DNA of 64,000 nucleotides from Amphibalanus amphitrite (taxonomy: Eukaryota; Arthropoda; Thecostraca; Balanomorpha; Balanidae). Shown in pieces: positions 1 to 64,000 of this stretch. Every line of letters starts with the position of its first letter. The stretch's first letter is position 1. The notes under the pieces were generated by a model, which saw nothing but the letters and a program-made list of their open reading frames with translations, ran no database searches and was not told the origin of the DNA. The position numbers were made by a program, and so were the translations under genes. The stretch is from contig NW_024881824.1 of assembly GCF_019059575.1 (NCBI RefSeq), positions 248,001 to 312,000 of the forward strand, read 5' to 3'.

Positions 1-1300
1 GCGGCCTCCGGCGGCGGCGGCGGCGCCTCAGACTCCGTCAATGACCCGACAACCGCCGACGGTTCGGCGACAATTAGTGCGAAATCGATATTGCATGTGG
101 TGTTTACGGCTGCGCGACCGCGCACATTATGTGGGTTCAAAGCGCTCGCCGCGCACCGCCCCTCGTCTGCAACAATCAGCGCTGTAATGGCTGCGACCGG
201 GGCGGCGGCGGCCGGGCCGGTGTCGTTTTCACGGCGGCGGCGGCGCCTGTGATTGGCGGCGCCGTCGTCTGGTGGCCGCGCCGCGTCTGTCTCCGGTGCA
301 CCGATGATTGGTCGGCCGCCGCCGCCGATTGGCACGGAAACTGAGCCGACGCTCATAGGGGCCGGGCACGGCAGCAGCGCCGGCGTCCTGGGTGGCCCAC
401 CGAGCACACTTGTCACCAGAGGTCGGCCCGCGGCACCCTGCGGTCGGTGCGCCGCCGACCGGTGGGGCCGACGGTGACAACTCTCTCAGACAGGCTAGTC
501 TGATGCGCAGTGCGAAAATGAGGCCGGCATTTTGCGTGGCCTGCCTAGATGGATGCTTCTAGAGTCGAGAACTCTAGACTGTCGCAAATGATCGATGTTA
601 GAATTGCGCGCTAACCACACCGGTGTGTTCTGTGGGATCCCCATTTGCTATCTGGAGGCACAATCTCAAGAAATGCTGACTGATCATGCCGACAGCTTTG
701 TCGAGTGTTTCTACAAACACTGACGGAATTTGTTACCTGCCGGCCATTTGTTTCAATTTACTTTCCCAATCTGTATGCGATCGCCATTCACAGTCTGGCC
801 GATAAGACCGATGCATTGTGACCCAGACTTCAAAGCTGGCGTGGGCGATCGCGCCGCCGGTGCCTGGGCCGGCCGATGAGGCAGGAAAGGAATCACACCG
901 CCGACAGCAATGCCTCACAACTCGCGCCGGAGAAACCCCCGTGCGGAACTGAACGGTTCCGCCGACTCTTGCCTCGTGCGCCGGCGGGTGTCGCGTTTCG
1001 GCGACGGGCGCCTGGGGGTCGACTCGCCGGCGCCGTGACTCCTGACTCACTGACTCCGCGCGGTCCTCCCGTTCAGTCAGCGCGCGCGTCCGTGGCGCCG
1101 GCAGTGACTCACGCACTTCCTGTGAGACGCCGGCGGCGGCGGCTGGGCGGCGCCGGCGCTCCACCTGCTGATGACAGCACACCTCGTCCCGCCGACCCGC
1201 CGTCCCTCCTCTGACACGTCGGGCGCCGTCACGGCGGAGTTGCGGGGTGCGTATCTCGACACCCGACGGGGCGCGGAGTGTCGTGTTGAGTCGTGTCGGC
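1..1300. other. CpG-rich, island-like region without a recognised gene
   Basis: GC-rich sequence with very many CpG dinucleotides and runs of GGC at the left edge. Short open frames occur on both strands, but their arginine, proline and alanine bias is what any GC-rich DNA gives, and none shows a known domain. It looks like an unmethylated promoter-type island. It could serve a gene lying to the left, or the missing first exon of NDUFA8 further right, but nothing in the sequence decides this. Confidence 0.4.
251..332. promoter_or_regulatory. Cluster of three inverted CCAAT boxes
   Basis: The hexamer GATTGG, which reads CCAATC on the other strand, occurs at 251-256, 306-311 and 327-332 inside the CpG-rich block. 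Clustered CCAAT boxes are typical NF-Y sites of TATA-less promoters. I see no TATA box or initiator that would fix a start site, so the promoter role is an inference from motif and context. Confidence 0.3.
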
Positions 1301-4300
1301 GGAGACGGCGCCTGTTTGTCGCTGATCGGCTATGAAACAATCGTGGGTGGAGGTGTGAACTCTGTGGTTGTTTTGAACGCAGGGGATTCGATGTGTGAAA
1401 TCGATTGGTGGTGTATTGGTTGGGTTTTTTCTTCTTCTAAGTACGGCTGAATTAAAGCATGCGTCTCATGTGCATGAAAGTACATATGCGTGGTTGTTTT
1501 GAATGATTGACTTCGCCTGTCAATGAAGCATGTTCCTGTTGGTGATTCACGTACATAAAAGATCAACAACCAGTTAACATTGTAGGTTTTTTTTGGAACG
1601 CATTCTATATTTCAAAATGATTTAGCTATGATGGTTATTTATAATAGGTTTTATCTCATCTTTAGGGATAACTTGTTATTTTTGCGTGTCGGCTTGGCGT
1701 TGATGCGTAACTATTTTAAGACACTTGTGGCATTTTAAAGACGGGAATGAAAACTTCCATTGGCGCCTAGACCTTGTTGTGTCCCAGTTATATAACCAGA
1801 GGCGTGCAGTGGCGTCGCGACCTGGGGATTATCATATGCTGGCTGGCTGGGAGAAATCTGTCGGATTATCTCCGCTTCTCTCCGATGAACTTGGCACGGA
1901 CTCAGTGGAGACATTCGAGAACCCGCCGCGGTATGCCTTGGATTGACGCCATTGAGCCAACAGTGGTCTGTCAATACTTTGCTTCCCTTATCAACTGGAA
2001 GCGCTTTTTGCTGTCGGACCGCGTACGTCTCATTGGATATGGTCATGCGGCTTGGGCACGCGATGGGTACCAAATCCCTTTTCAGTCTGTTTCCCCGAAT
2101 CCCGGGAACCGAGGGACTCAACTGAAGGATTGTGGGGTTTCGCATGGTTTTTATCTGTTTCGTGTCGATTTACACGTATCACAATGCATTTTCGATAGCT
2201 TGGTACTGATGTACATGGTGAGCCTCGATAGGTTTGACAGTTATTGTTGAGTCAGCACATCGCATGATAATGCTGCGACCAAGTCGACATTGAGAAGGAC
2301 ATCCAGTTGGACTTGAATAGTTAAACAGGTTTTGTGACAGTAATTTGCATTACTTACATTCCTATCGGCCGGTATGAATTTAACACTCACAACAGGATGG
2401 TGCTCATTACAGTTATTGTTGTACGATGCATGTGAGTGGATGCCGTGCCATTCAGGCATTCCTACTTCTCTCTGGCACTAGTCTGTTGACCCCTGCAGTA
2501 TGTTCATGATCTATTCTCACTGTTGTCTGTTAGCAGAACACAGGCATTGTCTTGACTTCTCTAAATTTCCATCAAACGGACGGACTGCCGACGGCTTCGA
2601 TATCACTGTCCTGCCCAGTCCTGCCCCCGCAGAAAGACGGTGACCTCCTGTGCATAACGACCCTGTGGTGGACGTGCCTCCTAAATCCAACTATAATTCG
2701 CAACTTGCAACATTTCCAACTTTTGTTATTTCTTTGCCATTTTAGCAAATGAAATAGCAAAAAATAACTACAAAATAGTCTTCGCTATTTCATGATGCAT
2801 GATGATGTGGTTGTAGCGACGATGTGTAGACGGTGTCTCCCAATATAGTAAGACGTGGCTTTTGTGAACTGGTTGCATATATCTCATGGAGGCGGAGACG
2901 CGTAAACGGTATTGACTTTTGTTCTAGGTATGTTAAGCTGTTACCAATGCAGCGAGCTAGATGATTTCGCAACGTATTCATTTTCCTTTTTCCGTTTTTT
3001 ATGTTAGAGAGATTTAGGTAGGTATTTTGTATTTAGCGTCCACATTTCTAAAACTTTTTAACGTTCTTTAGCTGTGTGGGTTTCTCACTTTCCTGTTATA
3101 AATCAGAGTACTTTCATCACGGTAAACTTTTCCGTCACTTTGCCCTACAATTTTGCATGAACGGTACTAAAACAGAATCATATTACCTTATCGACGAAAA
3201 TAAGGGAACACGATGAAGTAAGCCGCTCTGTCGGGTGTGCGCCGGAGGAGGTGAATGACACCACCTAACTGATCACAAAATGCGTCTCCGATGACACGAC
3301 TGCCTGTAACCGGCGCCACCCTCTGTGTCATACGACAACAGAGGCGACAGCGGGCGTAAAACACACATCTCCCGGGCCCTAAAATGGCAGCGACTGACAC
3401 TGACTAACGCTCGATAAGATCTGCCGCTTGATGACCTAGCCTATATCGGGCGCGGGTTCGTCGTGGGAGGGTCGCTCCGGGCTGAAAAAGGTCACCGGCC
3501 GCCTTTACGGGTCCTTTCTTTACCGGTGTTTACGCGGAAAATTGTTGTACAGCGTCCGTGTTTGGTGGCGCATGATTGTGCCGATAGCGGAGGAGTAATA
3601 GGGGTGATTGTTCTAAGGCTGGGTCGCCACAGAAAAGGCAGCGACGATGCTGAGCAGTAACCCTGATGACTAGAAGGCACTTTTGGCCAGAAAGTGTACG
3701 TGGCGGTGCACGTGATCGGAAGGTCCCCATCGGCATTGTATCCTGTTATATAATGTAAAAGCTGTCAATACCAGCTGGGCACAATGAAGCAGGACACAAA
3801 ACCGTTTGACTGCGAAACCGGGTTCAAAGGTTCGCGCGACGGTGGAAACTTGCTATGTCATTTACTCGTAAAACGTATAGGATCCGGTAAGGCACTGGCC
3901 CATGGATGGGAAATTTCCCGTTGTCTGTACTCTAAAAGCGCATGTCAACCGTTACTGTTGCGATTTTTAATGGGCCTGTTTTCAAGCAGTTTAGCAATGA
4001 GTGCTAGTGTCTCGTCACATGTTTTATAGTTTTAAAATTGTTTTGGTAAGCCGGTCTCGTTTGGAGGACACCGACAAGGCCGTGACAACTGACATAGTCG
4101 GACGGCTGCAGGATTTGTCGCTCGCAAGGCGTTTGGGGACGCGGCGCCGCTCAGACGCTAAAAATGTTTATAAGCCTGGGTCACCTGCCCCACTTTGTCC
4201 CGTGGCATCCATAGGCTTCCTTCACTAGTGTGTAGCAATCGATCACTCAGTGTTTCGTGAATGGACAAGGAGGTGAAATTGAATAAATCAACGCGGGTTA

Positions 4301-7300
4301 AATGTTTATCTTACCTGTTTCACGAGTCCATACTCCATAGCACTTTGCCTCAGGTGTCTGGCCATTTAGGAGGCACATGGGGTTTGATCAACCGAAGGTA
4401 ATGAAGCAATGATTTTATACATCCTCATAAATTTTGGAATCAACGTCCCCAGCCTTGTTGCTGCTAACCATTGACACAGACATCTGGAGGCATTTGACGT
4501 CAGTTTCCCTCCAGTGACGCACGTCCAGGAATTAATTTGACGCCATGATGAAGAAGGCAAGATTGCAGCCTGACGTGCTACTGCGAGCAACTTTGATGCT
4601 GCAGTGCCCTCTATTAGCCTACCTATGGCTGGCCATCAGTCGAGTGCCATTGTGTTTAGATATGTCTAAGACAACAGCAGGCTTCGGCGTATGGTCATAC
4701 AATATTTACTTTAGGCGTGCACTCACTCAATTTGCCTGCAGTTTGCTCCCCGAAACCTTCTCAGTGTGACTAGCGCCTAGCGGTAGGTAAGATTCATTTT
4801 TGAAGTTCGAGGGAAGACGGCCATGGGAGAAGCAATTTGTCATGGATTCACAAAAGAACGTTTTTAGAAAAAAAAATCACGATCTGTCATGATAAGTTTA
4901 GCTGAAATGGGTCCTGCAGTGTTTTGGCAAAATAAAGTTGAAGATGATGATTACATCTACCTATTGCGTGACAGGGGTGTACTCTAAATACATACGTCTC
5001 GCTTTGAACCCCTATGATCACGTGACCGGTGACCCCAAAAGTGGTTATTATTTCATTAACACCGTATTTCAATCAGTAGCGGTGGAACACCTTCAATTAC
5101 GGGGGGGGGGGGGCACTGCCGACTTTTGGTCCCATTCTTTCCATGCAACGCCCATAGAGCTAATGTTAAAATGTCAAAATCAGAGGGGGACACGGTGCCC
5201 CGGTGCCCTCCCCGTTCCGCCGCCTATGATTTCAATAGTTATTTTATGCCTGCGGCTTCGGCTGACTATAAAACAACCCAACTTATCCTGCGGACAAACA
5301 ATTAAATGTGCGCTGTTGGTACCTTTTGATTTCATGTGGTTTTGAACTGCACTATATCATTAACAGTCTCTTCATTACATGTCATTAAGCATCCGTTTTT
5401 GTAGTTTCTCGTTTGCTACAGACGTCCACCGCACTGAGCCGTGTACCGTTTGTCGTTCTCAGAATATGACGTCCGTTGTTTAACAAAACTTACACCACTG
5501 TGATATAAGTGTTATCCTTCTGAAGTTATTCCATCGGCAAGTCTCGGGCATACAGTCCAGGAATGAGCACTTCTACTGCCAACGGATGTGCTATTATGTC
5601 ACTGCGCTCCAACCACTGGTTACTCCTTACAGAAAGCATACTGCATTATAAACAAACATGAACCTAATTACTCGAACTCTTGCAGAAACGCCTTTTTTGC
5701 CTCTTTCACTACCAGACACGTATGACAGCGAAACTGTTGCAGAATCTTCATGCTTAACCAGCGCCCAAAAGATTGCATGGAAGTTGCAAAAATGGTATGT
5801 AAGTGCCTCCAAATTTCCCACATGCCATAGTGACTTCCAGAAGTGGCAAGGCCGCTGCCGGCTCTACTGCCATTCTTGCGGTGACGATCGTAGAAGTTAG
5901 CTCCTTGTCGAGCTCGCTGGATGAGTGGGGACAAGAGCGTCTCTCGGCTGGCCACCGTATGAACGGGCTCGCTACCTGTCCGCGCGTATTCGCCTCAGTG
6001 ATGGCCATCACTAACAGCCTTCCCCTTATGCGCGGCTAGAACGGGATTATTAGTAACAGCTTTGCCTATATGGCATTATTTATTTGAGACGATAATGTGA
6101 TATTGTTAATATTATAGAGATAGGCGAGTTGGTAGATATGGCAATGGAAATGTTTCATTCGAGTGAATCATTTCACCAGTGTCGTGAAAGTCTGCTGAGT
6201 GAACGGTCTGGAGGAGCTCGCCTCTCGCGTGATTTTGAACCCGGCAATGCCGATTGTTGTCGGCTTTGGTGTGCTTGTCTTACTCATAAGTCGAGCTTGC
6301 CTCGGCGCGCACCAGCAGGCGTGATAGGTCACTGGGTTGCCGGTAATACGACGGAAATAACTATGCACATAAGCCATTTAAAGCACGTCTTAATTCCATT
6401 TTAAGCCTGGATGGCATTTGCATTTCTTTTACGAACGTCACTGAGTGTGTGTTTTAGATATCTGTCTTACAAATATGGCAATCTTACCTGTCGTTCGGAT
6501 CTAAAGTCTGCGGTATCTTGGTGTATCGACCGTGGCCAAACGATTATATTGCATATAATGGCCCTCCGCGGTTTAATGCCACTAAAGCGTGCTGCCTGTA
6601 CACCTTACTATTCGGTTATATAAACACTGCGATCACATGATCGATTCAGTGCTCGTTGGGACATTGACCGCCGTTTTGCAGAACCAATTTGGAAGAGTTC
6701 GAATCGTAATTATATAAAAACAAAAGTAACCTTGTGCATTTCTCATCGGAATGCTATATTGCAGAATCCATAGCATAATTTGGGCTCTGAGGCTATCGTG
6801 TCTCATATAAAAGTGTTTGGCATCCAAGAAGTTCAAACCTGATCAGACCTTCGATTCGAGCGCTGCCCACTGATCCGCCCCCGAGGCACGGCCGGGACGG
6901 AAAGTGTCCGTGTCCGATTGAGCTGCGTGTATTGGTGTTTGTCGCGGTTGATGGCCGCTTGTTCGGGAAGCTCCGCCTGGGTGCGACTTCCGAGACTCCT
7001 TCCGGCCAGGAAAACGACCGAGAGAAACAAAAACCCAGTCGTTAGTCGCTTCGCTAACCGATCAGATATCGATCGATATGATTTGATTTTCCTTGCGTTT
7101 GTGCCTCGGGTTGTTTTCCATCAGTCCAGGCATTGAAGATTTGCCTTGGTGCTAGGTTGCTAAATATTGCATGGTTATACGAGTATAGCATGGTGAGTTG
7201 GCATAATGAAGCCTAAGTGAGCTATCATGTGGTGATAATGCACTTAAGACGACCCACTGAGGCTTCCCATGACCGCAGGAGTGCCCTGAACGGGTTTCGG

Positions 7301-8058
7301 TCACGGAGGCGGGCTGAAGCGATCGGTGACTATCGGCTTCCGCTGTTCCCCCAGGTCAGATCAGCGTCCGCGTGCCGTGGCTCGCTATGTAAATTCCCAG
7401 GTGTCTTCTGCCGTCCCCGGCACGTTTCCCGATGGCCAGAGCGACCTCCGCCATGCAGCTGACATGAGAGAGATTGCTGCGTTGGTTTCCAGGCGGAACT
7501 GCTACAGAGTCCAGGCCATGGCGAAACCGTTTTGTTCAAAGCCAGCGAATTTGAGATACATGCTGTCCTGTAAATAGTGACTGTATTAGGTGGGTGGTTT
7601 TATTATCGTTAAGGCTACTTCCCTTTGTATTTTTCTGGGACATGTGTATTTTGGAATAAGTGCAATCCTGTGAGGGGATTGATCTCAATCAGTCCACCAA
7701 CGGCTTTTAGGCTTTGGCTCACAACTGAGCTTTTATGTAACACCCGGGCTGGTGGCTGTCACCTTTCCCCAGCGTGTCCGTTTGTGTTGCAGCTGGGCTG
7801 TTTTTACCGTCTTACATAAGTGTAACTTTATATCTCTTTGTGGGTGCTCAAGCACCCCCAATCCTGAGCTCAGCACCCCCTGCCTCCTTAAAGCACCCAC
7901 AGCCTCCTCAAAACATTCCCAGCTGACTCAAGGCCCTCAATAATCAGTACTTCCATCTCCTAGTACTTGTAATGAGCTCAGTGAATCATGCAAATACTAT
8001 GCTTACTCAATTCAGTGACTAAGAGAAATGAGAATATACATTGAATAAATTACCACAA
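1301..8058. other. Anonymous DNA, no gene seen
   Basis: Moderately AT-rich sequence with many stops in all frames. No open frame here resembles a known protein and no tRNA-like fold was noticed. A run of 13 G lies at 5101-5113. It may be intergenic, or part of the first NDUFA8 intron if exon 1 lies further left. Confidence 0.4.
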
Positions 8059-8158
8059 CCCCCCCCCCCCCCCAACAAACAAACAAACCCCCCGTTACAA
8101 CAAACCCCCATGGGTGGGAAGGTTGCATCCCCCCCCCCCCTGTGCCAGCGAGGGTTAA
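8059..8158. repeat. Isolated end of a TTAA-type MITE
   Basis: The block ends at 8139-8158 in CCTGTGCCAGCGAGGGTTAA. Read on the other strand this is the same terminus as the MITE at 9405-9831, with one difference in 20 bases. It continues in the same way: terminus, run of G, then ATGCAACC. A run of 15 C at 8059-8073 and one of 12 C at 8129-8140 lie inside. No partner TTAA terminus is visible to the left, so this is best read as a truncated copy. Confidence 0.6.
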
Positions 8159-8262
8159 GGCCAAACATCGATACCAGGTAAGCGCAGTCGGTACGGTGGT
8201 GAAGGAGTGCGTACAAGAACATGACATCGGTATGAATGAGGCGGGCTTTGATGGACTCAGTT

Positions 8263-9408
8263 TTAACCCGCCCCGGGCCGGGGGGGGGGGGGGTGTTTGA
8301 ACACCCCCCGCGGTTTTTGAGTTAGCACACCTGTTCGGGCATCTTTTCCGCACATGTTATGAAAATTTTAGACCCAGGTCGCCTTAGGTCAGGTCACCAG
8401 GTCACGCCAAGTGACCTCACCTCAGAAAAAAAGAATGCTCGTCATACCTACACCGATTGATCGATTGCCTTGAAACTTTCAGCAATTGATAAGAGCAACA
8501 TTATCTATAAAATGTTTGTCTCAGAATTTTGATGTCGGTGACCTCAGGTCAGGTCAATTTTGCGACCTCTCCATTATAAGTCAATGGGAGAAAATTGAAA
8601 AACGTCTGATTTGCACGAACGCCATTCTAGACACTATCAAACATCGAGATGTAGGTAAAATTGACACACTGAACCGAAAAATGGCAACTGTGACCCCTGG
8701 TTATGTCCCCGAGGTCATCTCAGGTCACGAACAGAATCTAACAGTTTTTCGCTAATAACTTCTGCTAGAGGCGTGCTAGAGCGCTGAAAACGCCTTAGGT
8801 GTGTTCGGCTCGACGTTGCGGACCGACTGATATGCCACATGACCTTTTCCGGTCAGGTCATGACCTTGACCTGGGGTCAAATTTTCAAGTTGACCTTTGA
8901 AGGTCAAATTATAGTTCATTCGACGCGTCTCGACGAGAGGAACACGATGCTGGCAAAAGTAATGTCATGGCTCTTTTGAGTCAAAAGTTATTGCCGAAAA
9001 AAAAACATTTTTCGTAAAAACGGTTATTTTTGGAGTTTTTGCCCTCTGGAGGCTAAACCGTTGACCTGCAGTCAAATCTAAGAACATTACTCAGAAAGGT
9101 CTGTAAAAGGGTTATCGAATGCGCTTTTCCTCAGCGCTGTAGCTCTATCGGTTCCCGAGATAGCCGTTGACAGTTTCCAAAATGTTGAAATAGTCAACAT
9201 TTTACCTTTGGTGACCTCTGGTGACCTGACCTTTGACCTGACCCAAAAAATGACCCGAAGTGTTTTCGTCCTTATTTTGGACGTTCTTTCGATTGTCGCT
9301 TACCGCGCGTAGCTACGTGGCCCAGGAGCCGAGTTAGAAGGGGTGGGGGGTGTTCAGACACCCCCGGCCCGGCGCGGAATCTCAGAGCACCGGCCCGGCG
9401 CGGGTTAA
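8263..9408 (+). mobile_element. piggyBac-type MITE, family A (1.15 kb)
   Basis: A non-autonomous element bounded by TTAA on both sides. The left end is TTAACCCGCCCCGGGCCGG (8263-8281). The right end at 9390-9408 is its inverted repeat with one mismatch in 19. TTAA target sites followed by CCC and ended by GGG are the hallmark of piggyBac-like elements. Just inside each end lies a hairpin: a G run, then GTGTTTGAACAC or GTGTTCAGACAC, then a C run. The right terminal 13 bases are duplicated at 9365-9377. The interior holds many AGGTCA or TGACCT hexamers and no transposase; the 89-codon open frame at 8486-8755 looks accidental. A diverged copy lies inverted at 54.56-55.66 kb, which confirms a dispersed repeat. 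No autonomous partner is in the window, so the superfamily rests on the termini. Confidence 0.72.
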
Positions 9409-9831
9409 CCCTCGCCGGCACAGGGGGGGGAGTGATGCAACCCCCCTAAGGGTTTTCGCGAATAACTCGCGTAAAAAAAGGCCGATCGGTCGGGACGAAA
9501 CTTTCAGTACTCTCGCATTGATCATTTTTACACCTACCCTGAAAATTTCATGACCCTGACCCAAATAACCTTTGACCTGTGACCTCCTTACCGAGACCAT
9601 ATTTGGCCGGAATCGCGATTCGGCGTATGTCGGCTCGCATTAGCCGGGCGTTTGCAAGCTTAAAATTGGGTATCATCGGCTTTTTCTCGTGACGGGCAAC
9701 ACGCTCGTTTTTTCCGCGAAGCTCTAGCTCGATCAGAGGCCAAACGCGAGGGGGTGTGGTCTTACCAACCCCCCCCCCTCCTCCCTTGTGCCATCGAAGG
9801 ACGCAAAGTGGCCTGTGCCGGTGAGGGTTAA
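9405..9831 (+). mobile_element. piggyBac-type MITE, family B (427 bp with TTAA)
   Basis: A second TTAA-bounded element directly abuts family A and shares its TTAA at 9405-9408. The left end is TTAACCCTCGCCGGCACAGG (9405-9424). The right end at 9812-9831 reads CCTGTGCCGGTGAGGGTTAA, its inverted repeat with one mismatch in 20. Runs of G near the left end and of C near the right end follow the same plan as the related ends at 8158 and 58,947. The interior contains TGACC and GACCT motifs, a GAAACTTTCAG module, and no coding capacity. Confidence 0.72.
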
Positions 9832-15446
<5,615 letters not shown>

Positions 15447-18400
15447 TATATCTCTTCCTTTGCACTGTGCACAAGATGCTGCTAATATCCTGGTGAACGA
15501 TAACTTGGCGCATTAGTGAACCGACTGTGATCCTTTCTATAGTTGTCCTTTTACCAGCTATAAAATAAGTGATTTCACGTTTCACTGAGTACCCCGCTCT
15601 AAGAATAGGTCTACGTCTCTGGGAAATTAGGCCGATGCCGCTCGTTGCGGACAAGCATTTGTGGAATTCCCGCGATGCAAAAGAATGTGGTTCAGCAATC
15701 GGTGGATCCTGCTCGTTGGGGCCTAATCGCAAAGTGACCTGACCTTGCCGAGATAGAGTACCGTTGTTCTGCTGTGGTCTCTGGGTTTAGATGGTTGTGA
15801 TTTCACACCGCGCCACGAAATAGGCATGCATTCGTCTCGGCGACCCCGCTGTCGGGTCTAGATCATCTAATCAGTACCACATTTTAAATATTTTTAGATA
15901 ACGCTGAATAGTATTGCTCTAATTATTGTCGTCGCTCAGCATCATAAAAATGACGAATCGTGACGATGATTGGCTCTGCTGATGAACCTATGGCCTGGCT
16001 AGTCTATATTTGACGGTTTTTATGTCAGTTTAGAGCGATATTGTCGGCATGTTTCGTGTATCTCGGATAAATCGGCTGGCTTTACGCCGTGCCCTGTCGC
16101 CGACCTGTCTGTTAGTGCTATATTTTCGATTTGTTTGGCCGCAAAATTCCCCTCGCTGCTTATCTAAAAAAGGGAGATAAATCCAGGAATGTGCGGAGCG
16201 GGACCAAGAAGGGGAGTGGGGTGTCAGATTATATAGTTATGAATGGGCCTTGGGAGTTACCCAATTGCCTAATCCGTGTTTCGGTATTCTCCATACATTG
16301 TTTGGGCTCTATGCTGTTGACGTAGATAAGCCTAAGTTTCACACTTTTTGCTTTATTTGTTGTTTGGGAAGTCCGTGCTTACACCAGAGGTGAACTGGAA
16401 ACACTTCATGAATGAAAGTTGAACAGAAATTTTGTGTTCCGTGCTCATTGAAATCGCCGATTACCAGCTGTACTCGTGACACTATCAACATTGTTGAATA
16501 ACGATGTAGTTTTTGTGTTGTGGCTGCTAAGTAAACATCACGGAAACAGTTGGCTCCTCGGCCCGTTAGAGCAATTAGGGCTGTATTGCACGGTGTTTCC
16601 AAATGCCGCCTTCCCGGTGAAGGCAGTGCACTCGACGAATCCGTAGAAATACGCTGTTATCATTGAGCTCAATTGAGGCTCTGGTGAGTTTGGAATAGTG
16701 GATTTCCCAGCGTGTGGTGAGAACACTAACTGTTGACATGACGCTGGAATGCATCTGAGAAGGTGTTTGGATGTTTGGCGGCAGGAATTACGTCATCGAG
16801 CTGATCTGGGTAGCAACCGGAGTAGTACATAGTTTGACGCATCCTCGTAGCATTTCCGTCAGCGCCGCTCTGATATCGGACAACACATTCCATGTCGATA
16901 CCCGAACAGATTCCTGCTTACGAAACCGGCAGTCGTGACTACCGCAAACCGAACAGCATCCGGTTTTCGTTGGCCGACACCAATGCCGTTGTGAGCATCA
17001 TTGCTATTCCACGAGAGCTGATATCGCGGCGGAGAGCGATCGTGTCCAGTTCGTCTGTTGCCGTCGCGCGGTGTGACCCGGTCGGTCAGCCGTCGAGTCG
17101 TCGGCGTCGGCGCGTCGCTACCGTCGCGACTCGGGCTGGGTGGATCGTCGACGTCGACGGCAGTGGATCGTCGGTGCGGACAGCAGTCGGCCGTCGGCGC
17201 GCTGTTGGGATGGCGCCGTCAGTGCGAGAGGGAGATCCGTCGAACGAGGGCTCAGCAGCCGGTGAAGTGAGAGCTGCAGCTCGTATGACAGCTCGTGTTG
17301 ACGGGTGACGGACGCAGGTCATTTAACAGGAAGTTGACGGATGACAGATACTGGAAGTGACGGATGGTCAGCGCGAGCAGGAGCCGGGAGTGGAGGTACT
17401 GCAGTATCGTACAGTATGGGTGGCGATACTGGGACCGCAAGTGGTGATGGTGACCATTTGGGACGGCAGAGGCGGCATTTGGCAGTGACTATGAGGTTTG
17501 TGCAGGAATGAAGGAATTGAAAGGAATTCAAACCCGACAGGTGTGAAGAACAGCGAGCGCGCGGTGGCTGGGCTGGGCGGACGCTGGTGGCTCTCCGCCA
17601 CGGCCCATTCAGGTGACGACGCGACTCCCAGATTTTCCCGGAAGGTCCGGAGTGATTGACGGGGTTTCAGACGAGTGTCGCAGTAGTGTGGTTTGATCAC
17701 CAACCAAACACACTCGTAAACAAAAATAAACACTTATCAGAGCCAGGGCAGAAGGAAATTGCGCAAGAAGACAGATGCATTGTGTTGAGAAATCTGGTTT
17801 GTAAACATCGTCGTTATGTAATTTGTTTTGATTTCTTTTCAGTATTGTGCAAGATGTATGTCGTTTTTAACGTTACGCCTTTTTAGTCCTTTTAAGTCCA
17901 CGTTCAGAATTGACCATAAATTTACGCGCGGAAATGAGCACAATGCACACTTTGCGGCAGCACATTGAATCCGGTAGTTACGTGCCCACATTCTTTATAT
18001 TCGTTACTCGGGGAGCAAAGTTTTGATAAGCCCATTACCAATGGTGATAACTACTATTTCATAATTGTAAGTTGTTAACTGCAGCCCCATGGGACGCAAA
18101 ATTTTGGAGTGATATTTTCATTTAGAATGTATGAAGATCTGCTGTTTTCCCGGAAGGTGGACTCAACACTGTTACAAGACCCGATCTTAGTTGACATCCA
18201 ATTGATTCTACTGTTACTATGGTGTGATTATGCAGATTACCTCATCGCAGCAGACAGACAAGAAGTAAAACCACATTAGCACAGGAAAATGCGGCGTGCA
18301 GTTACTTTCTGTGGACTTATCGCCACCTGCTGAGCCGTGAAAAGAACAGAGAAAAGAGTTGTGCCGCGCCTTAACCTGGTCCGGCAATGATTGGCTGTGC

Positions 18401-20220
18401 CGGGTTTCCCGAAGGCCAGGTATCCAGTGACCGGGTCACTCAGGGCGCCGCGGCGGAGCTGCTGATTTCCCCCGCGTGAGTGGGGTGAGCGGTGACTGAT
18501 TTAAAAAATGGGGATAGGTACTGCGTGTCTGCGTCATGGAACTCGTAGAGTTTACTGAGCTAGCTCACTGGGCTCGTCTGTTTTGGGGACGTGCGCCGCA
18601 ACTTAGCTGTGACATGTTACTTGTTAGTTGTTTTTGATTCGATAAGCTTGACCTGCAAGTTCAATGCTTCTTATTTTTGTCAAGCAAGTGTTGGATGAAA
18701 AAAGTTGTTTTCTTTTTCTCTTGTATACCTCAGGCCTCTCACTTGGCGTTAGGTTAGAAAGTGGCAGTACTTAGATGCAAAATGATCTCGCAGTATTCCT
18801 AAGCAGCACCCAGTATTCTTTCTGTTTATGCCGGGACTGAGGCCCAGATTTTATTTTATTTCTGAGAGTTGCTGTTCTCACCCGCCGTGGCCCTTCACAC
18901 AGCCGTATCAAGTCGCAGACGCGACATAGTTTCTCACCACACCTCACCGCTGCCAGATTTCAATGGTACTTACCCTGCCCGTAGAGCCGCCACCGCAAAC
19001 CCCACTGACAACGGTATCGGCACATTAAAATGGAGGAATCCGACGAGATCAGTGTGAATAGCTGGACACGAACAGCCTAACACACCTACCACACATACCG
19101 GAAGCCGTGGCGATACGTGCGGTCTCACACTGATCCGAAGACGCCAGAGATCGTGACATCTTGGCAGATTTTCACGGAACTGGAGATGGCCGGGATGGTC
19201 GGATGGTGGCCCTGCCCAGATCTGAGGCCGGTCTGGCCGGAGATTTTCCGACAAAAAATTGACGACTTTCTTGGCATTGCCATTAATCCTATACTTGTGC
19301 TGAATGGACGTAGTTGCTCTGGCTTTGGTTTTGTAAGCCTGTCAAGCTTGTGTAACGCATTGTATATGTGATGTAATTGATGGTTCGGTTCTTCCCATTA
19401 GCGTTTTTATGGCGGATGAGCTATCACTATTGCATCACCTCAACAATACATAATAGGGGAGGAAATCTTAAACGCAATACTCTGAATAGTGGTGATACTT
19501 TTGATTTTTTTGGGAAGACGTATTATAACGGAATGCTTACGTTATTTGTCAATCAAATGACTTCTTTTACGTCAGAGTATGCTAATATTCGAGGGGAAAG
19601 ATTGGTGCTCTCTTCAAACCATGCCGGTCACCATATTACCTCTTATCTTTAAAAACCTGCTGTGTGAAGTACCGACTGCCTCACATTCAAAGTTCACAGT
19701 TGCAAACAAGTGCGGTCGTTGTCAGCTTGTTGTTTAAACGAATGATATCACGGTGCTGGCCGCTGGTAGCTTGCTTGATCGGCTTGATCTGGGCTGCATC
19801 CAATAACTTCTCTCCATCAATGACTTCTTTCGCTTCAGCCTTATTTGCCATGGATTGAAATAAATGCGACCTGCTGGTCCATAGATGAGACTGAGCTATA
19901 GAGTCCATAGACGCCCATCTGAGCTGTAACGATGCATATAATACGAAACCGACACCCACGGGTGTTGATTGTGTTATTGTTATATCAAATCGCACACCGT
20001 TTCTACTGTCGCCGGCCGCTCGGCGTCAGGCGCACAGCGTCAGGCGCCAGCGCGCGTGCGGGGCCGGAACTCCCGGTCGTACCGTAGCGTAGCGGCTCGG
20101 TAGCTGATGGTCATGGGACTGCCGAGTGGTGAACCGGGGCGACTCGATGGCCAATGTCGGTCCACAGGCTTGGTGAAGCGAAGAGGTGTCCAGTCTGACT
20201 GCATGACCTCACTTGTATAA
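15447..20220. other. Anonymous DNA, no gene seen
   Basis: Mixed AT-rich and CpG-rich sequence, with CpG-rich patches near 17.0-17.3 and 20.0 kb. A 138-codon frame at 16,892-17,308 has a simple Arg/Ser/Val-rich second half and no recognised domain. I see no splice-supported exon, RNA gene or mobile element. Confidence 0.35.
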
Positions 20221-20224
20221 TTAC

Positions 20225-20878
20225 GAGCGAGCGAGCGAAGCGTAGTTTTTCGTAGAACAGAAGAAATTTCTGAGTATTAGCGTCCGTCCGGCCGTGGTGA
20301 CAGTCACGCTTCTGCGAGTCTTATAGCTCAGGAACCACTGGACCGATTCACTAACGGTCTATTTTTGGTAGGGTAGCTTCATCCCTTCTGCCAAGCATTG
20401 GACTATTCCCGATGTATGTGGGTGACCCCCAATGCGCGTGCCACGTGTAAAACGAAGTGGTGTAGCAATTACCTACTGGGCCTATCGCGCTGAAACTTGG
20501 TGGGTATGCATGAAGGCACCCAACGAAGCAATGCGTTCCATGTTTCAGGGTTTGGGCACTACTGCACGTGCGTATAGTGCATGTACTGGTACACGGAAAG
20601 GGGCCGGTTAGCAGGACTAGTTAGGGTGCCTTGCAAAAGTTAGTTGGGACCCAATATGCACGTGCGCACGTCCGGGTTAACGCTTTCACAGATCTCAGAA
20701 ACGGCTGGGCCGATTGCGCTCTAATTTGGCACACCGCTAGATAACGGCTAATAGGGCGCCGTGCGCAAGTCGGTTGCAAGTACCCCCTCGCAGTTCCGCA
20801 CGCTCAAGTGCAGGACTCACCCTCTCGCTCGTTCGTTTGTCACCCCAAAAGGCGTCTCACCCAGTAGTAGTAATGATT
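20225..20878. repeat. Degenerate dispersed repeat with a recurring module
   Basis: The block opens with the short tandem GAGCGAGCGAGCGAAGCG near 20,224. It then carries at least three diverged copies of one module at about 20,323-20,375, 20,463-20,515 and 20,692-20,745. The shared core reads CTGG-R-CC-GAT, a spacer of about 5-8 bases, then a T-rich ATTTTGG or AACTTGG segment. Spacing between modules is roughly 140 and 230 bp. No coding capacity is visible. It resembles non-coding parts of invertebrate mobile elements, but I cannot assign a family. Confidence 0.4.
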
Positions 20879-20950
20879 TTAACCTTCGCCCAGATGGGAG
20901 AAAGCGTTTTTTGGCCTTACCTGCCAGTTTTTTTTTTTGCGTTTGTTAAG
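20879..20950 (+). repeat. Segment shared with 54.03-54.11 kb
   Basis: The sequence after TTAA at 20,879 begins AACCTTCGCC, followed by a GGGAGA-like run, GCGTTTTTTGGCCTTACC and a T-rich stretch. The same order with few differences occurs at about 54,038-54,100. It opens with TTAA like the MITE ends at 8-10 kb but lacks their GC-rich terminus, so it is called only a repeat. Confidence 0.4.
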
Positions 20951-22408
20951 AAAGCTGCGGCTCGCAGCGCCGTGAAACTTCCTTGCACTTTATTATGCTT
21001 ACTGAATACATACATATACATATTGCATGTAACTTATTATGCATCAATTTCGCGTTGTGTGTAAGCTTTTGGAACCCAGGTCAGATTAGGTCAGATTTTC
21101 TGGTCCAGTTAAGTGGCTATGGCTCTATAAAATTTTCGATTCTGTCATTCCTGCAGTTTATCTTCTATAAGTTTAAAACTCGGGGCATCGGGAACTCGCG
21201 AACCGAAGTTGCTGAGGTCGCGGTAGAGACTCCACCAGGTCGCGGGTTTATGATCATCTAAGTGATCATCAGGGCTGTTCTCCACTCTAACGAACGAATA
21301 TGGATTTTATTTAATGGCAAGCGCAACCTTCTTGAAATTTGTTGCGTCAGAGTCGTCCTTATTTCTCTTGACGGTCTTTCGCGCGGTGAAAGCATATTAC
21401 AAAATACCTTTGGTCTTCAAATGGTCTCTTGAGGCAGAGTATTCCGAATTGTAAGCAATGGCTTAATACATGAGCAAAATATGATAAATTAGTATTCATT
21501 CAAACCTGGTTTCTCCGGAAGCGCCGCGTCCCGCCCTGCCGGCCGGTCGGTTCGGCGGTCAGTGTGATCCCGCGCCCGTGTGTGGCCCGGCCGGTGACCG
21601 GCCATCTCCCGGCACTGGGACCGCTCTCCGCAGGTGCTAATGACGCCGACCGGGTGGCCGCCGCCGACCGGACGTTCCTCCAAAGGCGGCGCGGGCCCTC
21701 TGATGTCGACCCGCTCTAAAGGCGCCGGCCTGTGATCACAGATGAGAGGGCATGCATAATATGGTGTCGACAGCGGTGTCTGTGAATTACGAGATGTCAA
21801 CACGTTTCGTTAATCTGCGCTTAGGAGAGTTCTCGTGAATGAAGATGTTTTCAGTCTGCCGTGAGCGTGACGTGAATCGGGGTGGCATCCTCTCAGAGAA
21901 ATTGGATTTTGTTGTGTTGCACGGCGATCGTTTCATCTGACGGCTTCCAGCTGGACTAAGACAGGGCCAGTTTCCTGTCGAAAAATGAACTCGTTATCAG
22001 CTGGACGGTTTTTGTTTAATCTGCGACTGCATTGGCCTGCCGCGTGGTTTGTCGTCCGTGCAGTGCCCGCATTGTTCTTGGCGGTGCCAGGGGAGCGGTA
22101 TGCTGCGTTGCGTCAGTTTATTGACATGATCATTGATCATTCTATTGTGTCCAGGACGTGTTTCTGACACATTGTATCAGTTTGCTGATCGGGCTATTCT
22201 GTGTGTCACCAATGACTATTCATGTATGACGATGTGGATGCATTTGATGGCAATGCGACCTCCAACGTCCCTGCTCCAATATCTGCAACCGCCTCGCCCC
22301 GTGCCTAGAAGGTGTCAATATGAGTTGCATCATTGACCGTGCGCTGTGTGCGATGTTCTATTTTGTTGCATCAGCGATCTCACCAGCGCCTCTGTCTCCG
22401 TGTTGCAG
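20951..22408. other. Anonymous DNA upstream of an NDUFA8 exon
   Basis: No gene is recognised. The last bases form the acceptor side of an NDUFA8 intron: a pyrimidine-rich stretch and CAG at 22,406-22,408. By inference at least the right part of this interval is intron. The N-terminal exon, expected to encode about 40 residues, was looked for upstream in three frames by eye and not found. Confidence 0.4.
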
Positions 22409-22584
22409 GAGTTCATGCTATGTCGCCAAGAGGAGAAGGATCCGCGCAAATGTCTGGCCGAGGGACGCGCGGTTACCTCGTGCGCGCTCGAGTTCTTCCG
22501 CAAGGTGAAGAGCACGTGTATGGATGAGTTCAACCAGTACGCCAACTGCCTGGACCGTGGATCGCCGGACCTCAAGTTCCGAAT
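22409..22584 (+). CDS. NDUFA8: NDUFA8 internal coding exon (176 nt)
   Basis: The acceptor CAG ends at 22,408 and the donor is AT|GTGAGT at 22,585. It encodes 58 full codons from EFMLCR to DLKFR, then AT, the first two bases of a methionine codon completed by the next exon. It carries the first C-x9-C and the C-x11-C pair. The exon starts in phase 0, so the missing upstream exon should end on a full codon. Confidence 0.94.
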
Positions 22585-25500
22585 GTGAGTACTCGTGTGG
22601 TGTGTATGTAACATGTCACCGCTGATATGTATCATGACGAGGTCGGCCTCTGATGAGAGATCATTCATTCCCCGACCTCCCCGCCCGTCGGACGTCCTCG
22701 TAGGTCACACCCACATCACTCCCGGAACGTGACGTGCGTCAGGCGTCTGTCGGACGCCGCGCAGACGCGCTCGCCCGCGTCACTCCCCTCTGATATCCGT
22801 CGGCATCTGGCCCTTCCGGTGCGTCGGCCGCCGCCGGCGTCAGCATCTCGTCTGGCATCGCCGACCCGGGCCGTCGCAGTGCCGACGCGGTGCTCACACG
22901 TGTAATCCTTTGTCGTCTGGCGTGAGCCCCGCGCGCGGATCGGGCCCTCAGATGTACCGCGGCTCGCAGAGGCCGCCCCGTGCCGCTGGAGGCTCTCCCG
23001 TCTCTTCGGCGTATTCTTCGTGAAATGTGGAAGTTTTTTTCGTGTCTGGGTGGTCACCGTACCTCATATCGCCGTCCTTTGTCGTCCTTTGCCCGCTGAA
23101 TCTCCCCGGCATGCGATGGACGGTGGTTGTCCCGACGGCGGCGTTTTGAAACGTGTCCTCCGGTCACGACCGGCTCGGCACGGGAGGGATGCCGCTCGTG
23201 ACCCACCGGGCGCCGCTCGTGACCTGGCGTATAGCAGGCGAGGTTGCTGGAACTGGCCGGTCGTCGGGTCGGCGGCTGTCCTCGGGACAGACGACTGACG
23301 CCCGGCAACTGGCGTCAGAGGCCGTCGGCACTCTCTGTTGTAGTGATGGGAGTGTATTCTTCATCGAAAACTCTCTCTGCGCAGTGGATCAAGTTGTTTG
23401 AAATCATTCCTTCTTAGAGCGGGTGGGTGAGGCGTGGTGACGATTTTGAAGAAATGGCCGGGCGCCGTGCCGATCGGCTTATGGTGATGCCTTGAGAATG
23501 AAATGCGCCAGTCATTTTTCACGAGTCTGGTGCGCTGCGGTATCTGTGCGCAAACTCAGGCCGCTCTGATCGTCCGCGGTCCATTCAAAGCATCCGTCCA
23601 TTCCAGCGCCCAACTGTGTGCCTTTCCGTGAGGCCATCGATCACTTTTACGGAGATTTAGATTGTGTCTTCGGTTACCATAGACAGTGGCATTTATTGCA
23701 GGGGTCGAGGAGAGGAATAGGTAGGTACCTAATATTTATTTTACTCTGCAAAATATGCGGTTATGTCATAGATTTGTTAATATTTTATTCAAATTTCATT
23801 GTCATCTTTTGTTGTCATCAATGTGATATTCCGCTCCTGGTTACCCGGTAATTCGTGTTTCGCGTGCACGGACTATGTAAGATCAGTGAATATCTGACGT
23901 CGGCTCCCCGTGTAAACCAGTTCTCGCCCCGCGTCTAGTGCCGGCCTTTGTCACTAGATGGCAGGTGCGGTCGACGGCCGCCGTCTTACGAGCCCCGTGA
24001 TTTATTCAAATGGCACCGTACATCGCCACAACGAGCTGTGTGAAACTGAAGCCGGTCTCTTATTATTCAGCATAGCTGTAAACAACATTGAATTAAGTGA
24101 CGTTATAGATCGGGTGCGGCTGATTATGGTGTGTGTTGTGACGTAGACCATTGAGAACGAGAGAGGGATGACTGGCAATCCGTGCTTTGAAAGCTACGTG
24201 AAGATCGTCACAATAATACAGGCAGTCCCCACCCTGACTGAGAGATGCGGATACATCAGTCCACTATGAGTCACCGCGCCGTCAGTAATGCAGCAGCCCG
24301 TGGGGGGGGGGGGTGGCTGATAAGTTACCCTGCACGCTGCTACCACGGAAGTCCCGCCGTCAGCGCGCTGATGATGCTAGGAACGCTGGGCGACGCGGGC
24401 ACGCGCCCGCGAACTACGAGCTCGGCGCGCTGGGGACAAGTGGTGACCATTTTTGGCACGACGTGGAAATGTCCACAGATGAGAGCGCGACCTTGGTGAT
24501 CGGTGTTACTGGATTGCAACGGCGCATTTACGGAGAAGGGGTATAATGAGACAAGCGTTGGGCAATTGATACTGTCGCTTGGGCGAGAATCGCCAGCTTT
24601 TGTTGGACGTTTGTTAAGTTCACTGTCGATACAGATGTTATGGTAATTGATAGATATAGGCCTATATGACGGCGCGATGGAATTTGGTTTGTGGCGAGCG
24701 GCGGTGCACACTGGCATTCACATATGTACAACTGCCCACTTATCTATCAATATATTTGTGTTACTCTTTTGTGTGTTTCCTCAAATCATGCTTGCATTTT
24801 TGCGGGTATTATGCAATGTGCATCGTGAATGGTTTTTCTATATAGACGTGTTGTGGTGCACACAAGAACACGTATTCCTGGGCCTGTGTTTAAATTAGAA
24901 ATATAACATCTGAAAACCATTTATCTCAGCCGATGAAATGGTATGGTGCTCGCACGTTGTAGCTCACACAAACTATTTTTACCTTTTAAATCTGTCGGAG
25001 AATTGGTGAAGATTTACCTTATCAGAGTGATCCAATTACCTGAGTAGATCCACATCCGTCCGTCCGTTCCGGTAGGTAATCCTCAGATAGGATGTCTGTA
25101 TCCGCACAGCACCCGGCCGCTGGTCCTGGGCGGCCCGAGCGAGCTCCGTGCTACACCTGGCGCGGCGATTGAGTCACCGACTTAATTTGCTCCTTATCAT
25201 TATTAATATCCACGCCTGACGCTGACTCACACTGTTGATCATTGCTCTGGATGCTACGGAGGTTTTGGTTGCGGTTGAAACGGCATTTAAAATTAATGTA
25301 CCCATTCACACACCCATCGCGGCTATGTATAAACACTTCTCGCTATGGTTGTGAGACAATCAACATTTAATGTGAGTTGTGAAAATGCTGCACCTTTTCA
25401 ATGTTCATTCATTGTGAAAGAAACTGATCAACGCCTTTGTCGAGACTCGAGATTGGAGCGTTTGCAAATGCTTGACAATACCCGTACAATGGTAGGTATC

Positions 25501-28500
25501 GTCTAAAATCATGGATGTAAGATGCATGGTATTTGGTATTTCTGTTTTGATATTTTAAGTGATATTTCTTGTCCAATAATAAAACCTGTGTACACCCATG
25601 TCCTTGGCACCGTAGGTGCGTTATTTTAGGCCATATCAGATTTGGCATTCCCGCTTATACATGCTCGCTAATTAAAATAGTTGCGCGTTCCTGGTTATAT
25701 AAATGTCATTCACAGTTTTCCGGCTTCAGTAATTTACTAGCAATAGCGGATCTGTGTGTTTACTTACGGACAGTTGAGTTCGCTGAAACACTGCCGACAA
25801 GTGACCAACTACCATTTAACAGGCGACCAGTTCCGGTGGATGCCGAACTTACCAGGATCTCCAACAGAACGATCGATCTTCACAGTTCGTCATACAGGAA
25901 ACCTTGAACTTGTGAAGTGCTCCATGGTGTCAAAAATGAGTGTGTACAGTTGATTCCGAGAGTGCATAACGGCTGAACCCTGGACTTCCCTGATCATTAC
26001 GGTTCAATCTCTAATGTGATGAACATCTGGATGCTGATTTTTCAGACCAGTCAGATTCAATACTCTGGATGTTTAATATCGACTGTTGGCAGTTGGCACA
26101 GTTCTCAAGACTGAGTTTGGGTTCGTGCGCATTAAAAAGCACATGATCACTCAGATCAGGACCTAACTGCGCGTCTCTAGCACAGTGACGGATCGCAATA
26201 ATAACCTGCTTGTGAACTGCGTTCTTTCAGACGTCTGATTGCTGGATTTTCCTATCACAGCAGGGCACTTATTAGTAATTAAAAAGCAGCTAGACGCATG
26301 ACTACAGCAATTTTTGAAGTTGAATCAGTTGATGTCATAAGAGTCGAATTCCACCACCATTTCTAACCTGCCTTATCCCGTTTGGCGTTCACGGCATGCG
26401 GGTGAGATAACTTGGAATGGGGTTCGACCATTCAGCTATGTAGCTGGCATGCTGGGTGACCAGCTCGGCGGGACGGAGCGTGCCAGGTCTTATACCCGAG
26501 GTGGGCGGGGGGGGGGGCTGATCGGAGGGGTGGCGCCACCCCCCCCCCCCCCGTCTGCGCCCTCCTCCCTCCAGGCTCTTTACAGACTGAGGAGAACAAT
26601 TGGGTGCGAATTATATCGTTCAAAATTTTCCTTGCAGTGACATAGCTTTTTGATAGATAGCGTTGTTTTCGCTCAGTAAAATGTATTCTAAGGTGAACAA
26701 TCTGAGCATCAGTCGAGGGTGTTTAACAGACTCGTTAAAAAAAAAAAACGATGGGACAAGTCGAACAACAGTCGACGTTTTTTGCAAGGCTTATTCGGAG
26801 TAAGCATGCTTAAAACGGCGTGTGTGTATGCTGGCTCTACTAATGATCTCTTCAAAGCTCTGTCGTATTATATGTTTAGCGGTTCGGTAAGCACAACATG
26901 AGCAGATAACTTACTCGCAGCTGTTGTCAGGTAGCAGATGTCCGCACCAATGTCGGAAAACACGTTCAGCCTATGGTTCTGTGGGGGGCTTATGTGTTAC
27001 TTCTCATCCCCTCTGACGCCAGTGCCAACAGCGCCATGCTAAACACGTGGGCACAGACGGAAAAATCCTGTGTTACTTGTCAGCCTACCGCTAGGAAGGC
27101 TACTTTTGTCTCTGTGTAGGGGGACTGAGTTTACTTCACGAGATTTACAAAGATGCTTATCTGTTGTAATCATGGATACACTTGCATAAACCACTGCGGT
27201 GACGCGTGGTTCCTCACGCAGGCCCAGCTATAGAAATGACTGCGCTAATACGCTCACTACTGAGTTGCCCTGCGTCTAGCTACAAAAGTAAAGGCTGCTT
27301 GCGAAACTTTCACAGAGGAACTTGCTACCGTTTGAACTAAGAAAATGGCCTGAGATATATCATATGATGTAGATAAGAACAGTGACACCCACATGTCTAG
27401 TGTATGATCCGGGGAGTATTCGAGTGCTCGGCGTGAAGTTTGTTTTATCTTGAAGCCGTAAAGTTCTGGAGAATCTGTTATGTTTGTTGTGGAGTGCGAT
27501 GTTTGGTGAAGAGTTTGTCCCAGGACAGTTTCTGATGTTAGGGGTAAGGTCTAGAGGAGCTCTGATGTCCAGTCTGGAACAAGGACTATCGTATGCTTCG
27601 ACTTCGGTCTGTACGCGGTCTGGGGAGCCTCGGTCGGACTGACTCGGAGTTGAGAGCCCGCTTTAAGGACAGGTGCGGCCCGTCGAGTACCACTCACTCG
27701 ACTCACTCGAGCGTCAGTTGACTCGTCTGATTCCATGTGTGGTCGTCTGTGTCTCACGCGGGTGTGTCCCGAGACGTGACGATGGTCTTATTGTTACGTT
27801 CTTCTCATCGCCGTCACGGATGGCCGCGACTGAATCAGAGATGCGATCCGACAGACTGAGAACCGCCCTCCTTCGCATGATGGGCATACTCTTAGAAGGA
27901 TGCCGCGTGCTTTTGTTTCTTATATTTACATACACATGTCGTGCAGGCAAGCACCGTAGATTCAACGGTTTCAACAGCTTTAGAGATTACCTGAATTTTA
28001 AGTAGTGTCTGCTCAGTGTAATAAGCCCAGAAAAGGATCAGTTTTTCTAGTTGCGTTTTTACTTGTGCTTAGGTAATTATTCCGCCCTGTGATGCTAGCC
28101 AAGAGGCTCCTTGCGGAAAATTGTGTAAATGAGTGTGTTCACAGATGAGTAATGCATTCAAGTCACACCTGTCAGCGTCAAATGTATGCGTGCGTCCTGA
28201 TCTGGCTGAAAAGTATCTCTTCTTTCCTAGGTTTATAGGTCAGACATTAATCTGTGTGAATCAGACGGTGCGCTTCTCGCAATTCTCAACCGTTACTGGC
28301 CACGCGCGCTGTCAGGAAAATGTCCATATTTTGATGACTAATTGTTGTCTCGATAGGTGATCGAGACAAGCGATATCCTACGGATCAACGGTCAACTGAC
28401 CGTTTAATTAGCAGTCATGTAATTACGGATCCAGCTGAAAATTTATCACAAAAATCGAAAGTGCACCGTTTGGCGGCAGAAGTGCTCTACCCCGTTGCCT

Positions 28501-31500
28501 GTCGCGGGCCGTGTCACCTGACAGCTGGTGATCGAGGATGTGCCAGACGACTGTGATCGGAAGGTGTCGGGAGGAAAACGGGCCGTGTGTTCCGTCTGAG
28601 GGTGTTCTCGGAAGGATTGACGCTCCGGTGTGAGACCCGGGGGCGGTGTAATGGGTGACACATGCGTGATCTCAGGTTATTTTTACACCCATGGTAGTGA
28701 GGAAGTTAGGCTACAAATGTGCGTGATGTAGCCTCGTGGCTGGTGCGCCCTTTCTCGCCAAATAATCATCATCATGATTATTGCACGTCATCTTTGTACA
28801 GTGATGATGACGGCAAAGTTTCAGATTAGGGATGTGTGTTTATATCTGGGCAAGTGTATGATGTGAACATGCAGATTTAGAGTAACACACGACAACGTTT
28901 TTAATGCAATTGTTACGGTACCTTATTATTGGAATTAAAGAGTTTGTTTACGAAAACTTTTACTACCGCGTGATGATTTGGATGAGTTCACATTCATGAG
29001 GCTTTTGTTGGCTGCTGCATGCGTCAACCATGAAACTACACCTTTTTTCATTGCGAGTCGGCATAGATTCAATTGACCGTAACCATAGGCGGCCCAGATC
29101 GGTAAATGAGCATTGTGTTAGACTTACTTTGGACTGTACGACAGTTTTCATTTCGTTAGTTTATCCGCTGTTTATTTTCGAACGGTGTCACAGTATATAT
29201 CGACAAGGGCATTTGATATCGACACTGACAATAGATTTAGTCTTAGTTCACTTAATTTAGTCGCTTCTCGATTGAATTAGGCAATACAAAATGGATTTCG
29301 TTAATGGATAATTTGATTTTTATTTGCATTTGATTTTTTTGTAGGACAATGAAAATATGAAACATGTTTTGTTTTGTGTTGATAAACTATGCTGAAGTAG
29401 CAAACTGACCACGTGGCGTATCTATATCATTTACACTTGAACCTCTACTGGTTCCCGGTAGGCTAGGTGACCTCAAGCCAGGTCAGTGTGCTTGCTTCAT
29501 TCGGTATCAAGATGCCGAGACTCCGCCATACCGTTTGTGCCGCGGACCGCGAGCGAATCGTCCAAGCGTACCGTGATGGCAACGATTACGTCGCTGTGGC
29601 CCGCCGGTTGAGCGTAAAGAGGACCACCGCCTGGTACATCGTGGCAAAGTGGGTGCGTATTCGCCGTTCTTGAACCCCATTGAGAAATGTTTCTCTGTCT
29701 ACAAAGCAGACCTGAAGCAGCGTCTTGGACAGGTGCAGGGTATACGCTGGACGATCGCGGCACGGCTCTGGCGGCAGGACACCGCGGCATCGGAACGTGG
29801 AGGAGCGCCATCCTGGAGGAGCTGGCGAATCAAGCGATGGCTGCCATGATCCAGGAGAAGGTGGCAGCTGCTTATCAACACGCCAACGCGTTCATCGGCG
29901 CCTGCCTGGCCAGAGAGGACACCTGGGCCGGGTGACCGCACCGGCGCGGCGACAACTGGCGGCGGCGGAGCGGTCGGTTATGTGCACTGATTGTGCTGCT
30001 TGTGTGCATTGTTATTGCAGTGTTACGTAATGTTTTTTATGTGGCATGGCCATTGGCCATACACAAATGAAATTTTGTTTATCATGTTGCTTTTTTACCA
30101 GAGGCATTTCAAGCTGATGAGCCATTACTGTGGATTAAATTGATTCGTTAACTGCTTGTATTTATTTGTTTTAAAATGTTGAAGTACACACACATAAATA
30201 AAGTTCTACTTGTATTGAAACCAAATTGTGTTGTATCGTGCAATGAGACTAAAAAGCAATTCTATGGTGTTTTATGAACGTGATAACAATTCATTATCTG
30301 CGTATATCCGTAGAGACAGGCCGCGAGGACAATCAAACCAAATTCAGTTATGGGTATGTCGAATATGAACGCTCAACTCATGCATATTGATTATATTATA
30401 CGATGAAGTTTGATATAATCGTAAACGAAATTAAAAGACCTTTGTCAAAATTAATTCACGCCCGTCTATATCAGATGGACGTTGTCATATTCAGTGTGCT
30501 ACGTCTAAATCCACTGAACAGTGTCGAAGTTGTGCACACTGCCTATTTTCAATGCCCCTTATCGTGAAGGCGCGTTGTGTCGATGAGAGGCGCGCAAATG
30601 TCGGAAGACCACGCCTGTTGCCGGCTTAAATGAAAGAAGTCTATATGACCTGCACAGATGCCGACTCGCAATGAAAAAAGGTGTATTTATAGACTTCAGT
30701 AAAGCACATTTCGCGGCCCTATCCTCAGAGCCATCCCGCAATGGTTTGCTGAGCTATTTAAATGTTTATTTACTGTGACTCTGGCACGTGTTGATGCCGT
30801 GCTGTGTTTCGGTTTATTGCGCTATTATCACCAGCTACGGTGCAGGCCCGGTGGAGGAGAGGCCGCGAGGGGTGCATCTGTCATCTCTGGGTCGGGTGGC
30901 GATTTTTCATCGTGTTACTGGCTGAACCACGGCTGGCGTAGTGAGTGTTGGGCTGGAGTGGAGGATGTGTCATATGTTCTCGACTGTATGCGACGCAGTA
31001 GGGATGCGTGTTCGTGGCTATGTGTTGTCACGGAGTGTGTGGGTGCAAAGCTAAATTCTGACATAACAATCCATATTTTGTTGTTAATCACTTCTTCAAT
31101 TATGAACCGGAATTCAATTTAAGTAAGGAAATATTAAATATTTTACGAAGCTATTTTTCAACTGAAACTTAAGGCCCGTTCTGTTGACGATCAATTATCC
31201 GGTATTAGCGTTTAATGGCTGTTTACGTCTTATCGCTGACTGGTATGCTTCTATCGCCCCATTGACGACAATATGACTCTCAATGTGAGAGAGAATATCC
31301 CGTTTTGCTGATGCGTCCCAGCCGCCCACGAGGAGTTGTTTATTTAAGCTGGCATCTGCTTCGCTCTGTTACCATGGCGAAGCCCGACGTGTGAATGGGC
31401 CACGGTTTTGAAAACACGAGAAACGTAAACATCTCCCATTTAGAATGGGGCTAAGTCTGGTTGGTTCCTGATTCTTTCATATTTTCCTTTTTACAGTACC

Positions 31501-34500
31501 TCTACCTACTTGGGATATTTTGCTATTGTGCTGTTTTATGTTTGTTCGCTTGCCTCTATAGTAACCACGAGTCCATGGACTCAATGACTGATGGCACTTA
31601 ACCCTGATTGAAACGGTGTCATTTTTATATAAGATTGAAGTGAGCTTTTACCATTGTGGGTGGAAAAATGTGAAGGTAGTGACGGCCTTGGAGAAGTGTT
31701 GAATGAAGCCGTTGACACGCACTTGGTTTACCACAAACCGTATCGTTTCATTCAACCACAGATATGCCCCTCCTTGGCAAAACCCGTGGTCGTTGGATGT
31801 TTCCTATTGGCCTGAATGAAAAGTACAGGTCTCGCGGGTTTTAGTGGTAGGTTTTGCACCTAGAAAAGTTAGTGTACTTCAGGCTATATCTTCGTCGTCT
31901 TAAGCTTTTAAGTGTTGAAGATGCGATCGACTTGTTGGGTAACAAGCCGGCCATGATCGTGTAAAATGGCTTCATCGTAGATCGATTAGTTTCTGAGATA
32001 TAACCGGAAATGTAAAAGTGCAAAACCTACCGCTTAATCTCGCGAGACCTGTACATAATCGATCATGTCGGATATTCGTTAATTTGTCCCTCTTTGCCAA
32101 AGCTGGCTATACGAAGCTGTTTGCCATGTCATGCTGTGAGTGGCTTCCTTTGCGTAGCAGACCCTTGTTTGTGAAGTTGGGACCGGATCCGCCCCCCCCC
32201 CCTCCACTGACGTCAGAGCCGTGGGTGAGCGACGCTGTATGCGTCTGGCTCGCATAGGCTCATGTCCAACATGGACAGTGTTATGAAGACGCATTCCGGG
32301 CGACTCGTCGAGTATGGTATGGAGAGAAGCCAGCCGGCGATTTATGGACATATATGAGATTGTTCGTGTCGAGGGCAACTGTGAGGTGTGATAGAACACA
32401 AACGCTTGGGAAGACAGAGCACATTCCGAGAGAAGCCGTGACGTCAATAGGAGCGTGTGTTTGTGTGTGTTTGTGGGTGTTTGACTTGACGTGTTTGAAT
32501 GGCGCTCGCTGCCACTTTGGATTCTGTAAGATCAGTTATGAAGCCACTAACGGAAATGTTGGCTGCAATATTGACCCGGGATTGATCGTTAGATTTCCAT
32601 CCATATCGTTGCTTTTGTCTTTCAACGAAATGGTTTCCTCCTATCGGCAGATGACCTGCTCGGATGTTGTCATAATTTGATAGCGTGCTCTGTTTAGTAT
32701 TTAACCATCACCACCCCACGACTATCATTTTATGTTTACACCTGCCCATAGTTTGCGGTGGTGATTCCACTTTATGATGCAATGTGCTTCACGAATGGAG
32801 TCGTTGCACGCGAAATTAAATGCAGTATCGGCGTAGCTGTGGGCCGTGTGTGGTTAAATTGATCACGCGGTTGTGGACAGAGGGAGCTAGCTCCTATCGA
32901 CGCTGTAACGCCCTTCCCTGCGCTCGGTGATAATGGGTGCAATTTGAACGATCCGCTGCCAGCGCCGTATCTAGGTGCGGCTGCGTGTGGAGCTCAAATG
33001 TGCTGGTTTATATCCTTTAATGGACCGTTAGCTATGTATGTTGCGTGACTCATTACATTATCGCGATGACTTTATTTGGCTACAAAAATCGCCTGAGCGC
33101 TTTAAAAGCGTTATATGTAGATTAGCAGATTATTCATTTTTCCTTCGTGACAGTGTAAAACGTCCCGTATGTCGTTGACCTTAGCGGACATTCGACAATT
33201 TAAGAGATCCGAGAATTTGTACGGTATCGAAGTTATGGAACAACGGCCAATGCTCGAGCATATAAGCAGTCATAGCATGACATATTTACATTTTGCATTG
33301 GGCTTTTTAGGCGCCATGGACACCCAAAAACGGAAGCGGGTGTTATGTTACACGTCCAAGATCTACATGCGATTTGTAATTCGTGCGTGAGGAAAGTCTT
33401 CGATAGGAACCTTGTAAACATGCAAGATAGTGCTAAGCGACATGTAAAATGGGTGGAAACCTAGTAGCAGTCAAGTTACACGCAAGACTATTAAATGTTC
33501 AGCTAATTGTGACCAATTTTTGTTGAGAATATAATCGCCATTTACAGAACAAGACTCCAGAACGAACCATTATGGCTCCAGTTTCTGACTCATACTCGTG
33601 GATCAACAGTCTGCAAAGAATATAACTGCTCGTGTTAGTTATTTTTATCTCGTGGTCCCAAAAAAATGCCTTATTCCATAGTGGTTAATCTAGTGTATTT
33701 CTAAAAGGTTCCATTGTTGTGTACACGCAGACAGGCGTTTAGACGATGTGAAACGTCTTATTTCCCATGTTACGTTCATTAATCAAGGCTGCCAAAGGCG
33801 CCAGTAGGTCGACACCGAGTTTTATCAGTCTATTTATTCACTGTGTCATGCTTTACAATGATAACATAATTGCCTGCTTCTATACGATATTTGAATTTTT
33901 GAAGCATCATTGGCTACGTTTGGCGGGAACACTCGGGCAAACTCGCAAACTCACGTTTATTTGATGACCTTATCACAGCTTTTTGTGCCTTCGTAGCTCC
34001 GGTCGCTTCAACATGGGCGCAGGACGCACCCACGCATACATTCTGATTCTCGACCGGATGTTTGAGTAATCGTGCGTCATGCGATTTATTGGCTCCGGGA
34101 TAGCCGCGGACTTCAACGAGATGCTGTCTGCCTGGACTTCAATGTTTGAGTGGGTGTGTTTTAGCTTAGCCATTTTATTGTTTGCGTGAGGATACGAAAA
34201 GGTTATATTTCTCCGGTGCTTCGCATTTTATCTAGCATAAATACCAATTTGTATATATTCGTACACTAGTTTATGCTTATTTCTTGCGGCCTGAATAGAA
34301 CGTGGTAAATGAATAAAAGTTATGTTAAGTCAAGTAAATGTCGCCGTGCTACTTTACATTCCTCTTTGTGTTTATCGTTAATGTCACAAAACAGCTCGAC
34401 CTAATTTTGGAATACAGCACTGATGTAGGACAGACTGGTGTAACGGTTACTGTAACGAATGTCAGGCTCGTTTTCCGTCAATAAAGTGTGGCTGGTGGTC

Positions 34501-37500
34501 TGTCAGTCGTGATGTTTTGTCTCATTTCGCTGCTCTTCGGCCGTGTCAGTTTGTGGGACACATCAGGCCCGGAGTTGAACCAAAGACGGATCCGGTCCTT
34601 GCGCGGGGCAGCCCTCGTTACGACCCGAGGTGTAGGCAGGGGATTATAGGCGTATTTCGGCCGCACCAGTCGACCACTTGCCGTCACTTTCCATTGCGGG
34701 CGATGACGGGGCTCGGCGGTAGAGCGCCGACATGAGGCGATCACAACTCGATCTTTGCCGCTCTGCACGTGTTAGTGAGGATTTTTGGTGATACTTCTGG
34801 GCATTCCCCACAAAGTTTCTGCTGGCTGTGACGTAACGTGTAGGATTTCTTTGGATTTCCTTTGGCTGGTGCTCTCTGCGGTGGCGATGGTTTGTATCAT
34901 CCGTCCTTCGGAAGTGGTCAAACAATGTCGGCTTATTAGGTCGATGACGCAGGTGTTCTGTGATTCTAGCGCTGTTTTTCAACATAGTTCTAATGTTTAA
35001 ACTGGCTGCTGTGGCCCTTGGGGTACTGAGTCCGAAGGTTGGTATGGTGCGATTTAGTTTTTAACACGTAAATAGCGTACTAGCTCAATGACAATGTTAC
35101 CATACTGCAAGCTCTGTTGTGGATTTCTCTGTGATAGCTAGGCATCTCAACATGATGATCATCGCAGCAATCTGCTCATCCAAGGTATTTGGTCTAAATT
35201 TATCGCACAATACAGAAAAGTGTGACCTCGCTTATTGCGCGGCTGAGTCGTGCTATATCTGTACTTTCCGTCACAGAAACTAAGCCCGTATTTCTCCCTG
35301 AACCCACACCGCCCTCCATTCAGCTCCGTGCTGCTGGATGATGCTGTGGTATTGTTGGGCCACTTGGGCCTCCGATGGAGCTGTTCGTGACCGGATCGGA
35401 CGATAGGGGCGGAGTGCTGTTCTCATCATGCACGTGTCCAGGTGGCGGGCTCTCGGGCCGCCGCGTGCGCTCCGGCTCGGATACGTAATTCTCACGCTCG
35501 ATTCAGAATGAAGTCCCTGTCTCAGATCGTTATCGATTTCCATTGTGACAGCGCGGCTGATACAGCCATTCATTGTTTCTATTGATTGTTGTTGTTGTAA
35601 TCGATGTTCGATGGTTGTATCAGGCTGTTTGTCGTATCGGAATATTGGCCACAGCTGCTGCTGTGCGCCCCATCCCTAACACCCGCTTCCGGCTCACTGC
35701 TGAAAGGCGTGTCATGTTCATTAACCCCGATCTGGGAGAGTCCAGAAAAGGCCCGGATTGTCCGGTGAAACCGTCATCCTCCTGCGATATGAGTTCTGAG
35801 TCATACAGCTCTTCAATCACGAATGGCCTCTAATCTCTATCGTATTGATAAGACTGTCTTCGTTAGTATTGATGGCATAACTTCGATTGTTGGTATCGTG
35901 ACGCCTTCCCTCTCATTTGTTTACTCGCGGTTGTAGTACAGTTACGTTTGGGTTACATAAAAATCAGCATATTGAAGACCTCAGACTATACGCACCAATC
36001 GACTTGAGCGCGCTGAACGTGCTTGTATTGTTGTCTTTGCGGAACGTTCTATTTTGTGGAGACATCCTGTTTCCAATTACGTTTTATTACTCACTTAGAA
36101 AGCATGGACAGAATCTGCCCATAGGTGACAGGTTTTATTGGCCGGCTAAACATTAGTTGTCACCGTGATTCAGTGATGACGGAACAGTGACCTCGTGATC
36201 AAATCATCGCTATGCATTAATTCTGCGCCCCCGCAGTTACGTGTGCAGCGTGCAGGCTCTGTTTGGGCTGCGAACCGGCCCGAACCAGCGCCGGCGTCCG
36301 GCCCCAGCCTATCCCACTGTCCAAATTCAGACACATGTTGCGCCACCGCGACGAGCCACTGACAGCGCTGGCGTCTTCTGATGACCGTATATCTAGCGGG
36401 ATCACCCACTGTGCCAGGTGGGCGATCTCGTAGGTTCCCCGTCCTGCGCCGCGACCCGGTTCAGTGTGTGCCAGCTGGAGAGGCGACCTTGTCAAAGCAT
36501 GTTCGTAATTTTCCATCTCACTGTACGATAAAATTTCACAAGATACTTTTCTCTAGAGCTGGTTAAACTCATTGGCGTAAAGCGTATTTTTCTTGAGCTG
36601 GATATGTCATCGTCGTTTCCACAATGTGGATGACTTTGGTTTTCTAATGATATGGGAAAATGGAAATAGTGACAATATTCTCAAACGTGTATATTTCATT
36701 TCTCTTGCTGCATTCATACTGTTTTGCGTTGTTTCTTTCTTGCATGATGGTGGGAATTCAGTTTGACAGTTTCGGTCAGGTGTCTTGCGACGTAACATAT
36801 CCAGTAGTGCTCGTATTCAAAATTGACCGGAAGACTGATGGAACGGCAACTTCTATGACTGGGTCAGCCGGCCGAGTCGCTGACAGCCCTGTTGTGTCTG
36901 ATTTGACGGTGCGCGCTGCGGCGCCTGGGTGGGGTCGCCGGGGCGGGCCGGGGCGCGCCGTCTGACACCGCTGGTCTGGCTGGCTATCTGTCTAGCTAAC
37001 TGGTCCGACTGGCCCCGGTCTGAGGTGGGGCTGTTGTGGACGGCGCTGATTGCCGTTCTCCGAATGTCTGTCTGATACGATGATGTCCCCACGATCAGTG
37101 GGGTGTTGGTGCGTATGGGATCGGTCGACCGGGGTGTGCCGATGTGGATAATAACATGGGTTTATTGGCCTCGATCGTGTAATGGAGGCCTTGTGTGGGA
37201 TTATCGTCTGGTCTGGGATTATCGTCTGGTCTGGGATTGTGGATTTAGATGTGGTGTTGATGGTAGGGATTGGAACTAGGGTGATGCGGCTTAGTTTTCG
37301 TGCATGTGTTCTGCGGAGTGTGAATATTATATAAGTTGGGTGTCAGGTCACAAATTAAAAGCTTAGTAGACGCTTCACAATAAGAGTACACCCTTCTCTT
37401 TGTAATATTTCCATGAGAATAGTTCGGCTTAACCCACACCTTTTTTCGATGCAGCTAACCGTAGTTTATGGGCGATGACATGCAAAGTGCATAAGGAAGA

Positions 37501-40500
37501 TGATATTTAACTCAAATGTCAGCGTCATTCAGGGTAATCAGAGCGGTTGAACAAGCTTCGTCCGGGTTCCTCAGTCATGCTTCACTGTTCAAATATTGTG
37601 GCATTACCACTTACCTTTTTACGTAATTTGTTTTCTCAGTTGCACCAGTGCATCGTCCTGTTTTCCTTGGTAGACGTGTCACCCGTTAGGCGCAGCGTGT
37701 GTAAATCTCGCACCTGTCTCGCAGCTCGACCCTTCCCACGCCCCCTGTCTGTCCCACTGTCCCACTCACAGGGAATGTCATTCCTGTAACGTACCGTTTT
37801 GGGCCCCGTGTAGCATGATTAACGGCACACAGAATCACTGGCTGGCCGCGTGCGCTGACCAACAAAAATACCGCAAACAACTCAAAAGTTCGCTTTTCCA
37901 GCAGCTTCCACTTTTCCGTTACTAGCTAACCCAATTTGCTGGTGGAGCGCACCCTAAGCAGGCGACTTAGTCGTTATTATCGCTGGCGATCTACAAGTGT
38001 TTTGGCTGCGTCCGTGGGCCGTCCGCCCGTGCAGGACTGAAATGGTCATCGCTGCTGCCGTGGTCCACGGTTCCCGTTGGTTGAGGACGGTCTGACATTT
38101 TCGGCGTTGCATAGTTGTTCTGGTATTTTTCGTGTATGTCGCCTAGTTTGCATCCATTACAGGCATACGATACGCTGTGGTGCGGCTAGGACATGCTAGG
38201 TTTCGCTGTAGTGTTTAGTTTTTGTACGCATGATGTGTTTGTTACTGAGCATGCATTCCCCTCTTGTCATATTTGCCTGGTGTACCTAAAACTTGTCAAA
38301 TCAGCCTGTTGGTGAAATAACGTATCCCTTGCCCTCTTGCGAAAAAGATGTATTTAAGACCAACAGAGTTGTTCATGCATTAGCTTACCTTGCTACTTTT
38401 ACCTACATGTTTTATTTGTCTGGTATATTGGGAGACAATTTAATCATCTTGCCACAACAGCTTGGGCTTCTACGTGGCGTAGAAAGTGTCCTCGTGTTTT
38501 ATCGGGTCTTACCCATGCTGCTATTAGCCTCTTTTGACAGTGGAACATGGATGAAGTTGTGTCGTGGAGAGAAAACACGGATCATCCTGTACCCCCAACA
38601 GTGAAATACTACGCAACCTCACCGGTTGATCCGGTGATAACGTTTGCGCCTTGAACCATCACGACTCCTACTACGTTGTTCGAGGCTCATGCCAGTTATT
38701 CTCAGTCGCAGGGCCACAGTTAAGACCTATTTAACATGTTTCAGCTCATTCAGAGCAACATTACTTTTGTCCCTGGTTTCTGTAAAGGTCACCTTTTACG
38801 TCACTCCTCTCTGATGACGTCACACTTAGCACCTCCAGCGGTGATGACGTTTTGTCGTCCCGCGCACGGGCGGATGTCACGCACTGTGGTCCGGTCGGCT
38901 ACCTATATGCTGTCATCTCCCGGCGCCCACGACCAGGGGAAACTGCGGCCGGCGCCGGTCACGGCGGGCTCTCTGGGTGTCCGGGACACACCTGCGCGCG
39001 GCCGTGCGCGATTAGATCACCCGGCGGTGCGCTCAGTCACAGAAACAATCATCACTTGAGACAATTGCCGGCGCCGCGGGGCGCGCTTCTCGCGTTCGTG
39101 ACTCACGGTTGTTTCTGGCGACCGCCAATTGGGACTGAGAGCGTGGCCCTAATTGACGGTGGTCTGACTCAGATGCGCCGATGATTTGCATGTGATGCTA
39201 GTGCGCAGTTGTGAGGACACCGAGTGCAGTGTGTGCGCCGCCAGCTTTGTTTCGTTTCGTTTAGCTTGTTTGGTGGCTAGTGAGTTGTGATAGTAAGTGC
39301 GGTGTGCATTCGTAGGCCCTGTTCCTCCCGACTTTTACTGCTCTGTCGTAAGCTTCAATTTACGCCTGCAGCATGATACGTAAGATAAAGTTGAAAACAA
39401 AATGTTTTGCAGTTTGAACCAGTAATGAGCCGTTCACTGTTCAGCGCTCATGGCGTTCCATTTTTAACAACGTTTTCGTTTTCCCCAGGATTTTGTTTGC
39501 CTTGCCTAGAATGTTTAACACAGCAGAATAACAGTCCCTCGATATCCCCTTGATCCCCTGCCACCGAACAGTAGCGGCTGGGCGTTTGAACAGTCGTGTC
39601 CTGCTCACGGCTACCCCTTTCTCCAGTATCCTGCAGGGCGGCGTCTCTGACGTTTTCCCTCGTGCGCTTCCGGCGCTGTGTTCATGACGGCCGGCTCTCT
39701 AGGCAGCTGGCGGATCCTAGTGACGCCACAGCACCGGCCCTGTGTTTGTTTTTGATGACGCGCTAAGTGGGCGCCGCGGCGCCGTTTCAGTGCGGACTTT
39801 GCTCGGCCACGTCACCGGCAGAGCGTACACCTGCCGGCCGGCCGGGTCGGAATCTCTGCCGGCTCGTGGCGGCGGTTGGCGCGCGCCCCTCTGTTGTGGT
39901 GACCTACCGGGAAATAGGAGCGTGTGGGCAGCGCGGGGCCGCTGGGGACGGAGGAGGACACCGCGGCAGGATACGCGGCTCTCACGGTGTAGCGCCGGGC
40001 GGGGCGTCATATCCGGCAGACCGGCACCGCGCCGCTGGACCCCGGCACAGCTGGATGGCGCTCTTCACGGCTATCGTACGGTCCCATCGGACACGGAGTG
40101 AGCTGGCCGTGAACCAGTGACGCGCAGTGTCGCCAGCTGGGTATGAGCGGGTTATGAGGGAGTTCTGCTGAATTGGGCTTCCGGGTGTGTCTCACCATGC
40201 TGGCTCATAACTGTGCAGAACGGTACTACCGTTCAGGTGCGCTCTTATAGCCATAAAGACAGACTTCAGAAGAGCTCACTTCTTTGACCTTCCCACGGTC
40301 CAGCCCGGGAGACTTTTAATAGCATGATCTGCGAATGTTGTGCTTGTATTTTATTGGTTTTCTTATTCGACATTTGTTTCAAATATGGAAATTCCAGTAT
40401 TGTGCCATTAAATTTTCCGCTGACTCCATCGAACCGGTACAAATCTGATTATACCAATTGATGGTATCGAGCAATGCCTAGTAAGCGCCAGTGATTTTGT

Positions 40501-43500
40501 GATCATAACAGGCTTTGTATTATCAGGACACTGATTAGAAATGCTCAGAACTTCGTCTCCGTTTTGGGTGTCCTGGAACGCCACTAAAACGTGTAACTGG
40601 TCTCGACAAAAGTTAGCGTTGTTTTATCCAGAAGATTGGCATAAGTGCGCATTACCTGAACATGCGCAGCATGTGCGAAGCTCGTGTTCATGAAACCAGG
40701 GAAAACAAAAAACAAAACCTGACGTCAAAGAGCTCTCACGCTAAATTCGGCTCATCTCCAGCACTACTTAAATGGACCGCTGCTTTCCCTGTTCCACCTT
40801 CCAAGCTTGTAACGGTCTCACTATGCATGAGCTCGCAGAAAGCTGTCGTCACCCTCCGCTGTTTGGATGCACATCTCGACGGCAGTTTGAGCCGGCGATA
40901 ATCCAGAGGTGTGACGCTCCTACACCGGCATAAACAGATATCCAAGATAGTGTCGTCGACTGCCGTCAGTCGCCGCACCGCTAAATTCGCGGCACGACGT
41001 ATTGTATTTGTTTTTGGCGTGGACCGGTGTGATAATCATAGGAGTGGCGCGCTGACGCCCCACCTGTCGTCCAGGTGTGCCGACCCGGACGATTTGTATT
41101 CCGATTATCCATGGGATTATGATGCACGAGCGACAGTGGCTGTGCATGCCGCCATCTGGCTGACGCTGATTAGTGTCGACAGGCCCGTCGGAAGTACCGT
41201 GCGCCACCGATATGGGACGTAAAACACGTGCCCATTGATTGGTGAATGTTTGATAGCGGAAGTCACGGCTAAAGAACTCAGATGTCAAGTGTTAAGTTCA
41301 AGTCGGAGAAAGTTTATTTTCTTTCGACGCTCTAAGTATCAGTTGCCGTCAGTCTTTCACCGAATGCATTGCATTGGTCCCGAGTCCTGAGTAAGTGAAA
41401 ATATCATAGATCAGGTGAAATTTAACTGATTGTTAATTCTTAGCTTATGCATTCTGCATAATACATTCTGCATAAGACACAGTTTCCATTGTATTTTTCC
41501 GCGGGTTCGCCTGCGTCGGTGACTCAGGCGATTCGTGAACCCTGATCAGATGAACTCTCGAGCACCGATAGGGCCCGAGACCACCAAGAAGACCCCAGAG
41601 TCCAGACCACCAAAGACCGCTCGGAGGACTCCAGCAGAGTAACCTCCCGTCCCGTCGAGCGGCGGCCCTCTAGCTCCGCGGGTCGCCGGGCCGGTGTCCC
41701 GTCCGCCAGGTGGCCGGGGGCCGCTCCGGTTCCCAGGCGGCGGCCGGCCGCGCTCCGGATCGGATTGACTCTCCAGCAGGGGTCTCAGTGGCCTCTGACG
41801 TCAAGCTGGCGTCCGGTGCTGTCTGCGCGGTGTCACGCGACGCCGAGGATCCCGGCGGGGCCCGCCACGCGATCGGTCCCTCTCTCCGCCTCTCCGTGTC
41901 GGTCTCTCCCCGCGCCTCGTGCCGCAGAGAGCTGTGGCGGCTCGGCTCAGCCGCCGGGCGCCGGTCGGAGAGCTCTCAGGCACGTGTCGGTCAGGCTGAC
42001 AGGCCACGGAGAGCTTTGTTAGTCTCTCCTGTGATTGTTTCTGTTAACTAACGGAGAGGAGTGATTTACGCGGTCACGTTTTAGTACGGCCCCATGTATC
42101 AGGAGAACACTGCGTGGGCTGGTAAGCTACGTGGTATTTTTAGTGAGGACAGCGCTAAGAGGATTGCATTTATCCTCTTTTCTCGTCTAGTGTGTCGTTT
42201 TCCCTGGAACGGGCGGCTTCAAAGCTGAAGACAAGCACCGATGATTAGCCATGTTTTGACTGTGCATAATTACCCTCCCCCTCGGAGGTACTCACTTTCT
42301 TACCGTGTTCATTTGTGCGCCGAACATTTCACTGAAATGAGTGGTGCCGACTTGAGTCAACCTTCGCCCGAGGCGCTCTGCCTGTGCCAACGAATGGCAT
42401 TCACACATGGGAGGTCGATGGCGTTTCAGTTAATTGGTGGCCTGGTGTGTCAGCTCAGAAGCCACGGCAAGCAGTGGTTGTCTTCTCAGCTTATCAGCCT
42501 CACTGGACGCTTTGGCTGGCGTCCCGTCATCCATACCGGGCGACGGCTGGCATCTCGCCCGTGGTGACGGTCTGAGCCGGAAATGGCTGGCGAAGTTTTG
42601 CGGGGTGGCGCGGCGCCGTTTGAATGGTGGGACGCTCGCCGCCGGCTCAGACGCCTAAAGCGATCACCGAGGGAGGAGACTCGCTCATCCCTGTTATCAT
42701 TCTGGGGAGTAATTCATCAGACTTACGGGATCCTAACGGCGGCTCAACAACAGAAAAGTGACCCGTGTTTGAATATAGAGATGGGTTTAGCGCGGAGAAT
42801 CTTTGGAGAGACATTCTGGCATGACAAGGCTCATTCTTAGCTTAAAACCCAAGGTTAGGTTAATGGGCACTGGACGCTAACTCGATGTTACAAGCAGTCG
42901 CTTTGAAACGAGGACCGATTACCTCAAACTAGATATAGTAGTAATTGAGCGCTGATTAGCTTGGGTAACTGAAGACGCTCAGGGACAATAATAGATCTCT
43001 TGTTCCGAAGTAATGACAATCGTGCGTAAGTCGTTTAATCCCAGTCTCTGTTTCTCGTGCCCAGTGTGCGGTAGGCATTCAGCCACCTGGCGATTGGAGA
43101 GGATTTGTGTAATGACTTTGCGAAATGTAGTCGAGTATTTGGAAATCCTCCAGCCTGCCCTGCGCTCAGCCGGTAGCAGCCCACTGCTTCATCAGCCTTG
43201 CTACCGAAATATGCGATCGTGGTTTGATGTGAATGACCTTTGTTGTTGAACTCCGTGGCACAACGCAGGGCTAGCGCGCAATGCGTGTTGTTTTGTACTT
43301 CCGCCGCTAGATGGCACTAGTGGTAAGCGCCTGAAGGTATTCTGTACCGCACGACACGTCCGCTTGCGCGGACCGCGCGCGGCCGAAAAGAAATGAGAGC
43401 ACAGTTTGTATTGAATCAGAGCTGAATCAGAGATGTATTAACAGAGCAGTCCTGTTGAACACTGGTTATTGACATTGGTAGTTCTGCTAGTACGAGGCCC

Positions 43501-46500
43501 ACTGATGAATGATGGGCTTACCAAGGCTCAAGAAATACCGACGACACTTCAGCCTTACTAGTTCAAGGGCGTAGAGTCTGACGTGCTGATGTATGACCTC
43601 GCTGGTCATTTGCTAAAACTTCCTCTGGAGTGCAACTTTTTTACTTCATGTGGATTTTAATGAGCTTCTAGCAAAGGAAATAATAAAAATTGTGAATATA
43701 AAGAAACGCCAGTGGCTTTACATTGTAGTTAGATTACGCTTAGAAGCGTGAACTCGGAATTTACATTTTAATGCACCATAACGCCTGATTCCTTTGCATT
43801 ATTTTTGTTGGAAGATTTACAAATCACGCGCCAGCATCCTCACAGCGATAGGCTTTTTCATCTTTTCTCATTCCATAAGAAGGCGGCCTGATGCGATTCC
43901 TCTTTGATGTCATCGGAGTATGAATCCTGACGTCATTTTTTCTCTCGTCTGTCTCGGTAAACGTCGCCGTCGGAAAACCGCCGCTGTTGGTATGCGCGGA
44001 TCGTCATGCTGGTGGGATGTCCCGCCGGAGAGGAGAGGGAGAGGGGGAGGGGTGTGAACAGGTCTTCAACCACAGTGCCCACATTGCGCAATGCGCAGCC
44101 CCCCCCCCCCCCCAGTCTTTGACAGGCGTTCTGCCGACATACGTTCCCCATGTCCTGCGGCGCGCGCGATTAGTCTAACACGGATGTGGGCCAACCCGCG
44201 ACCGCTGCCGAATCGCTGGTGGCCGCCATACCCTCTCAGCCAGTGTCCCCGCTCGTGTTAATTCTGCGAAGAGTGATTCCACAGCGCGGTAGAATGTAAC
44301 CAACCGCACGCCGCTGATGACGGTCGAACGGCTGGCCTCCGACACGGTCGGCGGGTAATCCGTGTGTATGTGGTCGCCGCTGCTGGTCTCGCAGACGGAT
44401 GTGGGTCTAATGAGCCTGGAAGGTCGGCGCTGGATGAAATTCGCCGGAGTCTGGAGCACTGAATAGTTGACCGATGTTCAGATCACGGACCGACCCGGTT
44501 GACGCATTCAGGTTGCCGTGATAAACTTGTCAACATGCTTTCGGTACATAATTCATCTGTTGAGCCGGACTCTTTCAGAGTTCTTCACGTAGTTGTGTCT
44601 GAGAAAGGCAAACTCGTGGAAAGGAAATGCTTATCCCGTGCGACACTTCGTTAGAGCGGGAGAAGCGGTCGCCTCATCTTTGATGCCATCGCATAGGCAC
44701 GAATACGTTCCCGACCGAGCGCGGTGTCGGCACCTTTGGCGACAGCTAAGGCGATTGGAGCGGCACTTTGAACTGCGAGAGAAGCCGCGAACGGGACCTA
44801 GAGATGGACGGTGGTTCTGGTGATTCTGGTTCCGTCGTTCTGGTGATTGCGGAGATGGTAGCGGCGGCGATTGTGGACTGTGGAGGTTGATCAAAGGGAG
44901 AGGCCATTCTGTGATATTTGACCTCGATGAGACGCCCCCGCAGTAAGAGCTGTGAGTCTGAAGATAGCCTCAATCGTAATTGGCGGACATACCGATCAGC
45001 GATTGATGTCATTTGTGAGGTTAGTTCGTGAGCGGGCATGTGTTGAAACGATCGTAAGCAAAACTGTTCGTGTGGGTGATGATTTAAGTTTTGCATTTGG
45101 GGATAAGTTGGTGACGTTTGGCAATTATAGCATGCATCTTTACGATTACCGTTAGATTTGTAAACGTTTCCATGCGTTTATTGCATTTATAAAGTCATGT
45201 GTTGCCTGTCAATAACCTTGGAAGCTGTTACATAACACTCAGAATTTGTCATTCCTCTGCTGCCACAAACCACAAACGTCATTGGCATTCTGCCACCTTC
45301 GTGTTCCGTTGTTTCTCGCCTATTCCTTACCACCGGACCTTCGCCTCCCGCTCGCCCACACCGCGGAGTTGCCGGGGCTAGGCAGCCGCCGCTGCGGCGT
45401 TCAACCGTAGTTTTCCCGACGAGCGCTGAGCGCGGTCATGTGCGCCGAGGGACCCGCTCTTGCCGAGCCAGGAGCTCTAATGGCCTCACGATCAATGCCA
45501 GTGTCCGCTGCCTTTGAGCGCCGCTTATCGTCACACTTTTACGGCCCCGACGAGCATTTCGAAAATCAGCTGGTTCTCCGTTGTCGGGCGGCCTCTGGTC
45601 ACTGGCCGTCTCGTGCGGATATGACGTCTTTGAAGCCGCCAATGTCAACTGGGCTATGGGCGCCAGCGTTGGTTGGCAAACTGATGACGCGCGAGTGTCG
45701 TCACTCTGTGCCGATTTGCGGTCACAGTAGCGGAATGTTGTCCAGAAATACCGGTGGGGTCCGCGCCAGCAGCGGATTAGGCGACCGCTCGCTGCTGCCG
45801 CGGACCCGGCCGGTAGAGGGTCCATTGGACATCGCACCCCGCGAGACATCATAGAGACATCATATGCCACGCCTCTAGGTCATTGCAATAGCTTAGTCTT
45901 TTTCTCGCTCTACTTATCACGTTTAAGTCATCTTACGCAACGCTGGATGAAAATACAGGATTGACCGATATGTCGTTTTCACTTGTCATGTTCACAAGAA
46001 AGCCGGAGAACAGACATGCACTTGGTCAATGCTTGCAGGTGTTGAAGACAGATTCTTCCCTCCTGATATTCCTATTTCATTTCTCTTCTCTGTGCCCCTC
46101 ATCGTCAAGCACACTGGAACCCTCGTTCGGCTTCCATCACTTATGACAGCTCTTCGCTATTTTAGTGCTGCGTCTGCATTTCGTCTCGCTGCTGTATAAT
46201 ATGACGTGTCTACCGCCACCTTTCGCTGTCTCTACCGTATGTGTAATTTGATGTTACGTCCCTCTTCCGCCGTGACCCTGTCTTGTTATGTCTCCGCCTC
46301 GAGCTTGACGTCACCCTCTTTGCCTTATTTATGTTTCACCTTTAAGCTCTACTTTGACCCTAACATTTGCTTATTGTCTTGCCAGGTGCCGCAACACGCA
46401 GTCGGTGTTTGACAAGTGCGTACAGGACAACATGGGAATGGAAAGGCCCTACTATGGCTACTTCTGCGCGCCCAAGGTCATCCGAACCAACAGGTCAGAG

Positions 46501-48780
46501 CACCGGGTCGCTGGGGTCTTATTGGTCACTTATAGAGAGCCTGGGGCCAGCGGGATATCCATCAACCAAGTGATAAGGGATTTGGGTCATTGGGGTGATC
46601 TTTGTCGACAGGTGGATACTATTTGGATGTCTGAACTTTAAAGCATCAGATGACATACTATGGCTTCTGAGGTCCTCTTTGAGTTCAAGGGTCGCGTGTT
46701 TTGTCTGAACCAATAAGTCAAAGTTCGTAATGTTGAGACGACAGTAACCCAGGGGTCACGGGGCAAAAGTCGCGACCAATTGAGGTCACCCGAACCAACA
46801 GGTCGCGGGGCACGAGGACCACCTGGGCTGGGGATGTCACAGCTAACCCGCGTGTGACACTCGCGACCAACATTCGTTACCTGTGAGAGAGGGGCGCGGT
46901 TTTACGAGGCCACCCAGGTGGTGTGAGAGGTGACACGACTTTTAGGGCTTTCGAACGGCTAGGTGGCTGGTTAATAGCTGATGAAGAAATGAAAGGCTTG
47001 TGGTGCTGTCGGGTCATATTTGAAAAAAAAAAATTATTTTCAAATCTTATCCTGTCATTTTTCTCTTTTTGTGACCGCGGGCATCGTCCATCGGCACCAA
47101 TACACTATTAACACAAGCGTTGTTTTTATGTTCGAACAGTTTAATTATTCGAGCAGTTTTACAGTGCCAATACCTTAACTCAAAATCCCAAGGCGCTGCT
47201 CTGGGGCTCGCGTTTCCCTGAATATCTCCCGGATACAGCATGTCTCTCACAGCAGAGCGGCGCGACCTGTGGGCTGTTACACCTTGACCAGGTGCCGTCC
47301 AACATCCCCGCAGCATTGCTGACGCACTGGATGACATCTGGGGACAGGATTTCCCTAGGTCGGCCCGCGGACGGCGCACTTTTGCTCTGGGGTGCGGTGG
47401 AGTACTAACCTCATCTGTCGCAGCGCTGGGACGTTCCTCTTGTGCTCAGCGCTGACAACTGACCGACCAGTGGCGAAATTAATGACGTCACTGGCCCGTT
47501 ATGAATGCCTCAAAGCTCCGGTGGCGGCGTGATTTGTGATCCGGCCTCGCGCGGATGTGATATGTTGTGACTTTCCGCGGCAGGCTGGGCCGGCGGCTGA
47601 GAAGCCGACTGTGATGTGCTCTCAGGCCGCGCTCTCGACAGGCTTGGCGCAGCGATCCGCCGCTCAGTCCCCGATACCGTGCCGCTAAATTCTCAGCCGT
47701 CAGTCACCACCGCTGCTCTCCATTCCTAACCTGCGCCGCCCGCCGCCCGGTGCAGTGGAGGCGGAGGGCCTCACCCGGGCTGCCCTGTGCTCTGCAGCGG
47801 CGGGGCGGCCCAGCGGTGCCGAGCGGGCCGGTCTGATACTGGAGCGGCCGGGGAGGGGACGGGGAGGCCGCCGCCGCGCCGTCTGCCCCGCCGGCCCGCT
47901 CGGGTCGCTCGGGTGCACGGTGCCAGTAGCCGGACGGCGTACCCTAGATGGGAGCCTGCGGAGCGGGGCAGAGTGGGCGCGAGGGGACGGGAACTGAGAT
48001 ACAGAGAGATTGAGAGATTGAGGGATGGCAAGGGGCAGGGTAAATGTGAGAGCAAGATACGACTGAACGTAGATTCAAGTCAGGGATGGCCCCAAGCTAG
48101 TTGAAATAAGAATTGCCAAATGAGGAGTCTGGCCAAAATTGCCGAGAGAAGCACTGAGCTCAGTCTCGCCACATTCGGCCTCGACTCAGCTCGCTAAAAC
48201 CGATGAGCCGTGCCGGAGGCGAGAGCTGATGTCCAGTCGGTGACCTGGCGGCGAGCTTCTAAAGCTCGCCGGCCCTCAACCGGCGGCGACAGACGACATT
48301 GACGGCGTGCCAAATTTACTCCGGCGGCGGCGCCGTGTGGGAATGAGCGGCGGCGTGACAGGGCCCGATTGGTGACGACCGCAGACCCGCCACTGTCCCC
48401 GCGGCGCCGCTGTTGTGCCGACCGCCGAGCGCCCATGTCGCGCTAATGACGGCGGCGACATCCGCCAGTGTGTGACTGCACACCGCTCGCGTGGCCCATC
48501 ATGGCACATTGCAGTGTGACAATGGCGACGGCCGACATCCGTCTGGCCGTTCGCAGGTTTACAGTCACTTTGCGGCGCGTCGCCGGTGGCCTTTGTTGCT
48601 TTGTGTGTGTGACCGGAATGATTAGTCTGGAAAGTTGACCATTCACGTGCTGTTTGCGGCAGGCCGCGTCCGGCGCCGGAGCCGCCACTCGAGTTCCCCA
48701 ACACGCCGGACGAGCTGCCGGACACGATGCCCAGGAAGCCGGCCCCCTACAGCCAGGGCGGCGGACGTCAGTTCTTCTAG
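22409..48780 (+). CDS. NDUFA8: NDUFA8, complex I accessory subunit (5' part missing)
   Basis: NADH:ubiquinone oxidoreductase subunit A8 (19 kDa, PGIV) is a CHCH-domain protein of the intermembrane-space side of mitochondrial complex I. Three coding exons are visible: 22,409-22,584, 46,386-46,493 and 48,663-48,780. Together they are 402 nt, giving 133 codons plus TAG, against about 172-175 residues in the whole family, so roughly 40 N-terminal residues are not seen. Recognised stretches are EFMLCRQEEKDPRKC, CALEFFRKVK, CRNTQSVFDKC and RPYYGYF. Twin cysteine motifs are visible: C-x9-C (CRQEEKDPRKC), C-x11-C, C-x12-C and C-x9-C (CRNTQSVFDKC), which are oxidised by the Mia40 pathway in this family. 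Both internal introns are phase 2 with GT-AG borders. The C-terminus (YSQGGGRQFF) differs from the usual YGSRF-type ending. The call is firm; the gene start is unknown. Confidence 0.94.
26507..26552. repeat. G11 and C14 runs flanking a GC-rich palindrome
   Basis: Eleven G at 26,507-26,517 and fourteen C at 26,539-26,552 enclose GGGGTGGCGCCACCCC, a perfect 16-bp palindrome that runs into the C tract. The whole could fold into a strong hairpin. It lies in the large NDUFA8 intron. No TTAA terminus was found beside it, so it is not called a MITE end. Confidence 0.7.
29512..29935 (+). pseudogene. Deleted IS630/Tc1-type transposase
   Basis: The frame from ATG at 29,512 (MPRLRHTVCAADRERIVQAY...) encodes an N-terminal helix-turn-helix of the IS630/Tc1/paired type over about 47 residues, ending in TTAWYIVAKW. 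It then meets, in another frame, SPFLNPIEKCFSVYK, the conserved block around the final acidic residue of the DDE nuclease (compare SPELNPIE in the family). The catalytic core between them, about 150 residues with the first two aspartates, is deleted. A further frame change follows before GTWRSAILEELANQ near 29,785. The copy cannot encode a working transposase. No terminal inverted repeats were found, so element limits are unknown. It lies in the sense direction within the large NDUFA8 intron. Confidence 0.8.
31823..32054. mobile_element. TA-flanked MITE, Tc1/mariner-like (about 230 bp)
   Basis: Inverted ends start with CAGGTCTCGCG after TA at 31,824-31,825 and finish with CGCGAGACCTG before TA at 32,052-32,053. 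About 34 terminal bases pair with few mismatches, including the shared block GGTAGGTTTTGCAC. Weaker pairing continues inward through GGCTATATC and GATATAACC. TA target duplication and short inverted ends with no coding capacity fit a non-autonomous Tc1/mariner-like element. It lies in the large NDUFA8 intron. No other copy was seen here. Confidence 0.7.
37196..37240 (+). repeat. 18-bp tandem repeat, about 2.5 units
   Basis: The unit TGGTCTGGGATTATCGTC is repeated with a partial copy at each end. It is small and probably neutral. Confidence 0.8.
44099..44113. repeat. Run of 15 C
   Basis: A pure C homopolymer following a purine-rich stretch (GA and GGGGAGG runs at 44,030-44,062). It is one of at least thirteen G or C runs of ten or more in the window. 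Confidence 0.95.
46386..46493 (+). CDS. NDUFA8: NDUFA8 internal coding exon (108 nt)
   Basis: The acceptor is TGCCAG at 46,380-46,385 and the donor AACAG|GTCAGA at 46,494. Its first G completes the ATG codon begun in the previous exon, then TGCCGC continues as CRNTQSVFDKCVQ. It supplies the last C-x9-C and the RPYYGYF segment conserved with insects. The open frame continues past the donor to a stop at 46,639-46,641, so retention of this intron would add about 49 unrelated residues. Confidence 0.94.
46494..48662 (+). other. NDUFA8: NDUFA8 intron of 2.2 kb
   Basis: A GT-AG, phase-2 intron. About 300 bp into it, at 46,782-46,803, lies a near-perfect copy of the last 16 exon bases plus the donor (AGGTCAYCCGAACCAACAGGTC, split at the AG|GT). 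CpG-rich DNA at 47.5-48.6 kb holds only frames of low-complexity type. Confidence 0.8.
48663..48780 (+). CDS. NDUFA8: NDUFA8 terminal coding exon (118 nt)
   Basis: The acceptor GCAG ends at 48,662. The first base completes an AGG codon, then the exon encodes a proline-rich tail (PRPAPEPPLEFPNTPDELP) and ends YSQGGGRQFF-TAG. A proline-rich, poorly conserved tail ending in an aromatic motif is usual for NDUFA8. The join keeps the frame across both introns. Confidence 0.92.
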
Positions 48781-48935
48781 TGCGTGTGTACGGCCTGCGT
48801 AGTGGGACGATGATGGCAGCGGCGGCGGCGGCGGCGGTGGTGGCAGCGCGGCGTACCGGCCGGCGCGTCAGGTGTCATAGAGGGAGCTACTGCCGCCGTG
48901 TGCCGTCGAATGACTTGTTCGTATAAATATACATA
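48781..48935 (+). other. NDUFA8: Probable NDUFA8 3' UTR
   Basis: Sequence after the TAG with a short (GGC)n stretch at about 48,817-48,838. No AATAAA is present. TATAAA at 48,922-48,927 is the nearest variant poly(A) hexamer, so the transcript end is only a guess. Confidence 0.3.
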
Positions 48936-49206
48936 CTGTGTGAGGTAATCGGGCGTGTTTATGTGTTGGTTCAGACGCTATGACGTGATAGGCAGCACGC
49001 TACGAGTTTGTGTTTGGGTGGGGTATTCCGGTGGCTGGTTTTGGCACTGGTATCGATTGAACTCTGTCGCTCCCGCAGCATACATTTATTAACAACTGGT
49101 GCTCTCAACTATCAGGCTTACGTCATGCCTCTTGGACTGTGAGTGTATGATCTCACGCGTAGGATGGCATTGTTGCCAATTTATCTTGCTTGTGAGACGT
49201 ATGACG

Positions 49207-49512
49207 TCAATGCATCCTATGACGCCACACTTCGGCGGAGATTTCTGCCAATATATCTATTATCTTGTCAATCCATCGCCGACTTAAAGCCGCTTTTACT
49301 TCTAAATTGGGAAAGTTGCCAAATTGTCCGCGAAGGAAATGGACGATATCAATCACTACAGCGATTTTCTTTGACTTGGCTTCATCTGAGCTAAAATTGG
49401 ACGCTGGAAAAGCGCAGTAATGAATTTGTTGGGAAAGAGCCGTTTCTATCTGCAGCTCAAGTCTGGTTATACCCATGGTGGATATCGGCTTATATCCACC
49501 GCATCCACCCAC
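49207..49512 (-). other. Unidentified open frame, 101 codons
   Basis: A - strand frame whose predicted protein has an unusually protein-like pattern: an alternating polar and hydrophobic stretch, KSKKIAVVIDIVHFL and later RRWIDKIIDILAEISAEVW, suggests two or three amphipathic helices. I do not recognise the family. It sits just left of the long-TIR transposon but outside its left end. It could be an exon or a transposon fragment, or chance. Confidence 0.2.
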
Positions 49513-49895
49513 GGCGCCAGCCCCAGGTGGTGCTTCTTCATCTAAATGGAGATCCGTCTCGTGTCTGTGGGCGAAACCAGCAGCTTAGGACCGGGCGCTG
49601 GAGCAGCGGCCGGCCAGCCGCCCGGGCCGCGTCCAGGGCGATACGGCGTACCGGCCGAGTACTCTGTCAACCCGCTCCTGGCGCCGCCTCCGACTGCAGT
49701 GCCGCCATTATCGACACATGCAAAGATGGCATCGAGCGTAAACTGACCCTGGCCTACACGTTTCCACGTAGAACTTTCACGGTGCTTTCCGTGCCGACGA
49801 TGGCGAGTACCGATAGGCGTCGGCGGTTTCAGTCAAACAGCCAGACGGTCACTGCGCTCCCCTGCCAACACGGTGCCAATCTCAGGGGAACATTA

Positions 49896-50099
49896 TAGGG
49901 TGTGTCACTAGAAACAGATCAATTGCTTCCGCTGATTTTCCTTGTCCCTGTGTCTATGGAAGCCCATTGGTGCAGTTCTTTTTTCCATGCATCGAAAATT
50001 CGATCGGCGCCGGCTAAAAGAAGTTCGGGATTTATCGTGGCGCCCGGCGTTGCAGTCTCCATGTTTGGCGTAATGCGTTTGATGACACTAACACCAGCC
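49896..50099 (+). repeat. Left terminal inverted repeat of the 2.5-kb transposon
   Basis: It starts TAGGGTGTGTCAC and ends ACACCAGCC. It pairs with the repeat at 52,189-52,403 at roughly two thirds to three quarters identity by eye, with islands of near-perfect match. Translation of both repeats gives related peptides (compare IFLVPVSMEAHW and IFLVPGFIEAHW), but this follows from the DNA identity. Confidence 0.8.
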
Positions 50100-50267
50100 G
50101 CGCGCGTCTTCGCCTGTTAGCGTTGACACTTGACAGACGCTGTTAATACGGATGTAAGCAATGCAAACGAGGCAGTATCCTCTTTTTAGACAACGGTTAC
50201 ACAGAAAAGATGCATCTTTGCCATTCAATAGCAAACTGAATTCAACTGAATTAGCATTTGCCTACCT

Positions 50268-51686
50268 TGTATGGTTCAGGGGACCGATTTTCTTCCAGGC
50301 CTCCTTTGAGGAGATGTTGCCCGTCCGCGCGGCTCTGGTGAGCTGATACAGCAGGAGTTGGTCGCTGCTGTGGTCGGCGATGATGTCCGGCAGATCCAGC
50401 TCTGGGCCTCTCACCAGTCACCGGTCGGAACTTCACGGGAGAAAGAGGGTGCACGGAGCAGCCAGCTGCCTTACCCAACGGCCCCGTGAATGATCCGGGT
50501 CCACTGGTTTTGCCGTCCAAGTTCTGGAACACTTCCCTGAGTACAAGCTCATTCGAGTGCAGCTGGCAAGCAAACCAATGGACCGTTTTCTCTTGAATAA
50601 GCTCCAAAAGTCGGCATATTCCTCCAGATCTGCCCGTATTGACAGCCGCGCCATCGCAGCCTATTAGCCAGAGTGGCAGCGTTTATCAGCTCATTGGCTT
50701 GATCAATGGCTTTACCCGAAATTGGCGTAAAGTTGGAGAGATATTCGTTTCCTGGTTCTGCTACCTTAGCCACATGTTCCTCAGCTGCCGTGTCGCCGCC
50801 TCGGCCCGTGCTAGTTTGATCATGCCTTCCATCAAAGTACATGGCCTTGAGCTCAGCGTCGCTGTGTTGTTGGTCCCGCGCGGCCACTGTACTTGGTCTC
50901 ATCCGGCATCTTTCTCTCTATACTTTTTCGGGTCGACCAGCAATTCTGCTTTGCCGCTCGCTACGCGACCGATATCCATCTGAAAACCGTTGATGACGGC
51001 CGTCACAGCACGGTTGGATAAACCATACCTGTCAGTCAGCTGCCAGTGCAGTGTTTGTCATATCATCATCGTTTGAGTCTTTGATGCATTTCTTCATCTC
51101 AAATCATCTTCAGTGCATCACTTGTGACGTCTTCATTGCTGTCGTTGGTGTCGGTCGTTGCCGACGAGTCTACCTGGCCTGTCTCGTCGATATTGACGCC
51201 GTTGGAATAGGTACGGAGGTGGGAAGGACCAGCTTGACCCACGTCGCCCCTCCTCTCGTTCCGCTCCCGTCTCATTCTAAGGCTCGCAGTCTTACGCCGT
51301 TTCCTTGTCTCCTCGTAGTCCACACCACCCAGTCTCATCTTCCGAACTCCTCTCTGGTCTCGAAGGAATGCTATTTCCGCTGGCGGTACCCGGTTTGAAA
51401 GTGGAGAGGTACAGCTTCGCCGATCTTTACAGCGGCAGCGGGCGATGTCAAAAAGCTTACGAAACAGACTCGCTTCAGAAAGACTTTGTTTCGCTTGTCC
51501 CTCCTGCATTCTTTTGGGCACCTTATTCGATCGGCGAAATCTTTCGTAGATTTGCTTTACCTTCCGAACCACATTGTGCATTTGTATCGTTGGTATGCCC
51601 TCACTCGACCACATTGCAACCACAGCTTCCGCTGCTTCACGTAAACATGCAGTGACTGTCCGCTCACTTTTTCTATCCCCTGCCAA
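50268..51686 (-). pseudogene. Decayed transposase-like gene, unnamed arthropod/cnidarian family
   Basis: Motifs in protein order, running leftwards on the - strand: LFDIARCRC and a following cysteine (about 51,440), VPPAEIAFLRDQRGVRKM (about 51,370), YGLSNRAVTAVINGFQMD (about 50,990), AMYFDGRHDQT (about 50,845), EEHVAKVAEPGNEYL (about 50,780), a GCDG-x3-NTG block (about 50,650), HWFACQLHSNELVLREVF (about 50,580), LDGKTSGP and ELDLPDIIADHSSDQ (about 50,400). These match the usual order and spacing of a protein family of several hundred residues. The conserved aspartates in YFDGR and CDG suggest an RNase H-like DDE nuclease, which is an inference. The frame is broken at least three times. The sequence stops being recognisable at about 50,268 after GPLNHT, leaving no room for the C-terminal part before the left TIR. 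The longest intact frame is 195 codons (51,099-51,686). Confidence 0.72.
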
Positions 51687-52188
51687 GGCCCAAGAGTCTC
51701 ACATAGTTGTAGGCAGCTGATTTACCTACCGGCAACACACTGGGAGACCCGATAACAAAATGTTTCGCTTTGCTTCGCAACGGCATCACTGCGGCACGGA
51801 TAGTCCGATTCGATTGCGCCACACGCATTTCTGCTCACGCCGCAGCTGAAACCAGACTGACCCACGTTCTTCACAAGCTCGTGTGCCTCGGGGAGACAGC
51901 ACATGACTCAAAAGCCGACACATTGTGTTGCCGACGGAGAAAGATACCCGAGACCCCGCTCACGTTGCCCTCTGTCCATCCGTGCTCTCATTCTCTCTGC
52001 CCCACTCGTGATAGTCTTGCCAAGGCTGCAGCGTGATCCTATTATATGGATCATCTTAGGGTCCCTGAATGGCCCCAACACATTAAGATAGCAGTATGTT
52101 TCGTCCGACGTCCATTTAAACAAGAAATAGCAATCGAATTTTAACCGTCAAACGGTGTTGGCCGCAACAGGCCGACGGCGAGTCATAT

Positions 52189-52403
52189 GGCTGGTGTTAT
52201 CGCTACGGTACGCATTGTGTTCAGTATGGAGACTTCAACGCCGGGCGCCATGGGAAATGTCGAAATTGATTGGGCCCGCGCCGCCTGAATTTTCGGTGCA
52301 GCGAAAAAAGAACGGTGCCAATGGGCTTCAATGAACCCAGGGACGAGGAATATCCGCGGAAGCGCTTGATCTGAGACAAAAATATTAGATATAACACACC
52401 CTA
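52189..52403 (-). repeat. Right terminal inverted repeat of the 2.5-kb transposon
   Basis: Inverted partner of 49,896-50,099, ending ACACACCCTA at 52,403. It lies on the 5' side of the transposase-like gene, so it would hold the promoter if the element followed the usual plan. Confidence 0.8.
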
Positions 52404-52924
52404 GGGAACAAGCTCCTACGAATGAAGCCAGGTTCGTAACTCGGCCGTCCGCCTTACGTATGAGTTCACGAGAGAAGGCCGACATATCAGTATCACTCAG
52501 CAAACACCAACTAAATGTACCCATGGATTATTTATTTATTTGCTACGGCTGCGGACCGTGGTGTATGAAATATGAGTTATGACCATCTTTCGGTCCGGCA
52601 CGTTCTGGGGGGAAGGGGGTGTAGCTGGGGGAGGGGGGGGTGTTCTGAGGGGACTTGGAAGCTGAGCACTTGAAGTTTCTGGGTCTGCACTGTGCGTTGA
52701 AGCTTAAGCTTCTTCGAAAACTAGTTTTCCTGTTTTAACTTCAGTTTTCTCGGTAACGATTCTTTTATGCTCGATCCTTCTCGCTTTTTTTCATTCATTG
52801 CGGCCTCCGGATTTTAGGCATGCCCGCATTGAATAGGTGAAACACTTGTGAAACCATAAAAGGGAGCGATATGGTTTGGCTGTTGCTGCCTATCAATGCA
52901 AATAATCACCATTGTCACTAGCCC
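52404..52924. other. Short anonymous stretch
   Basis: No gene is recognised. It contains a TTATTTATTTATTTG run near 52,528 and a G-rich patch near 52,609-52,640. Confidence 0.4.
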
Positions 52925-52969
52925 GTCCCCTCTCTCTCTCTCCCTCTCCCTCTCCCTCTCCCTCTCCCT

Positions 52970-53014
<45 letters not shown>

Positions 53015-53055
53015 CCTCTAGCTCCCCCTCTCCCTCTCCCTCCCTCTCCCTCCCA
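52925..53055. repeat. Polypyrimidine tract, (TCTCCC)n and (TC)n
   Basis: About 130 bp of nearly pure C and T: hexamer units TCTCCC, then a (TC)n core, then CCCTC units. It is a second long mirror-type tract like that at 15.3 kb. Open frames of Ser-Pro or Arg-Glu across it are artefacts. Confidence 0.95.
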
Positions 53056-54019
53056 CTGCCCACCCAGACTCAGACACCACACCCGCACGCCGCAGCTCCT
53101 TTGGTAGTCTACGGCCGATGTTCCCCGCCTGATACCAACCCGATAGGCTGAGCACCCGTCTGCGCCGACGGAACAACCGAAGGCGCGACATGGCACGGCA
53201 CGGGACGTCGGACACCGCCACCTTAGAAGGCCTCGCCGGACATGTGTGCCACCGCACCGCACCTGCAGTGCGCGCCGTGCGTTTCGTCACCCGACACCAC
53301 CGCCTCTTTTCTTGACTCCCCGGTGGCCCTAGGGGTGACACCCGACTGACACAATCACCTTATCACGTCTCTGGGGACCGGTGTGCGTTACGTGACCGCC
53401 GCCGGGCGCGCCGTGACGCGATAGTGCGCCGACACTGTCGCCCTCGGAGGCGGCCATGTCGCTCTGGTGTCGGCCCGTGTCGCCCCGTGTCACCCCCGTG
53501 TCGGCCCCGTGTCGTTCGGTGGTGCTCGGAGTCGGGACGAGTCGCGGAAGCGGTGTCGTGACGCGTCACTCAGACGGACGCAGTCGTCGTGACGGAGGCC
53601 AGGGTCCGCTCCGAGGTCCGCTGGGACTTCCGCTAGGCCTGCTGGAAAGCCCACCTCCCGGTCCTGAGGAACTCTGAATATGGGTGTCCTGCCGGCCCGG
53701 CGGCCGCCCGCCGCGTTGTCTGCTGGTGTTGTCCCTTACGAGGGTTTCTAAGAAGACTCTGGTTCCGGTGGGACCACACTCCGTGCCCAAAGAAGTACCC
53801 AGTACGATCAAAAATGCAAGTTACAGGTGTATTTGATGGTAGGGTACTTTCCGGTGTCTGTCTCAGTCGCTGTTTTTGGGAGGATTAAAGCATTATCGCA
53901 TGATGCGTGTTCCCTGATGTAACCACAATATCTTTTGTTATTAAATAGTGAATGTTTTGTATCGTTTAGGTCACGATGGCATGTTTGTCAAATGATGTAA
54001 AATCGTAATTCTTCTGAAG
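53056..54019. other. GC-rich DNA without a gene
   Basis: CpG-rich sequence. A short irregular tandem of CCCGTGTCG-like units lies at about 53,466-53,515. Frames on both strands are of low-complexity type, and no domain is recognised. Confidence 0.4.
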
Positions 54020-54037
54020 AGATCACTAGACTTGATA

Positions 54038-54290
54038 ACCTTCGCCGTACCGGGGAGACGCTTTTCGCCTTACCTCCCAGGTTTTTGCGGCCGCTGCTTC
54101 TGTTACACCTTTGACCTTATCATATATTTTCCACACATGGGGGGCTTTATCCCTGTTCATTTAAGGTCAGGTCACCAGGTCATCTCAAGTGGCCCAACCT
54201 CGGCGAAAGAAATGTGCTCGCGCAAACCATTAGAGGGTCTCGAGTTTTTCTTTCGACAAGAACTTTGAATAAAAAAATGTTTGAGTGATG
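54038..54290 (+). repeat. Diverged fragment of the AGGTCA-rich repeat families
   Basis: The left part (54,038-54,100) matches 20,881-20,945. The right part matches 8,375-8,530 of MITE family A in order: AGGTCAGGTCACCAGGTCA, then CAAGTG, ACCTC, a purine run, GCTCG, and further on AAAATGTTTG. Both outer limits are unclear. It lies in the opposite orientation to the copy that follows at 54.56 kb. Confidence 0.5.
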
Positions 54291-54559
54291 AGATTCGATG
54301 AGAACACCCTGCCGTTGTGTAATTCATCTCTTCAATACTGATGGACCGATTTGCCGATCGACCGATCCTTTTTTCTCTGAAAAATGTGCGTCACGCACAT
54401 GAAATAAAAGTAGAGAATCCACAATTTGTCTAATCCGTTTGATGTGTTTTGAGTTTTTGACCACCAGCAAAATGATAGGTCATGTACCCATCAATTATCA
54501 CATAATTCGGACCACACGCTTCATTTTGTGGTAGGTATTTAGTATAACATAACATACAT

Positions 54560-55663
54560 TAGCCCTGAGGTGTTTGAACATCCCCTCTCCCGTCTAACTC
54601 CGCTCCTGGGCTAGGCAGCGACACGCGGTAAGCAATAAGCAGTAAGCACTCGAAAGAGTGTCAACAATAATGAAGGAAGTACCTGATCATTTTTTAGGCC
54701 AAATCAAAGGTCAGGTCAGCAAAGATCAAATTTTGCCTATTTCAGCATTGTTTGACAAATCGGCGCATAACTCGGGAGCCACTAGAGCTATAGCGCCTCG
54801 GAAGCTCTTTCTGAGTTAAGCTCTCAGATTTTACTTAAGATCAACGGTTTAGCCTCCAGAGGACAAAAACTCTTTAAAATTGCTCTTTTAACTGTACCTA
54901 CACGTTTTCTGTAATAACTTTTGACTAAAGAAAAGACGACATTGTATTCGAGGGCATCGTGTTCCTCTCGTCAAAACGCGTCGAGTCAACTATAATTTTA
55001 CCATAAAAGGTCATTTTGAAAATTTGACCTAAGGTCAAGGTCATGACCAGACCGGAAAGGGTCATGTTTGCATATCAGTCGATTCGTATCGTCTGAACAC
55101 ATCTAAGGTGGTTTAATCGCTTTATCAAGACTCCATCCAAAGTTATTACCTATAAAAAACCGCAGGAGAGCCTACATGACTTGAGATGACTTCAGGGACA
55201 TGAAGAGGGTTCACGGGTGCAACTTTCCGATTAAGTATGACATGTTTACTTAAAGTCCGATGTTTGTGAGTGTTAAGTATGACGTTCGTAAAAAACAAAA
55301 CATTTTAATTTTATCACATTGACTTACACAATGGAGAGGTCGTAAAATTGACTTGACCGTAGGTCGTTGATATCAAAATTCCGAGACAAATATTTTATAC
55401 ATAGTTAGGTACCTACTCCGGCTCTAATCAATCGCTGAAAGTTCCAAAGCGATCGTTCAGTCGGTGTAGGTATGGCGAGCATTGCCTACATAAAACTCTT
55501 TCTAATGTAAGGTTTTTGGTAAGAAATTTGACGTGACCTGGTGACTTGAACTTGGGTGACCTGGGTCTGAAATTTTCACAACCTGTCCAGAAGATATGCA
55601 TAAACAGTCGTGCCAAAAACCACATGGGGTGTTCAAACACCCCCTCCCGCCGGCCCGGGATAA
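54560..55663 (-). mobile_element. Second copy of MITE family A, inverted and diverged
   Basis: Read on the - strand this copy starts TTATCCCGGGCCGG (a mutated form of the family A terminus) at about 55,663, then shows GGGGGTGTTTGAACACCCC, GTGGTTTTTGGCA, a GAAAATTTCAGACCCAGGTCACC block, CCTACACCGA and GAACTTTCAGCGATTGAT, in the same order as 8,263-8,490. Its other end reads CTTACCGCGTGTCGCTGCC, then AGGAGCGGAGTTAGACGGG and a hairpin GGGATGTTCAAACACC, matching 9,298-9,360. The GC-rich terminus and TTAA beyond this hairpin are lost. It is much diverged, so an old insertion. Confidence 0.75.
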
Positions 55664-57434
55664 GGTTTCAGCAACTGCAATTTGTCCGAAGTATTCATAG
55701 GGTATGCATATTCGTAACACCAAGATAAATCATATCAAAGCTCAAGCCGTGGGAGTAGGTAAGTGAAACGATCAAGACCTACGTATCGTAAAACGCAGAA
55801 CACATGCAAACACATTCACTGTTGCCAAGCTGCTCCGATAGCCTATGCCAACTGCAAGCGGATTGCATACCGTAGCGTGCCATGCCACCATTTGCCACGG
55901 AATACCCGGGATCACTCGCGATTAAGTGGTTGTTTAACCATTACGGCCTCTGCAGGGCTCGTCATTCGATAACGACCGCCATGAGGCTGCTGGTGGTCTT
56001 TTATATGGTATGTTTGTCGCTGACCTATATCAATTCTAACTGCCGCGGTTACAGTGTTGAATTGCTCCGTTCCCTGCATTCCCTCGGCCATGGGGCCGCC
56101 CGTTACACATGGCTCAGGAAACAGTTACCGTCGCTTTTTTATTTGGACGTTTAACAACCAATTAACGGAACGATTGACAAGTAATAAAAATCGGCATTGC
56201 CGCAAAACCGGAGGCTAAGTGACCTCAAGCCGCGAGCAATTAGCATAGCCTTGCTGTGTTGGAATGGCTCATTTTCGGTCCCGAACATGGGCTGTATCCG
56301 CCTCGGCATTCGGCGAATCGGCCGACGGCTGCTGGCTAATGGATCCGGGAGAGAGGGTCCGTAACGCCGCCAAAAACGTGGGAGACAAGTATGACAGCGA
56401 TGGTATAGGAACGTTATTAGGACATGGTAATTTGTCTCATCCCTTCCACTTTACCTTTGCTAGAAATGCGTAATCAATGACGTTACGGGCATCATGTCAG
56501 TGTTTGTGTCAACGGGCTAAATTCCGCCCTTTTTTGTTGTTGAACCGAGATAAAGAGTAAAATATTGGGAGCTCTGAGATTCCATGGTCTGTGTTTTTTT
56601 TCCCTGAAACTCTAGGCTTAATTTTGTCGGACTGGGTATTTTTTCATGCATCGTGTAGGTAGGTATTCACCTAAAGGTTTGTGGGCGCCTCGTCTTTCTG
56701 AGCTGGCACCACATGTATTCACTGATAAATGATGGATTCCAGACGCATGAAGCACTGACCCATGTGTCACTGACCAGTGACCATGCACCGTAATTAGCGC
56801 ATTCTCAGACCTCGTTTCTCGAATCACGTGACCATGTCTAAGCTCCGAGCCATGTGACGTCACACCAACGTGACGTGGCGGCACGGGTTATCCGGAACTG
56901 CGGAGGAGTTAGTCGCACTGATCGGTTACCATTCGCCAAGAGATCGTTTCCCGTCCGTCCAGAAACAAGACACTGTAAGTCAGGGCCATAGTTGAGAAAG
57001 CCGAAACCTTCGTCGTTTCTGTCGTCCGACAAGCATCTCACTCATATGGCTCGCCAACTGTGGTTTCCGTGACCCGAGAAACCCTCATTGGTCTGTCAAT
57101 AGAGACAGTCAAGTCCGTTAAACGACTCCTTCTCGTCCACTAAGATGCGTTCGTCAAAACGGCCCTTTGGCCTGTCCGCGGTCCGTCAAAAAGCCAGTTA
57201 GCTGTCACCGTCAGTAGGCCCCACGTCACTTCTCGCTCCCAATACCGCTAAAAACGGCCGGCCATCTCTGGACTTTACCCGGCAGCTCGGAGTTTTGGAT
57301 GTCCTACACGGCAGAGATCATTGTTACAGTGGTCGCCAACATGACACTATCCGCACATTCAGAGGCCACCCACGCGTGCCGAGTGGGTTTCCCGTGTGTT
57401 TCGGTTCGCCTAACGGAGCGCTGGCATATTCGTG
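55664..57434. other. Anonymous DNA, no gene seen
   Basis: No recognised coding, RNA or repeat feature. Short frames at 55.8-56.5 kb and 56.6-57.0 kb have no domain and no splice support that I could establish. Confidence 0.35.
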
Positions 57435-57725
57435 TCAGCGAGCAAACATCGAAACAGGAGCACTCGGAACCACCTCAAAATGCTCGCCTGTGATTGTTTG
57501 CTTGTTTTCCGCAACGTGTTCCCGCGATAGCATTTTCCAGGCTGGATTCCTAGACACGTCTCGAATGTAGGACGGCTTCGTTTTGGCAGTCCAGCGGCTC
57601 GGAAAGCCCGTCGTAAAATTCGCATTAATTTCGACATGATCAAACACATCTATCCATTTAGAAAACAGCCTATCAGCACTACTTAGCTCCGTGTTACATG
57701 AGCTGCCGATGTCGTTCGCGGCCAC
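57435..57725 (-). other. Unidentified open frame, 96 codons
   Basis: A - strand frame starting MAANDIGSSCNTELSS, with a balanced composition and a stretch SKWIDVFDHVEINANF that looks protein-like. No family is recognised and no neighbouring exon was found. It may be a remnant of a mobile element or chance. Confidence 0.2.
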
Positions 57726-57939
57726 TTATCCTGGCCATTGTGTCTTTCTGTAGACGTGTTTCGTCGAAGCCCTGTGAACAGCGAGTTTCCGTGTCTCTAG
57801 GACGCGTGGGCGGACACCCGTCTGAAATGGTGCGAACCGCATACAGAAACTTGTGCCTTATACATCTACTCAATTGATGTCTTCATGTCGTAGCGGCAGC
57901 ATAAAAAAAACACAAGCAGACGTGGTATAGAAAAACATT

Positions 57940-58947
57940 TATTGACCTAGGTCAAACCGATGACGTCAGAGGTCAGGTCAAAGGTCCAATTTTCACCGTT
58001 TACAGGCATTTCAAGAAATGCGTTGTAAAATCGAGTAAAATGCATTTCATTGAAAATCATCGATGGGGAAATGTTCTTCAAACACATATTTTGCTATTTG
58101 AGGTCACTGATACCAGGTCAGGTCACAGAGGTCAGGTCACGGGGGGGGGGGGGGTCACAATATGAAAGTGTCGTGTGATACATGTTTTATGGTCCATTTT
58201 ACATGACAAATGCGATTATGTGGGTCAGGCAGCCTTTGGGGCCAGCTTAGGTCACTTTTTGGTCAAGGTCAGGTCAGGTCAAATTAGGTCAAATTTCAAA
58301 ATTGATATTTTTGCATAAAGTGGGTATCGAATCGATGCAACTCGTCACGGGGAGTTCAATGGTGGTCTTTGTTTTGCCGTAAGTGGTCTAGAATCGCTAA
58401 AATTGAGTTCAAAAATTAGACGTAATCATTTTTGAACAGTTTTTTTTTTCGCTATAACTTGGCCAAAAAACGAGATATCGATCTGAAATTTGGTATGTAT
58501 ATAGAAGAGCGCAGGGACTATCACATATGTTCCAGTTTTTTTGAAATTCGGACATTTTCTTGATTTTTTTTAGTTTTTTTTCAAAAAAAATCAATTTTTT
58601 GATTTTTTTTGGTCAAAAACCCACAAATTTGAAAATCCGAGATAGCAGTTTTGTAGCGCCGCTTTTTGTCTACTAGACTATATAAAGAACTTTGATATTG
58701 CTTGATAACTGTACATTTTGTGGGCGTTTCAAGATTGCATGTTTTTTGCTCATTTTTGCTCGAACATGACCTTAGTTTGACCTCAATAACTCCTGACCTA
58801 AGGCGACCTAAGACTTGAAATTTTGTGTGAAGGTGTCAAATTGATGCCCGGGAAGGTACTGAAAATTTGGCGGCGCTTCTTGCTATTTAGGAAAAAACCA
58901 CAGGGGGCCAAAATGCCCCCCCCCCCCCCCAACGGGGCGAGGGTTAA
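57940..58947. mobile_element. MITE related to family B, one end recognised
   Basis: The right end at 58,944-58,947 is TTAA. Read inwards on the other strand it is TTAACCCTCGCC, then GGGG or C-rich bases, a 15-G run, ATTTTGG, CCCCCTGTGGTTTTTTCC. This is the plan of the family B end at 9,405: terminus, G run, ATGCAACC, CCCCC and GGTTTT. The interior carries many AGGTCA hexamers (57,960-58,290), 14 G at 58,141-58,154 and two GAAATTT modules. The left limit is uncertain and no TTAA partner was identified; 57,940 is only where the AGGTCA-rich sequence begins. Confidence 0.5.
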
Positions 58948-59742
58948 ACGATGATACTCTCTGATAATATGACAAAGCAGGCATATAATCAATTAGTGCA
59001 ACCCTAGCTGAGAGCTACTAAGAGATACACTGAAAACTAAAATGATTCCGGGGGGGGGGGTGATATTAGGAGAATGGTCTAAAACGAAACCCCAATTATT
59101 CCCGTAATATACTTCAAATAGCACCTTTTTGGCCTTAGATACCCCCAATATCCCAACATTATTACCCTAATATGCCTGATGGATGGCTAAGTGGAATCAA
59201 AATGATTATCTGGTTATGCCTCCATTATTCTTACGAAATGCCTATAGTTCGTTTTTTTTTTTTTCAAAAGGACGCTGGCTCAAAGTTCATTATCGAAGCT
59301 CTCACGTGAGTTTTGGCAACTTCAGCGTCTGGCTAAGAATTTCCTGCCGAAAAAATGATCGATTTCAAATTGTGTTCGGTAAATACATGGAAATTGTGAC
59401 TTCAAAAATGAGCATACTATGATGACGTCACTGGTGGCAGCTGGCACCCAATGTCCATACGAAAGCATTCATTGCCAACGAATTTTGGGAAAACTTCGTT
59501 TTTTGCTCTTACCGAGGCCCGAATCGAGTAAGCGGTTCTTTCCATGATAGTTATGCGTTGCATTGCAATGCAAGTTCCACAGCATGACGTCACCACTGTT
59601 CTCATGTCTAGTTCCAAAACGCAGGCATGGAATTTATCGGGAATAATTCACATGTTAAAATAAGGCGACGTTCGAGTTTCTCAGGTTCAGTTTTTGCTCG
59701 TTTTGCTCATAGAGATCTTATATACATAGAGATGACACGCCT
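58948..59742. other. Short anonymous stretch next to the LINE
   Basis: No gene is recognised. It has 11 G at 59,050-59,060, a T run at 59,254-59,264, and two CRE-like TGACGTCA palindromes at about 59,422 and 59,585. It flanks the 3' end of the LINE. Confidence 0.4.
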
Positions 59743-59762
59743 ATCATCATCATCATCATCAT
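59743..59762 (-). repeat. LINE 3' microsatellite tail
   Basis: Seven or so ATC units on the + strand, which read as GAT/ATG repeats at the 3' end of the - strand element, directly after AATAAACT. Simple-repeat tails instead of poly(A) are known in several LINE clades, and they mark the insertion end. Confidence 0.85.
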
Positions 59763-59764
59763 AG

Positions 59765-59770
59765 TTTATT
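59765..59770 (-). terminator. AATAAA polyadenylation signal of the LINE
   Basis: TTTATT on the + strand is AATAAA on the coding strand of the LINE, a few bases before the trinucleotide tail and about 110 nt after the ORF2 stop. Confidence 0.55.
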
Positions 59771-59878
59771 AGGCACCAAAGTTGGCAAGAAAGTAAGAAA
59801 AAAAAGGCACACACAAAACATCACACAAAGCATGACAGTGGGTGAGCAGGGGCCACACATTGATGTCGCAGGCGACAC

Positions 59879-62800
59879 TCACTCTCGCTCCGGGCATGTC
59901 AATAGCCGGAGCAGGCGGCGAGATACTTGGTCCCGGCGACTCATCAGGAAGGCAAGCGAGTCAGCTAGGCCATCGGGAGCCCGTTGGGGGTAGATACGGT
60001 CGCTGCACGGCCGCCCTGCTGCCACCCCGAGGAGTGCAGAAAGGTTGCAGTCACACATCTCATGAAGCTGTATCAGTAATGAGCCCACTAGCTCAGTCGG
60101 GCACATAGCCAGCTTGGTGATTCCTGACAGCAGCGCCTGCTGCAGCCGGTGCTCTGAGCGCATCGCATCTTTCAAAGTGCGGAAACACGCTGCCCGCAGC
60201 AGTTCATGTGCTGGTTGGATGTCGGCAGCAGCGAGAAGCGCCGAATGGTGGGCGGAGCGAGGCAGGCCAAGAACCACCTTGATGGAAGTCGCTTGAGCGG
60301 AACAGAGGATCGTCATGTCCCTTGCATTGAGCGGGGCGGCCACGCAGCCATATGTGAGCGCCGGTTGAATGATAGTCTTCCACAAGAAGCACTTGTCGGC
60401 TGGGCAGAGGCCGGACGTCAGCATACCAGCAGGCGCGAGACCGTACAGGCTGGCACGAGCTCGAGACGCGCGGTGCTGGACGTGTGGCGCCGCAGATAAA
60501 CTCCCATCCAGTACGACACCGAGGTGCTCGGACTGCTGGCGGGTGGAGAGCTGCTGGCCCGACAGGCTCCATCTTGGCACTTCGGATAGAAGCTCGGCGC
60601 CGAAGACCATGCAGTGGCTTTTGGTGCGGACGGGCTCCGGGTGGACGAACTCCAGCCTCCAGGTCTTCGCAAAGTCATCAACCACATCTAGTAGAGTGCT
60701 GAGGTTTCTGGCATTGGTGGACAGGAGTAGCAGATCATCGGCATAGCAGACAGCTGGCACGTGGTGACCATATAGGTCAGCACCGAGATCGCTTACGTCC
60801 AAGGCGGCTACGAGCGGGTGTAGGTAGGCGTTGGCTAGGATAGGCGAGAGAATAGCACCTTGCCTGGTGCCCCGGCGGATCCTGAATGAGTCGGATATGG
60901 CACCGTCAAAGGCAATGTGAGCCTGAAGTCGGCGGTACCAGGCAAGCATGAGCAGCCATGAGTTCGGACGAAGGTGTTGCGCCAGACGGTGGAATAGCCC
61001 GTCATGCCAGATCTTATCAAAACACTTCCTGGCGTCCAAGTTTGCCGCGTAAACTGGCAGATCTCGTTGTCGGCACCACTGAATGGTCTCGAGGGCCAAT
61101 ATGGATGCTTCGCTGGTGCCTCGCTGTTTCACGAATCCCAGCTGAAGGTCGTGCGGACAGAAACTGGCCTCAAGTTCATCCAGCAACAGCATCTCCAGCA
61201 GCTTCGACGTGCACGATGTCAGGCTAATAGGCCGGTAGTTGTCCAGATTGTTTGGATCAAGCTGGGATTTCTTCAGAAGAGGCACTACCACGCTCTCTGC
61301 AAATGTGGCCGGCACATTGCACGAAGACAAACAGGCCGATAGAAGCTGGGCCAGTGCCGATAGCAGGGGAGGAGAACAGCCATAGATGAGGTGTTCCGCC
61401 GTCACGCCGTCCGCACCCGGTACCTTGCGCAGAGGGAGGCGGCGCAACAGGTCGGCAACTTGACTCACGGTGACCGTCCGAGTGGTGGCCAGAGTGGAAT
61501 AGCGTCGCGCCCTTTCTTCGACTGCAGCAGCAATCTGAGCCTGCTCAGAGTCTAGCAGGGAGGGCTCGTCCGCGTGCACCGCCTCGAAATGTCTTCCGAA
61601 CTCGCTGGCAGTGCGACCACCCCCAGGAGGGAGAGGGCCGCGCCGAGAGCGCTGAACCCGTCGCCAGAAGGCGTTGGTGTTCCCATTGCGCTTGAGTTGG
61701 TGCAACAGACGGGCCTCTTGCTGCACGGGGGCTAAGGCTGCTGTGCGGCGAGCTTTCCGGTACTCTCTTCTAGCTGACTGGTAGCAGGAGTAGACCGTCG
61801 AATGAAGAGGTCGACCACAGCTGGTCCAGACATGGAGCCAGAAGCGTACTCGGTCACGTGCAGCTGCTGTGGCAGGGGTCCACCATGGTTTTGGCCGGCG
61901 CCGCTGTTTAACACAGTCTGCCTCTCTAGCGGCGGCGAGCAGGCAGCGGGATATTGTTGAGTCCAGCGCATCGAGCGAGGTGCCACAACTAGGGAGTTGA
62001 GTCACGAGCATGCCGGTAAGAATATGCTTGTAGTCTTCTAATCTGTCGACGCGGTCCCAGCAAAGTAGATCGGAATCAGGCACAGGAGTGGCCCGAGAGA
62101 TGGCGCGGTGCGTCGTCTCCGTTGGAGCTGCAGTTGCCACCAACAGCCGACAGACGAGCGGCTGGTGCGGGCTGAGGTTTTCTGGATGTGGAGGCAGAAT
62201 CTGGCAGCCAGCTACGCGCGGTAGCAGGGAAAACGGTACAGCGATATGGTCGATGTGACTCTTGCAGTCGGCGCGTGCGTATGTGAAATTCACCTGCTGG
62301 GGGAATAGAAATTCTGCAGCCACAAGTTCGTACTGGTCGAGCAGCTGCTGCATGGCGACACTGTGCCGAGTGAACCCTCGAAGTCGTTGCCACAGAGGCG
62401 GACGTGAAGTTGCTGGGAGACGCGGTAGTGCACAGTTGAAGTCACCGGCTACAACCACCGGAGCAGAGGGACGCAGCGCCATGATTAGAGCGTCCAGCTT
62501 GGCAATAACACTGTCGTACTCCTCCGAGTTACCGGCTTGCCCGTCCCAGTACGGCATGTAGCAGCCAATGACGGTCAGCACCGGGCGTCCATCCATCAGC
62601 ACCGTTACACCGCACAGGCGGGGGTCGTCACAGCTGCAGGATTTGAAGGTCAGTCCGGGTCGGCGGCGACATACGAGAGCAAGGCCTCCGCGTCTTCTGC
62701 CCTCACCCACGCCGGGAGGCACCTCCATTGCGAATGACTGGAACACCAGTAGTTCACTGTGTCCAGCAGAAGTGAAAATTCTTGGTGCGTAAACCTCCTC

Positions 62801-63067
62801 CGCTCGAGACAGCCAGCTTTCTGACAATACTAATATATCGCAGAGTGGCAGAACATATTCATCGATATATTTGAACGCTGACAGCAGACCCTCGCAGTTG
62901 TAGGCACCGATGGCGATGGTCGCGTTTTCGGGCAGTTCGCGATTAGCGACGCCGCGGCTGGGGTACCGTGCCGCCGAGCCGTGGCCAGCTGTTGTCGTCT
63001 CTGGAGTCCCAGGAGGCAGGTGCGCTGCCAACGTTTCGATGCCGCGTACGGGCATGGCCACGCGCAT
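59879..63067 (-). CDS. LINE ORF2: endonuclease and reverse transcriptase (1062 aa)
   Basis: The protein that nicks target DNA and copies the element RNA. The endonuclease spans about residues 50-310 with all the expected catalytic blocks: YNCEG (56-60), SES with E83, GCYMP with Y170, GDFN (208-211), SHIDHI (270-275) and SPHQPLV with H301. A linker follows. The reverse transcriptase spans about 550-830: NYRPISL (610-616), motif A NLDARKCFD with D678 and F683-D684, motif B RRGTRQGAILSP (731-742), motif C YADD (775-778), then HLGVVLDG. The C-terminal 200 residues are helical with no RNase H and no clear zinc knuckle. No stop or frameshift is seen, so it could be functional. The first ATG at 63,067 overlaps ORF1 by 125 nt in another frame; the true start may differ. 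Confidence 0.93.
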   Translation of the reverse strand: MRVAMPVRGIETLAAHLPPGTPETTTAGHGSAARYPSRGVANRELPENATIAIGAYNCEGLLSAFKYIDEYVLPLCDILVLSESWLSRAEEVYAPRIFTSAGHSELLVFQSFAMEVPPGVGEGRRRGGLALVCRRRPGLTFKSCSCDDPRLCGVTVLMDGRPVLTVIGCYMPYWDGQAGNSEEYDSVIAKLDALIMALRPSAPVVVAGDFNCALPRLPATSRPPLWQRLRGFTRHSVAMQQLLDQYELVAAEFLFPQQVNFTYARADCKSHIDHIAVPFSLLPRVAGCQILPPHPENLSPHQPLVCRLLVATAAPTETTHRAISRATPVPDSDLLCWDRVDRLEDYKHILTGMLVTQLPSCGTSLDALDSTISRCLLAAAREADCVKQRRRPKPWWTPATAAARDRVRFWLHVWTSCGRPLHSTVYSCYQSARREYRKARRTAALAPVQQEARLLHQLKRNGNTNAFWRRVQRSRRGPLPPGGGRTASEFGRHFEAVHADEPSLLDSEQAQIAAAVEERARRYSTLATTRTVTVSQVADLLRRLPLRKVPGADGVTAEHLIYGCSPPLLSALAQLLSACLSSCNVPATFAESVVVPLLKKSQLDPNNLDNYRPISLTSCTSKLLEMLLLDELEASFCPHDLQLGFVKQRGTSEASILALETIQWCRQRDLPVYAANLDARKCFDKIWHDGLFHRLAQHLRPNSWLLMLAWYRRLQAHIAFDGAISDSFRIRRGTRQGAILSPILANAYLHPLVAALDVSDLGADLYGHHVPAVCYADDLLLLSTNARNLSTLLDVVDDFAKTWRLEFVHPEPVRTKSHCMVFGAELLSEVPRWSLSGQQLSTRQQSEHLGVVLDGSLSAAPHVQHRASRARASLYGLAPAGMLTSGLCPADKCFLWKTIIQPALTYGCVAAPLNARDMTILCSAQATSIKVVLGLPRSAHHSALLAAADIQPAHELLRAACFRTLKDAMRSEHRLQQALLSGITKLAMCPTELVGSLLIQLHEMCDCNLSALLGVAAGRPCSDRIYPQRAPDGLADSLAFLMSRRDQVSRRLLRLLTCPERE

Positions 63068-64000
63068 AGGTCCACTCGCCGTGCTCGTGAGAGTAGCCTG
63101 TAGTGGGCGCTGCGTCCCACTGAGTGCGGTTAGCGGCGGGCTGCTCGGTGGGTTGGTGCGGACCTGGATGACTGGACTGGTGCGTCGCGGCTGTGTAGTG
63201 GCTGGCTTGGACAGGAGTGGCAGGGACTCGAAATCTCCTTCGTCGCCGTCCGTTGTTATCGGCTTTAGGACGCACGCTGAGTCCCGTCGGCCATCGCGCA
63301 GAGTTCATGACGGCATCCGATCGAGACTCGGCGGTCTCGAACATGAAGGCCGCTCCTGGAGCCGACGGGCCGTCTGCAGGCAGACGGCGGAAACTGTATA
63401 CGTCTCCAGCCACCGACTGTACTAGGCCACGCACGGAGCTATCAGACGCGTCGGGGCGAAAACCCCAAACAATGAACTTTTTCTTTGCCGGCTGCTGGGT
63501 CACTCCTGGGGATAAGACCGAGTCAGAGGCCGCCCCAGCGCCCGTCACAGCGGCGAGTTCAGCTGGGCGCTGATTATCCGACCTTGGCGCGTTCAGCTGC
63601 CGGCTCGCGGTGGAGCCGTGGGTAACTGTTGGCGGAGGCGGAAGGTGTGCTGGTGGGTACTGCGCCCGTCGTGTATCTGTCGCTGGCAGAACCCCAAAAT
63701 CCCGTCTGGCAAAGCGCTCGTCCCCGCCCAATTCATCGTCATTTTCAGAATCAGAGTCGCCAGCTCGCCAGTGGATTCTGTCTGCGATGGCTTTACCGAG
63801 GGCAACGAGGTCAATGGCAGCGGCGATATCCTGGGCGGCCGGCGGGCTCGCCTGGCTCACCTGGGCGTCCGGTGGGCTCACCTGGGCGGTCGGTGGGCTC
63901 ACCTGGGCGGTCAGTGGGCTCGCCTGGGTCGCCTGGGCGGCCGGTGGGCTCGCCTGGGTCACCTGGGCGGCCGATGGGCTCGCCTGACTGCTCACCTGGG
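62943..64000 (-). CDS. LINE ORF1 protein, 5' partial
   Basis: The nucleic-acid-binding partner of ORF2. The frame is open to the window edge: the codon at 63,993-63,995 is GTG (valine), preceded by CAG, so the true start lies outside. The N-terminal part is a proline, alanine and glutamine-rich tandem repeat (units like QASPPAAQ). After an acidic stretch (DSDSEND) comes an RRM-like fold, KKFIVWGFRPDAS to TGLSVRPK, with the two expected beta strands (FIVWGF and AAFMFET). A basic RRRRRF stretch and a His, Thr and Gln-rich tail follow. No CCHC zinc knuckle is seen. It ends at 62,943 inside the ORF2 frame. Confidence 0.85.
   Translation of the reverse strand, partial: QVSSQASPSAAQVTQASPPAAQATQASPLTAQVSPPTAQVSPPDAQVSQASPPAAQDIAAAIDLVALGKAIADRIHWRAGDSDSENDDELGGDERFARRDFGVLPATDTRRAQYPPAHLPPPPTVTHGSTASRQLNAPRSDNQRPAELAAVTGAGAASDSVLSPGVTQQPAKKKFIVWGFRPDASDSSVRGLVQSVAGDVYSFRRLPADGPSAPGAAFMFETAESRSDAVMNSARWPTGLSVRPKADNNGRRRRRFRVPATPVQASHYTAATHQSSHPGPHQPTEQPAANRTQWDAAPTTGYSHEHGEWTYARGHARTRHRNVGSAPASWDSRDDNSWPRLGGTVPQPRRR
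63835..63990 (-). repeat. Coding tandem repeat in LINE ORF1
   Basis: Irregular units of about 24-39 nt built on GGGCTCACCTGGGCGG on the + strand encode Pro, Ala, Gln and Ser-rich octapeptide-like units in ORF1. The units differ slightly, so the number of copies probably varies between genomic copies of the LINE. Confidence 0.8.

Follow-up and report, generated by a model that had tools for sequence, protein, structure and literature searches.

Organization of the element in the window

As shown in Table 1, the window, which is the whole 64,000-nt stretch of the Amphibalanus amphitrite genome analysed here (G000:C327:248001-312000 of an 807.6-Mb assembly), contains a 2,508-bp element with an inverted repeat of about 200 bp at each end and a decayed gene on the minus strand between them. 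The element is probably a cut-and-paste DNA transposon of an hAT-related group, in a copy that is internally truncated and non-autonomous. An earlier note made from the sequence had pointed to the two repeats and the decayed gene, and the coordinates it gave proved exact. The arms are identical at 118 of 148 positions over 148 bp (blastn E 3.9e-31), and a longer alignment showed 76% complementarity across 185 bp. When 492 pairs of segments were drawn at random from the window, a single pair (161) outscored the arms (146), and the next best reached 44. The pair scoring 161 is presumably a CT/GA microsatellite pair, whose two parts lie at 15.3 kb and 52.9 kb. The terminal motifs TAGGGTGTGT and ACACACCCTA occur once each in the window, at the two tips of the element.

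A flush 8-bp duplication was absent at the window copy. Instead, a 7-bp match, GGGAACA, was found three bases off, and a match of this quality was equalled by 34 of 20,000 random pairs. Elsewhere in the window are a further family of repeats, represented by two stretches of about 1.1 kb in inverted orientation with 71% identity (8272-9362 and 54569-55659), and, on the minus strand, a LINE frame of 1,141 aa that is uninterrupted and includes both an endonuclease and a reverse transcriptase domain (59882-63304).

Table 1. Positions of the element and of its features in the window.
Feature	Position	Strand	Remark
Whole transposon copy, 2,508 bp, non-autonomous	49896..52403	.	Both ends are again homology boundaries in 17/20 extracted genome copies
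Terminal inverted repeat, gene 3' end	49896..50099	+	97-100% identity across 20 extracted copies
Terminal inverted repeat, gene 5' end	52189..52403	-	Found at that end in 17/20 extracted copies
Terminal motif TAGGGTGTGT	49896..49905	+	Start also seen in C4, C13 and C382 elements; as TAGGGTG in C1856
Opposite terminal motif, ACACACCCTA as read on the + strand	52394..52403	-	
GGGAACA, possible target-duplication trace, left	49886..49892	+	May be chance
GGGAACA, possible target-duplication trace, right	52404..52410	+	May be chance
Transposase exon 1 remnant (C382 residues 1-518, in pieces, several frames)	50265..51786	-	tblastn E 1e-73
LFDIARCRC, start of Cys-rich stretch (CxCx5CxC in C382, C201, C4, C569, C33)	51429..51455	-	Candidate zinc knuckle
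FLRDQRGVRKM, N-terminal domain motif	51336..51368	-	
MYFDGRHDQT, predicted first catalytic aspartate (D1)	50813..50842	-	Kept in 9/9 aligned proteins
GCDGAAVNTG, predicted second catalytic aspartate (D2)	50632..50661	-	Kept in 9/9 aligned proteins; lost in unaligned C33
WFACQLHSNELVLREVF, CxxH motif	50527..50577	-	C and H in 9/9 aligned proteins; H lost in C33
IGPLNHTR, then splice donor AAG/GTAGGC	50264..50288	-	Exon 2 (RW and catalytic E) absent beyond

The decayed gene

The gene remnant was delimited by tblastn with the 741-aa protein of a relative, C382, of which the first 518 residues are covered with small gaps at residues 37-56 and 233-241. All the motifs by which the gene had first been recognised lie within this remnant. 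It stops at a splice donor, and no exon 2 could be located in the window, where the best tblastn match (E 2.1) lay outside the element. Nor was exon 2 detected in any retrieved locus of the window family (tblastn, E 1e-3). Because the window copy is without the exon carrying the third catalytic residue, we regard it as non-autonomous.

Copies in the genome and their target sites

The 305-bp left end of the element was found at at least 40 places in the genome, its own included (all 40 scored, being the best 40 of 134 candidates). Identity was 100% at the window's own place and 94-97% at the remaining scored places, and 20 of the 39 scored places other than the window were extracted. Both ends were present in 17 of the 20 copies and were not found together in L019, L025 and L028. 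An exact, flush 8-bp target duplication flanked 12 of the 17 two-ended copies; in the other five the match was 6 bp (L014), shorter or shifted (L013, L021 and L026) or none (L012). Twenty-eight distinct left-end target sites were compared, the window and shifted or decayed sites included. T was present at position 2 (T2) in 23 of them, A at position 7 (A7) in 21, and both in 20, where the background expectation for the two together is 6.4%.

The window element is a young copy. Among 11 full-length copies aligned with it, five show 99.2-99.5% identity to it and six 96.1-96.5% (gaps excluded). A frame break between D1 and D2 is common to 13 of 17 rows and missing from 4 (the rows being the window, 14 of the 20 extracted copies, L029 and L031), which indicates that the broken gene multiplied after breaking. 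Since copies that had lost exon 2 and share this break multiplied all the same, the window family appears to have been moved in trans by the transposase of another copy. No helper carrying the ends of the window family itself turned up in the genome: the best exon-2 match was C382 itself, and the next were at most 59% identical (best 150 of 296 candidates).

Two irregularities were seen among the copies. L015, L020, L021 and two relatives described below (C4b and C13) are longer internally by about 0.7-1.5 kb, consistent with nested insertions. In L013, L021, L026 and the window copy, the duplications lie a few bases away from one of the ends and may be footprints or errors of end processing.

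Related elements that carry open genes

A protein search of the genome with the fragment from D1 to CxxH gave at least 128 matches (best 150 of 187 candidates), including long open frames of other lineages. As shown by four elements of two such lineages, open genes lie within the same kind of ends. C4 (copy C4a) is a 4,339-bp element and C382 a 3,935-bp element, each with an open gene, TAGGGTG ends and an exact 8-bp duplication. Over the aligned pieces, C4b and C13 each share 99.8-99.9% identity with C4a; both carry extra internal sequence, and exon 2 of C13 is interrupted. C4a, C4b and C13 are flanked by three different exact 8-bp duplications and C382 by a fourth, and all four elements start with TAGGGTGTGTC. 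A deep lineage is represented by C1856, a 2,506-bp element with TAGGGTGGCCC ends, tipped with TAGGGTG, and an exact ATATGCAT duplication. Its open frame of 695 aa has the first Met at residue 90, and the protein is about 20% identical to the first row of the alignment. At least four divergent lineages are present within one genome. At nine further loci (L067-L073, L051 and L052) the fetched stretch did not contain both element ends.

The earlier note had argued from the inverted repeats that the protein family is the transposase of a DNA transposon, and had proposed looking for recurrent inverted ends with a duplication of fixed length. Within the genome of the window, these were found together in 12 of 17 two-ended copies of the window family, in all four of C4a, C4b, C13 and C382, and in C1856. 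Open copies within TAGGGTG inverted ends and 8-bp duplications, in three lineages (C4/C13, C382 and C1856), bear the proposal out.

Several places, for example C444:308138-308449(-) with 309169-309480(+), and others in C404, C128, C221 and C156, contain two oppositely oriented copies of the C-terminal, E-bearing part, separated by about 1 kb. These are palindromic derivatives, with the 3' end of the transposase gene in each arm.

The transposase protein

In the lineages closest to that of the window copy, the gene is split into two exons; two-exon members were assembled in three cases and encode transposases of 741-772 aa. A GT/AG intron is present at the same place in all three genes, just before the W of ARW, and this is where the window copy stops. 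D, D, CxxH, ARW and ER are kept in all nine aligned proteins, the context of D1 being FDGR, YDGR, CDGR or WDGK. Left out before this count were C33 (L067), C738 (L071, which is 99.8% like C54 in DNA), L051 and near-identical copies of C4 type. In C382, D1 is residue 325, D2 is residue 390, CxxH starts at 419, ARW starts at 517 and the ER glutamate is residue 697. As D, D, CxxH, RW and E are present in every one of the nine, we infer that the family encodes a DDE transposase, with the chemistry and RNase H fold predicted from these residues. That the aspartates of YFDGR and CDG belong to a DDE-type nuclease had been suggested from the window alone; both are kept in nine divergent proteins, and the third acidic residue lies in the exon that the window copy lacks.

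The N-terminal region of C382, C201, C4, C569 and C33 carries CxCx5CxC, a candidate zinc-binding site that may replace a BED finger. In C33 (L067, C33:1038700-1041700), a frame of 502 aa is open and a frame for exon 2 is present, but D2, the His of CxxH and the Glu of ER have been lost. C33 may be a copy that is dead although its frames are hardly damaged, or it may have been domesticated. A single-sequence AlphaFold model of the window fragment, built without relatives, had a mean pLDDT of 40.6 and was too poor for use.

Database and literature searches

None of the six long members reached E 0.01 with any Pfam model (the best was HEAT, 0.012), and the window pieces gave nothing significant. 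Nothing better than E 0.45 was found in PDB by sequence or profile. Two window pieces had no match in NCBIfam, and three had only matches of E 0.36 or worse in PHROGs. No relatives were found beyond the genome in viral contigs, genome contigs or phages, and plasmids gave one chance-level match (E 0.3). As a positive control, the Pfam hAT models found true hATs in the genome and yet matched neither the window pieces nor the six long members. The hAT dimerisation model gave at least 149 genome matches (best 150 of 554 candidates), and no overlap was seen by eye between the matches listed for it and those listed for the D1-CxxH fragment. The family was not found in the literature searched, which took in few subscription papers and little of Repbase Reports; this is weak evidence of novelty, and the family has possibly been named elsewhere. 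We assume that it is spread among arthropods and cnidarians.

Possible relationship to hAT and alternative placements

Against a three-row hAT profile, the family profile gave E 0.0034 and 0.0029 with D2 and CxxH in register, a weak match with an HHalign probability of 7-11%. None of 60 column shuffles was as high, and the reversed profile scored low. Of two hATs from the genome itself, L076 was in register at D2 and CxxH (E 0.0051, 0/40 shuffles as high) and L075 was no better than shuffles (11/40 as high). The catalytic part of Hermes matched at E 0.025 with the D2 region one residue off, and shuffles were as high in 0/100 cases in one run and 1/60 in another; when C1856 was left out, the comparison gave E 0.0071 and 0/60 shuffles as high. 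The C-terminal part of Hermes was aligned at ER-ER, but 45/60 shuffles were as high. The window fragment alone gave no signal against Hermes (27/60 shuffles as high). When a genome MULE was compared with two family profiles, 1/40 and 16/40 shuffles were as high and the alignment lay away from the motifs. The balance of these profile comparisons favours a distant kinship with hAT, which is unproven.

The family might also be a separate DDE superfamily, parallel to hAT within the C/DxxH assemblage and not a branch of hAT, a placement that we consider possible but somewhat doubtful. It would agree with the empty Pfam (E 0.01) and PDB (E 0.45) results, the missing BED match, the long inverted repeats, the N-terminal DQR motif with CxCx5CxC in several members, and the four or more lineages diverging within one genome. 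However, it was with hAT that profile alignments surpassed shuffles and were in register at D2 and CxxH, and the motif order as well as the length and preference of the duplications fit hAT. In Repbase, the superfamily criterion is described as PSI-BLAST convergence at E below 0.005 (PMC4455052). The earlier suggestion of an unclassified superfamily is in keeping with the absence of a Pfam model that names the family, while the profile comparison leans weakly to hAT; a new superfamily is possible and unproven. A bolder picture, which may be right but which we hold to be somewhat less likely than not, is an unnamed eukaryotic DDE group of superfamily level, sister to hAT. It would be marked by long repeats tipped with TAGGGTG, 8-bp nTnnnnAn duplications, an N-terminal DNA-binding region of its own, lineages with as little as about 20% identity, and recently moved copies that are nearly identical. 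Many animal proteins listed as 'uncharacterised' would then be transposases of this TAGGGTG-ended group.

Membership of the P superfamily would account for the 8-bp duplications with T2 and A7, and Galileo-type P elements also have long inverted repeats. However, the family has CxxH rather than DxxH, it has no THAP or P-type Pfam match, and P transposase is not known to have an RW motif. Alignment with a P transposase fragment lay off the catalytic motifs, with 21/60 and 52/60 shuffles as high, and we consider this membership very unlikely. The P element itself is reported to make 8-bp duplications at GTCCGGAC-like sites with T2 and A7 (PMC3276498), and therefore target preference does not separate hAT from P. 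Least probable of all is a family of domesticated or ordinary cellular multi-copy genes lying by chance between unrelated inverted repeats, for which there is hardly any room left. Long open frames, introns and many copies would suit such genes, and C33, an open frame without three of the catalytic-motif residues, might be a domesticated copy. The genes of C4/C13, C382 and C1856, however, each lie within their own TAGGGTG repeats and exact 8-bp duplications, and near-identical elements occupy different target sites; for these three lineages the cellular explanation is refuted.

Proposed mechanism and significance

In the mechanism that we propose for the hAT-related transposon, the transposase would bind the long inverted repeats tipped with TAGGGTG and cut the element out, and pasting into an nTnnnnAn-like target with an 8-bp stagger would give the 8-bp duplication. 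Intact members would act through a DDE domain made up of D1 in F/Y/C/W-D-G-R/K, D2, CxxH, ARW and the E of ER. The window family has lost exon 2, with RW and E, and would be mobilised in trans by the transposase of another copy. Hairpins may form on the flanking DNA as in hAT, a guess by analogy from CxxH and the presumed kinship.

A protein family for which Pfam has no model is here tied to a mobile element on physical grounds, namely the ends, the duplications of the target and the open genes found at different target sites. Where annotation depends on models of this kind, the proteins would probably be taken for genes of the host. Direct tests of the transposase are made possible by the near-identical copies whose genes are open, and the group may offer an outgroup-like view of the origin of the hAT catalytic domain (CxxH, RW and E).

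Comparison with known systems

The terminal consensus of hAT is YARNG, and the TAGGG end of the family fits it. The order of motifs, D, D, CxxH, RW and ER, is the same in both, the likeness at RW and ER being at the level of motifs only. Unlike hAT, the family is without a Pfam hAT, BED or dimerisation match and has its own N-terminal region and inverted repeats of about 200 bp. From D2 to C there are 17 residues in Hermes and 29 in the window fragment. Duplications of 8 bp and nTnnnnAn type occur in hAT and also in the window family, a pattern that fits P too; with P are shared the 8-bp duplication, T2, A7 and an xxxH motif after D2, and the difference is C in place of D. MuDR/MULE elements likewise have CxxH between D2 and E, but their target duplication is 9 bp and that of the family 8 bp; no MULE Pfam match was found, and MuDR/MULE was rejected as a home for the family.

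The remaining comparisons follow published accounts. nTnnnnAn is the target consensus given for Hermes (PMC2803484), and hobo has the same pattern. CxxH has a role in the hAT transposase Kat1, and a Trp is present two residues after D1 (D310/W312 in Kat1, W182 in Hermes; PMC4763223); in the family this Trp is missing (FDGR, YDGR, CDGR or WDGK). Dada belongs to the C/DxxH group as well but was rejected: its duplications are 6-7 bp long and lie inside small-RNA genes, and Dada-U6 and Dada-U1 are described as without terminal inverted repeats (PMC3706591), unlike the family. Kolobok also shares the C/DxxH motif, but it duplicates the 4-bp TTAA (PMC9587614), whereas the duplications are 8 bp in the window family, in C4a, C4b, C13 and C382 and in C1856, and it was likewise rejected.
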